Below are positions 1-64,000 of a stretch of 64,000 nucleotides of DNA, piece after piece. Position numbers and translations under genes: made by a program. Under the pieces are notes generated by a model. The model saw only the letters and a program-made list of their open reading frames with translations. It did not search any database and was not told the DNA's origin. How positions within the stretch are numbered: the stretch's first letter is position 1; the number at the start of each line of letters is the position of its first letter. The stretch covers positions 22,541,193 through 22,605,192 of the forward strand of contig OX453279.1 in the NCBI GenBank assembly GCA_949710005.1, given 5' to 3'. Origin of the DNA: Ricordea florida (Eukaryota; Cnidaria; Anthozoa; Corallimorpharia; Ricordeidae).

Positions 1-823
1 TGAAGATATTAGCTAAGACTCTCTTCTATTTAAAGAACAGTTCTTCGTGCTTTGCGGTCAGCTTTTCGGGACGTTCGTGAAAGCATGTCCGAGCCTTGTC
101 TCCGTGGCAACTTTGGCGAGTAAGAGTTTCCGTTGCGGGAGATATAGTTTATATGTGCCAAGTGCCTCCTTTTCATATCGGAGACAGTTTCCCAACCCGA
201 CCATAAATTCGGTCGTCTGCAGTACCTGGCAGGTTGCCGTGGTAATCAAGATGGGTAGAGGATGTCGCTAGAAAGCGTGATAAGATAAAGATCCGCAAAT
301 CTTTTTGGCCAGTGCACTGCTAGCCTACCGCTAAACCGGCGCCTTTCGTTTTAGTGAAGGTGATGCCTTTTCACTGATAAGACAGCTTTACCAATTCGTT
401 CCGGTTCCATCAAGTTGGTGATGACGCACACTACTTAAGCTGTTGTGGTTTTCCTCCTCAGAAATACGGTTGCGGGTGCCCCGGCTAACTCTTGGGCTGC
501 GCCGCCATACATTGTTAGTACCTTCTGCCATTACAGTGTCGACTAGCTTTGTACCGTCTTCATAAGATTTTGTGCACCCCTAGTTCTGCCTGTAACACTC
601 TTGACCGAAACTGATATAGACTTAAAGTAGGCCTGTTACACTGTATGGTTCAAATCCGCGGAATAGGCGTTAGTTGAACACTAAGACGGGTTCGGGGATG
701 CAAGGGAGACACGCGAGCTCGTGTCTCGCGCTCGCGCCTCAAAACTCAAATAACGCGTTTTCTGCATGCTTGCATGGCTTGGTCACATCTGTTGGTTGTA
801 ACCTTTCTCTATCCTTCTCTCAG
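1..823. other. Unassigned sequence
   Basis: I see no convincing coding region, RNA gene or repeat. Short open frames near 47-271 overlap on both strands and show no motif. The last 25 bases (about 799-823) are a pyrimidine-rich tract ending in CAG and look like a splice acceptor for the next feature. Confidence 0.4.
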
Positions 824-1076
824 ATTCTTGGAAACTGGTCTTCGCTCTGACTTCAACAAAATCCGAATGAAGTTGTCCGAAATGGCCACTCTTCAGCTGC
901 AGAATCTCGGTCGCAAATCGCGGCAACTTAGGGACTCAATTCAACAGGACGTGATGAAGGAAGACTGTGTTTACGTCAGCGAGTACGACGGCAGGAACCT
1001 GTTGAACTTTTTCGGTGGCGTCCGCGACCCGTTCACAGAATATGGACGCAGAATTGAAGTAGTTACCCTAGACTAG
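824..1076 (+). CDS. Possible terminal exon of an unrecognised host gene
   Basis: A frame of about 84 codons ends at a TAG (1074-1076). It opens directly after a good splice acceptor, a pyrimidine tract then CAG at 821-823. An ATG at 774 lies in the same frame but upstream of the acceptor, so I prefer an exon start at 824. The peptide is hydrophilic and mixed-charge (KIRMKLSEMATLQLQNLGRK, then a tail with EYDGRNLLNFFGG). I do not recognise the family. It could be a chance frame, but unlike most short frames here it has neither low complexity nor transposon similarity. No AATAAA signal is visible just downstream. Confidence 0.3.
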
Positions 1077-2023
1077 GCACAGAAATTAAGGAAAAATTAT
1101 CAAGAATATTGGGTAACGAAGTCATTCTCTAATGGGAAACTGCGCGCGAGGGAGTGATCCTCGTGTGCGTTCACGTCTTCTGAAAGGCAAGAACGCCTTT
1201 GTGCCCTAGAACATTCAGTCTAACAGTAAGCTCATATTCTAGTCATAGCCCTTTCAAAGACCATTTGTTATCGTGATTTCTTTGTTGTCACTTGTTCGTT
1301 GCGTTTCAGTTGATAAAAACCGCAAACTTTCAGCTGCTGCTAGTTTTTCGTGTGTTGACAGTTGTGGCGAGTTTCGTGTTCTTTTTCCGGTTGTGGTTTC
1401 GTGTGACGTGTAATCAACTTGGTGGCTTCAAATTCTTTCCCTTACCAGTGTGTCAAGTGCCAAATTGCACAACAATCGGTTCTTCCGTTTGGAAAATGTG
1501 ATAAAAGAAAAACTGTGGTTTTTGCTGAGAGTTGGGTTTCTTTATCATTTCTTTGTCGACGATGAGTTATGTAAAACAGGCTTTATATTTATGGTTCGTT
1601 GTGGAACGCAACCTGTTAAGATTTGGTTGTTTTTGCCTGGTCCATGTCAATTGGTTTTGTTTTTGTGATTTTTTCCTCATGTCTTTCTCGGAAGCTGTGC
1701 GAAACAACATCTATAATTATGTATGGCGCAGCAACCAGGTAAAATTTTTCTAGATTTGGTTTTTATTCTGTTTGCGATTTTCCGTTGTTATTGCAATTTT
1801 TTGCCCTCTGCATGAGCTATATTTGGGACTCGATGTTGAACTGCAGGAGTGATAGGGTTGTCCTGTGCAAAGTTTATCTTGACCACAACGCTGTTTAATC
1901 AAGCAATCCATTGCGCAACAGGTGACAATTAAAGAAATACTAAATAGAAAGGTTTTCTCGCGGTCAAGGCTGTATCCATTCAAGTAGCTCAATATCTTCC
2001 ACACCGCCAGTTTATGTTTAATT
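1077..2023. other. Unassigned AT-rich sequence
   Basis: No recognisable gene or repeat. Short frames on both strands are T-rich (poly-Phe/Leu) and look like compositional artefacts. Confidence 0.4.
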
Positions 2024-2329
2024 AACAATTATTTGCCAAAGGCTCAGTGATTATTGGTGAATATTCTCCGAGACGAAGTCGAGGTGAATATTCACCGATA
2101 ATCACTGAGCCTGAGGCGAATAATTGTTTTAGTATTAATACACAGGTGATTTATTTCAAAAAAAAGAAAAGAAAAAGCATTATACAACACGAAAAAATTT
2201 TATTTCGTCAAAAGCGCGCGAACGACTGGCAGCCATTTTGTTTGTGGAGGTGATTATCGGCTGATAATCCGAGATAGCGAACCAATCAGAGCGCGCGATT
2301 TTGTATAATCACCTGAGTATTTATACTAA
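2024..2329 (-). repeat. Foldback MITE, TTTAGTATAAAT family, copy 1
   Basis: This is the reverse-complement relative of the repeats at 36,790-36,939/44,207-44,331 and 56,919-57,193. It has two adjacent parts. A 78-bp foldback (2024-2110) pairs GGTGAATATTC-type arms around the AATAATTG ends. A second part is bounded by TTTAGTATAAATAC-type inverted ends and holds CCAATCAG next to GCGCGCGA (2282-2298). No coding capacity. Confidence 0.75.
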
Positions 2330-3097
2330 CATAGGATAAAACTTTAATGAAACGTTTTGTATGTAGGTCAAAGTGATGTTCTACGCGAAGTGAATTATTT
2401 ATTATTGGAATTTAAGCTTATTTTGTACAGTCCGAAAAAAATTATCCAAGCGTCAGATATGAGTCTGGCGCAAGTCAATTCATAGGTGTTGTAAATTGTT
2501 ACTGCGTACAACCATTGTGTGGCAATGTGAGGGATTAATACGCACGTTTCGTAAACCCTAGCCCACCAAGTCTTCGGGAGTTTCAGTTCACGAGACTCTC
2601 ACCTCATTTTTTCTTTTCCGGGAGGGGAGGGTGGAGGCAAAAGCTTTGCTTGGTATTGTGAGGTGTCTAGTACGCACTTTTGCGAAGTGCTCCTTTTTAC
2701 TTAAACCCGTCTCGTTCATTTTGTATGAAGTATTTTTACATGAAGTTGATATTTTCGGAAGAAGTGTATAATAGAAATATTTAAGCTTATTATTGAAATT
2801 CTTTGAGAACTTCCGTGCAGTTTTCCAAGATAAATGAAATAGCCATTAGAATTTTTTTGTTGTTGATGTTGTTTGTTTCTGCCGGCCATGTTTGGGTCGT
2901 GATTCTGCGAAGAGAGCATACGATTTATTTATTATCCAGAGTAAAGAATGAGGTAACTTATCTAATTTACTACATCCCAGAGAGCTTTAGAGATCATCAT
3001 GTATCTTGCAACACAGCTTTCAGTATCTGCGGGTTGAGAGCAAATGCTTGATTAAACATAATTCATACTAAATGTTGCCTGCCTTGTTTTTTTCCAC
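2330..3097. other. Unassigned sequence
   Basis: No gene or repeat recognised. Frames on both strands around 2716-3051 are AT-rich and lack motifs. Confidence 0.35.
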
Positions 3098-3195
3098 AAG
3101 AAATTAGGATAATCAAACGAATTGATAAAGTAAGTTATACCACCGTAAGGTAAAAGGGAGGTGCTGGCGTTTCGAGCGTTAGCCCTTCGTCGAAG
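3098..3195 (+). repeat. Dispersed repeat, copy 1
   Basis: Closely matches 3597-3694 in direct orientation. Both copies contain ACCACCGTAAGGTAAAAGGG and end in a segment reading TTTCGAGCGTTAGCCCTTCG. The parent element is not identified from this window. Confidence 0.7.
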
Positions 3196-3293
3196 CGAAT
3201 GTGTTTTTTCAGCTTGGTAGCTAGCGAATATCAAACGTGCGATTTGTAGTCTGAACAAAGGCCCGGTAAGCTATTTGGGTCAATGTATCTGGG

Positions 3294-3390
3294 CAATTGT
3301 GTACCTACCCCTCCCCTATCCCAACATTAACGCTAACTCTTTAACTTCCTATAATTTGTTGGGTTAGGGGAGGGGTAGGTGCACAGTTGA
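3294..3390. repeat. Small hairpin repeat
   Basis: Arms 3294-3325 and 3358-3390 are imperfect inverted repeats (CCTACCCCTCCCCTATCCC against GGGTTAGGGGAGGGGTAGG) around a loop of about 32 bases. One arm is a C-rich run and the other a G-rich run, so the strands could fold. No coding capacity. Confidence 0.7.
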
Positions 3391-3596
3391 CCCCTGACTG
3401 ACACTGATACAACTATTTTTTCTGTTGTCGTGTGAGGGCCTAAGCAAGTACAGCTTAAGCCCCTCCAGGTCGGTATGCGGAAAGGACTAGGGCTAGAATT
3501 CAAGCTGTAGGGGATATTACATTGTAAGCGATTATGTAGTGTATTGTGGGGATGGTTTCTAAAGAAACTGGTGCTGCGTCGGTGGGGAATTGAAAC

Positions 3597-3694
3597 ACAA
3601 GAAATTGGGTAAATCAGACGAATTTATAAATTAAATTATACCACCGTAAGGTAAAAGGGAGGTGTTGACGTTTCGAGCGTTAGCCCTTCGTCGG
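3597..3694 (+). repeat. Dispersed repeat, copy 2
   Basis: Second copy of the repeat at 3098-3195, same strand, about 500 bp away. Confidence 0.7.
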
Positions 3695-4003
3695 TGCGAT
3701 TTCCCTCTAATGACCTCACTCTCGGTTAAAAAGTAGTATATAATTAAAGGTTTTCATTCGTTCACAGGCCGTGAGCATATCCCATTTTCTCTCCTGATTC
3801 TTTGTGCCCGAGCGACGAAGCCACCAGGCGTTAGAAATGCGGGCTCTCCCCATTCCCAAGTCGTTGCTTCAAATTATTTGCACGATAATTTCTCTAAAAT
3901 CAGCGCGGAGGATCCGAGGCAAAAAGACAGACCGACGGCTCGCGGTCTTATTGGTTCAACAACATTTCGGTTCTACTACACGGGCCTTTTGGAAACGGAA
4001 TAC

Positions 4004-4404
4004 TGTCAAACAGGAGCCCATTACCCGGAGTGTGCAACTCCCATGCTAGACTGTGAAATGGCATTTTCACAAGTAAGGTTATTTTTAGATCGTCTCATCC
4101 GCGAATTGGTTTGGGAGAGCCAATCACAAGCTAGTGCATGATTGATATGTAGCATGATAACCGCCTGTAGCGACAACGAACATGGCCGACATACACGCGT
4201 CTTCATCGGAGTGTTCGGACAGCATTTCTGACGATGGTCAAAGTATTTACACAGAGAATAGTAGCTCCGATGAGATAACTGAGACAGCGGAAACAACTTT
4301 TTTTCGCGGGAGAGGCCGCTCTAAAAATAATCTTACTTGTGAAAACGCCATTGCATACACATATAGCAGTTGCACGCTTCGGGTAATGGGCTCCTGTGTC
4401 AAAC
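4004..4404. mobile_element. Short DNA transposon with about 85-bp terminal inverted repeats
   Basis: The first 85 bases (GTCAAACAGGAGCCCATTAC...) recur inverted at 4319-4404, with blocks such as TTTTCACAAGTAAG and TTATTTTTAGA in both. The interior of about 230 bp holds a small plus-strand frame from ATG 4182 whose start is acidic and serine-rich (MADIHASSSECSDSISDDGQ). It then runs into the right repeat. That composition is compatible with the first codons of a captured transposase or host gene, but I cannot name it. Probably a non-autonomous element. Confidence 0.6.
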
Positions 4405-4492
4405 CAATAGCGGCGTACGGATGGAATGCACGCGCAATGTACAGCTGATAGATAGCATAAGAGAAAATAACCTTATACCCAAGTAAATCTAA

Positions 4493-4781
4493 GGGACGGA
4501 CCATTAGAAAAGTGGGGGGGGTGGGGAAAAAAAACAAAAAAAATTTTATGCAAGGGAAAATGCCAAGAAAAAAATTCATGCAAAGAAGAGGGTAAAAAAA
4601 AAAAATTCATGCAGAAGGAAGGTACAATTGTGACTTTTTCACACGTAGTAAAAAAAAATTCGTGCAGAGGGGTTCACCTGAAAAAAATTCCTCCACAAGC
4701 AGTGAGCAAAAAAAAAAAAAAATTCGTGCAAGCTGAAAATTCCCCACCCCTCCCCCCATCACTTTTCTAATGGTCCGTCCC
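4493..4781 (+). repeat. GGGACGG MITE, copy 1 (TAA target duplication)
   Basis: Starts GGGACGGACCATTAGAAAAG and ends with its complement, flanked by TAA at 4490-4492 and 4782-4784. The interior repeats an AAATTCATGCA-type motif several times and has G-runs near one end and C-runs near the other. The TWA target duplication and G-rich ends fit PIF/Harbinger, but Chapaev-type elements also target TWA. Other copies: 5375-5665, the arms of 15,219-19,741, 47,273-47,396, 63,405-63,597. Confidence 0.85.
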
Positions 4782-5374
4782 TAAGGAGAGCGTGTCCACA
4801 GGCTGGGCGATTTATGAACAAGTTATCATTCTTTACATCTCGCGGTCGTATCTTCTTGTACATGCGCCCCATCTCAGGTAGGTACTAATTTCTTGAAAGG
4901 GACATCTTGCAAAGAAACAAAACTAAAGTTTACCAAGTTAACCTAAGTTAACCAAAATGAACAGTGCAAGCTTGTCAACGATATGCTCAAACGTTCGGAA
5001 TCCTCCTTCTATTTTTCCATCATTTCACATAACACTTCCAATCAGAAGACACTTTTCAACACGGTTGACAAGATGTTAGACCGGGGACCTGAGAAACGGT
5101 ACCCCACAGCGTCCTCAACTGTGGAGCTGGCTAACAACTTTGTGAAATTCTTCCATGATAAGATAGTAACAATATCCAAGACGCGTTATCAAGTGAGCCA
5201 TCCCCGCGGGGGGGGGGGGATACTCTCATAAATTTCGGATGGGTGTGTGCCGCGAAGCATCCCTATCCGATCATGAAGTCTATCTGGCAGAAGAACAGTC
5301 ATCATAAGAGCTCAAAGTCTTCCAAAGAGCGTCTGTAAAGGTAGTTGAGCATCTCATTGATGTGACAGGCCTAA

Positions 5375-5665
5375 GGGACGGACCATTAGAAAAGTGATGG
5401 GGGGGGGTGGGTGGGGGAAAAAATTCATGCAAGGGAAAATGCCAAGAAAAAAAATGCATGCAAAGAAAAGGGTAAAAAAAATTCATGCAGAAGGAAGGTA
5501 CAATTGTGACTTTTTCACACGTAGTAAAAAAAATTCGTGCAGAGGGGTTCACCTGAAAAAAAAATTCCTGCACAAGCAGTGAGCGAAAAAAAAAAAATTC
5601 GTGCAAGCTGAAAATTCCCCACCCCCCCCCCCCCCCCCGTCATCACTTTTTTAATGGTCCGTCCC
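5375..5665 (+). repeat. GGGACGG MITE, copy 2 (TAA target duplication)
   Basis: Nearly identical in layout to 4493-4781, including the AAATTCATGCA-type subterminal motifs. Flanked by TAA at 5372-5374 and 5666-5668. Inserted in the LINE fragment. Confidence 0.85.
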
Positions 5666-5668
5666 TAA

Positions 5669-5929
5669 GGGCTGGTTCACACTTTGACATAAGCATAAGC
5701 ATAAGCATAAACATAAGCATAAAAAATATGTGTGAACCGGGGTTACATAAGCATAAGCAGAAACATAAGGAAATGGAAAACGTTCCATTCCTTGTGCTTA
5801 TGCTTATGCTTGTGCTTATGCTTATGTAACCCCGGTTCACACATATTTTTCTTATGCTTATGTTTATGCTTATGCTTATGTTTATGCTTATGCTTATGCT
5901 TATGCTTATGTCAAAGTGTGAACCAGCCC
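5669..5929. repeat. Palindromic MITE built of CATAAG hexamers (TAA target duplication)
   Basis: Begins GGGCTGGTTCACACTTTGAC and ends with the exact complement, flanked by TAA at 5666-5668 and 5930-5932. Both arms are arrays of CATAAG/CTTATG hexamers. A second inner pair (TGTGTGAACCGGGGTTAC and its complement) makes a palindrome within a palindrome. It abuts the previous MITE and shares its TAA. The apparent Leu-Cys repeat proteins are just this hexamer translated. Confidence 0.85.
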
Positions 5930-6328
5930 TAAAGTCTTGTGATTTTGACCCAGTACCGGGTACTTGAAAGGCTGCAAGTCGACCCTCCTACCGACGCTGA
6001 CTTGCATCGTCAGTCTGTCACTCAGGTCTGCATGTAAGCCTGCGCAGCTGAAAGAAGTTATAATTGAGTTTATGTTTAAAAACATAAACTCAAGAAGGAG
6101 TCACTTGACTTCGAGGAGTATTCCAAGTTCCGGCGCATTTCTAATTTGAAGTTTGTGAGCAAGATCATCGAGAGAGCCGTTGCAGTTCAAGTGAAGAACT
6201 ATATTATTGATGACGATCTAGACGAATCACTTCAGTCAGCATACAAACACCTACACAGCACTGAGACAGCTTTACGGAAAGTACAGAACGATATCCTTTA
6301 TGCAATTGATGATATTTACCCGCCTTAA

Positions 6329-7652
6329 GAATTTTAGCTTAACATTTATCCACTTTAAGAATTTCTCTATTGAAGGTATTATAAACTTTTATTGCAACAG
6401 GAAGCAGAGGAGAGAACTAAGCGGATCAATTAAGGAAATATAAAAAGCCGAGCCTTTTCTAACGAAAGGACAAAATCCTTCTTGTTTACTTGCCGCGACT
6501 CATTGTTAATAGAAAAATACATTGAGCTCAAGTAAAAACACGTTTTCGCCTACGCGTATTTACGCGATACAAGACTACCGCGTATTTCTCTCTTCGGTTT
6601 CTTGCGTTGGTGTTAGGATAGGTATATTATATCATAAGAGAAAATGATATATCTTAGGTCATGGTTCCGCAGCATCTCAATTATATTCAGTTATCTGCGG
6701 AAAACAAGGATTTCATTTATGAGTTAAGTGTGAACTCGCGTCTCAACTAGGTGAGAGCTCACGTCGTAGATTACCTAAGATCATCTTTCAGTTCCATCTA
6801 TTTTTCCGTAGCCGCTTAACGGTTATTCATATTTAACTTGTCAGAAGGAATCCTTGTTTCGACCTTATTTTGTCTTTAACGTTACAATGATTTCGGTTAA
6901 CCGCTGTGGTAAACTTTGTAACTTAGGAAACACGAACATTTTAGAAAGATGCTTTTGTAACCTAAAATCTGTTTACTATTGTAAAACTTATTGCTTTCCG
7001 TAGGTGTTTCCAGCTGCGAAATGGCAAGGTAACCAATTTTGGCGAAACGAACTGTTTAATTAAGTCGCGGAGTGGTTCACACCTTTTAGCTCGAGCTCGC
7101 ATAATGATAAGACTCGCTTACCTCAAGTTACTGAGAACAAGGTTCGCTCTTGAGGGTTGACACCTTCAAGGTTCTTTGTTCTAAATTGAACCGCGTTTAG
7201 CTAACTTTCATATATTTGTACAACTTTAAACTAAAATTCCTTTCGTCAAAAACCTGAAATGAGTTACTAGCTTTGACAGAAGCGAACTGATTCCTTGAGT
7301 TAAACTTCAGTTCTTCAGATATTCTTCTTTTGCAAATCTTCCCATGGACAGGCAAACGTGGCTCATTTCGAATTCTCTTTGTTCTACGAACTCGTGGCAT
7401 CTGGAAACACCTCACTTTCGCATATGAATAGCAGGAAAACTTGTGAAAAGTAATTAACTTTAATGATCCCCTTTAAAAAGGAGGCTGTTCTGTAACGTTG
7501 AAAACTCCCGACCACACTAAGCTAACATTGGAGACTCTACTACACTAAGCTAACGTAAGGACCTCGACTGAGGAGCAGTGACCCACCGAGAATAAACCGT
7601 GTTAACCGAAGACCTGTGGCTCGTTTTGTGCTACAAAAATCTGCCTCGTGAC
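6329..7652 (+). repeat. Degenerate LTR-like repeat (plus orientation)
   Basis: No coding capacity. Several blocks match, inverted, the insertion at 8657-10,382: GTAGGTGTTTCCAGC near 7001-7015, a GCATAATGAT block near 7099-7108, AAGGTTCGCTC near 7139, and the final AAATCTGCCTCGTGACA ending at 7652. Similarity is patchy and only some blocks align by eye. If it is an LTR, its 3' end is at 7652. No 5' boundary or target duplication is visible. Confidence 0.4.
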
Positions 7653-7739
7653 AGATTTTCCGATGGAGAATCCGGGCAACTCTCGATACCCCCGCTGCTT
7701 AGAAGACAGATCTCAGCAAGAAAGCACAGGAAAACGTGA

Positions 7740-8656
7740 GTACAAGTATCAGGATTAAAAGGAAAGCCAAGCCATGTTATATTTGTTGCAATCTTAAGTA
7801 CATTAGTGGGACAAATGTCGTCCTGGTAGCATTTATCTCAGAGCGACTCTGTGGTAAGAATGTGTCGTGAGTTCGAGCATGTTAAGAGCAGTAAGTTAGT
7901 TTGTGTAACCGGTCCTGTATAGCATTTGTTTGAGACGTTAAACTTCGATGGTGTTAAGTATTCTATAGTGCAAAATGCGTCTTTGTCGGGTACAACTGGT
8001 ATAGTGAGAAGAACGCTAGCTTCGATATAAGAACCCTTATGTTCACTTTCTATCATGGGATTGATGAATAGAGGAAAACCTTCATCTAGAGCTTTTGTGG
8101 TGTGTTCCATAGACACATCCGTTGCCAATTGAGACAACATCTGAGGGTGGTAAATAAGGAAACCCATACAGAGTTGTAGTTTCTAAACGAGAACATTGTT
8201 GTAGAACGTCCTGAATTTCTGTGAGGCGCAACAAAGAAACAAAAGCCCGGTTGACCGCGTTAGAGTGCTTGGATAGAAATTCTAGTAAAGTGTGGATTCG
8301 TGGCATGTGGATTGTTCCGAGAATTTGTTAAGTTGTGACTGCCTTTGAGAAAATGTACGGTCAATGGTTCGGAAATCTTGTGAAAGGAGATTCATTTTCG
8401 TGGTTAGTGTGTCAGAGGTTTTTGTGATGTATACTAATTTTTCATTAATAGTCCTAACACAAGGGCTTGTGACATGGACATAGAAGCAGTAATTCCTTTT
8501 AAAGTAGTTTTCAAATTGGTATAGTGGTTGGATTCACACGAGTGCCCCAAGGCGATATAGATTTTTCGTAATATGCCCAAAAGTCCTACATGACAAAGAA
8601 AACTACGACGTCGTTTGCGAGAATGACCCTGCAAAAACATACGCTCATGAGGAGAT
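7740..8656 (-). pseudogene. Env-like glycoprotein remnant, C-terminal part
   Basis: Read on the minus strand from 8656. A basic furin-type site (SRKRRR) is followed at once by a hydrophobic stretch (SFLCHVGLLGIL), the order expected of an envelope fusion subunit. Downstream frames give a helical region (LEFLSKHSNAVNRAFVSLLR) and a cysteine-bearing ectodomain with NVS and NVT sequons. Two related fragments lie inverted at 21,337-22,043 and 52,779-53,460. Frameshifts break it and no complete transmembrane tail is seen. It lies downstream of a Gypsy pol on the same strand, the normal env position. The family is unassigned; Env-like is inferred from layout. Confidence 0.5.
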
Positions 8657-10382
8657 TGTTACGAGACAGATTTTAGAAGGACAACGACGGCCACAACTTC
8701 GTTCCATGGTAGTTTATTCGACCAGGACGTGTTTTGTCAAAGCTGACAATCATGATTTCGAGCCTTCAGTGCTCACAATTTTCGAGTGTCCTCAATGCTC
8801 ACAATTTTCGAGTCCACTCAATGCTTACAAGCCAACTCTATTTATACTAAAAGCTAAAAGTTAATTGGGTTTTCTAAATATCAATATCATTGTTATGCCA
8901 AAACTCGGTGTCGTCAGCTGCGATGGGTCGGAAACTCAAAGGAATCATAAATTAAGTAGTGTATCGTTGTTCGTGCAAAATTTTGTAAAACTAAAGTTAT
9001 CAGAAAGACTTAACTCCGATCTAGCAATCTAGCTCGCTAGTCCAAAAGTAACCAGGTTTTACTAAGATTCTGTCGAGACAGATTTTAGTTTCAGCTCAAA
9101 AAGAGAAGTAAAAATTCAACTGAAAATAGATGAGTTGGCAACCAAAACGTAGAGGGTGTTAGAGCGCACGAGCGAACTTGGATTTTAATGAGCTTCGTAG
9201 ATTAATCATTATGCAAGTTTGGGGTTTAAGGTGCGAGTGAGCCCGAGTCTAAAACAAAGCTGGAAACACCTACTAAAGGAATAATAAGTTCTTTCCCACA
9301 ACTTTAGGTAACTAAGAGACCCTATTTCACAGTCCGGTAGATCGCTTCGGAATTATAAGAAACGTAAAACTTATGGTGCGAAACTCGTTAACGATTGGAA
9401 AACTAGGCTAACTTGAGCTAAGGTGGTTGGTGGCTTTGAACCGAGAATTCCCAAGATAACGAGGTTACCTTGGAAACCCTTGAGGACCACTTGACCATGC
9501 CAGTAGGCACAAAGGTGGCAACAACACGTGCCGAACACTAAAATTTTATTCTGATAAATGTGACCCTATGATAAGGAGAACCACTACGTGGAACTTACCG
9601 GGGCCCAGTGGGACACGGGATTGCATAGATATAGTTAACCTCTTGCACCTCTCACGATGGAAGGTTCACTCAGTGTAGATAGCTTTGATAAGTCGCTCTT
9701 ATTCTCGATACGTTTCACGATGGAAGGTTCACTCTTAAGTGATCGCTCGTAAATTTGTCTCTCCAAATATTCACTCTTAAATTTTCGCTCATAAACTAGT
9801 GCATCGTAAAGGATGGGGAACAAAAAGCTATAATCTTTCTCTTGATTGTCCTCCATGCCTCGTGCTTTTCAAAATGGCGGATAAGATTTCAATGAGCCAG
9901 CGAGCAAAAGTAACGAGCCAGCGATATATCTCAGTCAGCGATATATCCCTAACAATGTAACGTTGAAAAAACGACAGAAACCGTCTGCATTCTATTACCG
10001 GTGCCAGCCTTCGGCTAGGCCCCGGTAATGAAATAACTCAAACTCCATTGATAAAAATTCCAGTATAACTCCAAAAGCGAATGTAAAGAAAGACAAATGG
10101 AAAGCTTCAAATGGTAACCAAGTGAATATTCCTTTGGTAAAGAAACAGAGGTAATAGCAAAAGGAACTGCAGGTGAAAATGCTAATTAGCTCTTTGTGTC
10201 CGTTAACTATATCGTTTCGACCGTGGTCCTTTCGTCTTTCACCTCCGTAAGTTGCGAACAGATATATTCATTGTTTCCTTGTATTCGTTTTGTCTTGCTT
10301 TAAAATTTTATATCTTTTTGAACTCCCAAGTATAATCCCGATAAAAATAGTTCTTAAAGGTAAGTACACTTGACTTGCTACA
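8657..10382 (-). repeat. 1.7-kb non-coding insertion splitting the Env-like remnant
   Basis: Flanked by an 86-bp direct repeat of Env-like sequence (8571-8656 and 10,383-10,468, about five mismatches by eye). On the minus strand it begins TGTAGCAAG and ends CTCGTAACA, the TG...CA ends of an LTR. Blocks match the repeat at 6329-7652 in inverted orientation. No open frame of note. It may be a solo LTR, but 86 bp is far too long for an LTR target duplication, so a local rearrangement is also involved. Confidence 0.45.
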
Positions 10383-10955
10383 ATATGCCCAAAAGTCCTA
10401 CATGACAAAGAAAATTACTACGTCGTTTACGAGAATGACCTTGCAAAAACATACGCTCATGAGGAGATACCCTTGACAATTCTGTAGTGCCCAAGCCTTA
10501 CATGCCGTTACCGATGGTTGATAATGTCGAGCACACGACATATGACTGACTAATCCTGTTGAATATGTAAAAAGACGTCGGAGATAAGAATCACATTCCA
10601 ACAAATTTGAAAAACTCGACATAGAAAGTAGTCGCGTGATAACCTTCTGGGTTCCATGAATGGAACTTAATAAACTGTTGAAAAAGTCATTTTGAGGAAG
10701 CGAGCAATTGTTTACAATAGTTAGGGCTGGTCCAGGGGTAACAACCTTCAAGCGTGTGGTTAAATGCTTAAGTCTTGTATCAGAAAAGAAAAGAAGGGGT
10801 TTAACATTGTGACTGATCAGTAGAGAAGACGGATAGATAGTGACCTTCTTGCCAGTGGCATCAATGTAGTCTGCGTTTAGTGAAAGGCAAGGTATTAGTG
10901 GGATCAGAAGTGTTGGTAGGGTTGTTGGCGGGCAGCTCATTGGCAAGGCGACCAT
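10383..10955 (-). pseudogene. Env-like glycoprotein remnant, N-terminal (surface) part
   Basis: The minus-strand frame starts at ATG 10,955 with a signal-peptide-like start: a hydrophobic stretch (TLLIPLIPCLSL) after a short polar leader. Cysteines follow in the region around ECDSYLRRLFTYSTGLVSHM, with a possible NCS sequon. Near 10,460 the frame shifts and runs into a basic cleavage-site-like segment (SRKRRS) that is repeated at the start of the downstream piece. It would be the surface subunit of the same glycoprotein, now separated from the fusion subunit by the 1.7-kb insertion. It lies just downstream of the SGNH frame on the same strand. Confidence 0.45.
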
Positions 10956-11019
10956 GTTGCCCTATGAGAAAGCAAACGGCGCCTGGTAGTTGCCATGCGA
11001 GCTAACCGTCGGCAGCAGT

Positions 11020-11600
11020 AATGGAGTGCCCCCGATAACTATGGTAGAAAAAATGATTGCCCGCCATGTTCAAATGGACCCCATCGTTTGAAAGGAGGGG
11101 AGTAGAGTGGGTTGTTATTTTGGGGTGGAACCAATATGTGGTTTAAGGGGCCCGTTTAATTAAGGAGGGTCAGTAAAGCACGATTGAGTTGTTGCGCCCT
11201 AGCGTTGTATTCTGGACATGTAGGTAGAAGTTTGATCCTTGGTAATATTTGCCCTAAGATTATATGGGTGACATTATAGCGGAAATGAAGAGTGTGAATC
11301 AAATGAGTTATGTTAGTAGCTATGGCATGCACTGATATCAGTAGTAGAGTCGCAAAGGTCGTTAGATCCTATCTCTAAAACAATTATGTCAGGTTTGAAA
11401 GAAGCTACGACGGCTAGGTCACGGCGTCGTAATGTATCCACTGTGCGCCCCCCAATACCACGGAAACGCATAGATGTCGATGACGGTAATGCAAAATCTT
11501 TCTCTACACAAGGAAAAGTTGATCTCTTTATGAAATCTTCCAGTCGCCAGATAAACGAGTGCCCAAGGAACAAGAGACGCTGAGCAGGATTTTGTGACAT
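11020..11600 (-). pseudogene. SGNH/GDSL-type hydrolase frame downstream of a chromovirus integrase
   Basis: The minus-strand start at 11,600 gives LFLGHSFIWRLEDF, where GHS holds the presumed nucleophile serine (block I). It is followed by GGRTVDTLRRRD (block II region) and DIIVLEIGSNDLCD with the GSND block III. After a frameshift near 11,320 another frame gives HTLHFRYNVTHIILGQILPR. After a further shift, DGVHLNMAGNHFF supplies the DxxH catalytic pair (Asp codon 11,083-11,085, His codon 11,074-11,076). All four SGNH blocks are therefore present in order, in a frame broken at least twice. The family acts on ester bonds; a role in a retroelement is unknown. It starts 45 bp after the chromodomain stop, so it is probably the next reading frame of the same element. 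Confidence 0.7.
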
Positions 11601-11644
11601 GTTTAGCCTTAAGTATTATTCCTAGACAAAACAGAGGAAAATTG

Positions 11645-12718
11645 TCATTTGCTAGTATTTGCGTTGAAATCGTTAATGAGTCTGGGGCCTAAAAGGTTAG
11701 TAATGGGTTCCCAAGTCGCTTCTGAGAGTGCCACTGGGTAGTCTGACCATTTAACTAAATACTCAGTTTTTCCGTTTCGTGTACGGCTTTTTAAGACCTT
11801 CTCGGCCTTGAAAACGTCCTCGCTATCAATAGGTGTTTTTGAGAAAGCGTCCTGCCTATATATGTTCTCTGGTGTCGTGTCGGCTGAGTGAGTTGGGGTA
11901 TCGGCAGCGCTGTTCTCAGGGGTGTGTGCATGGTCAGTTCTAGGCGCAAAACTGTCTGATGGGAAGTCAACGTCAGAAAAATGCAGATCATCAATTACTT
12001 CTACAGGTGGCTCTATTGGTCTATCATTTGGATCAATATATGGCTTCATGCGGCTAGCGTGCACGATGGTGCTAACTGGTCTATTACTACAAGTACGTAG
12101 ACGATAGTGTACAGGGCTAACTTTGTCCACTGCCCTGTACGGGCCATGATAGTTATGCAATAGTTTCTTTGATAGCCCTTTTTTTCCTTTGGGAACGAAA
12201 ACCCATACCTTCGATCCCTCTACAAAGTCTGGCTGTTATGCTTGCCGATCGTAACATTCTTTCATCTTTTGTTGAGCGTGTGCGTTGTTGTCACGCGCCA
12301 TGTTCTGTGCTAACTCGATGTTTTTAACTATCCGACGCCGATGTTCGGCGATAGAACTAGCTGGATCCCCTGGGGGCAATAAACTAACATCCATGGGCAA
12401 TCTAGCTTCCCTACCATAAAGCAAATAAAACGGGCTCTCCCCTGTTGATTCTGAGGGTGAAGTTCTAAAGGCAAATAATGCAGCCGGCACGAAGGCATCC
12501 CAATCTTTTTGGTTTTTGCTTACAAACATAGATAATGTTTGGCATAGAGTGGAGTTCAGGCGCTCGACAAGGCCGTCCGTTTGGGGATGATAAGAGGTTG
12601 TATTCAAGTTTCTTAATGCTCTAAAGTTTGCATACCTCAGCAACTGACAAGAGGAGAAAGTTTGTCTCACGATCAGAGAGCAAGGTTCTAGGCGCCCCGT
12701 GTCTAGGAATGATTTCAT
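11645..12718 (-). pseudogene. Integrase C-terminal half with chromodomain
   Basis: One frame from 12,718 to 11,645 with an internal stop at 12,236-12,238. It contains the integrase [16 protein letters not shown] block, which holds the catalytic glutamate, and the [12 protein letters not shown] segment of Gypsy integrases. After the stop comes the GPY/F-type module (HNYHGPYRAVDKVSPVHYRL). A C-terminal chromodomain ends it (EKVLKSRTRNGKTEYLVKW, then ATWEPITNLLGP), with the aromatic positions that in chromoviruses bind methylated histone tails to steer integration. It overlaps the upstream frame at 12,621-12,718 but is shifted by one base, so one frameshift separates the second catalytic Asp from the Glu. 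Confidence 0.85.
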
Positions 12719-14440
12719 TTACCAGACGTTTTGCTATGGTTTCTGCATCGATAGATGGCACTGGAAAACGTTCTGGCCATTGAGTAAGATATTCGGTAAA
12801 CACAACAAGATATCTATTTCCGGACCACGTGACTGGAAGAGGGCCCAGGTAATCCACAGCTATTCTGTCACAGGTCCCGTCCACTGGTATAGGGAGAACT
12901 AGGGCACGAAGATTGTTCCTAGGCCTTTTCCGCGTAGCACAATCAACGCATGAGCGTACCCAACGTTCAGCGTCCCTGTACATACCCCGCCAGTAGAAGC
13001 GATCCTGGAGTTTCTCGTATGTCGTAAAAGTACTTAGGTGACCCCCCATTAGATCATCATGGGCATGAACCAACACCTCATATCGCAAAGGGGGAGATAC
13101 ATCTAATTGAGCGTGGTTGACCTTATGTCCCTTTGTAATGTGTTTGTCTAGGTGGTACAGTATCCCATTATCATCGAGAAAGTACACATCTTCTGCCAAT
13201 AAAACACGCCTGGCGCGAGTGTTATCTGCTGGTAAAAGCTCACTTTCTAGGTAATCAATAATTTCGCCAATCTCGTGGTCTTCCCGTTGAAAAGCATGGA
13301 TCTGGTCTGTTTGTAACCATGCACACGATAAAGCATTGAGACTACAGGTGCCATAAGGGCGACGAGAGAGTGCGTCCGCATTGCCATTGGAAATTCCTGG
13401 CCTATGAATGATTTTAAAATCAAACTGCTGAATAAGTAATAACCAGCGTGCAATACGGCCCGTGGGGTCTTGCACTGACATAAGCCATTTGAGAGCGCTA
13501 TGATCTGTATGTACATAGAATTTTCGTCCATATAAATATGATTGAAAACGTTTTATGCCATCAATAATTGCACTGTAGTTGCGCTCTGCCGCATTGAAAT
13601 CTTTACCTGCATAAGCTACTACTGTTTCCCTTTTATCTATGTTTTGACCTAGCGTTATTCCGATGCCCGTTTGGCTAGCATCAGCATTCAGATGAAAAGG
13701 CTGAGTAAAATCTGGATAAGAAAGAATTGGTGCAGATATCAGAGCATGTTTGAGCGTTTCAAAAGCTTCCTGACAGTCATCCGTCCATTCGAATTTAACA
13801 TGTTTACTCGTTAGTTTATTCAGAGGTGAAGCTATTTGTGCAAACCCTTTCACAAAACGCCTATAGTAGTTACATAAACCATGAAAGGCTTTGACACCAG
13901 TTGTATTGGTCGGAATTGGAAAGTCTTTCACTGCTTTAATCTTTTGAGGGTTAGGACTTAACCCCTCTGCTGACACAACATGGCCTAGATATTCTACTCT
14001 AGACTGGACAAAGTAACATTTGCTTGATTTTAAACGCATGTTAGCTTCTTGGAGGCGTTTGAATACCTTTTCCAAGTGTAGCAAATGATCGTCAAACGTT
14101 CGTGAAAAGATGATGAGGTCATCAATATATACAAGACAAATGTCCCATTCTAGTCCCCTTAGAGCATGCGTCATAAGCCTCTGAAATGTTGCCGGACTGT
14201 TGCAGAGACCAAACGGTAAAACGTTTAACTCGTATAGACCGTTGTGTGTAATAAACGCAGTCTTTTCCTTTGAATTTTCGATCTTAAATCTAGAGTACTG
14301 AACCATCTGGCCCCACCCAGGGCGTCTGGTGCTTCCGCTATCCGTGGAAGGGGATGGCTATCCTTCTTGGTAATAGTGTTTAATCTTCTGTAATTAACAC
14401 AAAAGAGCATGAACCCATCAGATTTCTTAACCAAAACCAC
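12621..14440 (-). pseudogene. Gypsy reverse transcriptase, RNase H and integrase N-terminal half
   Basis: The RT starts in the 14,440 frame (MVLVKKSDG, then YRRLNTITKKDSHPLPRI and FSTLDLRS) and continues after a frameshift in the 14,306 frame with KEKTAFITHNGLYELNVLPF. The catalytic block VYIDDLIIFSRTF lies near 14,100-14,140. RNase H follows (LNADASQTGIG, then HTDHSALKWL). Next is the integrase zinc domain (HDDLMGGHLSTFTTYEKL, then CVDCATRKR) and the first two catalytic Asp regions (VDYLGPLPVTW and LLSDRETNF). The RT has lost a few residues after TLDLRS where YWQ is usual, and Glu replaces the usual Gly after SDR. Decayed copy. Confidence 0.9.
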
Positions 14441-15014
14441 CGGGGCCGCCGATAATAAAGCTTGATGTAGCGTGGATAGAACAAATAGTGGGTTCCCTGT
14501 GGTTTTCCATAAGCGGAATGTCGAAAGTGTCCTGTGGTTCTACAGCCTGGTGTAGTTCTAACACATGGTCTTTTAAATCTATCTTAGCCTTGTAAGCTTC
14601 AAGAAAATCCCGTCCTAGGATGACGTCATATGCTAAACGTTCTATAATCAAAACTTTGTATGGATAAACCTTATCATTAATTGAGAAAGGCAATTCAATT
14701 TGTCGTAACACCGGTGTACTCTGACCATTAACTGCTGATATTGAAGTAATCTGTATATGCGTTGGTGGATGTTTAGTCCTTTGGGAAATTTGCCGCCAAA
14801 TATCTGCACGAATTACACTTATATCTGCCCCAGTATCTATCAAATAGGTAACTGGTTTACCATTGATGTGTCCCTCAAGTGATATGTTGCGTGGCGGGTG
14901 TGTTAAAGGAGTAGAGGCAAGAACCAGAAAAGAAATAAAGTGCTTATTTGGCTCAAGTGTCACGGACGTGTCAGCGGTAGATAGTGCAGGCTCATGCGGG
15001 ACTGTACTGTCCAC
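14427..15014 (-). pseudogene. Gypsy aspartic protease region
   Basis: The minus-strand frame gives a retropepsin-like domain: PVTYLIDTGADISVIRADIW carries the catalytic DTGA, and AYDVILGRDFLEAY matches the usual ILGRDFL segment near the end. It begins in the Gag-PR linker (VPHEPALSTADTSVTLE). It ends four residues into a glycine-rich linker (GGPGGFG) that overlaps the RT start in another frame. The protease itself looks intact although its surroundings are broken. Confidence 0.85.
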
Positions 15015-15019
15015 CTCAC

Positions 15020-15215
15020 CTCCGGGGTGTAAGGCCTTCCCATACGTTACATGCCCTACATTCGGGCAATAATTGCATATGGGTCGCCCATCGAAAGAGC
15101 GGCGATTGCGATAGTCCTGCCCTTTCCTGGTTCTTAGCCCTGCGGAGCCCTGCGTAGTTCTTGTCGGATAATTTGTGCTATATCATCCCTATCCAAAGGC
15201 CTAGGTTGGGAGTAA
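15020..15215 (-). pseudogene. Gag C-terminal tail with degraded zinc knuckle
   Basis: In one minus-strand frame, about 15,130-15,030 reads YRNRRSFDGRPICNYCPNVG followed by HV. This is a CCHC-type knuckle (CxxCxxxxH) whose last cysteine position is lost. It connects directly to the protease frame. Upstream, QPRPLDRDDIAQIIRQELRR continues the repetitive Gag linker seen at 19,745-20,142, showing that the 15,219-19,741 element interrupts Gag. Confidence 0.7.
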
Positions 15216-15518
15216 TTAGGGACGGGCCATTAGAAAAGTGATGGGGGAGGGGGGGGGGGTGGGGAAAAAAACAAAAAAAAAATTCATGCAAGGGAAAATG
15301 CCAAGAAAAAAAATTCATGCAAAGAAGAAGGTAAAAAAAAAATTCATGCAGAAGGAAGGTCCAATTGTGACTTTTTCACACGTAGTAAAAAAATATTCGT
15401 GCAGAGGGGCATATGAAACTCTTGCCATACAGCGTTGAACATTTGATACTCAGGAATCATACACGACGTAGATTACAGTCCGCATGCGCAGTTTCAACAT
15501 TCCGTTGAAAACTTAAAA

Positions 15519-16223
15519 ATGGCGGACCAAACGAAGCGTGAGAGGCGACCGCTAAAACGGCTTATCGACGATTATCAGGCAGTGTCGTTTAAAAAGAGAA
15601 AACCAAAACCTGCCAAAGACAATCAATTGTACGAAGTCGAAGTTGTAGAGGTGGATAAAAGCAAGAACCGAGTGAAAATCCATTACAAAGGTTTCGGTGT
15701 GGAGACGGATGAATGGCGGGACTTGAATGAAAATGCATTTCCTTTAGTAAGACTCGAGAAAGCACCTATCCCCGAGTGTAGTTCTCTTGTAGATAGAATG
15801 AACAGCTTTCATAGTCAAGTCTACAGGGAAGTAAAGCGCAAACTATGGTCTGGGCGTCGTGAAGATCCAGATGTAAGAATTGAAGTAAATGTCGATTTTG
15901 ATGTATTCAGTTCAGGGCTTGCTAAGACCGGAAAGAGGACTCAAGTAAGAGGGAGGGAGGTGTACTCAGTGGCTCATAATCATGATTTAGATGATATACT
16001 TGGATTGAAATGGAATGAGAGAATCTTTAATGAGAATGGTGATTTCGCTTATGTGGTAAATGGAACAGTTAAATATTGGATGACTAAAAAAAGAGAGATT
16101 TTAGAGTTTAAGTACATTGGAGGAAGGCTTGTAAGATCTGAGATTGAAGACTCGCACATGTTGGTGTTTACATTTGTTCGGGGAGATGGCAACAGAACAC
16201 AGTATCACAGTCAGTGTTTTTAA
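15519..16223 (+). CDS. Chromo-barrel/Tudor-knot-like protein, partner gene of the RAG1-like transposon
   Basis: An intact 234-residue frame starting AAAATGGCGG. Residues about 5-35 are basic (KRERRPLKRLIDDYQ, KKRKPKP) and could be a nuclear signal. Residues about 41-75 (YEVEVVEVDKSKNRVKIHYK, then GFGVETDEWRDL) fit a chromo-barrel/MBT-type fold, the YKGF...DEW signature of histone-tail readers. The remaining 150 residues (YSVAHNHDLDDILGLKWNER region) are not recognised. It converges with the transposase gene, with 336 bp between the two stop codons. By analogy with RAG2, whose PHD finger reads histones, it may be a targeting or regulatory partner; that is inference. The frame is open and undamaged, suggesting recent activity. 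Confidence 0.7.
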   Translation: MADQTKRERRPLKRLIDDYQAVSFKKRKPKPAKDNQLYEVEVVEVDKSKNRVKIHYKGFGVETDEWRDLNENAFPLVRLEKAPIPECSSLVDRMNSFHSQVYREVKRKLWSGRREDPDVRIEVNVDFDVFSSGLAKTGKRTQVRGREVYSVAHNHDLDDILGLKWNERIFNENGDFAYVVNGTVKYWMTKKREILEFKYIGGRLVRSEIEDSHMLVFTFVRGDGNRTQYHSQCF

Positions 16224-16559
16224 TTTGCATGAGACAAAATTTCTGATATTTAGATATTTAATTAATTGATCAATATAACAATCAGCTACACTGTATGGCT
16301 ACTGCTTGAGTATCCACTTTTGGACTTTGAAATAGAGCATATTTCAACAATATATCTATTGGACTCAGTTTTTATCAAACACTAATACACCGACTGTTGT
16401 ATGCAACAAGCCCCAAACTCTTAATGTCAGTTACATACACTGAAACACCAAGAAACAGTAAAATCATTGTTTTCTGATCATGACTTACAAACATTTTTTG
16501 TCTGGTAAAAAATTACTGATCTTGCTGAAATTTGCTCTATCTTGACCACCACAATTTTG
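16224..16559. other. Intergenic space between convergent genes
   Basis: 336 bp of AT-rich DNA between the two stop codons. No AATAAA signal stands out on either strand and no repeat is seen. Confidence 0.4.
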
Positions 16560-18833
16560 TTAGACACCTAGAGTTAATTTGCATTTGGGTGTCCATTTTC
16601 CATTACTGTTTACCAAGTGGGAACAGCAGGAAGGGTGGTCACAATTCATACAGCTGTTGGTACATGTCTTAATTGTGTGACCAACATTATAGCAGTTAGA
16701 GCATGTATAGCTACTCTTTGTCCTAACATAGCCACCTGCCTCAAGATATTGAAGTCTGTTTTTCTTAAGGAAAAGTTGTTTGATTGCATTAGCTCCTCTG
16801 TGGTTGGTGGATCGAAAATAGTCTTTGGATGCTCTGTCATTAAATTTTTCCATTCCTTGCTGTGTGTAATAGGCAATGTTTCTATATAATTTGAGAAACT
16901 CAGGAACATGAGCATTAAGGGCATGCATATATGGGGTGACATCCTTGGCTTGATATATGGCTAGGAAATTGTTAAACCAGCCCTGAACCTTGCTTTTAAA
17001 CTGCATAATTTCAGCATCAGAGGGAAAATCAAGTTTTAAGTCACCAATAATGTCCATGAAATCAGCCCAAAGGTCTTGAATGTTGTTACTGTTAATGTGA
17101 TTAGGAAGAAGAGATGAAATTTCAATGTTCTGAAATACTTTGAGTTTCTCTGGGCCCGTTAGATCTCTATATTCTAGTTTTTTGGATTCCTTACCAATAT
17201 GCCATTGAAAAGAAATGCCCATATTTTGAATAAATTTTTCATAGCCTGCCATATATTTATACTTATCTCTAGAAAATCCATCATTAAATGTCCCTTTCTT
17301 CTCAATGCTGTCCTGTCTTCTCAACTCCCTGATTAAAAGTTCAATTGAATTGTCTGAAATCCTTAGGAAAAGATGTAAAGTGTCAATAATAACATGATCA
17401 AGTGGAATGAATGAAAACAGAGGATCTTTTTTGCAATTATATTGTTTTGATTTGGCACATTTACTTATTTGTTCTAGTGTTCCTGCTCCCAAATTTATAT
17501 CAGTTAGAGACCATTGTTTTTCAGTGTCCCATCTTTGCAATCTTGGGCACTTGCACCAGATGCAGGCATAATCTTGATTTGCAGCCCCAAGGCCACAAAC
17601 ACAAGCTAAGAATTTCCAGTCCCCTCCCAGAAAGTACTCTATGTTATAAGTGTGGTTACTCACAGTGATTTTGTTTAGTAATGTCATTTCAGACCTGAGA
17701 TCAGCAAGACTCTGCAGTAGATTTTCATAAGTTTCATCTGCTTTGATTATAGCTAAAATGTAATTCCCTCTTTCACCCATTGCCACTTCTTTTTCATTAA
17801 GAATAGTAAATGTAAAATTCACTATTTTTAACCTTTTTCCTATGTTGGTCCCATCCCCACTTAATTTCACCTTAACTGTGTCTTCCTTCAAGTCCATTCT
17901 TTCTATTTGCCTTCTAAGACTTTCTTTAAATGATACTTGTACACCATCTGCTGCACCTGGAGTGGGGCTTAAATTCCACAAAGAATTCATTTCATTCATT
18001 TGCTTTGTCATTTTTGACAAGTTTGGGACATTTTTTGCCATTAGGGAGATCTCCCGCCAGGCCTCATTAGATACGTTAAACTTGTCTTTGATGTACAGCC
18101 ACATGTTAAGGTCATCTAACTCCTGGTCAGTCATCTCATGTTCTTCACTTTGTATGAAAGGAAGTTCTCCTTCCTCGACAAGACTGAAGGTCTCTGACTT
18201 ACCAGTATCCTCATTATGCACTTCAACTTTTGTGGCGACGTAACTATACAGACCAAGAAATGATAGGGATGTGTGACACTGTTCCTTCAATTGTTTCTTT
18301 ACACGAGACTGATGCTGTCTAGTGTATTGGCGAAATGATTTTTTCCTTGTCGGGCCTCTGGACATTTTCTGGGAATTCATTTGAACCACTTTTCTGGCCA
18401 ATCGCTTAAACCGTTTTTTGTAATATTCTTCCCTTTTTCCGGCCTTTTCCAACGCACTTTGAAGCTTCTCTTCGAGACGTATTCGTTTAACTGACTCCGC
18501 TGTCACGGCATCCTCAAGCTCCCTTTTCTCCCCTTGCAGTGCTTCGCATTGACTCTTCAATTTAATGACGTCCACTTCATTGTAAAAGACTTTAAATCTA
18601 TACTTCGGCCCCGTTTTCCACTTATTCACAAGCCTCTTTAAGGTGCTGCCTCCTAATTTGCTTGCCTTTTTGAACGCAGTTTGCATGGTTGATATTTTCT
18701 TTTTAAAAACATTGACGATCCTGCTGTTAGTCACGACATCGCCAGCACCCGATTCTTTTAAAATCCTTTTCACGATAGCTGCTATGACAGAATCGGCTCC
18801 TTCCCTCTCATAGCTTTCTTTCTCCTTAGACAA
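16560..18833 (-). CDS. RAG1-like DDE transposase
   Basis: An intact 757-residue frame. Residues about 1-75 are basic. About 88-160 is a charged coiled-coil-like region, followed by a KR-rich stretch. The core begins near residue 250. Seen in the sequence: D327 in LSGDGTNIG, D405 in FLGGDWKFL, C424/C427 in ACIWCKC, H637/H642 in YMHALNAHVPE, E662 in QQGMEKFN, and a C-terminal CX2CX3GHX4C motif (CSNCYNVGHTIKTC). Known for mouse RAG1: catalytic D600, D708, E962 and zinc ligands C727, C730, H937, H942. The spacings D708-C727 (19), H937-H942 (5) and H942-E962 (20) are reproduced exactly here. The CCGHC-type tail recalls the zinc motif reported in invertebrate RAG1-like proteins. I infer a Transib/RAG-superfamily cut-and-paste transposase. 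No RING finger precedes the core. Confidence 0.85.
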   Translation of the reverse strand: MSKEKESYEREGADSVIAAIVKRILKESGAGDVVTNSRIVNVFKKKISTMQTAFKKASKLGGSTLKRLVNKWKTGPKYRFKVFYNEVDVIKLKSQCEALQGEKRELEDAVTAESVKRIRLEEKLQSALEKAGKREEYYKKRFKRLARKVVQMNSQKMSRGPTRKKSFRQYTRQHQSRVKKQLKEQCHTSLSFLGLYSYVATKVEVHNEDTGKSETFSLVEEGELPFIQSEEHEMTDQELDDLNMWLYIKDKFNVSNEAWREISLMAKNVPNLSKMTKQMNEMNSLWNLSPTPGAADGVQVSFKESLRRQIERMDLKEDTVKVKLSGDGTNIGKRLKIVNFTFTILNEKEVAMGERGNYILAIIKADETYENLLQSLADLRSEMTLLNKITVSNHTYNIEYFLGGDWKFLACVCGLGAANQDYACIWCKCPRLQRWDTEKQWSLTDINLGAGTLEQISKCAKSKQYNCKKDPLFSFIPLDHVIIDTLHLFLRISDNSIELLIRELRRQDSIEKKGTFNDGFSRDKYKYMAGYEKFIQNMGISFQWHIGKESKKLEYRDLTGPEKLKVFQNIEISSLLPNHINSNNIQDLWADFMDIIGDLKLDFPSDAEIMQFKSKVQGWFNNFLAIYQAKDVTPYMHALNAHVPEFLKLYRNIAYYTQQGMEKFNDRASKDYFRSTNHRGANAIKQLFLKKNRLQYLEAGGYVRTKSSYTCSNCYNVGHTIKTCTNSCMNCDHPSCCSHLVNSNGKWTPKCKLTLGV

Positions 18834-19085
18834 GCTGTAAATTAGAAAGCTGCGAAAAAAAAGAAAAGGAATGCTATAACTAGAGGCACCGAATTAAAGG
18901 TTTATTTGGCCAGACAGCCGGCATATTTTATTTTAATGGGTCAAAACGCGTGGTCTACAATCGATCATTACCGAGTTTCAAGGTTTATACACATACAACT
19001 TCGCTTTCCTCCGTGCCATAGAGTATCACCCTATACATCATTGCACTACTACAGTAGAACCAAAAAACTTTTATCAAAAACTTAC

Positions 19086-19228
19086 TTGTTTATTTCATAT
19101 GTGAACGACGGTAGAGAATCGGCAGAAGACGACTGTTCCGAACCATCCAAGGGCCCAGTAGCTCTACAGCTATGAATGGAACACAGCGCCACCAGTATAA
19201 ACACGAACCAGTGAGACTTGAAGGCCAT
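19086..19228 (-). CDS. Signal-peptide exon inside the RAG1-like transposon
   Basis: On the minus strand ATG 19,228 (context CTATGGCC) opens MAFKSHWFVFILVALCSIHS, a classic signal peptide: short polar start, hydrophobic core, then C-R-A-T-G as a likely cleavage region. About 20 serine-rich residues follow, and the frame meets a consensus splice donor (CAA|GTAAGT, intron beginning 19,085). It lies between the transposase start and the right end of the element. No downstream exon is identified, so the product is unknown. It may be the first exon of a captured host gene or a chance frame. An upstream in-frame ATG at 19,522 exists but lacks a signal-like start. Confidence 0.4.
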
Positions 19229-19744
19229 AGAGCCGTGGCTTAATCGTAATGAATATTTATGAAACACACACGAAAATGCGCTAAATTGTGTACTCTTTTC
19301 GAATCTCGCGGTAACTAGTTGATCCCAGAATGCATTAGGTTGTTCTAGGCCCATTTTCCTCACCGGGTCCCTCAGGACGGTGTCTAGAGTCTTGCAGAAG
19401 CAAGTGACCTCCGTGGACATAACTGCCAAAAGGCGTGGATTTTTTTTAACTTTTGAGACCGAAGTTTCCAGCTTAACATGCAGTAAACATGTACGTTTCA
19501 GAAAGCGTAGGTAACAAACCATAAATCTTTATACGAAAATGACCCCAAACGAAAAACTATGAAAATCACCAATATTTTGGGTGAGCTTACTAGTGTGTGT
19601 GGTCATTAGAAATATGATAAGCCTTTTGTTAACAAAGAGTTTCACATGCACTTGAAAAAAAAATTCCTGCACAAGCAGTGAGCGAAAGAAAATTCCCCAC
19701 CCCCCCCCCCCCCTCCCATCACTTTTCTAATGGTCCGTCCCTTA

Positions 19745-21108
19745 GTTCTTTGCGTGTGGCCGCTAGTAAAAGGTATATGATATGCGGCAACTTTTGGTTC
19801 AAAAGACGATAATTCTCGTGGAAGTATTTGTGTCACATCTTCCCTTCCCAAGGGTTTTTCATGCTGAAAACTAGCCTGCGGCATATCACTGTTGGTGTAT
19901 GGATTATTGTATGCCGCTCTGGTTGGTTCCAGTACGCACATTTCTTGTTTGATCAATTGCATCATATCGCTTTTATTTAATGACCTATCCTGTGCATAAT
20001 GTGCTAGCGGTGCATCTTCCCTATGAAATGGCACCTTATACGCGGCTACCTTCTGTTCTTCTTTAGGTTTTAGTTGACTTAATTGCTTAAGTATTTCATC
20101 AGTTCTATCTATTGGCCTCTCGTCCGGAAGGGCTTCTTTCATTTTACGCGTGCGTTTCCGCTTCCAAAAGAGTTTTCGGTCGCTGAAGAACGGCGTAATT
20201 TTTCAGTCCCGGTAACAATCCGGTCAAAAAGTTTGTAACGCTTTCTCCCTCCATCAAATCTAAGTGCTGGCAGATTCTTCGAATATCCGACGCATATTGT
20301 TCAACAGTCTCACTAGGTAATTGCCTTTTATTCGCAAGCTGTGTTTTTAGTCGCCAAATATATCCGATTCTGTCCGAAACTGTTTAACAAGTTCTGCACA
20401 AAGTTGATCATAGCGTTTGCCGGCTAGATGCGGCGAAGACGAAAACCAGACTCGAGCTGGACCAGTTAACAGTACCGGCAATAGTTTGGTTTTCTGAAAT
20501 TCATTCAATTCTTTGTATGTTGCTACTAAATCTATTTGTGAAATAAAATCATTTACATCCATATCATTCTTCCCTGAAAACCTTGGGAACTTAATATCAC
20601 CAGAGCCTGAGGGAGATCTAGGAGTGTGTGATTTTTCCCATATTTTTGCATAACTAGCGAACTGCCGTTGTAATTGTGTAGCGTTGTATTCGTTTTGTTC
20701 TCTTATTTGTTTGGCGATTTGTTTATTTTGTTCAAGTAAGAGTTTCGAAAGCTCGTCAAAAGTTACAGACATTGTTGGTGGATTATTCCCGCTAATTTGT
20801 TCGCTATGTCCGCCTCCTTTTGGTAATTCGTCTTCTATATTACTAGGGTCTTCTGAAGTGGACATATAAGGGCGTTTCTGTAGAGAGGTTTTTTCCTTTT
20901 GTTTCACAGTTTCCTTCTTAGATAACTGTTGACAATTGCAATGTCCGTCGCAATATTCAGTTTGATTAGAGGTTAAGAATGTTTTCCCTTTTATAACCGA
21001 GCGTGTTTTAGCTTTAGGCAAGACAGGCGGTTTACCCTTCCCGGTCAAACGGGTCTTTGATCTTAACAGCACGTTGAATTTTGGCGAAAGCACGTTTTTT
21101 TTTAACAA
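19745..21108 (-). pseudogene. Gypsy Gag, N-terminal and central part
   Basis: The frame from 21,108 to 20,347 has a basic, low-complexity N-terminus, a Gln-rich helix (ELSKLLLEQNKQIAKQIREQ) and a retrotransposon Gag core (IKFPRFSGKNDMDVNDFISQ, then KLLPVLLTGPARVWF). A stop and frameshift follow. The 20,142-19,745 frame then continues with repeats of the type KVAAY.(I/V)PF..ED and RSLNKSDMMQLIKQE, up to the inserted element at 19,741. A diverged copy lies at 51,056-52,313. Confidence 0.8.
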
Positions 21109-21336
21109 AAGTAACGTCTTAGTCTTCGTTCAATAGGCCTATCAATCTTCCCAACCATAGTAAGTGAAGACGCGATTTGTTCTATGACTGTCTTGAAAAC
21201 ACCGGAGTTTTAGCATTAAAATCTCGCTTAGCCACGAAGGGTGCGATAGCCGTTCCCTGCCTAAAGGTAAGCGCTGCTTAAGTAGTTTGTAAGTACAACA
21301 ATCGTATGGCTTGACTCTCCCAAAAACCCATGACAC

Positions 21337-22043
21337 TTGTACTCACGTACCACAAAAGCTCTAGATGAGGGTTTTCCTCTATTCATCAATCCCATGATAC
21401 AAAATGAACATAAGGGTTCTTATATCGAAGCTAGCGTTCTTCTCACTATACCAGTTGTAGTCTACAAAGACGCATTTTGCACTATAGAATACTTAACACC
21501 ATCGAAGTTTAACGTCTCTAACAAATGCAATACAGGACCGGTTACACAAACTTACTTACTGCTCTTAACATGCTCGAACTCACGACACATTCTTACCACA
21601 GAGTCGCTAGATAAATGCTACCAGGACAACACCGCTCTCATTTGTCCCACTAATGTACTTAAGATTGCAACAAATGTAACATGGCTTGGCTGTCCTTTTA
21701 ATCCTGATACTTGTACGTATACTCACGTTTTCCTCGTAACCATGTGCCATCGGACGATTGTGCTAATCTGCACCCGCTGTTGCACCTTGGTGGACGAATG
21801 TTCCTCGCCACAACCACAATTGATCTGCACTTATCTTCGGGACACATCACTACTACTCCGCTTGCTGTGTACCGGTTTCCTTGTAACAAGACTTTTGATG
21901 GGCTGACCGCTGGCCTTGGTCCGTGCCCAACACGTCTCACCGTAACAGTACCATTGGCTACACCTTCATTGTTGCGTTTCACACCTTGGGCACCTGCTAT
22001 TGTCAATAATTCAACTATTTGGTTCAGCCATTTAACAAATTGA
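21337..22043 (+). pseudogene. Env-like ectodomain remnant, inverted copy
   Basis: The plus-strand frame from about 21,350 matches the 7740-8100 minus-strand Env-like piece almost word for word (ALDEGFPLFINPMI, then GSYIEASVLLTIPVV and FNVSNKC). It continues further than that piece, through frameshifts, to the region HITTTPLAVYRFPC, LTVTVPLATPSLLRF and IVNNSTIWFSHLTN. Sequons and paired cysteines suggest an extracellular domain. Its orientation is opposite to the neighbouring Gag, so it reached this place by rearrangement. Unit 2 has its copy at 52,779-53,460. Confidence 0.55.
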
Positions 22044-22575
22044 TATCAGTTTTTTATGCGTCTGTCCTCTTATTGATGATAAAAATTAGCCAATCAGCGC
22101 GCGAGAATTCGCTCAGTTATTGTAAAAACAGTTCTTGATATTCCACCTCCAGCCAGTCTCAACAAATCGGTTCTTCGGAGCCTCGATCAAACTCTCGACA
22201 CCATTGACGGCCAATTAACGCGCTCTCTGGACTCAGTTGAGGGAAATATCGACAACGTCGAAGAGCAACCCGAGACAGCTACTGCCTTCATGGTTTATTG
22301 CTCGAACGCTAATAAAGTTCAAGGTACAGTACTGTTGAAGGTACTGTGCGCATTCCAGCTGGCAACTGAAAGTTCTCGTTCGTGGATCGCGGAGGTATCC
22401 TTTCACCATCCAACAACAATTGCGGTTAGATAGATAGATAGTTTATCAAAAATGTGTGCATGGCTGACTGGAGACTGAATTGCGCAAGATACAAAAAAAG
22501 TATATAAAATGTTAAAGATATCTACGATACCAAATTTAAAAGGATATTTAGAACTGTTATTTATATAATTTAAAA
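22044..22575. repeat. MITE fragments inserted in unit 1
   Basis: Absent from unit 2, where AACAAATTGATGGCAG is continuous (53,467). 22,044-22,136 is one arm of a repeat (TTTTTTATGCGTCTGTCCTC, then CCAATCAGCGCGCGAG) also found at 22,990 and 24,115-24,185. The rest holds a short GATA repeat (22,429-22,441) and AT-rich DNA without genes. Confidence 0.55.
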
Positions 22576-24385
22576 ATCATGCCAGTAAAAATTATATACA
22601 AATGCTCAATTGTAAAGAAATAAATGAGTATTAAGGGCACTTGCTTGGGATAAAGGAGTTCTTGAAGCGATTTGTGTTCATACGAGGCGTGACGTAGGTC
22701 ATGGGGCGTCTTATTATATAGACACGAGTGTTTTACTGGAAAATATACCACTTGTAAAATTCATAAAACCTACATTTATGGTTTATTTTCCATAATCTCA
22801 CACGTGAGTTTATCGATGACATAATTTTGGGAATTTCCCTCCGAAATTCTTTTTGTCTATATAATAAAAAGAACATTACACGGCGGCTTGAAGATATGAA
22901 TTTTATTTTCTCGTGGCAAAAACAATATTTTACTCACTCGCTGCGCTCGCTCGTAAAATATTGTTTTGCCACTCGAATTAACAAATTGACGTCCGTTTTT
23001 TATGCGTCTGTCCTCTTATTGATGATAAATTGCGTCATAACATTGTCAAAGTGTTGTAGATCCACGAGCCGATAGGCGAGTGGATCTACAACAAACTTTT
23101 ACAATGTTATGACGCAATTTATCATCAATAAGAGGACAGACGCATAAAAAACGGACGTCAATTTGTTTTTTACAATAACAAAACGCGAAAAAGGTCAAAT
23201 GAAGACTTAAATGAAAAGAAAACGCAAGTAAACAGCAAGTAAACTCGAAAAATGCTGAATTTTATTTAAGGTTACGGAACAGGTTCGCGGGTGCGTTGCG
23301 CAAAACCATCCTCACGGGCGCGTAATTTTAGGAAACTACCTAAACCTATACATCATTTTAAAGCTTATAGAACCTAGAACGGTGTTAAAATGTTTTTAAC
23401 TTGCGAAATTCAATATTAAACGAGCTGCGATCAGTCAAGTGCAAATCGACCGATGCTTATAAATGCGGCAAACTCGCGTCGGATTTTGACCTTATCAAGA
23501 AAACAATGACTGCATGATACTCAGCAGATGTTTGTCTTCAAAAGTGTGTCGGGGATTTTTTAGATCAGCTTTCAAAACAAAGTTATTATAATTTAAAGTT
23601 GGTTGTCGAGCTCTTCTTGGATGGAGACAGCATTAGGACTTATATCTTCTAAACGAAAAAGAAATCGGCAAATCCCCGACACACTTTTAAAGACAAACAT
23701 CTGCTGAGTATCATGCAGTCATTGTTTTCTTGATAAGGTCAAAATCCGACGCGAGTTTGCCGCATTTATAAGCATCGGTCGATTTGCACTTGACTGATCG
23801 CAGCTCGTTTAATATTGAATTTCGCAAGTTAAAAACATTTTATCACCGTTCTAGGTTCTATAAGCTTTAAAATGATGTATAGGTTTAGGCAGTTTCCTAA
23901 AATTACGCGCCCGTGAGGATGGTTTTGCGCAACGCACCCGCGAACCTGTTCCGTAACCTTAAATTGACGCAATCAGGGCGCAACTATTCTCAATAACTTT
24001 TCTCGCCTTCTCATTGGCTTGTCACAACACGTGATACAATTTGATTGGGTAAAAATCTGACTGTTTGACAGCTCACTTATCACGCAAAAAAACCTTGCAT
24101 AAATTAAAATTGTATGTGTCTGTACTCTTATTGATGATAAAAATTAGCCAATCAGCGCGCGAGAATTCGCTCAGTTATTGTAAAAAATAAAATTCATATC
24201 TTCGCGCCGCCGTGTAATATCCTCTATTTATTTTATACCTGAGATTCCTCTTTTGGGATAACAGTGTTAGCAACTTGTGCCGAGGATATGACGTAATAGA
24301 ATTAAAAAGCGTATGGCATAGTGCCACGCGCCTGGCGTGCAATGTTCATAGACTGAACATGACTAAACCTGATTCGGAATAGATG
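22576..24385 (-). pseudogene. LINE 3' tail, split by palindromic elements
   Basis: 22,576-22,710 and 24,223-24,385 are homologous to the continuous LINE tail at 53,480-53,832 of unit 2. The coding sense is minus and corresponds to the C-terminal tail of a CR1/L2-type RT protein. In unit 1 the two parts are separated by 1.5 kb of palindromes, and frames are lost. Confidence 0.6.
22711..24222. repeat. Nested palindromic elements
   Basis: Present only in unit 1. A first foldback (22,711-22,868) begins TCTTATTATATAGAC and ends with the complement. Next to it an outer pair, ATTACACGGCGGC at 22,874 and GCCGCCGTGTAAT ending 24,215, carries AGATATGAATTTTATTTT inside each end. It encloses a near-perfect palindrome at about 22,981-23,168 (arms from CAAATTGACGTCCG). 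It also encloses a much larger one at about 23,268-23,962, with arms of about 320 bp starting TTAAGGTTACGGAACAGG. No coding capacity. Confidence 0.8.
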
Positions 24386-25291
24386 GGGCAGATGATAGAA
24401 ATGATTCTCTTTTGGACTCTTTCGATATCCTCACTGAGGTATTGCGAAAGCGCGTGGTGAAAATCTGGCGCATCATACAGACTGGTCAGAGTATCGTGAG
24501 CCTGTTTTTCTCGGTTGATAAATCGGAATCCCTGACAACCAAATGCCTCTTCAGGAAGAATGTCCAGGATGGGTTACGTGGCGTTTATTGCGTCCTGTCC
24601 CAGACCATATAATTGCAAAAATAAAACATTACGACTCATTCGAATTAAGAAAGTTAAACGTAAGATGAAGGGCAAAATTGTGTTTTGCGTTGTGTTTTAT
24701 TTCCTTGTGGACGATATCTATGCGTCTTATTGGGGGGGGAGGTCAATTGGAAAAAAAGGTCGCCGATCGGAAGGAGGCTTTATGAACCAGGAGGTATGTT
24801 TGAATTAAATTGAGTTGTAGAGTAGAGGGCTGTTTCGTTGCTTCGGCCTCTAATTTCGTCTTCTAATTTCTTCTTCCATTTCGTGCAAAGGCAAGAAGAG
24901 ACCTCCACGGAAATTATTGTCATTCCCATCATATCCACTTTTGGCTGCCCTATTTTGATTTGTCCCGCTACATTATGGAAACTCAGAACACAAATCTGCA
25001 CCAAGTTTTTAATGTTTTCCTTTTTTGTCGATGTTTGTCATAGATGGCGCCCCAGTATTCGTTGAATGCAAGATATTCTCATCAGATGCGAGACTGGAAA
25101 AAGTTCAACAAGATGAAAGAAAACGATCTCTACTTCAAAATAGACAAGAAAGCAGCGATGAAACCCAAAGAGTAAAAATCCAGAAAAGGGCAATAGATGT
25201 GTATGGCTAAAAGCAGTGGTTAAATAAAAGAGAACACTTAGTGTAAAATGAAGGATGTCTCCATTTTATCATAACATCTCAGAAAACAAAC
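24386..25291. other. Non-coding sequence shared with unit 2
   Basis: Corresponds to 54,290-55,027 and 55,535-55,627. Short frames are conserved between the copies, but only because the duplication is recent. No motif is recognised. Confidence 0.5.
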
Positions 25292-25578
25292 ATGTCAAAG
25301 AGAATATTGTCCCTTCACCCATTATGGGCGAGTCATAGATTAGAAGCAGCTAATTCCATGATTCAAACTGATAAAAGTGCCGCAAAACCACGAGCTATTC
25401 CTTGCAAAACGAATGCAGACTTACTTTACTCTAGCAGTTGGCCGCTGAAATATCGTACCATCTCAACGACAAAGTATCTGAAAGTGATTTTCGCAATATG
25501 GTTGGCAGCTTTATTTGTTTCGGTGAGCCTTCTTGTCACGAATTTCTTTGCTACACATGTACACGAGATGCACTTTTT
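25292..25578 (+). pseudogene. Rhodopsin-type GPCR fragment, unit 1 part 1
   Basis: The frame gives the second intracellular loop and fourth helix (WPLKYRTISTTKYLK, then IWLAALFVSVSLLVTNFF). It is cut in the region before the fifth helix at GCACTTTTT by the 9.1-kb insertion at 25,579-34,690. The remaining pieces are at 34,691-34,957 and 36,062-36,252. Helices 1-3 are missing, so it was already incomplete. Unit 2 has the uninterrupted version (55,628-56,377). Confidence 0.7.
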
Positions 25579-26159
25579 GGGAGGACATGCTAATGTCCAC
25601 CCTATGTAAGCGAAGACGAGGGAGGATGTTTGGATCTCAGGTGGAGGTCGAATCGTGATCAACTTACTGTTTAGCAGGGGTGTGGTAGGGCAAATGTTTA
25701 AAATATCGATATCCGTAAGAAAACGTTTTACGATATTCAACGTGTAACACGGCATCATGACAGTAGACAATTACAGAATGTGTGTAGCTATGAAACGCTA
25801 ATTTGTGAGTGGGGAAAAAGATAATTCTCCGTTGACAGATTGCCCATCCGTCCCATGTTTAAAAACCCTGATAATTAGCTTGGTCGCCCCCGAACAATCT
25901 GTAGCGTAATTTGTTTTCGATGTACGATTTTCTTCTTCGCCAGCGAAGAATCGTTTCTCTCCAGGTTTTGGATGTTCGATTTTCTTATCCTGTCTTTTGC
26001 GATACACTTTGGAACATAAGGTGAGTAATTGTCCTTTAAGAACATAATTATATCGTTGTTCTGTTGTTTTGCACAGAAATACACTGCACGAGAGCGGAGA
26101 TCGACTCTAAGGTCAGGAGAACCTGTCTCTCCGATCAACGAGCCCGTGTCTCCTACAGA

Positions 26160-26470
26160 ACCTTAAAGCAACCTTGAGAATACTTTGAATAAAACTGAGA
26201 ATATCTTGAGAAAAACTGAGCAAAACTGAGAATATCTTGAGCAAAACTGGGCAAGATTTCCGCACCGGTCCCTACTTCATTATGCATGCACCAGATGAAT
26301 TGTTCACATGTAAAATTTTTTTGTTATTGCAGAATGAAACAATATGGCTACAGCATGCATAATAAAGTAGAGACCTGTGCGGAAATCATTCCCAAAACTG
26401 AGAATACCTTAAGTAAAACTGAGAATACCTTGAGTAAAACAGTGCTGTCTATAATTGGCAAAACTGAGCG
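26160..26470. repeat. Tandem AAACTGAGAATA repeats around a foldback
   Basis: Units like AAACTGAGAATACCTTGAGT recur from 26,190 to 26,245 and from 26,394 to 26,440. Between them a foldback (26,248-26,390) pairs GATTTCCGCACCGGTCCCTA with AGAGACCTGTGCGGAAATC and has GCATGCATAATAAAGTA-type inner arms. No coding capacity. Confidence 0.65.
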
Positions 26471-27956
26471 TTTGTGAGAACTTTCATATAACAGTTTACA
26501 GTTTAAATGGGGAACAGTTTACAACAATACAGGCAAATCGTGGGCATCCACTCTGTTTATTTAGCAGTCAAGGAATTTCAAGGTTGCTTCAAAGGAAAAT
26601 TCTGGTGTTCTCTCTTACTTTTGTGTCACTTAGAAGGGATTTATTTGCCAGTATTGAAAAGTTTAGTTCGCAGTTATGAAATTTCGAAAATGAATCGTTT
26701 GTGGCTCACACAGATTTACTTGTATCGCTTCTTTATAAAATAACCCAGATACTACGTGCGCGCTGATTGGTTGAAAACCTATGGGTTATTGTGCCGGTAA
26801 ACCCATAGAAAAAGGCATCCGGACCATGGGCCATAAACAAAACCCGCTATTGATCTGCAAACAACGATTTTAGAAAGGCTAAAAAACAGAACAAGTTACT
26901 TACCCAGCTCTTCTTAATCTTAAAAGCGTTGGTTTCCACATTTTATTACTGAGGGTCACAATTCGCGACTGCCATAGCTTTAGAAGTTATAAAGTACAAA
27001 GCTGGAAAGCAGTTTACGTTTCACGACAATGCAAAATCGCAGAGAAAGACAACAACTGTGTGAATTTCTGGTGTAGAAAGTCTCTAGGAAAACTTAACCA
27101 AGTGCCAACCAGCAACAAAACGGATAGTTTTAGCATTCTTGATTTATGTTATGTCAAAATTAAATTCCTTAATGAAAGAAATTGTTCCAAAAAGAGATCT
27201 CTGATCAAGATATGGTTCAAAATCGGCCGCTGTAGGTTGTAAACAAGCTGCCAACGATGATGAAAGATGTCAGAGTTTCGGGCTGGTTTTTTTCCAACAT
27301 TTACACAAATTATTCCGTGATATTGATGCCATAACCTACCTCAAACCACCTGACTTCACAAATCGACAAATATTAACGCCAATATGTGACTACGGCAAAG
27401 AAACCTTTCTTCGACATATTTCCATCGGTCGCTGTACTAGCATATAAAGTTACATGCGACAACTTCGCAAATGCATCCACGTCGTTACTGCAGCATTTCT
27501 TGATCACAATTAAGTCCAGAAAACAGATCTTAAACCACTGCGGCTTGTAAAAAGTGAATGAAGTCCTCCATTACAATAGCTGCTAGTTCCGTCCGTAAGC
27601 ACGAAATTGTTACGGATCGACTCAACAAAATACAGCTGCGAGGTACAATTAATTTCTACTTCTGTAGTAAACAAACCACAAACGTATTCTTTCATTGTAC
27701 GTTCGCATGAATATGTGTTGACTTTTCCTGTAAAACAGCTTTCATAAGTTATCATGAAATGAGTGAAAAAACCCGTGTTTTGAAGTGCTGCTGTTTGTTG
27801 TTTGACTGAACTGAGTTTTGAGAAAGTTAAGCGCTATTAAATCATGAGTCATGATTGGCTTATGATGACTTTAGAGAGAAGACATGACTTGATCACGGTA
27901 CTAAAAGCATACTTTTTACCTCAAAGACTCCATTCTACTAAAAGTTATTTTATAAA

Positions 27957-28128
27957 AGCAATAGATCACACTTTCTATGGGTTTACTGGTGTGATAACCC
28001 ACTTGGGATGTTGGGAGAACACTCGAAAAGCTTGTTCGGCTCGTGATTTACAAGCTCTTCTCGTGTTCTCCCAACATCCCGCGTGGGTTATCACGCTGGT
28101 AAACCCATAGAAAGTGTGATCTATTGCT
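27957..28128. repeat. Foldback MITE at the protease 5' end
   Basis: GCAATAGATCACACTTTC at 27,957 is answered by its complement ending at 28,128. The arms continue through GGTGTGATAACCCAC and TGGGATGTTGGGAGAACAC around a short loop. It separates a possible N-terminal frame (ATG 27,844) from the 2A motif. Confidence 0.8.
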
Positions 28129-29749
28129 TAAATATTCCTGACTTAGTTCGACTTGCCAATGACGTGGAGACAAACCCAGGGCCCCCTGTTTCTGTGAATA
28201 TTGATGCCAATAAAACTATCTCTGCTTCCTTCTCTCAATCTAGCATTATTTTTGGTGAAAACCGAGGAAAACAATGTGCAGCGAACTCGTTTATTTCCAT
28301 TTTTATCAACACCGTAAAGGAATTCGGAATGCTGCTGACATGGCTAATATCTTGCACATTGGAAATTCTTTGTACAGGTTGCTTTCGAGGAGCACTCAGC
28401 AAACATTTTTGCTCCTTTCTGAAGTACTGTTGATTACTTCGAAAGCGGAGGATTAAGAGGTGAAGAAAAGAACTCAAACGAACCGTTTAATGAGGCCCTG
28501 CCAGGGTAAATTCCGACAAGCGACACGGGCTGAAAAGTAGCGACAGCGACCAAATGAAATAGCGACAAACGACTGCCATTCTATTAAAAAATGTCGACAG
28601 CGACATCAAAGCCGAGAATTAGTGACAAAGAACTGAAGTAGTTTAGCATATTTTGATTTGCTATGAACTTCAAAACTCATAAAGTCATGAAAGGCAGAAC
28701 AATATAGACAAAATATCTTCGGATCGGAGCACGTGTTCGATACCTACCCTTGTTTGTCACTTATTAACTAAAATTCCGACAACGACAAATGTTTGTCCCT
28801 TAATTTCCAGCAGCGACGTGAAGCCTTGACAAAACGCCGACATGAGGCATTTTAAAATTTCGACAAGCGACCTGGGACCCCCCCCCCCCCCTGGCAGGGC
28901 CTCTTTAATGAAAAACATGAACCATTTTACAAGTGAGCACATGGTCAACTACGACCACAAAGTATCATGGTTGAATGGCATGCAGGCACGCACTGTGGAC
29001 ATACTCAAAAGCTAATATATCAACAACTACCAGTGGCTGTGTCCATATTCGGCAACACATTTAACTTACAATTTAGTGAAAGTTTAGCTGGCAATGTCAA
29101 TGCTCATATGATACATCCTATAAGCCTATCAGAGGAAGTTATGGCACCATATGTTTCTTTTAAGAGATCCCTGGAGTTGGTATTTTCTTCTATGACTTAC
29201 TCATTTTGTATACTAACTATTGAAGTGAATACAATAGCTATTATTAAAGTTGACAGCAATTTATTCAAAATATTTGATTCTCATAGTAGAGATAAATCAG
29301 GTGGGTTTGATGAGTCAGGAACAGCAGTGCTTTTAGAATTTGCATCAGTTGGAAGTATAGTTAGTTATATTGAAGCATGCTATCATTACAAACCAGTCAT
29401 ACCATTTGAAATTAAGGGTGTTAGAGTTCACACAGTGGACTTCCAAACTACTAGCCAACTATGTCAGCGAAGTGATCTGGGAAATACCATTCAATCCCAT
29501 AGTAGGGCCACTGACACTAATACAAAGTTTCTGAAACAGACAGAACATTTTGAAACAGTTCAACAAGGAAAGAGAAAAAAGCATAATAATATTGACACAA
29601 GCAGAGAGAAACCTAAAGGATCAGCAACTGAAACACTTTGTAGAAAACAAAAGGAAACTAGTAAAACTGCTGAGCAAAGTATTGAAGATTTGAAAAGTGA
29701 CACAGTTAAAAAAAAGTGGATCATTTTCAGAAAGTCAAAAGAAGACTGA
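28083..29749 (+). pseudogene. 2A motif plus tegument/OTU-like cysteine protease of a Helitron-type element
   Basis: The plus-strand frame contains DVETNPGPP (28,161-28,187), a match to the ribosome-skipping 2A consensus D(V/I)ExNPGP. Some 30 residues later comes RGKQCAANSFISIF; the Cys codon is at 28,275-28,277, the usual position of the nucleophile. A 410-bp MITE (28,493-28,902) interrupts. The 28,967-29,749 frame resumes with LFKIFDSHSRDKSG, where His (29,282-29,284) is the expected catalytic partner, then LLEFASVGSIVSYIEACY. The layout matches herpes-tegument/OTU-like proteases carried by cnidarian Helitron-type elements. The C-terminal part is Lys/Glu-rich. A frameshift near 28,430 and the MITE inactivate it. 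Confidence 0.65.
28493..28902. repeat. hAT-like MITE in the protease frame
   Basis: Begins AGGCCCTGCCAGGG and ends with the complement. TTTAATG occurs on both sides (28,486-28,492 and 28,904-28,910), giving an 8-bp duplication with one mismatch. The interior repeats CGACAGCGAC-like units and has a C-run near the right end. Confidence 0.75.
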
Positions 29750-31950
29750 AATTGTTGCATGAAACCCCAGAACAAAGAACTGAAAGATTAAAGAAACAGG
29801 CTGCTAAAAGAAAGGAAAAATTACTGAATGAAACAGTGGAACAAAAACCTGAACGGTTGAAGAAAAGAAGACAATAACTGTTAAATGAAACTATAGAACA
29901 AAAAACTGCTAGACTTAAGAATGAAGCTGCGAAACGAAAGGAGAAATTACTGAATGAACCATTGGATACGCCTAAGTAAAAGAAGACAAAAATTGTTGAA
30001 TGAAACTCCAGAAAAAAGAACTGAAAGACTAAACAAACAGGCCACTAAACGAAGAGAACAACTACTACATGAAACCCCAGAACACAAGCAAACTCGTCTC
30101 AAAAATCAGTCTCTCTATAAGAAGCAGATCTATGCTAATGAAACCAATAAACAAAAGGCAGCAAGACTGAAGAAAAGGAATGAATACAGGAAGTGTAGAA
30201 AGCAAAATATTGGCATTGTTGATGCTCAGAATTTTGAAAGTCTTATTGAAGGATTCTATGCTCAAGTTTCAGAGGGACCAATTTATTCATGCTCTAGCTG
30301 TGATCTATTATGGTATAAACATAGTGTTCTCTTGGTTACAAAACTAACAAGCATTGTCAATGATGCTATTGAAAGGTGTGTCCCTTCTGTAAACTCTGGC
30401 TATGTTTGCAAAACATGTAATAATTCTCTAAAAAATGACAAAATTACCAAATGTGTAATTGCAAATAAAATGGATTTTCCAGTTTTACCTTCCAATTCTC
30501 TGACACAACACAGCTAGAATGGAGACTTGTTTCACCTCGACTAGTATTTCAAAAACTTCAAGAAGCACCTAGAGGGAAGCAGTTCCGAATAAACGGAAAC
30601 ATAGTCAATATTCCAGCAGACATAGCTCACACAGCGTCTCTTCTGCCTAGAATGACAAACGACACAATAAAGATGCAGCTCAAAAGAAGATTAGCATATA
30701 AACATGCTATATTGTCAGAAAATATCAGACCATTATGAGTTTTCCAGATTGCCGACTGGCTTATTAACAGTGGTGAGCTTTATAAACAAGAAAAAATTAA
30801 TATCAATACTCAGTGGTTGAAAGAGATCCAAGAAAGCATAGAGACAGTAGGTGAGAATATTTCTGTGCCAGATTTTTCTAAAGTAGAAACTAGCAACAAT
30901 AATGAAGACACCTCTTCAGATAATTGGATTGAAGTTGATGACTCAGAAATTATTGCTGGTGTGACAGATACAATGCTAACCTCTTTTGATTTTGTTGAGA
31001 ATTCAGAATGTGAAAAGGTGCTAAATGTTGCTCCAGGAGAGGGTGGTAAACCGGCCTCTAAGCATCTTTAAAGATAAGTGCTGTGAAGAGCTCGCTTATC
31101 CCAATATATTCTGTGGCCAGCAAAGATCCAGCAACAGTGAAAGACTTGTTCCAGACTATTATAGTGATATTTGCAAGTCAGAGCTTAGATGCACAGACAG
31201 AAGAGCTGCCATGTGTTTAGAAAATATATTTTTAAGACAAAAAAATTTGCAAATGAAAATTCTTCTTGGGAAGTCTCGAGAAAGCACAAAACAGGGTCAA
31301 ACAAAATTACAGCAGGTCAGTTGAAACAAGAAGGTGCTCTTGAAAGACTTATTTGTGTAGATGAGGGGTACAGGTTCTTACGCTCAATTAGAGGATCACC
31401 ACCTTACTTTGAAAAAGCAAAGAAAGATATTTTTGCTATGATATGGCAGTTAGGACCTGCCACATTATTTTGCAGTTTTTCTGCTGCAGAAACTAAGTGG
31501 ACCCATTTGTTGAAAATGCTAGGGAAGCTTGTTGATAACAGGAACTACTCAAATGAACAGATTGACTGTATGACTTGGGAAGACAAATGTAGGCTGATTC
31601 AAAGTGACCCAGTGACCTATGCATGCCAATTTGACTACCAAGTTCAAAGCTTCATAAGACAATTTCTTCTAAGTCATTCTGCTCCTCTATCAATGATTGG
31701 TTTTGTAGAGTTGAATTTCAGCAGTGCAGCTCTCCTCACATTCATATGCTGATCTGGATAAAAGGCGCTCCAAAATTTGGAATAAAGAATGATGCACATG
31801 TAATGCAATACATGATAGACTCTATTATTACCTGTTCAAAACCACCTGATGAGAGACAAGCATTAAAGGAACTTGTAACACGGCAGTACCACAATCACTC
31901 ACGCAATTGTCTAAAGAAAAAAATGTCTGCCTATAATCAGTTGAGCTAAT
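29750..31950 (+). pseudogene. Helitron Rep-type N-terminal protein (HUH region)
   Basis: 29,740-30,200 encodes tandem charged repeats of about 30 residues (LLNETPEKRTERLNKQATKR and variants), broken by stops. Then a Cys-rich module (SCSSCDLLWYKHSV, then YVCKTCNNSL), an RGKQFRINGNIVNIPAD block and the Helitron_like_N region follow. The latter includes RPLSIFKDKCCEELAYPNIF, RRAAMCLENIFL, LRSIRGSPPYFEKAKKDIFA and the HUH motif SPHIHMLIWI, which appears after a one-base shift near 31,695. Residues after HSRNC are missing: no catalytic-tyrosine block and no PIF1 helicase are found before the next feature. There are several stops, including TGA near 30,736. Dead, internally deleted copy. Confidence 0.75.
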
Positions 31951-32010
31951 CAAAACTGATCTAAAAGACATTTAACAGTGTAAATCTTATTGGACAAGCC
32001 CTAACCATAT

Positions 32011-33201
32011 ATGATACAAACTGTCTTTAATATTATGTTTTGTCTTTCAGATTTGACAGGATATGTGCAACTCTGTACTGAAATACAGAAGAGTACTCAG
32101 TCATCCAACACATACCTTGATGTCCATTTTCAAGTAGCAAAAGAACAAAAAACAGTATTCAGAGTAATGGTGAAGACACACGAGTTTTCAAAACGGCAAC
32201 TGTTTGTTGATGCCATGGCTGCACAAAAACCAATTATAGTAAAGCACTTGCAAGTTTCAAGCACTGGAACTCTTTTCTTCAGTTACAGCAGTGCAGTCCT
32301 CGATGCACCTGCACATACTGTTGACTTTACCTTTTCTCCACCAACAAACGAACCTGACATCTGGTATCTTTACAGTAAGTGGAATGATTAAATGGAGCGG
32401 GCCTGAAATTACTACAGAAAAAAGTGGAGCTGTGGTGAGAAATGCTCTTCTCTACGATAGCACTGGCATGATCGAATTGTCTGTATGGGAAGATCATATT
32501 AAGCAACTGGAAGAGCATAAATCTTACACCATAACAGAAACTAAACTGAGATATTATTATGGCAAATGTCTCTCTACGACCAAGAGCACACAGATCTTGA
32601 GCTCTGAGCCACAAGACTTGTCTCAGGGCAACATAACCAAAGACCATACCCACTGGCTGTACTGCCCAAGCATAATGAATGTAGCCATAAATGCATATCC
32701 AGTTTGCAACAATAACGATTGTTCAAAAAAAAATTACTTTCAACATGGCAGGATCACAGGTTATCCACTGTCAAAGCTGCAACAGGGCAATGCTGTTAAA
32801 GCAATGTTACTGTGAAATGAACATAAACTTCCACTTAGAGAAAAATGACACAAATATACAAGGCTACTGCTTTCCCTAAAGTAATTAGCACATTCCTATG
32901 CGAAGATTTTTACAGATATAAACAAGACACTGACGCCCTCATCGAAAAAATGCTGCTTATGGAGATTGTAGGCTTTGAACTTTCACTTAACCAAAGGCTT
33001 GTAGCCAACATGAAACTGCACTCTCAGGAAGAGGTAACAGATGAAGAACTATTGAAATCCCTTCCCAATTCCAGCAACCAAGAACAGTCAGAAGAGTGTC
33101 AACCAGGAAAAATAAGGAAGCAAAATACACCAAGACAAAACGACAGAAACACCACCAAGTACACAAAGGACAAACCACTGAAACCCAAGAAAGACAAGTA
33201 A
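32011..33201 (+). pseudogene. RPA-like single-strand DNA-binding protein of the Helitron-type element
   Basis: The first part (32,041-32,390) gives YLDVHFQVAKEQKTVFRVMV and an OB-fold-like segment. A frameshift leads into WSGPEITTEKSGAVVRNALL and IELSVWEDHIKQLEEHKSY, the strand pattern of RPA1-type OB domains. A zinc-ribbon-like cysteine set follows (VCNNNDC, then after another shift CQSCNRAMLLKQCYC). The C-terminal tail to 33,201 is Lys/Gln-rich. RPA-like proteins are known cargo of animal Helitrons and presumably protect single-stranded intermediates. Two frameshifts indicate decay. Confidence 0.65.
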
Positions 33202-33213
33202 AAACAATGATCA

Positions 33214-34400
33214 ACAAGCACAGTCAAAGGAAAAACAAACTTTAATCTTTTCTGTTGCAGCTCACAGTGATAGTGTATCACCACTGGAATTAAATTGTAT
33301 ACTGCTGTTGTGTTTAAAGCAGGTCAAAAGAGGATCAATCACATTTAAAGAACAAACAAGAAATTTCGATATTTCCTGTTACAGTTCTTATTGTAATAAT
33401 ATACATGCAAAAATTTCAGCATGCTCATTGGCTGAGAGCACCTTAATTAATCCCAAACAGTGCAGAAAATTGAAATTAAGTGCAAAAAGTTGAAATTGAG
33501 TGCAGAAACTTGAAATTAAATTTTTGCATGTATATTATTAAGAAGTAATCACATGATTTGTCTCGTGCAATTTGGGATAAATCAGCACTCGTAAATGTTT
33601 CAAAGACTACAAATTGCACGAGCCCTCGTGCAATTCGGTTAGCCTTTGAAAAATTTACTCGTGCTGATTTATCCCAAGTTGCACTTGAAATCATGTGATT
33701 ACCTATACTAATAATATACATGCAAAACTTTCAGCATGCTCATTGGCTGAGAGCACGTCAATTAATCCCAAACAGTGCAGAAAATTGAAATTGAGTGCAA
33801 AAAGTTGAAATTGAGTGCAGAAAGTTGAAATTAAATTTTTGCATGTATATTATTAAGAAGTAATCACATGATTTGTCTCGTGCAATTTGGGATAAATCAG
33901 CACTCGTAAATTTTTCAGAGACTACAAATTGCACTCGCCCTACGGGCTCGTGCAATTTGGTTAGCCTTTGGAAATATTACTCGTGCTGATTTATCCCAAA
34001 TTGCACTCGAAATCATGTGATTACCTATACATAGTGTATCAACAGAAAAATTGAAATGTACACTGCTGTTTAAAACAAGTAAAAAGATCAATCGCGTTTA
34101 AAGGACGAACAAACTTTGATCTTTCCCGTTGCTGTTCCATTGATAGCATGTGAACAGTGAAGTTAAAATATACAGTGCTGTTGTATTTAAAACAAGTAAA
34201 AAAGAGGATCAACCACGATCAAGAGACAAACACTTTATTCTGTCCTGTTTCCGTTGATAGTATGTAAGCACTGGCATTAAATTGTGCAGTACAGTTACAA
34301 TTACGGAGAAATGTACCTGTACAGTTATTGTTAATAAACCGTTACAGTTCGTATTACAGTCACCCTTCAATAAAGTACTCGTCTTGTAGAGTGCTTTCAA
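33214..34400. repeat. Tandem repeat of about 110 bp, interrupted by foldbacks
   Basis: Four diverged units share ACAAACTTTRATCTTT, a GATAGTRTGT segment, an ATACWGTGCTGTTGT segment and AGGATCAA. They start near 33,230, 34,030, 34,110 and 34,220. The first is separated from the others by the foldbacks at 33,395-34,027. Confidence 0.6.
33395..34027. repeat. Two tandem copies of a double foldback
   Basis: Each copy (33,395-33,710 and 33,711-34,027) has two palindromes. One has AATATACATGCAAAA and its complement as ends. The other runs from TAATCACATGATTTGTCTC to its complement, with GATAAATCAGCACTCGT arms. The two copies are nearly identical. Confidence 0.75.
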
Positions 34401-34690
34401 TACTCCCATTGGACAAAGTGTTCAATCAACGAACAATAGCCAAGATAACACATAATAGAACAAAAGAATGAAATCGTAATACACCAAAATCTATTCCACG
34501 CAATTTGAAACCACTCTATTATCCTGCTAATTCGCATTATCAGAGCCCTGACCCAACATCTTACTTACTCCACGAGCCCACCACAGGATGCCTTTGATTG
34601 ATACCCTGGTTTACATTGAAAACTATATCAATGTACTAATCTACCTCGTGCAATTATTGCATATCCGACCACGTACGCATTGCGTACCTA

Positions 34691-34957
34691 TTTTTCTTAT
34701 TCTCATCGTGCGTTGCTGTCCAAGGTTTTACCATTTGCTGCTGTTATATTGCTGTTGCAATAAAGTTTAAGCAAGGAATTTTGAACTGAATACCATCAAA
34801 CTACAATGCCAGACGTGAAAAATGGTTAACCAAAACACTAATGATAGTTACTTTCTTTAAGTGGTTCAGTTACTGTGTTGTGCAACGATAGTCGTTAATG
34901 CTATCCCCTTTGACATTTACATTCATCATGTTGTTGACTTCTTGCAGTACAGCAATT
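34691..34957 (+). pseudogene. GPCR fragment, unit 1 part 2
   Basis: Encodes remnants of helix 5 (LFLILIVRCC region in another frame; SSCVAVQGFTICCCYIAVAI in the receptor frame), the third intracellular loop and the start of helix 6. Small indels relative to unit 2 (for example loss of CGG after ACTAATG) destroy the frame. It is cut at 34,958 by the LINE. Confidence 0.65.
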
Positions 34958-34961
34958 CAAT

Positions 34962-34962
<1 letters not shown>

Positions 34963-34995
<33 letters not shown>

Positions 34996-36056
34996 TAATA
35001 ATTTATTGATTTCTAGCGAGCAGGTGTCAACCATTCGGTTTTCAAATGCGCGTTACAAGATGTATAAAATATATGTATATATATGTACAATATAAAATGA
35101 TGTAAATATTCGTAAAATAGAAAGAAAATATAAATATATATATAAAAGTCATAAGATAATAAATAGAATTAACAATATAAAATAAAATCTATTGATAGGC
35201 CTGTCTAAACAAGTGTGTTTTAAGCTTTACTTTAAATAGTTCTATAGAAATGTCAGGATTTCTAAGTTCGATAGGGAGACAGTTCCAAAGCTTTGGCGCG
35301 GCCACAGCAAAGGCTCTATCACCAAGCGTAGCTAGTGTTCTTTGTCTTGGTTGATCAAGTAGGAATGAGTCGTTGGATCTGAGACCGTAGCTTGAATTGT
35401 CTTTGAACGTGATGAGTTCCTGAAGATAGTTCGGCGCGGCTCCTTTAATTGCCTTGAAGGTAATTAGAATTACCTTGAATTTAATTCTGTCCCTTATTTG
35501 TAGCCAATGAAGCTCTTTAAGTATAGGGCATATGTGACAAAATCTAGGTGCTTTGTATAGCAATCTTGCCGCGGCGTTTTGAACTCTTTGAAGTTTGGAA
35601 ATGAGAGAATCGGGAAGACCGTAAAGTAGGGAATTACAGTAGTCAAGTCGAATCGTGATGAATGCATGAACTAGGCACTCTGTGGTCTCCTTATTTAGGT
35701 ATTTCCTTATGCGACTTAGATTATGGAGGTAGTAATAGCCAGCTTTACAGGTTTTGTTGAAATGAGACTGCATAGAAAATGTCTCATCGAACCAACTTCC
35801 CAGATTCCTAACCGCATCTTTGCTGGGTGTAACAATTGAGTCGCCGATCTTTAGGAAATCAATGTCAACATTTTTCAGCTGAAGCCTGGTACCAATAAGT
35901 AAGAACTCCGTCTTCCCGTCGTTTATTTTCAGCTTGTCTTGTAACATCCACAGTCTGACATCTCGTATACAGGCTTCCATAGCTGCGACTGCCGCGTCTT
36001 GAGAGGCTTGACTATCAGGGCGGAAAGATAGATAGAGCTGTGTATCATCAGCAAAG
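34963..36056 (-). mobile_element. 5'-truncated CR1/L2-like LINE with TTA-type tail
   Basis: CAATT at 34,958-34,962 and 36,057-36,061 is the target duplication; unit 2 has the empty site at 56,187. The minus-strand 3' end is a (TTA)n tail (34,963-35,002 on the plus strand as TAA repeats). The coding frame is open from the truncation point to a stop at 35,189. It starts at the catalytic FADDTQLY block and runs through MLQDKLKINDGKTEFLLIG, the LDYCNSLLYGLPDSLI segment, and a C-terminal KLKTHLFRQAY tail. Everything upstream of the FADD block is missing. Confidence 0.9.
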
Positions 36057-36061
36057 CAATT

Positions 36062-36252
36062 TTTAATCCGATTATTTATTCTTTACGGATTCCAGAATTC
36101 AGAGAAGCACTTTTACGACCACACAAACCTAAAGAACTTAGAGATGTGAGATGTAACCCGATTAAGGACACTAGAGACTCGGAACCAAAGTGCAGCGATT
36201 TCTAATCTATCTAACTCAACCAAACGATTGACTGATACAAACCATTAACTCT
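36062..36252 (+). pseudogene. GPCR fragment, unit 1 part 3 (helix 7 and tail)
   Basis: The sequence following the LINE matches unit 2 from LNPIIYSLR onward, including the tail with RPHKPKELRDV and a TRNQSAAISNLS region. A one-base insertion near 36,152 shifts the frame relative to unit 2. Confidence 0.65.
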
Positions 36253-36789
36253 GTAAATCGTTTGCCAACTTAAGTGACAATATGATAGAAAGCGGGAACA
36301 AAATATCGGATGATGTTTCGTTTTTGCTTCTTGAATTTACACCTGAATTTTTTCTGTTAGCAATTTCCATATCTATATGCAAATTGTTCCTCCCGTTGTG
36401 CCTTGTGGAATATGTAAAAAACTGTTTAATTAAAAAGGATGGTTTGGTCTTGGCAAGCTGGTCTGCTGATGGTTTTGTTAATTATCGGTAGCTGTAAAAT
36501 TGAGAAAATTGTAGGGAATTTATGAGATATGCTACGAGATTTTGCATGAATGGAACGGTCATCTAGAAATCTTTAGCCTTCCTCAAGCTATAGTAAATTC
36601 TAGGCAATTTTCATGCTTCTCCGAACAGATAGTTTACAGAAAACAGTCGTTGGCTGCCCCTGAATCAAATGAAGAACCAATTTAAATCTATAAAAGCCTA
36701 TAATTTATATTATTTTAGATTAATGCCATTCAGGTTGAGAATAGAATAAATTTCACCCAGATTTTGAAACGACAAATAGTATATTTGTG
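36253..36789. other. GPCR 3' flank shared with unit 2
   Basis: Aligns with 56,378-56,918 with few differences. A 69-codon frame at 36,282 is conserved in unit 2 with about eight substitutions but has no known motif and probably is not a gene. Confidence 0.5.
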
Positions 36790-36939
36790 TTTAGTATAAA
36801 TACTCAGGTGATTATACAAAATCGCGCGCTCTGATTGGTTCGCTATCTCGGATTATCAGCCGATAATCACCTCGACGAACAAAATGGCTGCCAGTCGTTC
36901 GCGCGCTTTTGGTGAAATAAACTTTTTCGTGTTGTAAAA
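36790..36939 (+). repeat. TTTAGTATAAAT-family MITE, copy 2, left part
   Basis: Left half of the MITE seen whole at 56,919-57,193. It is broken at TAAAA by the BEL/Pao insertion; the right half is 44,207-44,331. Confidence 0.85.
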
Positions 36940-37245
36940 TGTTACTGCTGGTATCCTGACCAGCGGGCTTACCCCCTTGTTTATTAGGAGCATGCGCACG
37001 GGGCCTCGGCATTGGCGGGCACGAGGCCACCGTGAAATTACCTGAAGTTTCACTAAGGCTTTCCTCAAGTTTCCCAAGTGTTTTGTAAGTCGTTTGTTTT
37101 GGTTTTTATTTCTCGTGCTACGGATTTCTAACGGATGTTTGTGATGATACTTGTGAGTTGTTTCAGCCTCGTGTATGATTAAACGTTTTGTTGTTATGTT
37201 CATCGCCACGGCTATCATTTGTGCCGCCAGTACAAGTCACAGTCA
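36940..37245 (+). repeat. BEL/Pao 5' LTR
   Basis: 306 bp, TG...CA. It differs from the 3' LTR at about 37,083 (T/A) and 37,135 (G/A) and by a short indel near the 3' end. The primer-binding site should follow at 37,246 but I did not match it to a tRNA. Confidence 0.9.
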
Positions 37246-37443
37246 GTAATTTCACGACCTCATGGTTCATATGGATTTACAAGGATAGTTACGGTGGTGC
37301 TTCTATGTATCTATAGTTTTGATCTGGTTTTACGGTTTGAGGGATATTTACGGTCATGGAAGGTGAAGGCAAGGAATTTGCGGCTTATTTTTGAGGACGA
37401 CAATTTGCTGAGTTTGCAAGTTTCGCGTTCGCACTCCCCAACA

Positions 37444-38970
37444 ATGGATACGGAACTGTTTCGCGTTATATCGCCGCTTCACACTCAGCCAACGGATGCA
37501 GCATCAGAAGCGGAACTTCCTAATTCAGTAAAGGTTCAAGGTTCGCTGAATATGGGAGCAAAATCGACGGTCAGTGATGCTGAAGCCCTAGGAGTGGGCG
37601 AAAGGAGGAAAATTCCAACGGATAAAGGTAAACAATACGAGTTACAAAGGTTAAAGGGTCATAGAACTGTGGCGTTACGTCACGTAACTAGACAGATAAA
37701 CAAAATGAAACCGCTACTTGCTGATCTTAACAATTATGAATTTGTATCAGTTGAAATGGAAGGTCTTAACAATTTGCTTGTTAAACTGCAAGATGCTCAG
37801 GATAAATATGTTGACGCGTTAGAAGATGAAACTGTTATTGTTGATGCCAATTCATGGTACGATGCTCACGATGAAGATGTCTTTAAGTTTAAACAGTCTA
37901 TCATTGAATATTTGTCCAAGGCGAAAAGGCATCAGTCAAATGAAGTAAACTCTGTTATCTCTAGTGGGTCTCATCGCACAAGAAAGTCAAATCACTCTAA
38001 ACGGTCCACCTCATCTTCAATTTCATCTAAAGCTAAGTTGTTAGAAGCAAAAACTAAGGTTGCAGCACTGGAGGTTGAAGCATCATTTCTGAAGGAAAAG
38101 CAAGCGCTTAAAATGGCAGCTGAACATTTAGAGCTAAAACAGAGTTTAGCTCAAGCAAGGGAAGAAGAAAGGATTTACGAAGAAATGAAGAATGAAGAGT
38201 CAACCTTTGCACCTGTTCATACACAAAGTCCTCCGATTTGTACAATACAATCAGGTAACTCTGCTGGTTTGGAACCAACTTCGCAGCAACAACTTGTAAG
38301 TTCTTTAGGCATTACAGATTATCAACAGCCTTTACAAGCTAGTCCCCTTAGTGCATTTACGGTACCTCAGAAAGGACCCATTTACACAACACCGATAAAT
38401 ACTGGTGCATCGCAGAGTAAGGAAGAGACTACGGCCTATGCAGCAAAACCCCATGAACACCCCTCGAGTGTACATTCTTCATCATACCCATCTTTAACAA
38501 CGACTCCTGCTGTTATGTATACTGCTCCTGATCAGGTATGGTGTCTGCCACCATCACCCCCACAAGGTTGTTCAACAAGTTTGTCAGTCAAAGACAATAC
38601 TTTCCAAGACATTGTGGAAATTCAACGAAAACAAACTGAGTTGTCTCAGACTATTGTTAACCAGCAAGCAAGGAGTCTTTTGCCATCGAACGAGCCTCCT
38701 ATGTTTTATGGTGAAGCTATGGAGTATCCATTATTCATGACTGCCTTTGAGTCATTAATTGAATCAAAGGTTGAAGATTCCCATGAGAGATTATATTTTC
38801 TGGGTCAATACACGTCAGGTAAAGCCAAAGAAATTATAAACGGCTGTCTGCAAAGGAGAATGGAAGGATCCTATGAAGAAGCTAAGAGACTTTTAAAGAG
38901 ACAATTCGGTGATCCATTCAAGACAGCTAATGCCCATATCACGAAATTGTCTTCTTGGCCACCAATCTGA
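37444..38970 (+). CDS. BEL/Pao Gag region
   Basis: The start is ATG 37,444 (ACAATGG context) rather than the in-frame ATG at 37,219, which lies inside the LTR. The N-terminal half is polar. A Lys/Glu-rich coiled coil lies around 38,030-38,200 (KVAALEVEASFLKEKQALKM). A Pro/Ser/Thr-rich linker follows, then the DUF1759-type Gag core from 38,695 (PPMFYGEAMEYPLFMTAFES, then HERLYFLGQYTSGKAKEIIN). The frame ends at a TGA within the Gag core. The same frame continues beyond it, so this is a premature stop rather than a domain boundary. The codon could be a C-to-T change of an Arg CGA codon. Confidence 0.9.
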   Translation: MDTELFRVISPLHTQPTDAASEAELPNSVKVQGSLNMGAKSTVSDAEALGVGERRKIPTDKGKQYELQRLKGHRTVALRHVTRQINKMKPLLADLNNYEFVSVEMEGLNNLLVKLQDAQDKYVDALEDETVIVDANSWYDAHDEDVFKFKQSIIEYLSKAKRHQSNEVNSVISSGSHRTRKSNHSKRSTSSSISSKAKLLEAKTKVAALEVEASFLKEKQALKMAAEHLELKQSLAQAREEERIYEEMKNEESTFAPVHTQSPPICTIQSGNSAGLEPTSQQQLVSSLGITDYQQPLQASPLSAFTVPQKGPIYTTPINTGASQSKEETTAYAAKPHEHPSSVHSSSYPSLTTTPAVMYTAPDQVWCLPPSPPQGCSTSLSVKDNTFQDIVEIQRKQTELSQTIVNQQARSLLPSNEPPMFYGEAMEYPLFMTAFESLIESKVEDSHERLYFLGQYTSGKAKEIINGCLQRRMEGSYEEAKRLLKRQFGDPFKTANAHITKLSSWPPI

Positions 38971-41900
38971 CCAAACGATGGTTTAGCCCTCCAAGATTTC
39001 TCTATTGCCCTGGATCAAGCTAAGTCAGCTATGAAAGGCATGTCTCATATGGATGATTTAAACACTGCTCATGTACTGCGTCAACTGTGGGAAAAGTTAC
39101 CTAAGTACCTGCGAACCAAATGGACTGAAAGGAACAATAGGACAAAAAGTGCAAAGGGAAGAATAGCCGACTTCGAAGAGTTCTCTCAATTCGTGCGTGA
39201 ACAAGCTGATCTTGCCACAGATCCTGTGTGTTCAGAGCAATATGTTAGCAAGCCAAATCATGATGCCAAGGACAGAGGCACTCATCTTAAATTTACAAGA
39301 AAGCTGCTAAAAAGGAGAAAAGGGACAAACCTTGCTACTGGTGTAAATCATGAAGATAGCAATCAAAAGACTGTTGTATGCTCTTTATGCAAGAAGCCTC
39401 ATAACTTAAACGAGTGTGAACAGTTTTTGAAGAAATCTCTGAACGACCGTCGCGACTTTGTAGTAGAGAAGAAACTATGCTTTGGCTGCTTTAGCGACCA
39501 GCACATTGCAAAGCATTGCAAGGAAAGGCAAACGTGCAAGACGTGCAACAAGCAGCATCCAACGTCACTACACGACCCTGATGGAATTAAGAAATCGAAC
39601 GACAAAGGTGACAAGAACCAATCTCAAGATAGACCTCGAGTTAGTAGCAATCACACTGCCACCTGCAACATAACTGAAGCTGGAGATGTGCCGATTAACA
39701 TGGGTATATTGCTAGTCTGGTTGTTTCATAAGAGTAATCCAGCGAAGAAAATACGAGTTTATGCTTTACTGGACAATGCCAGCGGTGGAACGTTTGTGAA
39801 TGAAAGCGTAGCTAAGGCTCTTGGCGTCGAAGGAAGTAGCACTGACCTCACTCTGACTACAATCCATGGAACACACAGCGTAACGTCGAAGGCCGTTGAA
39901 GGATTAGTCGTAGCTAATGTCAAGGACGAGAGTGCAAAGTTAGAGTTGCCCAGAACTTTCACCCGAAACATCATTCCAGCGGACCGCAGTGAAATACCAC
40001 GACCCGATGTAATCAGTAGGATGTCTCATTTGAAGGATGTTAGTGCCGAACTTTCCCCCTACATGGAAGATGTTGAAGTGGGACTTCTTATCGGATTGAA
40101 CTGTCCAAGTGTCCTACGACCAAGAGAAATTGTTTACGGTGGAGAATCAGATCTATATGCTGTACGGTCGCTGCTCGGATGGTACATAAACGGTCCTCAC
40201 TATACTTCCTGTCAGAGTAGCATCTTAACGTGCAATAGAATTCATCTTAATCAGCAAGACACCTCATCCCCGCGAGGATATGTAGTCTTTCAAAGGACGG
40301 TCAAGGAACAGATAACACCGCAGGCAGTTGAACGAATGTTTGAACTTGACTTCTCCGAAAAAGAAAAGGGAATATCATTGTCGCGCGAAGACATCAAGTT
40401 CTACGAGACTGTGGAAACTGGTATCGTTCATCTCGAGGACGTGCACTATGAAATGCCCCTCCCTTTCAAACATAAGAACACTCAGCTCCCAAACAACTAC
40501 GCTCAAGCTGAAAAGCGCCTGAACAGCCTCAAGAAACGTCTAATGTCTGATGACAAGTATTACTCAGATTACTGCAGCTTTATGTCTGATATCATTTCGA
40601 AAGGCTACGCTCGGAAGGTGGATGACGATCATAAAGATCAGTTGGGCAGAACCTGGTACCTGCCGCATCACGGAATTTATCACCCGCAAACGCTAACGAA
40701 AATACGCGTGGTGTTTGATTGCTCGGCCTCATTTGAAGGACACTCCTTGAATAACACATTGCTCCAGGGACCAGATCTCAGCAGTAACTTAGTCGGTGTT
40801 CTTACCAGGTTCCGGCAAGAAAAGTATGCTTTTATGGCAGACATTGAAAAAATGTTCTTTCAAGTAAGAGTAAGGAAGGAAGATCAAAGTTTTCTCAGGT
40901 TTCTATGGTGGCCAGACGGCGATTTACAGAAGGAGGCCGAAGAGTATTGCATGACAGTGCATTTGTTCGGTGCAGTTTCATCCCCTGCATGCGCTAATTA
41001 TGCACTTAAACGCACTGCTGACGACAACGAAGATGAATATGGGTCAGAAGCAGCCAACACTCTTAGAAGGAACTTTTATGTGGACGACGTTCTCAAATCG
41101 GCAAGCACCGAAGATGAGACTATTAAGCTAGCAAAGGATACCAAAGCAGTTTGCCAAAATGGTGGATTTAACTTAACCCAGTTTGTGGGAAACACAGAGC
41201 GTATCATCAGCTCAATCCCTCAAGAACACAGAGCAGAACAGGTGAAGAACCTCACACTTGGCCAGGACAACTTACCCATAGAAAGAGCGTTAGGAGTTAT
41301 TTGGTGTATTCAGTCAGACACGTTCAACTTCAGGATTGAACTTAAGGATAAACCTTGCACGCGGAGAGGCATCCTATCGACCATCAGTTCGATTTATGAT
41401 CCCTTGGGTTTCATAGCTTCTGTAGTACTGGTCGGAAAGAAGATTTTGCAGGACATCTGTCACACTAATAGCTGGGATGAGCCAGTCGACGATGCCACCC
41501 GCAGCAGATGGGAAAGATGGCGAAATGAGCTGTACCTACTTGAAAGTTTGAAATTACCAAGAAGCTTTAAGCCCTCGGAGTTTGGAAAGATTGTGTCCAC
41601 ACAACTCCACTGTATGTCTGACGCTTCGACATGTGGTTACGGTCAATGCTCGTTTCTAAGGCTCGAAGACGAACGCGACAAAGTACATGTCTCTTTTGTT
41701 ATGGGAAAGGCGCGGGTGACGCCAAAAAAGACCGTCAGCATTCCACGGTTAGAGTTAGGTGCAGCCTCAGTCTCTGTTAAGATTGGTGATGTTCTAAAGG
41801 ATGAGCTAGAGTATGAGAACATTGAGGATCACTATTGGACGGACAGTGAAGCCGTCCTAGGCTTTATAAGTAACGAATCCAGTCGGTTTCATGTCTATGT

Positions 41901-43794
41901 TGCCAACCGCGTTCAACTCATTCATGATCACACCTCCCCCTCACAGTGGCATTACGTTGAAACCAATTTAAATACTGCAGACGAAGGTTCAAGGGGTATG
42001 TCACCTAAAAACTTTGTTGAGAAATCACAATGGTTTCAAGGCCCTAACTTCCTTAGAAAACCTACAAGCAGTTGGCTGAAAGAAAACTCATACAAAGACA
42101 CTGTGGACCCAGATTCTCCCGAAGTGAAGAGCACTAAGGTTAACACGTGTGTAGTGAAAGAGAGTGACGTCATAGTTGAGAGACTTCTCAGGTTCTCAAG
42201 CTGGCACAAAGCGAAGGTAGCTGTCGCACTATGCCTAAAGTACAAGAAGAAGCTCAGAGAAAAGGTCATGTCTAAAGGGAAGGAGACCAGTGCTGGATCA
42301 CCAGAACAAAGGTGTGTCAGTAACGCCCCTGCAAGTGCAGAACTTAATGTCGCCAACTTACAGGAAGCAGAAGTGGAGATCATAAAACAAGTACAAAAAC
42401 AAGCATTTCCATCGGAAATAAGAAGTCTCCAAATCGTTCAAGCGAACGCTAAGTACGGTAGCCGGGAAGTGGCAAAGGAGAAGAAGGCTGTGCTGAAGAA
42501 AACCAGTACGCTTCGTACGTTAGACCCCTTCCTAGACAGTGACGGTGTCATGAGAGTTGGCGGGCGAATACGGAAGGCAACACTATCTGAGTCACTAAAA
42601 AACCCTGTCATCTTACCAAAGTCAAGCCACATTACTACACTGGTTATCAGCTACGCGCACGAAAGAACACACCATAGCGGAAGAGGAATTACGTTGAACG
42701 AACTACGTGTTAGTGGCTGTTGGATCGTCGGTGGAAATTCGATGGCCAGGCAGTTTATTTCCAAATGCGTAACATGTCGTTACCTTCGAGGTACTGTGGG
42801 AGAGCAGAAGATGGCAGACTTGCCGAAGTCGCGCGTGGAGCCAGCACCGCCTTTCAGCTACTGCGGAGTTGATTTCTTTGGCCCTTGGCACGTACAACGA
42901 GGAAGGTCTGTCGTCAAGAGATACGGAGCATTGTTTACTTGTTTTGCAAGTAGGGCTGTACACATAGAAGTTGCGGACTCCTTAGAAACTGATTCCTTTA
43001 TTCAAGCATTGAGACGGTTCATCTGTAGAAGAGGACCAGTCAGAGAAATTCGTTGTGACAGAGGAACGAATTTTATAGGTGCGGAAGCCGAACTCAAGAA
43101 AGCTATTGACGAGATAGACGACCAAAAGGTCAAAGCAGAACTCCTTAAAGCCAAGATCGATTGGATTAAGAATCCTGCATCTGCGAGTAACTTTGGAGGC
43201 GTGTGGGAAAGGCAAATCAGGTCAATCAGAAACGTCATGAGTGGTCTTATTAGAGAGCATGGTAATCGTCTTGACGAAGAATCGCTGAGAACATTCCTTT
43301 GCGAAGCAGAATCTACAATCAATAACAGGCCTCTGACGGTAGAGACACTCAGCGATCCTCTTTCAGAGCCACCATTGTCGCCAAGTATGCTGCTGACAGG
43401 AAAGACAAGGCTCGTGCTACCTCCACCAGGAGAATTTAAGAGAGAAGACTTATACTGCCGAAGGAAATGGAGACGCACGCAGCACCTAGCACAAGAGTTT
43501 TGGTCAAGGTGGAGCAAAGAGTATTTGCAACAGTTACAAGCAAGAATCAAGTGGATTCAGCCAAAAAGAAATTTCAAGGTTGGAGATGTGGTATTGCTGA
43601 AGGAAAACCAGTCTCCGAGAAACAGATGGCCTTTGGGTAAGGTTGTAGCCACGCATCCTGATGATCAAGATCGAGTCCGATCGGCGACAGTGCTGACAGG
43701 GAATGGCTCCAAGTTGGAAAGGCCTGTTAACAAGCTCGTCTTACTTTTGGAGGCGCAATGTTTTAGGGACCGGGATTCCCCGACGAGGAGCTAG
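38971..43794 (+). CDS. BEL/Pao Gag end and Pol polyprotein
   Basis: In the same frame as Gag and open for 1,608 codons. Counting from ATG 39,031: the rest of the DUF1759 region; a CCHC zinc knuckle at about 150 (CFGCFSDQHIAKHC); an aspartic-protease-type domain near 246 (LLDNASGGTF, an unusual DNASG in place of DTG/DSG); RT with the YVDD box at 683-686; RNase H starting near 862 (MSDASTCGYG); an integrase HHCC domain (H1214/H1215 region, C1246 and C1249); DDE residues D1281, D1343 and E1393; and a C-terminal DUF5641-like module (WIQPKRNFKVGDVVLL). Size and order match complete BEL elements. Stop at 43,792-43,794. Confidence 0.95.
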   Translation, partial: PNDGLALQDFSIALDQAKSAMKGMSHMDDLNTAHVLRQLWEKLPKYLRTKWTERNNRTKSAKGRIADFEEFSQFVREQADLATDPVCSEQYVSKPNHDAKDRGTHLKFTRKLLKRRKGTNLATGVNHEDSNQKTVVCSLCKKPHNLNECEQFLKKSLNDRRDFVVEKKLCFGCFSDQHIAKHCKERQTCKTCNKQHPTSLHDPDGIKKSNDKGDKNQSQDRPRVSSNHTATCNITEAGDVPINMGILLVWLFHKSNPAKKIRVYALLDNASGGTFVNESVAKALGVEGSSTDLTLTTIHGTHSVTSKAVEGLVVANVKDESAKLELPRTFTRNIIPADRSEIPRPDVISRMSHLKDVSAELSPYMEDVEVGLLIGLNCPSVLRPREIVYGGESDLYAVRSLLGWYINGPHYTSCQSSILTCNRIHLNQQDTSSPRGYVVFQRTVKEQITPQAVERMFELDFSEKEKGISLSREDIKFYETVETGIVHLEDVHYEMPLPFKHKNTQLPNNYAQAEKRLNSLKKRLMSDDKYYSDYCSFMSDIISKGYARKVDDDHKDQLGRTWYLPHHGIYHPQTLTKIRVVFDCSASFEGHSLNNTLLQGPDLSSNLVGVLTRFRQEKYAFMADIEKMFFQVRVRKEDQSFLRFLWWPDGDLQKEAEEYCMTVHLFGAVSSPACANYALKRTADDNEDEYGSEAANTLRRNFYVDDVLKSASTEDETIKLAKDTKAVCQNGGFNLTQFVGNTERIISSIPQEHRAEQVKNLTLGQDNLPIERALGVIWCIQSDTFNFRIELKDKPCTRRGILSTISSIYDPLGFIASVVLVGKKILQDICHTNSWDEPVDDATRSRWERWRNELYLLESLKLPRSFKPSEFGKIVSTQLHCMSDASTCGYGQCSFLRLEDERDKVHVSFVMGKARVTPKKTVSIPRLELGAASVSVKIGDVLKDELEYENIEDHYWTDSEAVLGFISNESSRFHVYVANRVQLIHDHTSPSQWHYVETNLNTADEGSRGMSPKNFVEKSQWFQGPNFLRKPTSSWLKENSYKDTVDPDSPEVKSTKVNTCVVKESDVIVERLLRFSSWHKAKVAVALCLKYKKKLREKVMSKGKETSAGSPEQRCVSNAPASAELNVANLQEAEVEIIKQVQKQAFPSEIRSLQIVQANAKYGSREVAKEKKAVLKKTSTLRTLDPFLDSDGVMRVGGRIRKATLSESLKNPVILPKSSHITTLVISYAHERTHHSGRGITLNELRVSGCWIVGGNSMARQFISKCVTCRYLRGTVGEQKMADLPKSRVEPAPPFSYCGVDFFGPWHVQRGRSVVKRYGALFTCFASRAVHIEVADSLETDSFIQALRRFICRRGPVREIRCDRGTNFIGAEAELKKAIDEIDDQKVKAELLKAKIDWIKNPASASNFGGVWERQIRSIRNVMSGLIREHGNRLDEESLRTFLCEAESTINNRPLTVETLSDPLSEPPLSPSMLLTGKTRLVLPPPGEFKREDLYCRRKWRRTQHLAQEFWSRWSKEYLQQLQARIKWIQPKRNFKVGDVVLLKENQSPRNRWPLGKVVATHPDDQDRVRSATVLTGNGSKLERPVNKLVLLLEAQCFRDRDSPTRS

Positions 43795-43899
43795 AACTTT
43801 TATGAACGCTTTTTCTAGGAAATAAGTTTTTAGGACTGTTATCGAGATAGTTATAGTTGTTGTTAAAATGTAAGGCAAGGTTTACATTTTGGGGAGCCA

Positions 43900-44201
43900 T
43901 GTTACTGCTGGTATCCTGACCAGCGGGCTTACCCCCTTGTTTATTAGGAGCATGCGCACGGGGCCTCGGCATTGGCGGGCACGAGGCCACCGTGAAATTA
44001 CCTGAAGTTTCACTAAGGCTTTCCTCAAGTTTCCCAAGTGTTATGTAAGTCGTTTGTTTTGGTTTTTATTTCTCGTGCTACGGATTTCTAACGAATGTTT
44101 GTGATGATACTTGTGAGTTGTTTCAGCCTCGTGTATGATTAAACGTTTTGTTGTTATGTTCATCGCCACGGCTATCATTTGTGCCGCCAGTCACAGTCAC
44201 A
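43900..44201 (+). repeat. BEL/Pao 3' LTR
   Basis: 302 bp, TG...CA, preceded by a short purine-rich stretch (GGGGAGCC). Followed by the TAAAA target duplication. Confidence 0.9.
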
Positions 44202-44206
44202 TAAAA

Positions 44207-44331
44207 TGCTTTTCTTTTCTTTTTTGAAATAATCACCAGTGTATTTATACTAAAACAATTATTCGCCTCAGGCTCAGTGAGTCTCGGTGAATATTCACCA
44301 AGAATCACTTCGCCTTCAGCGAATAATTGTT
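44207..44331 (+). repeat. TTTAGTATAAAT-family MITE, copy 2, right part
   Basis: Completes the MITE at 36,790-36,939. It includes the CAATTATTCGCC...GCGAATAATTG foldback. Confidence 0.85.
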
Positions 44332-45149
44332 AAATAAGGCCAATTTCGTTATCGCTCAAATGGCTGTTACAGGAAGAATTGCGCTCCCTGCGTTCCTTAA
44401 ATTGCTCATGAACAAAATTGATGCTAAAGGGTTCGCAGCGACAGAAACACAAACATAAGCACAGGTGGTGTTTAATGGAAGACTAATAAATTTCGTAAGA
44501 GCTGTCCACCAGCCGACAGAATTCAATTAGAAAACAGATTTTCAAACAAGATCTTGGGGCACAAGAAATGGTTTATCAAACCGGTGCACTTGCTATAAAT
44601 AGAGTGACTAAATAGCTGTATGAGTGAGCTTTTTGTTCCTTGCTTATTGTTATTTAAAGCGGTATTTACTGGGTACAATGACGAATAGCGAGTGTAAAAA
44701 ACATAAACAATTATTTGTTTGCTGTAGTGATCCGAAAACATTGACAGCCGGTTTCCAAATTGTGCTGGATTTGAATCGAGCTAACGAAACAAAGCCAGAG
44801 TTAACTCTAAATTGAATCACTGATACTATGTGAAAAATAAAAACACCGAAAAGTTTTCTACCATTTCCTAAAAGTTGCCATATACATTCTATCGTGTTTG
44901 TGTCGCAAGCATGGCATTGGGGCATGACGCAAACCAGTTTGTGATTCGAAGTTTTACCGAGAATGCCGAATCGAAAGTTTCTATTCTGAGATGATTTTTA
45001 CGGGAGTTATTTCCCTCTATTCCACAAATTATTTGACTCAAGCTCAAAGACGATTTTATTTTTGATTTCCTTTTTGTAGTTTATGTTATGCAAGTGATGA
45101 AAAATGGTAGGGTTGTGGGATGTGGCTTGAAATGACAACGTCAAAATGT
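44332..45149. other. Non-coding sequence shared with unit 2
   Basis: Aligns with 57,194-57,955. The small frames at 44,624 and 44,650 recur in unit 2 on both strands and show no domain. Confidence 0.5.
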
Positions 45150-45450
45150 AATCAGATAAGGGTAAGTTAAAGCCACACATATGCGCACTGAGGTGACAGT
45201 GGTAGAAGGGATTAAACCCTGTTGCTACCAAAAAAAGATGAAAAAATATGCCTCAAACGCCAGCAGCCATGGACAGCTGTTTTGGCCTTGTTAGCTGTTT
45301 TGGCCTCATCAGCAGCATGGCCAAAACAGCTGCCCATGGCTGCTGGCTTTTGAGCTCAATTTTTTCATCTTTTTTTGGTAGCAACAGGGTTTAATCCCTT
45401 CTACCACTGTCGCCTCAGTGCGCATATGTGTGGCTTTAACTTACCCTTAT
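45150..45450. repeat. Large hairpin repeat
   Basis: The arms run from GGGTAAGTTAAAGCCACACA (near 45,160) and return as the complement ending near 45,448. They include TAGAAGGGATTAAACCCTGT and a GATGAAAAAAT box. The centre repeats CAGCCATGG and AAAACAGCTG units. A related hairpin lies at 58,136-58,330; its left outer arm is missing. Confidence 0.8.
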
Positions 45451-46523
45451 TACATTTTGACGTATGTTATGCAAGCCTTGCCAACCCGAAAATAAACATA
45501 TATTACGCCGTTTCTCTAGTTTTCTTTTTTTTTTCTGGCTTACTTTGTTTTCAGTTGACGTTGCCAGCGCGGTATTTAGTATATGAGCTCTGTTTAACTA
45601 TCCTGTTTTAAACGGCTTTGTTATTTACCTAGACTTTTACTCAGCCCCGTGATTGGCTGATTCTTGGTCACGTGCCCCTGATCAAATTCAAATGTATCCG
45701 GACCGGGATACGATTGCGCAATTGTTGCCCACCCGCCAGTTGTGCCGTCTTTGTCTATTTGTTTTAGCGGTATGATTGTTTAAAAGGGAAATATAACAAA
45801 CCGCTTATGTATGGCCGCTCGGGAAACTAGTTAGTTTTGGTTTCCCTCGAGTCCCGATATTTCCCTCGACTTCGTCTCGAGAAACATAAGGACTTGAAAG
45901 AAAGCAAAACTAACTGGTTCCCTCGGGACAAATGTATAATGTATCAAACACATTTGCAACTGCGGAGGCATCCGTACTGAGTGATAACTTTGTCTAATGC
46001 AAAACCATGCTGTCATTAAATTCACAACTCAGATGTATATTACCCTTTACTTGATTACGTTGACTTTTCGTTAAATTGTCTTTTCCGTCTATAAAGTTTT
46101 GACCGAAACCACAAATGTCTATTCTATGGAATGTTCCCTACGTTAAGTAAAACATGGTCAAACTACAAATTCAGTTTCAGGTACGCCTTGTTCCATTCTT
46201 ATGTCGTCAATCGTAGTTCCGGCCCTGAGGTCCATCAATCACTTTTCTCTGAAATAAAGATTGTAGTGACATCAAACATGAGTTGTTCAAAGTTAAATGA
46301 GCCAAGAGGTATTTAGTTAAAACTATAAAGCTTAGTCGAGTAGTTCAGCAGCTTTCCAAAAAATGGTTACACTGCATGGTTTGATCCACAGATAAAAAAG
46401 TTAGAACCGCACCGTATAGTAAAACAAACAGTATCACAGTACAGTACTGTAGAAGTAGAAAGAACCAGACAAGGAGCTAAACTTGTTTGCAGGTGTCATC
46501 ACCATCTTGTTACTCATTCATTT
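45451..46523. other. Non-coding sequence shared with unit 2
   Basis: 45,451-45,560 aligns with 58,385-58,525 and 45,561-46,270 with 61,746-62,410; the pogo element separates them in unit 2. It contains a small TCCCTCGAG/CTCGAGAAAC inverted repeat near 45,840-45,890. From 46,270 an extra partial copy of the downstream tandem unit precedes the microsatellite. Confidence 0.5.
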
Positions 46524-46796
46524 TATACAGCATCATCATCATCATCATCACCATCACCATCACCACCATCATCATCATCATCATCATCATCATCGCCACC
46601 ATCATCACCACCATCACCAACACCATCAACATCAACATCATCATCATCATCATCGTCATCATCACCATCACCAACACCATCATCATCATCATCATCAACA
46701 TCTTCGTCATCTTCTTCATCATCACTATCACCAACACCATTACCATCATCTTCATCACCACTACCATCATCATCTTCATCGCTACTGCTACCATCA
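46524..46796. repeat. CAT/CAC trinucleotide microsatellite
   Basis: About 270 bp of imperfect CAT, CAC and CAA triplets. Absent from the matching point of unit 2 (62,405), so it expanded after the duplication. The poly-His, poly-Ile and poly-Met/Asp frames here are artefacts. Confidence 0.95.
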
Positions 46797-47205
46797 GTGA
46801 CATTTATCAAACATGAGTTGTTCAAAGTTAAATGAGCCAAGAGGTATTCAGTTAAAACTATAAAGCTTAGTCGAGTAGTTCAGCAGCTTTCCAAAAAATG
46901 GGTACACTGCATGGTTTGATCCACAGACAAAAAGGTTAGAACCGCACTGTATAGTAAAACAAACTAGTACCACAGTACAGTACTGTTCAGTAGCTTTGCA
47001 AAGAATGGTCACACTGCATGGTTTGATCCACAGATAAAAAAGGTAGAACCACACTGTATAGTAAAACAAACTAGTACCACAGTACAGTACTGTTCAGTAG
47101 CTTTGCAAAGAATGGTCACACTGCATGAAAACGTTAGAACCACACTGTTGAGTAAAACAAATAGTACCACAGTATAGAACTGTTCATTATTGCTACTCAA
47201 GTAAG
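46797..47205. repeat. Tandem repeat of about 105 bp
   Basis: Three to four units share CAGTAGCTTTGCAAAGAATG, a GTTTGATCCACAGA segment and CACAGTACAGTACTGTT. Unit 2 has fewer copies (62,480-62,690), so copy number changed after duplication. Confidence 0.8.
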
Positions 47206-47272
47206 AAAAAATTTAAATATGAGCTCGATCTTGTTGTATTACCTGACTCTGTGTAACAACCATACAATTCAT
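47206..47272 (-). pseudogene. Truncated discoidin exon tail at the duplication breakpoint
   Basis: Corresponds to 62,703-62,771. On the minus strand only the final ELYGC residues and the short tail after them survive. The sequence then changes abruptly into the GGGACGG MITE. This is the junction of the tandem duplication. Confidence 0.75.
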
Positions 47273-47396
47273 AAAAAATGCCAAGAAAAAAAATTCATGC
47301 AAAGAAGAAGGTAAAAAAAAATTCATTCAGAAGGAAGGTCCAATTGTGACTTTTTCACACGTAGTAAAAAAAAATTCGTGCAGAGGGGTTGGTTCC
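47273..47396 (+). repeat. GGGACGG MITE fragment at the duplication junction
   Basis: Begins inside the MITE (AAAAAATGCCAAG) and ends at GCAGAGGGG. It shares the AGAAGAAGG and GGTCCAATTG variants with the MITE arm at 15,294-15,409, so it is the start of unit 2. The right half is deleted to a point in Gag. GGTT is present at both ends of the deletion. Confidence 0.8.
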
Positions 47397-47578
47397 AGTA
47401 CGCACATTTCTTGTTTGATCAATTGCATCACATCGCTTTTATTTAATGGCCTATCCTGTGCATAATTTGCTAGCGGCGCATCTTCCCTATGAAATGGCAC
47501 CTTATACGCGGCTACCTTCTGTTATTCTTTAGGTTTTAGTTGACTTAATTGCTTAAGTATTTCATCAGTTCTATCTAT
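47397..47578 (-). pseudogene. Gypsy Gag fragment, unit 2, part 2
   Basis: Matches 19,921-20,112. It is cut by the ISL2EU element after CTATCTAT. A stop-forming change (GTTATTC for GTTCTTC) lies near 47,523. Confidence 0.8.
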
Positions 47579-47701
47579 TCTTGGCTTGCACGTGACGTCA
47601 GATATGTTTCCATATTTGGGTATCCGCCATGCTGGTGTTTCACCGCGGGTGAAATTTAGATATGTTTATATGCCATCGCTGTTGAATTACTCGAAATTTC
47701 A

Positions 47702-48049
47702 ATGGATTCTTCGGAAAACGAACGTGTTCCTTCAATATCTGAGCTTTGTAGCAAAATTCCAGTACTATCAGAGTATTGCAAAAAACTCGACGACCACGTT
47801 AAACGAAGATATTTAGAAAAAATCGCCGAGATTGGAGTGGATCCGGTCACTATTCCCGGTGAGCAGTTTAACTCCGATTGCCTTCCTCCTATCGAAGCGA
47901 CGGATTTGCTAAGCTACTTGGTTTTAGAAACTAGTTTCTACACCAAACAGCAGTTTAAGGCATACAAGAGTTTAGAGGCGTACAACTTTATGGTGTCAGG
48001 ATTCATTACGAGTATTCAAGGCTGCATTGTCTCCGGAATGCAAATCTGA
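47702..48049 (+). CDS. Truncated accessory protein of the ISL2EU element (YqaJ-type partner, N-terminal part only)
   Basis: A 115-residue frame from ATG 47,702 to TGA at 48,047-48,049. It starts acidic (MDSSENERVPSISELCSKIP). The segment LPPIEATDLLSYLVLETSFY and the following QFKAYKSLEAYNFMVSGFI resemble, as I recall, the start of the large second protein of animal ISL2EU elements, which continues into a SWIM-type zinc finger and a YqaJ nuclease. Those domains are absent here: the frame stops and nothing similar follows up to 49,313. It is probably a truncated partner, leaving the element transposase-only. Confidence 0.5.
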   Translation: MDSSENERVPSISELCSKIPVLSEYCKKLDDHVKRRYLEKIAEIGVDPVTIPGEQFNSDCLPPIEATDLLSYLVLETSFYTKQQFKAYKSLEAYNFMVSGFITSIQGCIVSGMQI

Positions 48050-49313
48050 GAACCCTCAACATTACTAGAATATTATTTTGTGGTGATGGAAATCAAGATG
48101 TAGGACAAAAATGAGCTTCCATTAATTTAGCATTTTTCCTTGCAACATTTTTTGTTGTGATTTCAATGCTATCAGATTTGCACAGTTTACTGAAGAGGAA
48201 CCAAACCTTAAACTAGCAGTATGAGTGGAAGTTACTAAAGCACCACAATATTTCATTTTGGATGATCATATCCTTAATTCTTATAACCTTTTTTGCAAAT
48301 AAGAAAATATATAGCAATAAATAAGAAAATTTATGCTGATCACTTACATGTATGATCCTCAGCACCCTTTGAGAGGTGTAAATCAGAGCATTTCACTTGA
48401 ATTTTATTGCATGGTTATAAAGAATGTCAACAACTTTGTTTTTACAAATAACAACCTTGCAGGAGAATCTTACATTTGTCTGTTGGTCCCATACTTTACT
48501 TGAACTGGCTGTTTTTAGTGATACAATCTGTATGTAAAATGCATTTAATGAACTGGTAACAAGAGGAACTTAAGAGGAAACATGTCACTACATTTAGGTG
48601 TTCTGTTACTGGATTTTATGCTAATACATTGTTGCCCTTTGACATCACTAACATATGTCCAGGCAATGTATCCATGTATATGTGATATATATTTGTACTA
48701 GGTCAATTTTCATTTAAGGGTTGAACTTGTTTTCAACTTAGGTTGATCGGTTTTAAGCTGAAGGCCACCCTCATTTAATCACTTACATGTAAAACAAATT
48801 TGAATTCAGAGAGGGTAATCCTTATAGACAAATAGAAACTGTTTTAATTTTCTGAAATAGTGTTATTTTCAAGTTGAAAAAGATCTACCTAGGTTGAAAA
48901 CAGATTAAACCTGAAAACAATTTAACCTGCAAAATGTACACTATGTGATGCAATCAATTTAATTAAACCATTTGAATTCAAAACTTCAAACAGTCAACTA
49001 TAATTTGATATCCATATCTATGCTACGTTAAAGCCTCATTTACAGCATTTAAAGCAAGGTTCTATGGTGCATCCCCCCTTGTCGCGGTTGGGTACTGCCC
49101 CAAAATACTTAATGGGTATGCACCACCCAATGGGGTTTAGATATGATTCTTAGGTAAAATGGGGTTTGGTATTTCGAATGTGCAAAAGTTTACAATTACA
49201 TGTACATGTACCAGTAGTCAAAAAGATGTTAAGAAAAAACTAAAAGAACTGGGTGGCACATACCCACGGAAACATACCTTATATACCCCATCATGCATTT
49301 TATGGACACAAAA
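48050..49313. other. Non-coding interior of the ISL2EU element
   Basis: AT-rich, with no open frame of note. The missing body of the accessory gene would be expected here. Near 49,066-49,280 there is a TGGTGCATCCCCCCTTGTCG / GGTGGCACATACCCACGG pair that might be a small inserted repeat. Confidence 0.4.
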
Positions 49314-50909
49314 CTAATCAAATGGAACAATGGGGCCACATAGGTTGACAAGTCCTGAGCAAACTCTGATAATTCGGTCAATCATTGGTACTTGGACCTC
49401 TGGATTTCCATGAGGATTACATGTCAAAAGATCAACTGCCAAGGTATTCTCTAAAATAGTGTACTTTCGACGTAAAAGTCCAATCACTCGCTCAACATGA
49501 ATTCTGACATGTGCAATGCCCCTTGTCTTTTCAACATCAGTAGGGTCTAATTGTTCTTTCCCTTTCGTAAATGCTGGAATCACAAGTTCTGCGTACTTTA
49601 GGGCAACACCATCATGAATAGTGAACCCCCTGTCTGCCATAACCAAATCTCCAGGAAGCAACTTGTCTAGCAAGCCACAATTTTCCGTAAGGTATTTGTC
49701 TGACATCCGTCCACCCCAGGCTTCTGAGACAAATGAAATGCAACCTTGAGGGGTGATGCCAATAAGGACCTTCACTGTATTATGATGTTTGTAAGAGCTG
49801 AATGTTTGTGCTCTGGCTAGGAGGTTTGTTGGTTTTACACAAAACACCTCAAAGCAGTCAATAATGACAGTTGTCTTTGTACCAAAGGAAAACTTAAAAC
49901 ACTGAGGCATGGTCTTCCAAAGCTCTTCTCTCTCAGGCCACCTAATCAGTGGGCACAGTCGCACATCCATAATGAATAACCAGTGAGCAAATGCCCTTGA
50001 CACTGTTGACTGGGACACTCCAAATCTATATGCCAAGTCTTGGTGTGGCACATTTAGTCTCAATTTCATGAGAACCATGACCATCTCTTGAAATAAAGTA
50101 AGACATTGTGTTCGGCGTTTGACAAAAGGTGAGACATGAATAAAAGTTGCTTCTAGCACTTCGTATGTTGGCAGGCCTGTGTAGAATGACACTTTCGCGT
50201 TGTCGTCCTTAAAATAATTCTGATTGAAAGGCTTGCTCGGCGATAGATGGGTAAATAAGTAGTCAAACTCTTCTGTTTGAGTAGAGGCATCAGTGCGTGG
50301 GCAGTCCTTAACAGAAAGAGACGCCACAGACCGATACAAATGGTCAAAAGCCTCTGTTTGTGTTGAGCAGTCATACGTTTCTTGATCGTCTGGCTGCAAG
50401 TCTGCTGCCTCCTCTTGAACTTGCTCTGCCTCTGAAAAATTTAAGCTTTCAGCCTCGACAATCTCAGAAGCAAAATCGGCAAGGGGGACTCCAGGCTCGT
50501 TTAATTTCTGTAGCTTTAGTAAACGTTCCTGTTCTTGCTGTTCCGCCTGTCGTTTTCGCCTTTGCTTCGACCTCTCCGCTCGAGCTTCTTGGGCTTCAGT
50601 TTGTTCTCTTCGCGTCGCCGATTTGCCATGGCCTAAATTAAGAGATGGAATCCAGTCGATACTGTGTCGATCCCACAAAGGAGCTGCGGTTCCAGAGTGA
50701 AAATGTTGATCACAAACCCTATCGTTACTTAAGATTTTCTCTGTGAGGTCATCGCGGCTTATTGCTGAGATCCATCGTCGTCTTCGCTCAATGCTGAGTT
50801 CTTCTACTTCTGGGCCCTGATTCGTCACAACTGCCGGAACTCTATATAATCGGATTCCCTTATCTCGACCAGTTTTTCTAGAACACCCCACAATCAGGCA
50901 CATTGGCAT
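49314..50909 (-). CDS. THAP-domain DDE transposase (ISL2EU type)
   Basis: An intact 531-residue frame. N-terminal THAP zinc finger: C4, C9, C66, H69 ([12 protein letters not shown], then VCDQHF) with the conserved W46 and F70. A Gln/Arg/Lys-rich coiled linker (about 100-135) follows, then an acidic region and two TQTE segments. A helix-turn-helix ([20 protein letters not shown]) precedes a DDE_Tnp_4 nuclease with D351 ([10 protein letters not shown]), D426 (VMADRGFTI) and E473 ([15 protein letters not shown]). All catalytic residues and zinc ligands are present, so the protein may be active. It should bind the CTTGGCTTGCAC ends through THAP and cut both strands. No homologue lies in unit 1. 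Confidence 0.9.
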
Positions 50910-51055
50910 TTTGAGGATGCGAAACTGGAATAAAACGCGTCTGAATAATTGTGTTTGTGACTAGCATCCGTCCGCCATATTGGTATTTGAAACACCAGCA
51001 TGGCGGACGGAAGTCACAAGTGATACCGGAAGTCACGTGAGTGCAAGCCAAGAAT

Positions 51056-52313
51056 TGGCCTCTCGTCCGGAAGGGCTTCTTTAATTTTTGCGGGCGTTTC
51101 TGCTTTTGAAAGAGTTTTCGGTCGCTGAAGAACGACGTAATTTTTTTAGTCCCGGTAACAATCCGGTCAAAAAGTTTGTAACGCTTTCTTCCTCCAGCAA
51201 GTCTAAGCGCTGGCAGATTCTTCGAATATCCGACGCATATTGTTCAACAGTCTCACAAGGTAATTGCCTTTTATTCGCAAGCTGTGATCTTAGTAGCCAA
51301 ATATCCGATTCTGTCCGAAACTTTTTAACAAGTTCTGCACAAAGTTGATCATAGCGTTTGCCGGCTAGATGCGGCGAAGATAAAAACCAGTAGAGCTGGA
51401 CCAGTTAACAGTACCGGCAATAGTTTGGTTTTCTGAAATTCATTCAATTCTCTGTATGTTGCTACTAAATCTATTTGTGAAATAAAATCATTTACATCCA
51501 TATCATTCTTCCCTGAAAACCTTGGGAACTTAATATCACCAGAGCCTGAGGGAGATGTAGGAGTGTGTGATTTTTCCCATATATTTGCATAACTAGCGAA
51601 CTGCCGTTGTAATTGTGTAGCATTGTATTCGTTTTGTTCGCTTATTTGTTTAGCGATTTGTTTATTTTGTTGAAGTAAGAGTTTCGAAAGCTCGTCAAAA
51701 TTTACAGACATTGTTGCTGGATTATTCCCGCTAATTCAGGGTCGTAACGAGGTATATTTTTTCGTAGCTGATCCCATTTTTTTTACCCAGAATTTTGATC
51801 CTTGATCCCAAAAGCGATCAGAATTCTGATCCCTAATCCCGATCCTCGTTGTTATCTAGGACAGCCTGATCCCTGATTCCATGAAAAATACCGCTGAACC
51901 CGATCCCACGGGCTGTGATCCCTGATCCCACCCCTTTGCAGGCCTTTGATCCCTGATCCCATATACCTCGTTACGACCCTGCTAATTTGTTCGCTATGTC
52001 CGCCTCCTGTTGGTAATTTGTCTTCTATATTACTAGGGTCTTCTGAAGTGGACATGTAAGGGTGTTGCTGTAGAGATGTTTTGTCCTTTTGTTTCACAGG
52101 TTCCTTCTTAGATAACTGTTGACAATTTTCGTCGCAATTCAGTTTAATTAGAGTTTAAGGGTGTTTTCCCTTTTGTAACCGAGCGTGATTTAGCTTTAGG
52201 CAAGACAGGCGGTTTACCCTTCCCGCTCAAACGGGTCTTTGATCTTAACAGCACCTTGAATTTTGGCGAAAACACGTTTTTTTATTTTTATTTTTTTTAA
52301 CAAAAGTAACGTC
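51056..52313 (-). pseudogene. Gypsy Gag, unit 2, part 1
   Basis: Matches 20,113-21,118. The Gag core (IKFPRFSGKNDMDVNDFISQ) is intact in the 51,711-51,349 frame, but the end of that frame has shifted (LTGPALLVF). A MITE at 51,737-51,981 and small indels break the upstream part. Confidence 0.8.
51737..51981. repeat. MITE with TGATCCC tandem core
   Basis: CAGGGTCGTAACGAGGTATA at the left and its complement at the right, flanked by CTAATT (51,731-51,736 and 51,982-51,987). Unit 1 is empty here (CGCTAATTTG at 20,790). The interior is made of GATCCCTGATCCC-like heptamer repeats. Confidence 0.9.
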
Positions 52314-52316
52314 TTA

Positions 52317-52335
52317 TGCTGCATTCACACTGGAA

Positions 52336-52374
<39 letters not shown>

Positions 52375-52560
52375 GGAATCAGTTTTTGCAAAACAGCTTC
52401 ATGTAAATTCTCTCCAGACTTGAATGTTATTTCTAATGAATCACTGTTAGACTCTTTTTCTCACTATGTGTAAAGATTACACTTAAATCATTTGGGAAGC
52501 TGTTGTGAAAATTTCAAAACCTAGTTTAACTAAACAAGTTTAGTTGGTGTGAACGCGGCA
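52317..52560. repeat. MITE with TTA target duplication
   Basis: TGCTGCATTCACACTGG at the left; the complement of TGCCGCGTTCACACCAA at the right; TTA at 52,314-52,316 and 52,561-52,563. Unit 1 is empty (GTCTTAGTC at 21,117). The interior has GTTTAA/TTTAAC repeats. Confidence 0.85.
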
Positions 52561-52778
52561 TTAGTCTTCGTTCAATAGGCCTATCAATCTTCCCCACGAT
52601 AGTAAGTGAAGACACAATTTGTTCTATAGCTGTCTTGAAAACACCGGAGTTTTAGCATTAAAATCTCGCTTAGCCACGAAGGGTGCGATAGCCGTTCCCT
52701 GCCTTAAGGTAAGCGCTGCTTAAGTATTTTGTAAGTACAACAATCGTATGGCTTGACTCTCCTAAAAACCCATGACAC

Positions 52779-53460
52779 TTGTACTCACTTACCACAAAAG
52801 CTCTAGATGAGGGTTTTCCTCTATTCATCAATCCCATGATAGAAAGTGAACATAAGGGTTCTTATATCGAAGCTAGCGTTCTTCTCACTATACAAGTTGT
52901 AACCGAGAAAGACGCATTTTGCACTATAGTATACTTAACACCATCGAAGTTTAACGTCTCTAACAAATGCTATACAGGACCGGTTACACAAACTAACTTA
53001 GTGCTCCGACATGCTCGAACTCACGACACATTCTTACCACAGAGTCGCTAGATAAATGCTACCAGGACGACACCGCTCTCATTTGTCCCACTAATGTACT
53101 TAAGATTGCAACAAATATAACATGGCTTGGCTTTCCTTTTAATCCTAATACTAAACTCACATTTCCTCGTAACCATGTGCCATCGGACGATTGTGCTAAT
53201 CTGCACCCGCTGTTGCACCTTGGAAGACGAATGTTCCTCGCCACAACCACAATTGATCTGCACTTATCTTCCAGACACATCACTACTACTCCGCTTGCTG
53301 TGTACCGGTTTCCTTGTAACGAGACTTTTGATGGGCTGACCGCTGGCCTTGGTCCGTGCCCAACACGTCTCACCGTAACAGTACCATTGGCTACACCTTC
53401 ATTGTTGCGTTTCACACCTTGAGCACCAGCTATTGTCAATAATTCAACTATTTAGTTCAG
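52779..53460 (+). pseudogene. Env-like ectodomain remnant, unit 2 copy
   Basis: Copy of 21,337-22,043 with the same order of segments. It differs by several substitutions and indels that alter frames (for example after TGPVTQTNL) and by a TGA/TAG near the end. Confidence 0.55.
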
Positions 53461-53527
53461 CCATTTAACAAATTGATGGCAGTAAAAATTATCTACAAAT
53501 GCTCAATTGTAAAGAAATAAATGAGTA

Positions 53528-53832
53528 TTAAGGGCACTTGCTTGGGATAAAGGAGTTCTTGAAGCGATTTGTGTTCATACGAGGCGTGACGTAGGTCCTG
53601 GGGCGACTTATTTTATACCTGAGATTCCTCTTTTGGGATAACAGTGTTGACAACTTGTGCCGAGGATACGACGTATTAGAATTAAAAAGCTTATGGCATA
53701 GTGCCACGCGCCTGGCGTGCAATGTTGATAGACTGAACCTGACTAAACCTGATTTGGAAAAGAAGGGGCAGATGATAGAAAAGATTCTCTTTTGGACTCT
53801 TTCGATATCCTCACTGAGGTATTGCGACTGGT
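53528..53832 (-). pseudogene. CR1/L2-like LINE C-terminal tail
   Basis: The minus-strand frame reads YLSEDIERVQKRIFSIICP, then LSTLHARRVALCHKLFN, LSTLLSQKRNLRYK and TNRFKNSFIPSKCP, which is the typical C-terminal tail of CR1/L2-type RT proteins. It ends with a short 3' UTR to about 53,480. The upstream part is lost at the MITE insertion (53,838). Confidence 0.75.
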
Positions 53833-53837
53833 CAAAG

Positions 53838-54284
53838 CAGGGACGGCGGAGCGTATTTTGAAATGGGGGGGCTGAAAACGAGCGCCAGAGGCGCGAGTTG
53901 GTAGGGGGGTGTGGGGGCATCCTCCTCTAGAAAATTTTGAAATCCAGAGTCTCGGAAATCGTATTTACAACATTCTCCGCGACATACTTCTTGAAATAAT
54001 TAGCCTGGATAAAGCGTAAAATGAAAGGTACTTTCAATGCTTACAGCAATATTTTGGAGGTTATTTCTCAGCCTTCCGGTCTCCAACGCTAACCTGCGGT
54101 TTTTGGACACAAGCTTCGCGTCTGTGGGAAGGAAGCACACGCTGAGAAAACGTTAAAAATACGAAAACGCGAAAAGTTTCCGACGAGGCTTGTATAAAGT
54201 TGTAGCTTAAACAAAATAAAATGTCGTCCTCCTCATAAGTGGGGGGGCTAAAGCCCCCCCAGCCCCCCGGCTCCGCCGTCCCTG
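53838..54284. repeat. MITE with CAGGGACGGCGGAGC ends
   Basis: The left CAGGGACGGCGGAGC and its complement at the right are flanked by CAAAG (53,833-53,837 and 54,285-54,289). Unit 1 reads CTGGTCAGAGTATC without the insert (24,482). Both ends carry G/C homopolymer runs. No coding capacity is credible. Confidence 0.85.
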
Positions 54285-54289
54285 CAAAG

Positions 54290-55027
54290 AGTATCGTGCG
54301 CCTGCTTTTGTCGGTTGATAAATCGCAACCCTTGACAACCAAATGCCTCTTCAGGAAGAATATCCAAGATGGGTCACGTGGCGTTTATTGCCTCCCGTCT
54401 CAGGCCATCCCGGGCCATCCCAGGTCATATAATTGGAAAAATGAAACATTACGACTCATTCGAATTAAGAAAGTTAAACGTAAGATGAAGGGCAAAATTG
54501 TGTTTTGCGTTGTGTTCTTTTTCCTTGTGGACGATATCTGTGCGTTATGGAAAAGCGCGGGGCGACCAATATATAACGGTCGCCGATCAGAAGGAGGCTT
54601 TATGAACCAGGAGGTATGTTTGAATTAAATTGAGTTGTAGAAAAGAGGGTTTTTGCGTTGCTTCGGCCTCTAATTTCGTCTTCTAATTTCTTCTTCCATT
54701 TCGTGCAAAGGCAAGAAGAGACCTCCACGGAAATTATTGTCTTTCCCATCATATCCACTTTTGGCTGCCCTATTTTGATTTATCCCGCTACATTATGGAA
54801 ACTCAGAACACAAATCTGCACCAAGTTTTTTAATGTTTTCCTTTTTTGTCGATGTTTGTCATAGATGGCGCCCCTGTTTAAAAAGAGATATTCGTTGAAT
54901 GCAAGATATTCTCATCAGATGCGAGACTGGAAAAAGTTCAACAAGATGAAAACAAAATGATCTCTACCTCAAAATGGACAAGAAAGCAGCGATGAAACCC
55001 AAAGAGTAAAAATCCAGAAAAGGGCAA
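54290..55027. other. Non-coding sequence shared with unit 1
   Basis: Aligns with 24,490-25,190 of unit 1. Short frames such as 54,239-54,628 overlap the preceding MITE and have no motif. Confidence 0.5.
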
Positions 55028-55535
55028 TCATTATTATTATCAGTAGCTGGGAAATGGTTGTTATATAAAAACAGCAATGACAAATAGGAAAAAGACCCTT
55101 ATGTAATTCAGTTCATTTATATAACGCAGTATCGCTGATGACAGCTGGTTATAGGAGTAAAGATGAAAAATCGTTAAAAAACCAGCTTTTTAAAACTGCT
55201 TAAGACGCCAGCTTTTAAAGACTGGTTAAAAAGCCAGCTTTTTAAGACTGGTTAAAAAGCCAGCTTTTTAAGACTGGTTAAAAAGCCAGCTTAAAAAGCC
55301 AGCTTTTTAATCCTCCTTGAAAAGCAAGGTATTTAAGCCTTCTTTAAAAGCCAGCTTTATAAGATTCCTCTACAAGGAGCGTTCAGTTTTTAAAAAGCGC
55401 GTTTTATAAGGTAGGGTCCCGTGCATATACTGCGTTATATAAATGAACTGAATTACATAAGGGTCTTTTTACTATTTGTCATTGCTGTTTTTATATAACA
55501 ACCATTTCCCAGCTACTGATAATGATCCCATCTGG
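55028..55535. repeat. MITE with AAAAAGCCAGC tandem core
   Basis: A long inverted pair (about 95 bp): AGTAGCTGGGAAATGGTTGT at the left and its complement at the right, extending through ATGTAATTCAGTTCATTTAT. The centre (55,175-55,400) repeats GGTTAAAAAGCCAGCTTTTT units of about 26 bp, each itself palindromic. Absent from unit 1 (25,190). Confidence 0.9.
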
Positions 55536-55627
55536 TGTGTGGCTAAAAGCAGTGGTTAAATTAAAGAGAACACGCAGTGTAAAATGAAGGATGTCTCAAT
55601 TTTATCATAACATCTCAGAAAACAAAC

Positions 55628-56377
55628 ATGTCAAAGAGAATATTGTCGCTTCGCCCATTTTGGGCGAGTCATAGATTAGAAGCAGCTAATTCCATGATTC
55701 AAACTGATAAAAGTGCCGTAAAACCACGAGCTATTCCTTGCAAAACGAATGCAGACAAACTTTACGCTAGCAGTTGGCCGCTGAAATATCGCACCATCTC
55801 AACGACAAAGTATCTGAAAATGAGTTTCGTAATATGGTTGGCAGCTTTATTTGTTTCGGTGAGCCTTCTTGTTACGAATTTCTTTGCTACACATGTACAC
55901 GAGATGCACTTTTTCTTATTCTCATCGTGCGTTGCTGTCCAAGGTTTTACCATTTGCTGCTGTTATATTGCTGTTGCAATAAAGTTTAAGCAAGGAATTT
56001 TGAACTGAACACCATCAAACTACAATGCCAGACGTGAAAACTGGTTAACCAAAACACTAATGCGGATAGTTACTTTCTTTACGTGGTTACTGTGGTGTGC
56101 AACGATAGTCGTTAATGCTATCCCCTTTGACATTTACATTCATCAGCGCATAATATTTATTGTTGACTTCTTGCAGTACAGCAATTCAATTCTTAATCCG
56201 ATTATTTATTCTTTACGGAGTCCAGAATTCGGAGAAGCACTTTCACGACCACACAAACCTAAAGAACTTAGAGATGTGAGATGTACCCGATTAAGGACAC
56301 TAGAGACTCGGAACCAAAGTGCAGCGATTTCTAACCTATCTAACTCAACCAAACGATTGACTGATACAAACCATTAA
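55628..56377 (+). pseudogene. Rhodopsin-type GPCR fragment, unit 2
   Basis: One frame with a single internal TGA (56,006-56,008). Seen: second intracellular loop (WPLKYRTIST), helix 4 (VIWLAALFVSVSLLV), helix 5 (SSCVAVQGFTICCCYIAVAI), then after the stop helix 6 (VTFFTWLLWCATIVVNAIPF) and helix 7 with NSILNPIIYSLRSPEF, the NPxxY motif. A short Arg/Thr-rich tail follows. Helices 1-3 and the DRY motif are missing: the residues before WPLKY are not membrane-like. It is a truncated receptor copy of class A; the ligand cannot be inferred. Unit 1 carries the same fragment split in three. Confidence 0.75.
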
Positions 56378-56918
56378 CTCTGTAAATCGTTTGCCAGCTT
56401 AAGTGACAATATGATAGAAAGCGGGAAAAAAATATCGGATGATGTTTCGTTTTTGCTTCTTGAATTTACACCTGAATTTTTTCTGTTAGCAATTTCCGTA
56501 TCTATATGCAAATTGTTCCTCCCGTTGTGCGTTGTGGAAGATGTAAAAAACGGTTTAATTAAAAAGGATGGTTTGGTCTTGGCAAGCCGGTCTGCTGATG
56601 GTTTTGTTAATTATCAGTAGCTGTAAAATTGAGAAAATTGTAGGGAATTTATAAGATATGCTACGAGATTTTGCATGAATGGAACGGTCATCTAGAAATC
56701 TTTAGCCTTCCTCAAGCTATAGTAAATTCTAGGCAATTTTCATGCTCCTCCGAACAGATAGTTTACAGAAAACAGTCGTTGGCTGCCCCTGAATCAAATG
56801 AAGAACCAATTTAAATCTATAAAAGCATATAATTTATATTATTTTAGATTAAGGCCATTCAGGTTGAGAAAAGAATAAATTTCACCCAGATTTTGAAACG
56901 ACAAATAGAATATTTGTG
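56378..56918. other. GPCR 3' flank shared with unit 1
   Basis: Copy of 36,253-36,789. No gene recognised. Confidence 0.5.
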
Positions 56919-57193
56919 TTTAGTATAAATACTCAGGTGATTATACAAAATCGCGCGCTCTGATTGGTTCGCTATCTCGGATTGTCAGCCGATAATCACC
57001 TCGACGAACAAAGTGGCTGCCAGTCGTTCGCGCGCTTTTGATGAAATAAAACTTTTTCGTGTTGTAAAACGCTTTTCTTTCTTTTTTGAAATAATCACCA
57101 GTGCATTTATACTAAAACAATTATTCGCCTCAGGCTCAGTGAGTCTCGGTGAATATTCACCAAGAATCACTTCGCCTTCAGCGAATAATTGTT
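56919..57193 (+). repeat. TTTAGTATAAAT-family MITE, copy 3 (uninterrupted)
   Basis: Part one has inverted ends, TTTAGTATAAATACTCAGGTG and the complement ending ATTTATACTAAA at 57,116, with GCGCGCTCTGATTGG inside. Part two is the AACAATTATTCGCC foldback to 57,193. It gives the empty site for the BEL insertion. Confidence 0.85.
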
Positions 57194-58135
57194 AAATAAG
57201 GCCAATTTCGTTATCGCTCAAATGGCTGTTACAGGAAGAATTGCACTCCCTGCGTTCCTTAAATTGCTCATGACTAATAACAAAATTGATGCTAAAGGGT
57301 ACGCAGCGACAGAAACACAAACATAAGCACAGGTGGTGTTTAATGGAAGACTAATAAATTTCGTAAGAGCTGTCCACCAGCCGACAGAATTCAATTAGAA
57401 AACAGATTTTCAAACAAGATCTTGGGACACAAGAAATGGTTTATCAAACCGGTGCACTTGCTATAAATAGAGTGACTAAATAGCTGTATGAGTGAGATTT
57501 TTGTTCCTTGCTTATTGTTATTTAAAGCGGTATTTACTGGGTACAATGACGAAAGACGAGTGTAAAAAACATAAACAATTATTTGTTTGCTGTAGTGATC
57601 CGAAAACATTGACAGCCGGTTTCCAAATTGTGCTGGATTTGAATCGAGCTAACGAAACAAAGCCAGAGTTAACTCTAAATTGAATCACTGATACTATGTG
57701 AAAAATAAAAACACCGAAAAGGTTTCTACCATTTCCTAAAAGTTGCCATATACATTCTATCGTGTTTGTGTTGCACGTATGGCATTGGGGCATGATGCAA
57801 AGCAGTTTGTGATTCGAAGTTTTACCGAGAATACCGAATCGAAAGTCTCTATTCTGAGATGGTTTTTACGGGAATTATTTCACTCTATTCCACAATTATT
57901 TGACTCAAGCTCAAAGACGATTTTATTTTTCATTTCCTTTTAGTAGTTTATGTTATGCAAGCCTTGCTAACCCGAAAATAAACATGTATTAAAATATGAT
58001 AGTCCACAATACGCCGTTTCTCTAGTTTTCTTTTTTTTCTGGCTTACTTTGTTTTCAGTTGACGTTGCCAGCGCGGTATTTAGTATATGAGCTCTGTTTA
58101 ACTATCCTGTTTTAAAATATCATGTTTATAATGCC
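57194..58135. other. Non-coding sequence shared with unit 1
   Basis: Aligns with 44,332-45,105 and 45,465-45,615. No gene recognised. Confidence 0.5.
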
Positions 58136-58330
58136 AAAAAAAAGATGAAAAAATTGAGCTCAAAAGCATGCAGCCATGGACAGCTGTTTTGGCCTTGTTA
58201 GGCCTCATCAGCATGGCACAGCTAGCATCTGCTAGCTGTGCCATGCTGATGAGGCTAAAACAGCTAACAAGGCGAAAACAGCTGTCCATGGCTGCTGGCT
58301 TTTGAGCTATATTTTTTCATCTTTTTTTTG
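58136..58330. repeat. Hairpin repeat related to 45,150-45,450
   Basis: AAAAAAAGATGAAAAAAT at the left and its complement at the right, with CAGCCATGGACAGCTGTTTT arms and a GCACAGCTAGCATCTGCTAGC centre. The centre differs from the unit 1 copy. Confidence 0.8.
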
Positions 58331-58523
58331 GTAGCAACAGGGTTTAATCCCTTCTACCACTGTTGCCTCAGTGCGCATATGTGTGGCTTTAACTTACCCT
58401 TATTACATTTTGACGTATGTTATGCAAGCCTTGCCAACCCGAAAATAAAGATATATTACGCCGTTTCTCTAGTTTTCTTTGTTTTCTGGCTTACTTTGTT
58501 TTCAGTTGACGTTGCCAGCGCGG
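58331..58523. other. Non-coding sequence shared with unit 1
   Basis: Right outer arm of the previous hairpin family and flank, up to the pogo element. Confidence 0.5.
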
Positions 58524-58933
58524 TACAGTAAACACCAGCATATAAGGACACATGGATTAAGAACATCAGGCTGAAATATGGCAAATAAAGCACCACTTTT
58601 TTAAGAACAATATCAGTCTGGAAAAAAAAAATAATGTTCTTATAAAATGGGAAGGGTGTCAAAATTACACAAATTATTATAAACTCACCTGCTGACCAAT
58701 GGTATTAGCTAAGTTTTGGGCACCTTTGTTCTCTTCAGAATATCTAATATCATGAATTACATTTTTTGCCTTTACAATACTATAAACTACTGTATTGATA
58801 GAGAAAAACATAAGATTTTATAGCTGTATCAAGGTCAATCACAGTTGTAGTTGATCAAAGCTTGCAAATACTTGTCCAGTCTTTTGTTGCCATTATGTCA
58901 TTCAAATTTATTGAAAATAACTGAGGTTCAAAC

Positions 58934-59341
58934 TCAACACTTCTGTATCTTGCTCAGCTTCCATTGGTAATCGAACTCAATGTTCTTTTTCTGTAATTTC
59001 TTGAGACGTTTCTTGAGATATCGAGCATTCCCAACTAGTCTAAAGTTTACTGGTAGCTCTAGTCCTTTTCCTCGCCCTTTGTTTATTCTACTTCCAATGC
59101 ATTCTGCTTCAATTTTGCCATACTCTGATAGAAATTTGAAGAAGAGTTTAGAAAGCTCAATAGGGACATGACCAACAATCCTGTCGTCCTCATTTTTTAC
59201 CACAACTGCATAGTTGCTGTGGCGATTATTGGGCTCCATTTCGCATATAAGAATCTCTCCAATGTAGACTGTGGCGTCCTTGAAATAAGCATGATAACCC
59301 CTTGTGCTTGCCTCTAAATATAGTTCATCTTCATTCGTCAT
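58934..59341 (-). CDS. HIRAN-domain protein of the pogo-like transposon
   Basis: An intact 135-residue frame from ATG 59,341. Residues about 13-95 match the HIRAN pattern: YHAYFKDATVYIGEILICEM, then EPNNRHSNYAVVVKNEDDRI, VGHVPIELSKLFFKFL and a GKIEAECIG strand. The C-terminal tail is Lys/Arg-rich. HIRAN domains (HLTF, bacterial Snf2-type proteins) bind 3' ends of single-stranded DNA. The gene is divergent from the transposase with 269 bp between the start codons, so both probably use one promoter region. A role in handling the cut transposon ends is inference. It could also be a captured host domain. Confidence 0.8.
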   Translation of the reverse strand: MTNEDELYLEASTRGYHAYFKDATVYIGEILICEMEPNNRHSNYAVVVKNEDDRIVGHVPIELSKLFFKFLSEYGKIEAECIGSRINKGRGKGLELPVNFRLVGNARYLKKRLKKLQKKNIEFDYQWKLSKIQKC

Positions 59342-59610
59342 TATTCTAATGTGTGTGGGTTTATCCTTAAAAATCTGTCAAGGTTTTTCACGAATTCCAA
59401 GGTGGTTCCTCACTCGCACAACCTGGCAGTGCCCGAAGTGGTTCCCGGGTAATATAACAAAGGAAACCGCTGGCCAATGCAGAGGCGCACAAAGTGTTCT
59501 TCCTCGTGTGTTGAACTTCACTGTTTGGAATTTTTATGAGCTGAATATATTAAGCTAAAACAAAGATGAATCGGACTTAATTCGATTGTGGTGTTCGAAA
59601 AAAAGTAGAA
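59342..59610. promoter_or_regulatory. Shared divergent promoter region of the pogo-like element
   Basis: 269 bp between the two divergent start codons. It is more GC-rich than the surroundings. No TATA box is obvious. Assigned only from gene layout. Confidence 0.45.
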
Positions 59611-61275
59611 TTGAAGAATGGTTGTATGCTTGACATCACGCCAACGATGGAAAAGACAGCTGAGATATCTAAAAGCGCTGAAGTAAAATGCAACGTCTGT
59701 GGTAAATCATTCAGAGGTCAACAATACCTTGACAGCCACATGAAATTCAAACACCCGATGACCGAGAACTCACACGAGGGTTCAAAGCAAGAGAATATGT
59801 TCGCCAATCGAAAGGAAGCAGATGCCCATTGCTCATTGCCTGAGGCTAGCCAGTCAGGAAGTAATGATCCCATTGTTCTAGACAGTAACGAAGTCGAAAG
59901 TCTTGGAAACAAGAGAACGGGAAGTAAGAAGCGAAAATCGTACACAGTTGAATTCAAAAAGAAAACCCTGGATCTTTTTTATTCTTTGAAATCATCAAAA
60001 CATAGATACAACATCGTCTCAAAAGAGAAAGGAGTTCATCGATCTTTGATTCAAAAGTGGAACAAAAACAGAAACCAAATTCTGAAGGAACTAGAACTAA
60101 ATAAAAAGGGAAAAAATTCTGGGAATATAGGAGATGCAAGGCAGAGAAGAAAAATTGTGGCTGGGCGATCGAAGCAGAGTGAGAGGTATCCACTTGCAGC
60201 TAATCTATTGATTGCTGAATTCAAAGTTCGTAGAGCAGCTGGATGCAAGATTACAAAACTGTGGTTCAGGAAAAAGATGAAGGCAAAAATTGAGATGACT
60301 TATGGGAAAAAGGAGGCTGAAAGTTTCAAAGGAAGCTCTAACTGGTTCCAAAGGTTTAAGAAAAGGCACGATATAGTACTGAGAAGAAGAACAAACAAGA
60401 AGAAAAACTCTGCTGATGATGGTAGGTTAACCATCCAGAAGTTCCATCAAAATTTGAGGAAATCCCTGAAAACACAGAGGAGGCGGAACAGATCAACTAT
60501 GACTGACCCCAAATATGGCAGGTGGACTCCTGAAAATAGGTACAATGTGGACCAGGTTCCTCTTCCATTTGTGGTGGACCAAGGGACTACCTATGACTCA
60601 CGTGGCAATAAACAAGTCTGGGTTGCACAACCATCATCAGGTCTGGATAAAAGGCAAGCCACTTTGCAACTTTGCATAAGAGGTGAAGGAGAACAGAATG
60701 TAAAGCCTTCCCTTGTGTTTAGAGGGAAAGGGAATGTTAGTTCTCAAGAGAAAGAACAATATGATAAAAGAGTTGATGTGTATTTCCAGCAAAATGCCTG
60801 GATGGATGAGTTGACAAATATGCAATGGTGCAAGAAAACACTCATTCCTGGGGTTGGAAAAACTGACCAGGAAAAGGTGTTATTTGCAGACAACGTGTCC
60901 TTCCAACAAACCAAAGAGTTCCACGAGACATGTAGGAATGAAATCAGTACTTCTGTGTACATGCTACCAGAAAACCATACTGATAAAATTCAGCCAATTG
61001 ATGCAGGATGTGGAAGGATGATGAAAGTGAAAATTGCTGCTGCAATGGACAGGTGGTTGGAGATAGATGACAATCTTGAAAAATGGCATGATAGACTTTC
61101 TGCAAAGGACAGGCGAATGCTTATGACTCAATGGACTGGGGAAGCCTGTAGTGAACTAAAAGAAAGCAAAGACTTTCTAAGACGGCTTTTTGAAAAGACC
61201 GGCTGCCTAATGACAACTGATGGCTCAGGAGACGAGAAAATCTCTCCCCAGGGCTTGGACGAATACAGTTTCTAA
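59611..61275 (+). CDS. pogo/Tigger-like transposase with N-terminal C2H2 finger
   Basis: An intact 554-residue frame. C2H2 finger at 27-48 (CNVCGKSFRGQQYLDSHMKF, ligands C27, C30, H43, H48). A basic linker follows. The first helix-turn-helix lies at about 110-165 (KSYTVEFKKKTLDLFYSLKS, then GVHRSLIQKWNKNRNQ) and a second, CENP-B/Tc5-type, at about 190-255 (ITKLWFRKKMKAKI, then GSSNWFQRFKKRHDI). The DDE_1 catalytic core has D314 (YNVDQVPLPF), D427 (LFADNVSFQQ) and D464 (IQPIDAG), a DDD triad with 36 residues between the last two. The first block has Gln where Glu is common (NVDQ). It probably binds the terminal repeats through the HTH pair. The upstream in-frame ATG choice is not certain; 59,611 is the first after the promoter region. 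Confidence 0.9.
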   Translation: MKNGCMLDITPTMEKTAEISKSAEVKCNVCGKSFRGQQYLDSHMKFKHPMTENSHEGSKQENMFANRKEADAHCSLPEASQSGSNDPIVLDSNEVESLGNKRTGSKKRKSYTVEFKKKTLDLFYSLKSSKHRYNIVSKEKGVHRSLIQKWNKNRNQILKELELNKKGKNSGNIGDARQRRKIVAGRSKQSERYPLAANLLIAEFKVRRAAGCKITKLWFRKKMKAKIEMTYGKKEAESFKGSSNWFQRFKKRHDIVLRRRTNKKKNSADDGRLTIQKFHQNLRKSLKTQRRRNRSTMTDPKYGRWTPENRYNVDQVPLPFVVDQGTTYDSRGNKQVWVAQPSSGLDKRQATLQLCIRGEGEQNVKPSLVFRGKGNVSSQEKEQYDKRVDVYFQQNAWMDELTNMQWCKKTLIPGVGKTDQEKVLFADNVSFQQTKEFHETCRNEISTSVYMLPENHTDKIQPIDAGCGRMMKVKIAAAMDRWLEIDDNLEKWHDRLSAKDRRMLMTQWTGEACSELKESKDFLRRLFEKTGCLMTTDGSGDEKISPQGLDEYSF

Positions 61276-61745
61276 GATGCACAGCTGGCTTTTGGGTTAC
61301 AGATCTACAAACAATAACAAGAGTACAAACCCTTAATGTTATTGTTTTGCTGATGTACATGTCAACACAGTAGTAAATCAGACTTTCAGATTTGCAGATG
61401 TACAGTGGACCTCTACTTTAGACATTTCAAGGGTGGGGCAGCATATGGATCTGCCACAGAACTATACATACACCCTTCTCGTTACTGTTTTGTTACATTA
61501 CTGATTACAGTAGACCTATTTGAACATTAGGTTTTTTATTATTGTTCCATCAATTTATGTAATTGTCCAAAAACATGATTAAAATTTCTAGCAACATTTT
61601 TTATGCTGTACAGCACTGAATTTAAAAAAAATTTAAGAACATTTAAGAACATCCCGAGGCTGATTTTTCACTAAGCATCCGATAAATAAGAACACAATCA
61701 GTCTGACCTCTGAAATTGTGTGTTCTTATATGCGGGTGTTTACTG
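61276..61745. other. Right end of the pogo-like element
   Basis: Non-coding. Contains AAGAACA-type subterminal motifs (61,635-61,730) repeated before the terminal repeat, similar to those after the left end (58,555-58,640). Confidence 0.5.
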
Positions 61746-62739
61746 TATTTAGTATATGAGCTCTGTTTAACTATCCTGTTTTAAAATATCATGTTCATAA
61801 TGCGTTTTAAAATATAAACGGCTTTGTTATTTACCTAGACTTTTACTCAGCCCCGTGATTGGTTGATTCTTGGTCACGTGCCCCTGATCAAATTCAAATG
61901 TATCCGGACCGGAAAACGATTGTGCAATTGTAAAACAAAGCACTTATGTATGGTCCCTCGGGAAACTAGTTAGTTTTGGTTTCCCTCGAGTCCCGATATT
62001 TCCCTCGACTTCATCTCGAGAAACACATGGACTTGAGGGAAAGCAAAACTAACTGGTTCCCTCGGGACAAATGTATAATGTATCAAACACATTTGCAACT
62101 GCGGAGGCATCCGTACTGAGTGATACCTTTGTCTAATGTAAAACCATGCTGTCATTAAATTCACAACTCAGATGTATATTACCCTTTACTTGATTACGTT
62201 GACTTTTCGTTAAATTGTCTTTTCCGTCTATATAGTTTTGACCGAAACCACAAATGTCTATTCTATGGAATGTTCCCTACGTTAAGTAAAACATGGTCAA
62301 ACTACAAATTCAGTTTCAGGTACGCCTTGTTCCATTCTTATGTCGTCAATCGTAGTTCCGGCCCTGAGGTCCATCAATCACTTTTCTCTGAAATAAAGAT
62401 TGTAGTGACATTTATCAAACATGAGTTGTTCAAAGTTAAATGAGCCAAGAGGTATTCAGTTAAAACTATAAAGCTTAGTGGAGTAGTTCAGCAGCTTTCC
62501 AAAAAATGGTTACACTGCATGGTTTGATCCACAGATAAAAAAGTTAGAACCGCACTGTATAGTAAAAACAAACAGTATCACAGTACAGTATACTGTTCAG
62601 TAGCTTTGCAAAGAATGGTCACACTGCATGAAAACGTTAGAACCACACTGTTGAGTAAAACAAATAGTACCGCAGTATAGAAGTGTTCAGTATTGCTTCA
62701 AGTAAGAGAAAATTTAAATATGAGCTCGATCTTGTTCTA
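61746..62739. other. Non-coding sequence and short tandem repeats shared with unit 1
   Basis: Aligns with 45,561-46,480 and 46,797-47,240. The CAGTAGCTTTGCAAAGAATG tandem unit is present in fewer copies and the CAT microsatellite is absent. Confidence 0.6.
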
Positions 62740-62899
62740 TTTCCTGACTCTGGGTAACAACCATACAATTCAGTTCTCATAGCCACGTGGTTATGCCACT
62801 CAAGTGGGTGTAATCGTATAAAGCGAGCTTGTATTGGTTCAAAGACATCGTTCACTATTACGGTGAATGGGTCGTGGTTTCGATTCATACTTGCTATTC
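62740..62899 (-). CDS. F5/8-type-C (discoidin) domain exon, C-terminal end
   Basis: The minus-strand frame reads SMNRNHDPFTVIVNDVF, then FEPIQARFIRLHPLEWHNHV and AMRTELYGC. This is the typical end of a discoidin domain: asparagine-rich loop, ARFIRLHP strand, W, H, then RxELYGC. These domains occur in secreted or membrane adhesion proteins and bind glycans or phospholipids. An AG acceptor at about 62,900 could start the exon. No donor or upstream exon is in view. It may be a live host exon or a remnant. The tandem duplication cut this exon, leaving only its tail at 47,206-47,272. Confidence 0.7.
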
Positions 62900-62991
62900 C
62901 TACCATTAATGAAGCCTATAAAAGCCACCACAATAATTAATCAGAAATGTCGCCTGGTATTTGTTGTTGTTAGGTGAAGCCTTGCTGTTAG

Positions 62992-63023
<32 letters not shown>

Positions 63024-63404
63024 CACAACTACGTGGAAATAGTGAAACCATCATCCAATCAAATTTCCGAAGTGCTTATATTATAAAGAACAGAAACCAA
63101 AGTTATACTTTGCCTTACCTTCGCAATTTTGCAGTTGAGTATCATTGAGGTAAGGCCTTCTCCGGGGTTGTATTGTTCGGAGATCAGAAAACATTTTTTT
63201 TCTCAGAAAAGGGGTTTGTACATTGCTGAAAACTGTCCTTGACATGAGCTTTCGTTAGAATTTGGCCATGGATTAAAATTAATCCACAGCGTGATAAGTT
63301 GGTTCAAGGGAATTTAAATTTGTCCGCGGAATGGGATATATACTACAGCGATTACGCTTTTGATTCATGCAAAGGAAAATACAAAGATAATAAATTCATA
63401 TCAA
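62900..63404. other. Unassigned sequence
   Basis: Presumably the original flank beyond the duplication. No gene or repeat recognised. Confidence 0.4.
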
Positions 63405-63597
63405 GAAGAAGGTAAAAGAAAAATTCATGCAGAGGGAAGGTCCAATTGTGACTTTTTCACACGTAGTAAAAAAATTCTTGCAGAGGGGTTCACCTGAAAA
63501 AAAAAAAATTCCTGCACAAGCAGTGAGCGAAAAAAAAATTCGTGCAAGCTGAAAATTCCCCACCCTCCCCCCCATCACTTTTGTAATGGTCCGTCCC
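63405..63597 (+). repeat. GGGACGG MITE, left-truncated copy
   Basis: The right 190 bp of the MITE family ends CCGTCCC at 63,597 and is followed by TTA. The left terminal repeat is missing. The interior reads GAGGGGTTCACCTG without the RAG1-like block, giving another view of the unoccupied sequence. Confidence 0.85.
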
Positions 63598-63600
63598 TTA

Positions 63601-64000
63601 ACAAGAACAACCCGTATTTTAGCCAAGACCGTTGAACACTTCAAAACAGTGGAGGAAACCACAAGTTAAAACGCATTTATTTCCATAAATATTACAACAC
63701 TTAGGAATACGTTTCGCCGTACTGGGAAAAATAAGCTACTTATTGACTAATTTCCAACTAGCACGTGCGAAGAAAGCGGAACTTGACCATGCGCGGTAAC
63801 GTAACTTGAAGAATTTCTATTTTGATGACGTCACGAAAAACAAGGGTTCTTGAATGATTTAAAAACGCATATTGGGCGCCTTCCAGACGGTGAATTTTCT
63901 TGAAAATTGGCACATGGATAAGATTTTTCCTTTTCCCGCTGTTGGGAAAAAATAATCAAATTCTATATATACATGTAATACGCATTAAAAACGAAAATTG
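63601..64000. other. Unassigned sequence
   Basis: No gene or repeat recognised. Confidence 0.4.

Follow-up and report, generated by a model that had tools for sequence, protein, structure and literature searches.

RAG1 and Transib are the standard example of a transposase recruited as an immune recombinase, and they raise the question of how transposition gave way to cleavage and end joining in the ancestry of RAG1. Among the closest described elements are RAGL/ProtoRAG, which carry convergent genes for RAG1L and RAG2L. RAG1L has the RAG1-core fold with D/D/E and CC/HH residues at conserved spacing and a C-terminal Cx2Cx3GHx4C motif (CTT*), RAG2L has kelch and PHD domains, and the CA..TG ends lie in an RSS-like TIR (CACTW..). 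In the accessible part of PMC7204232, RAGL elements and the single-gene Transib elements both make 5-bp target duplications, and the CTT* of RAG1L offers a model for end recognition by a C-terminal knuckle. The CMC/CMCT families (Chapaev, EnSpm, Mirage, Plavaka, ESTA, Lanisha) have C(2)C and H(3-4)H between the second D and the E, together with CA..TG ends; the CMCT clade makes duplications of 2-5 bp, according to the available text of PMC12730594. Spy groups with PIF/Harbinger and ISL2EU (PHIS; PMC4482050, available in part), another DDE group. V(D)J recombination incidentally leads to the reinsertion of excised signal circles at RSS targets: RAG cuts, end joining reinserts, and the junctions are processed (PMC1820826, accessible portion).

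The window analysed here is a 64,000-nucleotide stretch of the Ricordea florida genome, and contains a member of a heritable, multicopy family, which distinguishes it from reinserted signal circles. The element shares with RAGL/ProtoRAG a predicted RAG1-core fold, the residue spacing, a convergent second gene, the C-terminal Cx2Cx3GHx4C motif and CA..TG ends. However, its partner is a chromo-barrel protein and no RAG2-like partner was found; the ends of the family read CATATG, CATATC, CATTGCC or CATGGCC; and no copy out of 15 has a 5-bp duplication. It differs from Transib in having two genes and no duplication, and from the CMCT clade, as described rather than by sequence, in the missing duplication. 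Its predicted model is RAG1-like, which may place it apart from Spy, again by description. The features of the locus are as follows.

15410..19648, no strand assigned: whole RAG1-fold transposon, 4239 bp, two genes
15410..15421, plus strand: one element end, CATATGAAACTC, identical in L021, a 98% identical copy
19637..19648, minus strand: the other element end, CATGTGAAACTC
15519..16223, plus strand: gene for protein 2 (234 aa), which runs towards the transposase gene
16560..18849, minus strand: transposase exon 2, 757 aa from the TTG at 18833, plus five codons and one base up to a putative acceptor at 18850-18852
19086..19228, minus strand: probable exon 1, 47 codons, donor CAA|GTAAGT, putatively spliced to exon 2 by a phase-2 join
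15219..15409, plus strand: part 1 of the host MITE, which is not RAG1-fold element; TTA duplication at 15216-15218
19649..19741, plus strand: part 2 of the host MITE; TTA duplication at 19742-19744

The initial annotation had reported an intact frame at 16560-18833, without a strand, as a RAG1-like transposase. The frame lies on the minus strand and is open for 757 aa, whereas 38 stops interrupt the plus strand. The protein comprises a long helix (coiled coil) at residues 89-153, a RAG1-core-like region at 237-706 and a CCGHC zinc knuckle at 711-724. The catalytic residues D327, D405 and E662 and the zinc ligands C424/C427 and H637/H642 were all found at the positions given for them. Six of these residues are identical in all 79 full-length sequences, including the window protein, and E662 is identical in 78, the remaining sequence having a gap. 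All seven residues, together with D484 and H487, are invariant in a wider alignment of 38 rows, which also includes the window protein and extends to the subfamilies of L030, L035 and L036, whose identity to it is 24, 25 and 23%. The RAG1 spacing that had been claimed, D-19-C-3-C and H-5-H-20-E, is likewise kept in 38/38 rows, and a bona fide RAG1L encoded elsewhere in this genome has it too (D323, C342/C345, H554/H559, E579). Conservation on this scale indicates that the spacing is not due to chance. The first two aspartates are 78 residues apart in the window protein (327 to 405), compared with 108 from the RAG1 numbers used in the initial annotation. The C-terminal CX2CX3GHX4C motif is also present; it is not specific to RAG1, however, since CCHC zinc knuckles in general follow this pattern. 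Knuckles of retroviral nucleocapsids are likewise matched by the family profile, though weakly (E 0.035 at best). The motif was found in 65 of 77 rows, 71 of which extend that far. In the distant subfamilies of L030 and L036 a SAP-like tail replaces the knuckle, and SAP was matched by 3/38 members.

Kinship with RAG1 is supported by the fold of the predicted model, by profile and, weakly, by reverse search. The predicted structure of the window protein has the RAG1-core fold, with HzTransib among its fold matches, although HzTransib was absent from the sequence searches. The comparisons named in the initial annotation as a possible refutation returned RAG1/Transib matches and, among solved structures, no better match to an unrelated DDE family. 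Aligned by hhalign with the coral RAG1L, the 38-row family alignment gave E 3.4e-6 (probability 88%, 375 collinear columns) and the 77-row alignment only E 4.8e-4 (probability 32%), compared with E 0.43 for an unrelated control. The family profile matched a RAG1 chain in the PDB at E 5e-5; a PDB sequence search with the single window protein, and NCBIfam, gave nothing useful. When the coral RAG1L was searched against the whole genome, 8 of the 15 rows at E 0.018-0.042 overlapped places listed for the RAG1-fold family; the best match other than RAG1L itself was at E 0.010. No Pfam family, including PF12940 (RAG1), was matched by the window protein, and PF12940 was matched weakly by 5/38 members (best E 0.0012). 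Genome-wide, PF12940 matched six places, three of them over the cut-off and none among the places listed for the RAG1-fold family. The true RAG1L in the same genome (L056/P0206) scores 261 bits to PF12940, and its best PDB match is the RAG1L chain 6b40 at E 3e-149. As the genome also holds this true RAG1L, we take the window family to be a lineage of its own within the RAG1/Transib/CMC clan. The signature of the clan, a DDE triad whose second D and E flank C(2)C and H(3-4)H, is found in all 38 rows.

Two open RAG1L copies were noted, at G000:C15:3041933-3043807 (L056) and G000:C5:18269945-18271819, with 969-aa frames that are 99% identical. They may belong to a true RAGL element that was mobile or duplicated in the recent past.

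The TTG at 18833 is a mechanical frame start, and an exon very probably lies upstream of it. The donor CAA|GTAAGT lies upstream of the transposase frame in five of five close subfamilies, and three of them (window/L021, L023-25, L026/L028) showed an acceptor fitting phase 2, cag|C. From these splice signals, exon 1 is very probably joined to 16560-18849. By eye, it consists of a classical signal-peptide-like start and a linker with a YEIN-like motif at its end, and we infer that it encodes a signal peptide. It was read unfiltered in eight loci of four subfamilies, and in L027 and L029 through a filter favouring hydrophobic starts. In exon 1, pN was lower than pS in 6/6 pairs from four subfamilies, with dN/dS of about 0.48 between the window and L022. 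No signal-peptide-like start was seen by eye in the frames examined of the 867- and 895-aa subfamilies. Such an apparently conserved signal-peptide-like start, in five subfamilies (L021-L029 and the window), is odd for a nuclear enzyme.

Protein 2 has a chromo-barrel/Tudor/MBT-like domain at about residues 34-80, its profile matches being MBT, Tudor and chromo-barrel, and a C-terminal domain to which no fold is assigned. Its gene is convergent with the transposase in all ten close loci. Neither kelch nor PHD was among the matches listed (20 Pfam families, 38 members). The VIA list for protein 2 likewise shows no kelch chain, a listing that is no test of kelch absence. Judged by its domains, protein 2 is not RAG2. 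The distant loci L030-L040 gave no match to the protein-2 profile; their partner ORF was located by eye and by hhalign. In these loci (the 867- and 895-aa subfamilies) the convergent partner gene is kept despite the SAP-like C-terminus of the transposase.

The termini of the window element, CAT...ATG, were bounded by comparing near-identical copies with differing flanks. Ends of the CATATGAAACTC type are found in L021, L022 and the window copy, which carries a single change at one of its ends, and ends of the CATATCAAAATC type in L026-28; CATATCAAACTT is the left end in L023-25; CATT(G/A)CCAGAAATC-type ends occur in L030, L031, L033 and L034, and CATGGCCAGAAATCCGTGACAG-type ends in L036-40. 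CA is present at the left end in 14/15 copies (the exception being L031) and TG at the right end in 13/15 (exceptions L027, in which the terminal G is missing or altered, and L031). By our own count over these 15 copies, the terminal trinucleotides CAT/ATG are intact at 27 of 30 ends. The end patterns searched did not locate the right ends of L023-L025 or, in L029 and L035, either end. L023-L025 are three near-identical copies with about 6.3 kb in common past the expected right end, where no matching right terminus was found; they might represent a composite or a longer variant.

In the window, the RAG1-fold element lies within a MITE, which itself lies within a Gypsy element. The 57-nt inverted repeat in the window belongs to the MITE, not to the RAG1-fold element. 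This MITE, possibly mobilised by Harbinger, is abundant (40 places scored, the window's included) and has G-runs, AATTCATGCA repeats and a TTA duplication. The Ty3/Gypsy element (12621-15014 and 20347-21108, minus strand) has gag-like, protease-like (by eye) and pol frames, and is split by the nested MITE and RAG1-fold element.

Flanking direct repeats of 3-8 bp were found in none of the 15 copies with both ends, a count that omits L023-L025, L029, L032 and L035, where one or both ends are missing or truncated. Shorter repeats occurred at about the chance level (2 bp in one copy, 1 bp in four). The 2-bp match, in L034, is contradicted as a target duplication by the empty site of that copy. Among the window and the 20 fetched copies, only four had an empty site that could be resolved. 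For L034 the change is 0 bp: 18 of the 19 matches spanning 1-500 are exactly 500 nt long, and the three that were read are gapless. For L021 it is -1 bp, 16/17 matches spanning 1-500 being 501 nt, with an extra T exactly at the junction in all four empty copies read (one of which is the 500-nt match). The window site has a change of -2 bp, since 12/12 MITE copies read have AA at the junction and the filled site does not. For L031, whose empty-site relatives are only about 90% identical, the change is +14 nt: all 40 empty-site matches are 14 nt shorter, the gap crosses the junction in 3/3 read, with 11 + 3 as the best placement of the added nucleotides, and the element has lost its terminal C and G. 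The left flank of L040 was searched for in L039 and revealed no empty site. Read against relatives of each target and not its exact parental sequence, the changes of -1, -2 or +14 could include variants of the host copies. Insertion appears to occur without target-site duplication, at sites with no obvious common sequence. The initial annotation was right about a RAG1-like transposase; a place for it between Transib and RAG, as suggested there, is conjectural. It overlooked the second gene, the true ends, the lack of target-site duplications and the upstream exon.

A genome search gave at least 69 matches (59 of 457 candidates scored), and 20 copies were fetched with wide flanks, making 21 with the window. 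Recent movement of the family is indicated by L036 and L037, which do not differ over 5437 bp (100% identity); L026 and L028 are 99.9% identical over 3881. Near-identical copies have sharp ends and different flanks. Between the window and L022, pN/pS is 0.15/0.78 for the transposase (382 codons) and 0.25/0.70 for protein 2; both frames are under purifying selection. Relatives were found in Oculina, Stylophora, Pocillopora, Desmophyllum, Dendronephthya, Paramuricea, Nematostella and the hemichordate Saccoglossus, with relatives of both proteins in Stylophora. Scans of viral and prokaryote contigs gave nothing of use.

The reading we favour, with a probability of about 0.6, is a recently active two-gene cut-and-paste transposon of the RAG1/Transib/CMC clan, with RAG-like excision, a chromo-barrel partner and insertion by end joining without duplication. 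The RAG1-fold DDE transposase, probably a dimer like RAG1, would recognise the CA..TG ends, and by analogy with the CTT* of RAG1L the C-terminal knuckle may take part. Excision would proceed by RAG-like double-strand cleavage through a hairpin route. Protein 2 would fill the place of RAG2 in RAGL elements, probably tethering the complex to chromatin. Host end joining would then most likely insert the blunt-ended excised element into a target break, with a loss of 0-2 bp or a short filler and no target-site duplication. We infer this pathway, rather than 5-bp strand transfer, from the absence of duplications and the variable changes at empty sites, by analogy with the reinsertion of excised signal circles. 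The 27 intact ends out of 30 are clean for end joining alone, and count against this explanation, as do the small number of resolved empty sites and the possible variants of the host copies.

The same ends favour its main rival, that the transposase performs its own integration, attacking directly opposite positions (0 bp) with occasional nibbling. The exact 0-bp insertion in L034 and the full conservation of the DDE triad point the same way. We nevertheless regard zero-stagger strand transfer as a possible but doubtful explanation, because three of the four resolved sites are inexact (-1, -2, and +14 with trimmed ends) and because RAGL and Transib duplications are 5 bp in the accessible part of PMC7204232.

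A further reading concerns kinship and is compatible with the mechanism favoured above: instead of being a sister of RAG/Transib, the family may fall within the CMC branch, with Chapaev, EnSpm, Mirage, Plavaka and the like, RAG1 and Transib being simply those of the clan whose structures are solved. We know of no solved structure for a CMC family. In the available text of PMC12730594, C(2)C, H(3-4)H and CA..TG ends are common to such families, a likeness of description, not of sequence. Against this, PF12940 is the sole recognised transposase family among the matches listed (25 of 83 Pfam families), and the HVPE region and CTT*-type knuckle resemble RAG1L, so that we hold the CMC placement to be a minority view, though a serious one. 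That the element is instead a divergent true RAGL or Transib, having lost its typical ends and duplications, would account for the fold, the residues, the convergent two-gene layout and the CTT*-like knuckle, and by eye, allowing one gap, ends of the L023 type (CATATCAAACTT) look similar to the RAGL consensus published for protostomes. It is improbable, given the missing PF12940 match of the window protein against 261 bits for the true RAG1L, the lack of a kelch or PHD partner among the matches listed, and the absence of a 5-bp duplication from all 15 copies. Short motifs alone could also converge in an unrelated DDE transposase, but fold searches gave no better match to another DDE family among solved structures, which leaves convergence of the motif spacing hardly credible.

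The family may widen the RAG1/Transib/CMC clan. More tentatively, and at rather less than even odds, it could represent a third mode within the RAG1 clan, an autonomous heritable V(D)J-style cut-and-join transposon whose chromatin-reader partner arose independently of RAG2 and whose transposase precursor begins with a conserved signal peptide. If so, RAG-type breakage coupled to end joining would not be a vertebrate invention. In the full-text literature covered (the available parts of PMC7204232, PMC9435367, PMC12730594, PMC10045372 and PMC1820826, with Repbase and subscription papers outside), we found no RAG1-clan element described without duplications and recognised no description of this family. 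A coexisting, recently active RAG1-fold lineage that is duplication-free and has another partner offers a natural comparison for RAG1 ancestry, and a question that can be tested in cells.

Two palindromic arrangements were also observed. In the window, an inverted repeat (23264-23558 and 23670-23964) has 295-nt arms that are 99% complementary, separated by a 111-nt spacer, with smaller inverted repeats nearby. The flanks of L026 resemble inverted copies of a tRNA-containing repeat, with the element, by eye, near the centre of the palindrome.
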